NCBI GenBank assembly: GCA_021816565.1
Contig: JAKAXN010000287.1
Span: 1 to 6,060 of the forward strand
Source: Actinomycetes bacterium
GTDB taxonomy: Bacteria > Actinomycetota > Acidimicrobiia > Acidimicrobiales > Palsa-688
Length of the DNA stretch: 6,060 nt
Direction of reading: 5' to 3'
A program made the translations under genes and the position numbers. The notes under the pieces were generated by a model, which saw nothing but the letters and a program-made list of their open reading frames with translations, searched no databases and had not been told where the DNA came from. Of this stretch, positions 1-6,060 are shown in pieces. Within the stretch, counting starts at the first letter, position 1. Each line of letters starts with the position of its first letter.

Positions 1-1
1 G

Positions 2-589
2 GAGGCCTACCGGGGCGCCCTGGAAGCGCTGGAGGCGGCCGCCGGCGGGGTGCGACCGGCGGAGATGCCCGCCGCCGACGAGGCCGACGAGCTGTTCGTG
101 CTGCACTACGAGTTCGGCCCGGCCATGGACCGCTACCTGGCGTCGCTGGGCCCCGACGCCCCGGTGCGGACCCTCCGCGAGCTGCGGGACTGGAACCGGG
201 CCCACGCCGGCGAGGCCCTCAAGTACCGCCAGGTGCACGTGGACGTGGCGGTGGGGATCGACCACGAGGCCCGACGCGGGGAGTACCTGGAGGTCCGGGC
301 CCGGGACCGGGCGGCCGCCGAGCAGGCCCTGGAGGGGGCCCTCGAGGGGGCCGACGCCGCGGTGTTCGCCGAGGAGGACGGGGCCACGTGGGCGGCCCGG
401 GCCGGCTGGCCGTGCGTGGCGGTGCCGGCCGGTTACCGGCCGGCCAACCGCCGGCCGTTCTCCGTGACGCTGGTGGGCCGGCCGTGGAGCGAGGATCTGC
501 TCCTGTCCCTGGCGGCCGGGGCCGAGCGGGTCCTGCCCGCCCGCCGGCCGCCGTGGGAGATCAACCCGGCGGTGTTCCGCCGGCTGTAG
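2..589 (+). CDS. Amidase-signature family enzyme, C-terminal part (5' end outside window)
   Basis: The reading frame is already open at base 2, so this is the last 195 residues of a longer gene. A GTG at 50 lies inside it and is not taken as the start. Amidase-signature enzymes (GatA/acetamidase-like) hydrolyse amide bonds with a Ser-cisSer-Lys triad; that core lies upstream and cannot be checked here. Family membership rests on the C-terminal pattern: a segment starting ELFVLHYEFGPAMDRYL, then VRTLRELRDWNRAHAGEALKY, then AGWPCVAVPAGY followed by RPFSVTLVGRPWSEDLLLSLA and a closing RRPPWE. This is the typical amidase ending, in which the enzyme packs a final strand and helix. The substrate cannot be deduced. 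The gene converges on the leftward Rieske gene with only 9 bases between stop codons. Family assignment is firm; a specific function is not. Confidence 0.88.
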   Translation, partial: EAYRGALEALEAAAGGVRPAEMPAADEADELFVLHYEFGPAMDRYLASLGPDAPVRTLRELRDWNRAHAGEALKYRQVHVDVAVGIDHEARRGEYLEVRARDRAAAEQALEGALEGADAAVFAEEDGATWAARAGWPCVAVPAGYRPANRRPFSVTLVGRPWSEDLLLSLAAGAERVLPARRPPWEINPAVFRRL

Positions 590-594
590 CCGGC
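579..594. terminator. Possible short hairpin between convergent genes
   Basis: Two GCCGGC copies at 579-584 and 589-594 flank the loop TGTA and can form a 6-bp all-GC stem. It overlaps the amidase stop codon (587-589), between two converging genes. No T-run follows on either strand, so an intrinsic terminator is only a possibility. GCCGGC is itself palindromic and common in such GC-rich DNA. Confidence 0.25.
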
Positions 595-598
595 TCGC

Positions 599-1522
599 TC
601 AGGCCTTGGCGCTGTCGGCCCGCAGCGCCCGGGTCTCCTCCCGGCGCACCTTCACGCCGTCGGCGCTCTCCCTGGTCTCGTATACGGGCTGGCCGACCAC
701 GGCCGGGCCCCGCCGGACGGCCCCGGTGGCCAGGTCGAAGCGGCTGCCGTGCCACGGGCAGGTCACGCACCCGTCGGCCACCTGACCCTCCGACAGTGGG
801 CCGCCCCGGTGGCTGCAGCGTTCGGCCAGGACCCGCACCCCGTCGGGCTGGCGGGTGGCCATCACCGCGGTGGTGCCGGCCACGGCCCGGACGGGGGTGC
901 CGTCGGCGGGGATGTCGGCGTCGAGGGCGGTCCACTCGGACGGCCCGGTGTCGAAGGCGTTGGTGTCCACCCCCACGCCGAGGGCGTAGGAGAGGTGGCC
1001 GCCCAGCCACCCCCCGGCCGCGGCCAGGCCCATGCCGACCAGGCCCAGGGCCGCGCCGGTGAGATGGCGGTCGCGGCGCCGGGCCCGCCACGACGCCGTG
1101 TAGGCGGAGACGGCGGCGGTGTTGGCGGCCATGTGGACCAGGCCGACCCGCCGCTCGGCCCCGCTGGTGTCCATCCAGTCCGACAGCCCCGAGGCCGCGG
1201 TGGGGCCGGCGGCCAGCAGACCCAGCGCCACCAGCTTGCGGGCCGCCCCCCGCTCCCCCGTCAGGTCCATCAGGGTGGCCGCCCCCCAGCACCCGAGAGG
1301 CAGCGCTATGAGCGCGGGGTGGAGGGGGTGGCCCAGCCACGATCCCGACAGGGCGTCGCGCACCCCCGGCGAGGACAGGGCCCGCCCGGCGGCGTCGCCG
1401 ACCAGCCCGGCGGGGCGGTCCAACTCCCCGGCCTCCTCGATGCGGCGGGCCAGGCCGGCCGGCCCGGACCCCCCGGCGACGGCCCGGCGGGTGAAGATCT
1501 GGTCCTGGTCAGTGCTTCGCAC
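599..1522 (-). CDS. DUF2231 membrane domain fused to Rieske [2Fe-2S] domain
   Basis: The product has 307 residues. Residues 62-180 match the DUF2231 membrane domain: the hallmark SWLGHPLHP (H65, H68), then about four hydrophobic helices near 69-87, 96-113, 127-145 and 154-176. Residues about 198-295 are a Rieske ferredoxin domain with cluster ligands C236/H238 (CSHRGGPL) and C255/H258 (CPWHGSRF). The spacing C-x-H-x16-C-x2-H is canonical, and the acidic loop before CPWH is typical. The protein probably passes electrons at the membrane; partner and substrate are unknown. The GTG at 1522 is the first start after an in-frame TAG (1532-1534), and its ribosome site is weak. It begins 37 bases after the protease gene on the same strand, so it is probably last in a three-gene operon. 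The first 60 residues are soluble and show no signal peptide. Confidence 0.9.
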   Translation of the reverse strand: MRSTDQDQIFTRRAVAGGSGPAGLARRIEEAGELDRPAGLVGDAAGRALSSPGVRDALSGSWLGHPLHPALIALPLGCWGAATLMDLTGERGAARKLVALGLLAAGPTAASGLSDWMDTSGAERRVGLVHMAANTAAVSAYTASWRARRRDRHLTGAALGLVGMGLAAAGGWLGGHLSYALGVGVDTNAFDTGPSEWTALDADIPADGTPVRAVAGTTAVMATRQPDGVRVLAERCSHRGGPLSEGQVADGCVTCPWHGSRFDLATGAVRRGPAVVGQPVYETRESADGVKVRREETRALRADSAKA

Positions 1523-1559
1523 ACCTCGCGCCTACCCGGCCCGGGGCCGGCGTAACCGC

Positions 1560-2657
1560 CTAGCCGGCCAGCTGCCCCAGGGTCACGTTGACGCTGTGGG
1601 TGGTGCCGTTCTGGTCCAGGTAGGTCACCCGGGCCTGCTGGCCCGGGGCCAGCCCGGCCAGGACGTCGGCCAGCACCGCCTGGGTGGGGGTCTTCTGGCC
1701 GGCCACCGCGGTGATGGCCACCCCGGCGGGGATGCCGGCCTTGGCGGCCGCCCCACCGGTCTGCACCGATTCCACCAGCACCCCCACCGGGTTGCCGCCG
1801 GCATCGACGGCGTCCACCCCGGTGATGCCCAGCGCGGCCCGCCCGCTGTCGGTGACGTGACCGGTGGCGATCAGCTGCGGGACGATCTTCTTCACGGTGT
1901 TGGACGGGATGGCGAAGCCGATGCCGGGGGCGGCGCTGGAGTTCGTCTGCTGATCGATGGCCGCCAGGGTGGGGATGCCCACTACCTGGCCGTCGAGGTC
2001 CACCAGCGCCCCGCCGCTGTTACCGGGGTTGATCGGGGCGGACGTCTGGATGGTGGAGGGCAGTACCACCCCGTTGCCCTCGGCGACCTCCCGCCCGTTG
2101 AAGCTGACGATGCCCTCGGTGACCGAGCTGGCCAGGCCCAGCGGGTTGCCGATGGCGAAGACGATGTCGCCCATCTGCATGGAGGTCGAGTCACCGAAGG
2201 TGGCCGGGGACAGGTTGCGGGCGCCGCTCACCCGGATGACCGCCAGGTCGTCGGGGGGATAGGAGCCGACCAGGGTGGCCGGGACCGTCTGGCCGTCGGC
2301 CAGCTTCACCGAGAAGCTGGTGGCGGAACCCACCACGTGGTCGTTGGTGACTATGTCACCTTTGCTGTCATAGATGACGCCGGATCCGAGATCGGAGGTG
2401 GTGCTTATCTCCACCACCTGGGGTCGCACCTTGGCGATCACCGCCACGAAGGCCTGCTGCACCGAGGCGGCCCCGGAGCCGACCGAGCCGGCGGGCGGGG
2501 CCGCCGACGCCCCGGCCGCGGTCGTGGTCGGGGCCGAAGCGGCCGGGCTGTGCCCGGGACTGCAACCGGCCAGCACGGCGGTGGCGAGCAGCCCGGCGGC
2601 CGACGCCGACCGGAGAGGCGGACGACGGCGATGACACGTGGTTCCGGATGTGGTCAC
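1560..2657 (-). CDS. HtrA/DegP-like serine protease, lipoprotein, trypsin plus PDZ domains
   Basis: The product has 365 residues. A basic start (HRRR), a hydrophobic stretch and the lipobox LAGC, with the modified Cys at 32, indicate a membrane-anchored lipoprotein facing outside. A Ser/Ala/Pro/Thr-rich spacer (33-65) follows. The trypsin-like S1C domain (about 68-262) shows the full catalytic triad: H107 in TNDHVVG, D137 in DDLAVI and S214 in PGNSGGAL. A PDZ domain (about 274-362) follows; its usual carboxylate-side G-D turn reads IPAGVAITAV, lacking the customary GD before the ITAV strand. HtrA proteins degrade or refold damaged exported proteins; that role here is inferred from the family. 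The GTG start is backed by a TAAGG ribosome site 6 bases upstream. The gene sits 29 bases after the BON gene and 37 before the Rieske gene, all leftward. Confidence 0.94.
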   Translation of the reverse strand: MTTSGTTCHRRRPPLRSASAAGLLATAVLAGCSPGHSPAASAPTTTAAGASAAPPAGSVGSGAASVQQAFVAVIAKVRPQVVEISTTSDLGSGVIYDSKGDIVTNDHVVGSATSFSVKLADGQTVPATLVGSYPPDDLAVIRVSGARNLSPATFGDSTSMQMGDIVFAIGNPLGLASSVTEGIVSFNGREVAEGNGVVLPSTIQTSAPINPGNSGGALVDLDGQVVGIPTLAAIDQQTNSSAAPGIGFAIPSNTVKKIVPQLIATGHVTDSGRAALGITGVDAVDAGGNPVGVLVESVQTGGAAAKAGIPAGVAITAVAGQKTPTQAVLADVLAGLAPGQQARVTYLDQNGTTHSVNVTLGQLAG

Positions 2658-2663
2658 GCCAGA

Positions 2664-2668
2664 CCTTA
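2664..2668 (-). promoter_or_regulatory. Ribosome binding site for the HtrA-like protease
   Basis: On the minus strand TAAGG lies six bases before the GTG at 2657. This supports that start over others in the open upstream frame. It is a moderate rather than strong Shine-Dalgarno match. Confidence 0.55.
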
Positions 2669-2686
2669 TTCCCCGGTACCGGCGGC

Positions 2687-3154
2687 TCAGCTCACGCTGT
2701 GGTGGCTCTCCTGGCGGTGACCTTCGGAGGGGCGGGTGTCGCCGTCGGCCAGACCGACGTGCAGGTGGGACCGGATGCCCTTGACCCCCGAGACCCGGGA
2801 CACGGCCTGCTCGACGGCTGCGGCATCGTCGGCGGTGGGCACGTCACCGTGCAGGAGGGCCACGTGCTTCTCCACCATCACATGGACGTGCGGCAGGTCC
2901 CGGCGCTTCTCCAGGCCGCCCAGCTCGGAGCGGATGCGGTCGGCCAGGATGTCGTCGGCGACACCCGGGTCCGGGCGGCGGCCGGCCAGCCGGTAGCTGA
3001 TCCCGTCGAGGCGCCCGGAGAGGTAGCGCAGGCGCCGGGCCGCGTCTTCGATCACATGGCAGGCCATGCGGTTGGTGTGGCTTCCGGGCCGCAGCAGCGC
3101 CGCCCCTCCGGCCACGGCCATCCCACCGGCGACCCGTCTCACGTTGATACGCAT
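2687..3154 (-). CDS. BON-domain protein
   Basis: The product has 155 residues. The N-terminus carries Arg residues and a short Gly/Ala-rich hydrophobic stretch (about 8-21), possibly a weak membrane anchor or signal. A helical, Arg-rich linker (32-60) follows. A single BON domain spans about 66-136: a helix (DDILADRIRSEL), then the strand HVHVMVEKHVALLHGDV, then a helix (AAAVEQAVSRVSGV) and a closing strand (IRSHLHVGL), which is the usual alpha-beta-beta-alpha-beta order with the central Gly. BON domains bind membranes or lipids and occur in osmotic-stress and envelope proteins (OsmY type). The tail (137-155) is polar and His-rich. It is the first gene of the leftward group, with an unusually strong ribosome site, followed after 29 bases by the HtrA-like protease. 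That points to an envelope-stress role by inference only. Confidence 0.83.
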   Translation of the reverse strand: MRINVRRVAGGMAVAGGAALLRPGSHTNRMACHVIEDAARRLRYLSGRLDGISYRLAGRRPDPGVADDILADRIRSELGGLEKRRDLPHVHVMVEKHVALLHGDVPTADDAAAVEQAVSRVSGVKGIRSHLHVGLADGDTRPSEGHRQESHHSVS

Positions 3155-3264
3155 CTGCGCTCCTCCTTTTTTCCCCTTCTAGACAGCTACCTGCCCGGAG
3201 ACTCCCCCCGCCAGAGGGCGAAGGTCCCTGTTGGGGCAGCCGGCCGGCGGGCCAGGGTCGGGGT
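3155..3264. promoter_or_regulatory. Divergent intergenic region, presumed promoters for both directions
   Basis: These 110 bases separate the leftward BON-HtrA-Rieske group from the rightward patatin-avidin pair, so both transcripts should start here. The region holds the only AT-rich patch nearby (about 3167-3181). I could not find a convincing -35/-10 pair on either strand, nor a clear operator palindrome. The regulatory role is inferred from gene orientation alone. Confidence 0.5.
3161..3168 (-). promoter_or_regulatory. Strong ribosome binding site for the BON-domain gene
   Basis: On the minus strand AAGGAGGA stands 6 bases before the ATG at 3154, preceded by a run of A. It is a near-perfect Shine-Dalgarno sequence, by far the strongest in the window, and it fixes the start of the BON gene. 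Confidence 0.85.
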
Positions 3265-4398
3265 GTGCTCAGCACCGTGCTCGACGTGTTCCGCCTGCGC
3301 CAGTACTTCGACGTGCTGGCCCGGGGCCGGGAGGTCCTGGCCGGCATCGGTGACGACTGGGGTTTCCTCAACGACGCCCGCCGGGCGCTGGTCCGCCTGC
3401 CGGGGGAGGGCGGCGGCGGCCCGGCCCGGCCACCGTTCCCGCCCACCGACCGCCTCGAGCTGCCCGCCCTCGAGGGGCGCCGGGTGGCGCTGATGGCGAC
3501 CGGCGGCAGCGGGGCCCTGGCGTCGGTGGTGGGCGCGGCCCGGGCCCTGGAGGAGGCCGGGGTGCGCCCGGCCGTGGTCACGCTGTGCTCGGGTTCGGCC
3601 CTGTTCGGCTTCCCGCTGGCCGCCGGGCGGCCCGCCGCCGAGGTGGCGGACTTCTGCCTGTCGCTGCGACCGGAGGACTACGTGGACGTGGACTGGGCGG
3701 CGCTGGCCCGCCTCGGCCCGACCGGGGCCCGGGGATTCGCCGGCATCATCCGGGGCGAGCGGCTGGAGGCGTCCTACCGGCGCCTCCTCGGCGACATGCG
3801 CCTCGGGGACCTGCCCATCCCGGCCTACGCGCCGATCTGGAACATCGAGAAGAACCACACCGAGTACCTGGGGTCGCGCACCTTCCCCGACGTGACGGTG
3901 GCCCGGGCGGTGCGCATGGCGGTTTCGCTGCCTCTTTTCATCGAGCCGGTGGAGCTGGCCGGCGGCCACTGGAGCGACGGGGGGATAGTCGACATCTTCC
4001 CGGTGCGGCCGGTGCTCGACATCGAGCCCCCGCCGGATGTGGCGGTGGCGGTCAACGGCTTCTACCCGCCCGGCTTCGCCGGCGAGGACGCCTCCGGCTG
4101 GGAGGACCGCCGGGCCAGCATCCTGTACGTGGCCAGCCAGGTCCGCACCTGCCAGCAGGTGGAGCTGGCCCGGGCCAACCTGGCCCGGCTGAAGGAGCGG
4201 GTCGAGGTGGTGGCCATCGAGCCGGTCCCCTACAGCAAGGTGCGCGGCGTGGGCTTCTACCGGCAGTTCCTGAGCACGCGGGACTGGGCCGGTTTCATGC
4301 TGGCCGGGCGGTCCGAGACCCGCCGGGCGCTTCGCTCCAGGTACGGCCCCGCTGGGCACTTCGGCCCTGTACCGGCCGGGGACGGCGCGCTTAGTTGA
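3265..4398 (+). CDS. Patatin-like phospholipase/acyl hydrolase family protein
   Basis: The product has 377 residues. Patatin-like enzymes are Ser-Asp dyad lipid acyl hydrolases. Visible parts in order: a glycine-rich oxyanion-type loop ATGGSGAL (78-85) with the helix ASVVGAARALEEAGV; a nucleophile elbow VVTLCSGSALFG with probable S109; and a DGG motif in HWSDGGIVDIFPV with probable D238. The elbow reads L-C-S-G-S where G-x-S-x-G is expected, and the oxyanion loop lacks the usual Arg, so activity is uncertain. Between them AVRMAVSLPLFIEPVEL resembles the family's ARATSAAP-FF segment. There is no signal peptide or membrane segment. GTG 3265 is the first start after an in-frame stop (3145-3147), with only a weak ribosome site; GTGs at 3277 and 3286 are alternatives. 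The stop lies 4 bases before the avidin-like gene, suggesting co-translation. Confidence 0.8.
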   Translation: MLSTVLDVFRLRQYFDVLARGREVLAGIGDDWGFLNDARRALVRLPGEGGGGPARPPFPPTDRLELPALEGRRVALMATGGSGALASVVGAARALEEAGVRPAVVTLCSGSALFGFPLAAGRPAAEVADFCLSLRPEDYVDVDWAALARLGPTGARGFAGIIRGERLEASYRRLLGDMRLGDLPIPAYAPIWNIEKNHTEYLGSRTFPDVTVARAVRMAVSLPLFIEPVELAGGHWSDGGIVDIFPVRPVLDIEPPPDVAVAVNGFYPPGFAGEDASGWEDRRASILYVASQVRTCQQVELARANLARLKERVEVVAIEPVPYSKVRGVGFYRQFLSTRDWAGFMLAGRSETRRALRSRYGPAGHFGPVPAGDGALS

Positions 4399-4402
4399 GG
4401 GC

Positions 4403-4780
4403 ATGACGACAACCACCGCAACGAGCGTCCCGGTGGCCCAGGTGGCCCTGGCCGGGACCTGGGTGAACCAGTACGGATCGCAGCTGACTCTCGAAGTGGA
4501 CGGCCACGGCTCCCTGCGCGGCACCTACAGCTCCGGGTTCGGACCGCTGGCCGGTCGCACCCACCGGCTGCTCGGCCTCTACGACGTCCCCGACGGGCCG
4601 GCCGTCCTGCTCTCGTTCCTCGTCGACTGGACCGAGGCCCACTGTGTGACCGCCTGGTCGGGGCAGTGCTTCGTGGAGGAGCAGGAGATCCGCACCACCT
4701 GGCTCATGACCAGCGAGACCGAGGCGGGCGACGACTGGAAGGCCACCGTCATCGGCCACGACGTGTTCCACCGGTCGTAG
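4403..4780 (+). CDS. Avidin/streptavidin-family biotin-binding protein, no visible signal peptide
   Basis: The product has 125 residues and is almost entirely one avidin beta-barrel. By hand alignment to streptavidin these biotin contacts are kept: N22 (N23), S26 (S27), Y42 (Y43), S44 (S45), W76 (W79), T83 (T90), W85 (W92), W100 (W108), W112 (W120) and D120 (D128). Signature strings are GTWVNQYGS, GTYSS, TAWSGQ, TTWLMTS and DDWKATVIGHD. W112 matches the Trp that reaches into a neighbouring subunit's site, so an oligomer is likely. Differences: the loop after W76 is about four residues shorter than in streptavidin, S88 is replaced by C81, L25 by Y24, and C89 sits where avidin has C83 (GQCF). 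The barrel begins at about residue 17 after a Thr-rich start, with no signal peptide, so the protein appears cytoplasmic. GAGG two bases before ATG 4403 may serve as ribosome site. It directly follows the patatin-like gene. Confidence 0.94.
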   Translation: MTTTTATSVPVAQVALAGTWVNQYGSQLTLEVDGHGSLRGTYSSGFGPLAGRTHRLLGLYDVPDGPAVLLSFLVDWTEAHCVTAWSGQCFVEEQEIRTTWLMTSETEAGDDWKATVIGHDVFHRS

Positions 4781-4803
4781 GGCCGGCGGGCCCGAGTCCG
4801 GCC
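4781..4803 (+). terminator. Possible hairpin after the avidin-like gene
   Basis: GGCCGG (4781-4786) can pair with CCGGCC (4798-4803) across an 11-base loop that itself contains GGGCCC. It begins directly after the avidin stop codon. No T-run follows, so termination here is only a possibility. Confidence 0.25.
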
Positions 4804-4846
4804 GGGCGTTCCATCCAGCGGGCTGACGGAGCGGGCCGGGCCGGGA

Positions 4847-4871
4847 GGGGGCGTGCTAGGAAATGTCCCCC
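4847..4871 (+). promoter_or_regulatory. Leader inverted repeat before the MaoC-like gene
   Basis: GGGGG (4847-4851) and CCCCC (4867-4871) could pair across a 15-base loop that holds AGGA, the only ribosome-site-like sequence before ATG 4873. The loop also contains TAGGAA (4857-4862), a weak -10-like hexamer with no matching -35. The rest of the 92-base gap (4781-4872) shows nothing else convincing. No recognised steroid-regulator (KstR-type) palindrome was seen. Confidence 0.2.
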
Positions 4872-4872
4872 A

Positions 4873-5445
4873 ATGGGCAGTGTCGAAACCGACGACCCGG
4901 CCGGGGGGCTGCGAGAGGCGCTCGACGAGTTCGTCGGGCGGCCGCTCGGCGACGAGGGACCGCACCACGCACCCGACCCGGTCAACGCCGCCATGATCCG
5001 CCACTGGGCCGCGGCCTTCGAGGACGACAACCCGGTCTACACCGACCCGCAGCGGGCGGCGGGCACCCGCTTCAGGGGGATCGTGGCCCCGCCGGCCATG
5101 CTGCAGACCTGGACCATGGCCACCCCGAGGATCACCGGGATCGCCGAGCGGGGCGGCTCACCGGTGGAGCAGCGCGCCGACGGGCTGCTGCCGGTGCTGG
5201 ACCGGGCCGGCTTCACCGGGACGCTGGCGTCCAACTCGGAGTTCGAGTTCGAGAGGTACCTGCGCCCCGGGGAGACGGTCACCTCCGAGGCGGTGGTCGA
5301 GTCCATCTCCGAGGAGAAGCAGACCAGGCTGGGCCCGGGCTATTTCGTCACCTGGGTGACGACCTACCGGGCCGGGGACGGGGAGGTGGTGGGCCGGCAC
5401 CGGTTCCGGATCTTGAAGTTCCAGCCGCCGGCCGGCCCGTCGTGA
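4873..5445 (+). CDS. MaoC/FAS1-dehydratase-like hot-dog protein, ChsH2 N-terminal half-like
   Basis: The product has 190 residues. A single hot-dog domain of the MaoC N-terminal (FAS1-dehydratase-like) type is marked by IRHWAAAFEDDNPVYTD (42-58), then GIVAPPAMLQTW (69-80), then a second half with EFERYLRPGETVTSEAVVESISEEKQTRLGPGYFVTW and RHRFRILKF. The catalytic His of active hydratases (D-x-N-P-x-H) is Tyr here (Y56), so this subunit is probably non-catalytic and shapes the acyl-CoA site beside an active partner. That matches the N-terminal part of mycobacterial ChsH2 in cholesterol side-chain degradation, whose C-terminal DUF35 domain is encoded here by the next gene. The ATG at 4873 is the only good in-frame start; its AGGA ribosome site is 11 bases upstream. 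The stop overlaps the next GTG by four bases (GTGA). The exact substrate is inferred. Confidence 0.85.
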   Translation: MGSVETDDPAGGLREALDEFVGRPLGDEGPHHAPDPVNAAMIRHWAAAFEDDNPVYTDPQRAAGTRFRGIVAPPAMLQTWTMATPRITGIAERGGSPVEQRADGLLPVLDRAGFTGTLASNSEFEFERYLRPGETVTSEAVVESISEEKQTRLGPGYFVTWVTTYRAGDGEVVGRHRFRILKFQPPAGPS

Positions 5446-5861
5446 GCCCGGCCGGGACCCCCCAGCCGCCGGCGCCGACGGTCACGCCCGACACCGCCTT
5501 CTTCTGGGACGGGGTGGGCCGGCACCGGCTGCCCATCCAGCGCTGCTCCGGCTGCGCCACCCTGCGCCACCCGGCCCGGCCCATGTGCCCGCACTGCCAG
5601 TCGACGGAGTGGGACAGCATCGACGCCTCCGGCCGGGGCCGCGTCTTCAGCTTCGTCATGCCCCGCTACCCGGTGTACCCGTGGTTCGACCACCCCTACA
5701 TCGTGGCGCTGATCCAACTCGAGGAGGGCGTCCGCATGGTGTCCAACCTGATCGACTGCCCCCCGGAGGAGGCCTCCATGGGCATGGAGGTGGAGGTCAC
5801 CTACCGGGAGTTCGACGGCGGCCTGGTGCTGCCCCTGTTCCGCCCGGCGGGCCGGCCGTGA
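5442..5861 (+). CDS. DUF35 zinc-ribbon/OB-fold acyl-CoA-associated protein, ChsH2 C-terminal half-like
   Basis: The product has 139 residues. A Pro-rich linker-like start (2-16) leads to TAFFWDGVGRHRLPIQRC, the usual DUF35 N-terminal helix that docks on a thiolase. A rubredoxin-like zinc ribbon follows with C35, C38, C49 and C52 (C-x2-C-x10-C-x2-C), then an OB-fold (about 58-135) with GRGRVFSFVM, HPYIVALIQLEEGVRMVSNLI and MGMEVEVTYREFDGGLVLPLFRP. DUF35 proteins bind acyl-CoA and pair with thiolase-like enzymes. The ChsH2 DUF35 domain pairs with the Ltp2 aldolase that removes the last three side-chain carbons of steroids. The GTG start overlaps the previous stop (GTGA), and its own stop overlaps the next GTG in the same way, so all three genes are probably translated together. 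The family is certain; the steroid role is inferred from neighbours. Confidence 0.9.
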   Translation: MSPAGTPQPPAPTVTPDTAFFWDGVGRHRLPIQRCSGCATLRHPARPMCPHCQSTEWDSIDASGRGRVFSFVMPRYPVYPWFDHPYIVALIQLEEGVRMVSNLIDCPPEEASMGMEVEVTYREFDGGLVLPLFRPAGRP

Positions 5862-6060
5862 GCGGGGCCGGGGCCGGGGCCGCTATGGGGGCCGGGGTCG
5901 GCGACGCCCTGCGGCCGCTGGAGGTCGACGTCACCGCCACCCACATCGTGGCCGGGGCGCTGGCCACCCGGGACTTCATGCCGGTCCACCACGACCGGGC
6001 CTACGCCAACTCGCAGGGCGCCCCGGACATCTTCATGAACATCCTGTCCAGCAACGCCTA
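5858..6060 (+). CDS. MaoC-like enoyl-CoA hydratase, ChsH1-like (3' end outside window)
   Basis: 67 residues are visible before the window ends in open frame. After a low-complexity Gly/Ala start the sequence reads THIVAGALATRDFMPVHHDRAYANSQGAPDIFMNIL. This is the active-site region of a MaoC-type hydratase with catalytic D39 and H44 (D-x4-H), and it closely resembles mycobacterial ChsH1 (ATRDF-x2-VHHDR and DIF-x-NIL, as I recall it). It would be the catalytic partner of the upstream hot-dog protein, adding water to a steroid (or similar) enoyl-CoA. Two starts are possible. GTG 5858 overlaps the previous stop (GTGA). ATG 5885, at residue 10, would put the catalytic Asp at 30, close to its position 29 in ChsH1. 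Neither has a clear ribosome site. I give the overlapping GTG because the preceding junction uses the same GTGA arrangement. Confidence 0.85.
   Translation, partial: MSGAGAGAAMGAGVGDALRPLEVDVTATHIVAGALATRDFMPVHHDRAYANSQGAPDIFMNILSSNA
5864..5881 (+). repeat. Three perfect GGGGCC hexamer repeats
   Basis: GGGGCC occurs three times in tandem (5864-5869, 5870-5875, 5876-5881), encoding Gly-Ala repeats at the start of the ChsH1-like gene. Because the unit is six bases, changes in copy number would keep the frame. Confidence 0.7.

Follow-up and report, generated by a model that had tools for sequence, protein, structure and literature searches.

The window, the 6,060-nucleotide stretch of contig JAKAXN010000287.1 (Acidimicrobiales) that was analyzed, encodes on its forward strand an avidin-family protein of 125 amino acids that carries no signal peptide (4403..4780, +; ATG at 4403, stop codon ending at 4780). 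On the same strand, just 4 bp separate the avidin ATG from the end of an upstream patatin-like phospholipase gene (3265..4398, +; PF01734, E 2.3e-18). Downstream of avidin follow the genes for a FAS1_DH/MaoC-type dehydratase (4873..5445, +; PF13452, E 8.8e-17) and a ChsH2-type zinc ribbon/OB-fold protein (5442-5861; PF01796 and PF12172), which probably constitute a separate acyl-CoA unit. Farther upstream, a DUF2231 and Rieske domain protein (599-1522, -) and an HtrA-like protease with trypsin and PDZ domains (1560-2657, -) are encoded on the opposite strand. The usual patatin motif is G-x-S-x-G; the patatin-like protein has SGSAL in its place and DGG further on, and its activity is uncertain. 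Neither a sigma-70-type promoter (scan of 3100-5000) nor a tRNA was found.

The original prediction of an avidin-family gene at these coordinates was borne out far beyond chance. The product matches the PF01382 profile (E 2.7e-25; 89.4 bits against a curated Pfam cut-off of 24) and streptavidin entries in the PDB (e.g., 1lcz_A, E 5.8e-19), has ten close database homologues (55-86% identity), and is folded in the model into the eight-stranded antiparallel barrel typical of streptavidin. As far as the fold model can tell, it is a genuine avidin with the streptavidin barrel fold. A sequencing or gene-calling artefact was rejected because nine of the ten close homologues share the leaderless start, the tenth (P0010) being cut off. 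Phage or plasmid cargo was discarded as well, since the search of a phage collection gave no avidin match and only two Streptomyces plasmid matches, at 37.6% identity, were obtained.

Compared with the Streptomyces avidinii streptavidin (L007), which served as residue reference, the protein keeps N23, S27, Y43, S45, W79, T90, W92, W108, W120, and D128 (streptavidin numbering), and thus the residues that bind the biotin ring. The claim that nearly all streptavidin contacts are conserved therefore holds for the ring and wall contacts, but not for the carboxylate end, where N49 is replaced by P48 and S88 by C81. Other changes at the tabulated positions are L25 to Y, A46 to G, V47 to F, A50 to L, L110 to M, and L124 to V. 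N49 contacts biotin via its backbone NH, which a proline lacks, and S88 is equivalent to Ser75 of avidin and bradavidin. The hydrogen-bonding residues at the N23 and S27 positions (PMC8776744) are retained in the segment from N22 to S26 (4466..4480, +) and occur in 132 and 131 of 133 aligned leaderless avidins, respectively. W85, W100, W112, and D120 (4655..4762, +), which correspond to W92, W108, W120, and D128, are likewise kept, in 133, 132, 132, and 132 of the 133 sequences. The L3,4 binding loop S44-G51 (SGFGPLAG; 4532..4555, +) carries P48 at the N49 position, and G47 and P48 are invariant in all 11 members of the close clade; the codon for C81 lies at 4643..4645 (+), and Cys is found there in 10 of the 11 close-clade rows. 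Both N49 and S88 of streptavidin are described as hydrogen-bonding biotin (PMC8776744), and Ser75 of avidin as bonding its carboxylate (PMC5398887).

Across the leaderless avidins, 130 of 133 sequences preserve the complete set of six core contacts (positions 23, 27, 92, 108, 120, and 128), an indication that biotin binding has been retained; the exceptions are P0081, which is cut off, L041, and L043. N49 is kept in 1/133 and S88 in 80/133. This residue table does not include the 21 Streptomycetaceae loci, seven of which carry Ser at the N23 contact, so even the ring grip is not untouchable. The seven (L077, L079, L080, L082, L083, L085, and L086, all leaderless) read GDWYS where streptavidin has GTWYN. 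The N49 position is occupied by T in three of eight exported controls, and N49 alone is therefore weak evidence. Since both carboxylate-end positions vary across the family, N49 also among exported controls, they bear on affinity or ligand rather than on family membership. Taken together, kept ring contacts and changed N49 and S88 point to a strongly conserved ring grip with a relaxed carboxylate end. Judged by these residues, the protein is very likely to hold the biotin ring, and it very probably binds biotin overall. It probably forms a tetramer: the W120 equivalent (W112), the one tetramer-related feature checked, is present, and its Trp counterpart in avidin and bradavidin reaches the neighboring subunit's binding site (PMC5398887). 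One class/order homolog (L041, genome G565) is very diverged (branch length 2.96), lacks the equivalents of S27, W108, and D128, and may no longer bind biotin.

The barrel opens with G-T-W from residue 18, and the N-terminal segment of 17 residues ahead of it (4403..4453, +) contains no Lys or Arg; residues 8-16 are predicted to be helical, and residues 1-4 were modelled with low confidence. Upstream of the ATG, the reading frame stays open for 43 codons, overlapping the patatin gene, and the three start codons scored (ATG, GTG, and TTG) do not occur among them, on which ground an alternative upstream start with a signal peptide was rejected. Export was assessed by a simple hydropathy measure, not SignalP: the best mean Kyte-Doolittle value of any 12-residue segment, taken over all starts at most 70 residues from the barrel. 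By this test the avidin reaches 1.42 against 2.0-2.85 in all 16 exported controls, of which 13 come from Streptomyces and three from proteobacteria, and so lacks a Sec signal peptide of the kind found in exported streptavidins. The predicted absence of a signal peptide from a barrel beginning about 17 residues in was thus upheld. In the class and order, all 13 assessed avidin loci are leaderless with best segments of at most 1.32: ten (L010, L034, L035, L036, and L038-L043) score 1.28 or less, L068 at most 1.32, L069 has a single start three residues from the barrel, and the avidin of G646 scores -0.73 (L037, absent from the gene calls and the residue table, with the N-terminus taken from L027). 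A 14th match, in G1008, has two internal stops and stands outside the 13. The counts leave out L047 (two internal stops), the fragments L089, L096, and L098, and L090, a false match.

A similar picture was obtained from database homologs, the best 120 of 177, although this set leans toward leaderless proteins because the queries were leaderless themselves. The N-terminus set comprised 122 sequences (the avidin at 4403..4780 and 121 homologs), of which 120 were scored; P0010 and P0081, in which the barrel start is missing, were left out. Among these best-listed homologs, 118 of the 119 scored have lower values than any exported control. The remaining homolog, P0092 from Dactylosporangium, is the only one of the 120 scored sequences with a value of at least 2.0, and 113 of the 120 have no more than 25 residues before the barrel. 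Values of 1.4-2.0 were found for P0009 (1.72), P0042, and the avidin at 4403..4780, which accordingly is among the higher-scoring leaderless proteins. If close homologs had all carried signal peptides, a cytoplasmic location would have been called into question; the reverse was seen, with 7-17 residues before the barrel in nine of the ten (P0010 being cut off). With no upstream start and leaderless close relatives, the protein can be expected, with little doubt, to stay in the cytoplasm.

Such a state is not unusual among bacterial avidins. The premise that most of them are exported is contradicted by a survey from 2021 that gives predicted signal peptides for approximately 50% of putative bacterial avidins (PMC8033661), and by the Streptomycetaceae draw, in which the whole PF01382 family was searched in 249 genomes and 18 had a match. 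Fifteen of these genomes contain only leaderless intact avidins (21 loci, best segment 1.21), while the sole exported case is G002 (S. avidinii, the center of the draw) with two exported avidins; of the other two, one has only a fragment and one a false match to another protein. Owing to the use of the whole Pfam family, this draw leans less toward leaderless proteins than the homolog set. A rarity of leaderless avidins is thus not supported. In one genome of the draw (G1195), a second avidin frame is split in two (L096 and L098) and apparently broken, with an intact copy (L088) elsewhere.

Carriers are patchily distributed: avidins were found in 1 of 396 phylum genomes (the center itself), 11 of 397 order genomes, and 6 of 395 class genomes, in overlapping draws that include their centers and with at most 10 or 11 candidates scored per genome (alignments A4 and A1). 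This patchiness suits an accessory trait. A profile scan of the genome contigs with the close-clade alignment (A1) retrieved no relative, and no genome of the phylum, class, order, or Streptomycetaceae draws had a close-clade match. In a tree of 72 rows, the avidin falls into a 33-row set without exported controls (SH-aLRT 95), in an alignment of few columns that left 29 forks open and raised a long-branch warning. Two of the homologs (P0005 and P0061, among the best 120 of 177) are labelled Acidimicrobiales, and the word stem "acidimicrob" is absent from the main text of PMC8033661; members from this order therefore widen the described reach of leaderless avidins.

Among characterized proteins, streptavidin shares the fold and the ten contacts listed above, but is exported with a signal peptide, has N49 and S88, and possesses a longer loop after W79. 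The leaderless "avidin/streptavidin family proteins" of Streptomyces and Kitasatospora resemble the protein in lacking a signal peptide and in mostly keeping the core ring contacts; they differ in identity (34-41% in seven labelled rows), usually have four residues before the barrel, and occupy a separate part of the tree. Tamavidins 1 and 2 of the fungus Pleurotus cornucopiae are cytoplasmic like the predicted protein (PMC6238071), are placed in a cluster with the streptavidins (PMC8033661), and tamavidin 2 matches the avidin at E 5.6e-18. They differ in being fungal and in having reported biotin binding and toxicity to grazers (PMC6238071). Titles and abstract openings in the open-access literature searched revealed no work on what a bacterial avidin does in the cytoplasm.

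The fungal proteins suggest what such an avidin might do. Tamavidins are reported to be toxic to Caenorhabditis elegans, an Acanthamoeba, and Drosophila, and nematode numbers under tamavidin 1 fell to less than 4% of the control, while tamavidin 1 did not harm the E. coli or the fungus expressing it, for which a lack of free biotin in the producer cytoplasm was suggested as an explanation (PMC6238071). For one of two model organisms, however, Table 1 of the same article enters tamavidin 1 as nontoxic. Since tamavidin 1 is harmless to its producers yet toxic to nematodes, a stable leaderless avidin could accumulate in the cell and take effect once the cell is lysed or ingested. Our best overall reading, to which we assign a probability of roughly 0.45, is that of a cytoplasmic, probably tetrameric biotin binder acting as an antinutrient. 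The protein would be kept in the cytoplasm, where the streptavidin-barrel tetramer would grip biotin by its ring and the tryptophan walls and leave the carboxylate end relaxed. It would be stored as a stable biotin sponge and reach its target on lysis of the producer or when a bacterivore feeds on it. To go by the fungal tamavidins, the producer would be spared since little of its own biotin is free. By this analogy, a defence role taken separately is tentative, with odds somewhat short of even.

The original prediction had supposed that an intracellular high-affinity biotin binder would compete with the cell's own carboxylases. The nontoxicity of tamavidin 1 to its producers (PMC6238071) puts this cost in question, and a cytoplasmic biotin binder, if the analogy applies, is not necessarily a burden to the cell. 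Against this stands the statement that the known eukaryotic avidins are secreted, perhaps to avoid toxicity (PMC8033661), a view with which the cytoplasmic tamavidins fit ill. Of the further suggestions in that prediction, a lower affinity or a different ligand may hold, both carboxylate-end contacts being changed. Release by lysis, which the same prediction had offered as an alternative, would fit the fungal precedent best. The changes at the carboxylate end, however, may make the protein bind free biotin less tightly, and it would then be a poorer sponge. No conserved defence-related neighbor of the avidin genes was found at the loci compared, where contexts differ between subgroups.

The main rival of the antinutrient reading is a housekeeping one, unlikely as it appears to us: the avidin might buffer or store scarce cytoplasmic biotin and release it to biotin protein ligase, mainly in organisms that do not make biotin. 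Biotin carboxylase domains and BioB were searched in 12 of the 14 class/order carriers (all except G565 and G1008) and in eight of the 15 Streptomycetaceae carriers. All 20 encode biotin carboxylase domains. BioB exceeded the cut-off in 3/12 class/order carriers against 50/97 other order genomes (carriers G001 and G430 excluded), but this difference is not significant (Fisher p 0.13, genome completeness not given) and serves as a hint rather than a result, and all eight tested Streptomycetaceae carriers have BioB over the cut-off. In G790, a gene for the biotin transporter BioY lies tail-to-tail with the leaderless avidin, 117 bp apart (L069, 8410-8979 + and 9097-9531 -), which fits a housekeeping role better than defence. 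However, BioY adjoins the avidin by position in only 1 of 20 carriers, so a conserved biotin-gene neighborhood was rejected, and the patchy distribution even within the order also speaks against a general store.

Less probable still is an avidin, likewise cytoplasmic, whose pocket is tuned not to free biotin but to its amides (for instance the biotinyl-lysine of carboxylases). P48 and C81 replace both carboxylate-end contacts while the ring contacts are kept, and the near-absence of N49 from the leaderless avidins and the loss of S88 from many of them agree with such tuning; the T at the N49 position of exported controls and the 60% of leaderless avidins that keep S88 do not. Streptavidin itself, moreover, binds biotin amides. 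The protein-bound cofactor is the amide form of biotin (PMC6394990). We consider it equally improbable that the leaderless actinobacterial avidins as a whole form a functionally distinct branch that grips the ring, leaves the carboxylate end open, and works inside cells, either on the protein-bound biotin of holo-carboxylases or by storing biotin for later release, instead of being secreted to scavenge free biotin. Avidins with more reversible or amide-selective binding could come from this group, provided that the relaxed carboxylate end is real.

Export after all, by a signal that is weak or non-classical and lies within the 17 N-terminal residues, which end in A-L-A before the barrel, is a highly improbable alternative to the cytoplasmic antinutrient. 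The N-terminus is indeed more hydrophobic than those of the 13 leaderless class/order loci, and its relative P0009 scores higher still, but the segment is short and free of Lys and Arg, every exported control scores at least 2.0, and only seven residues precede the barrel in the close relative P0007 and four in most Streptomyces relatives.

The patatin and avidin genes are possibly co-translated. A search of 298 genomes of the order yielded four close full-length patatin orthologs (65-71% identity; a fifth match, with 57% identity in G590, runs into a contig end and stands outside the four). The 11-14 kb surrounding each of the four contain no avidin match, and none of the 13 other class/order avidin loci has a patatin match (9-18.5 kb each). 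Across these loci, the patatin gene is not a conserved partner of avidin, and a conserved operon of the two was rejected. That the avidin works with the upstream enzyme as a two-gene unit, as the 4 bp spacing on one strand and the reported role of cytoplasmic lipases as fungal anti-nematode proteins (PMC10512399, where neither patatin nor avidin is named) might suggest, is on these counts the least credible of the readings.

No neighborhood common to all modelled avidin loci was found. Three of them (L010, L035, and L036) share the order of a divergent ClC-type channel gene, avidin, a further gene, and an alpha/beta hydrolase; the gene after avidin is transglutaminase-like in L010 (Pfam) and looks alike by eye in L035 and L036. 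The avidin of L034 lies between GNAT and MFS genes, and that of L040 has an enoyl-CoA hydratase and a TPP-enzyme domain in its vicinity.
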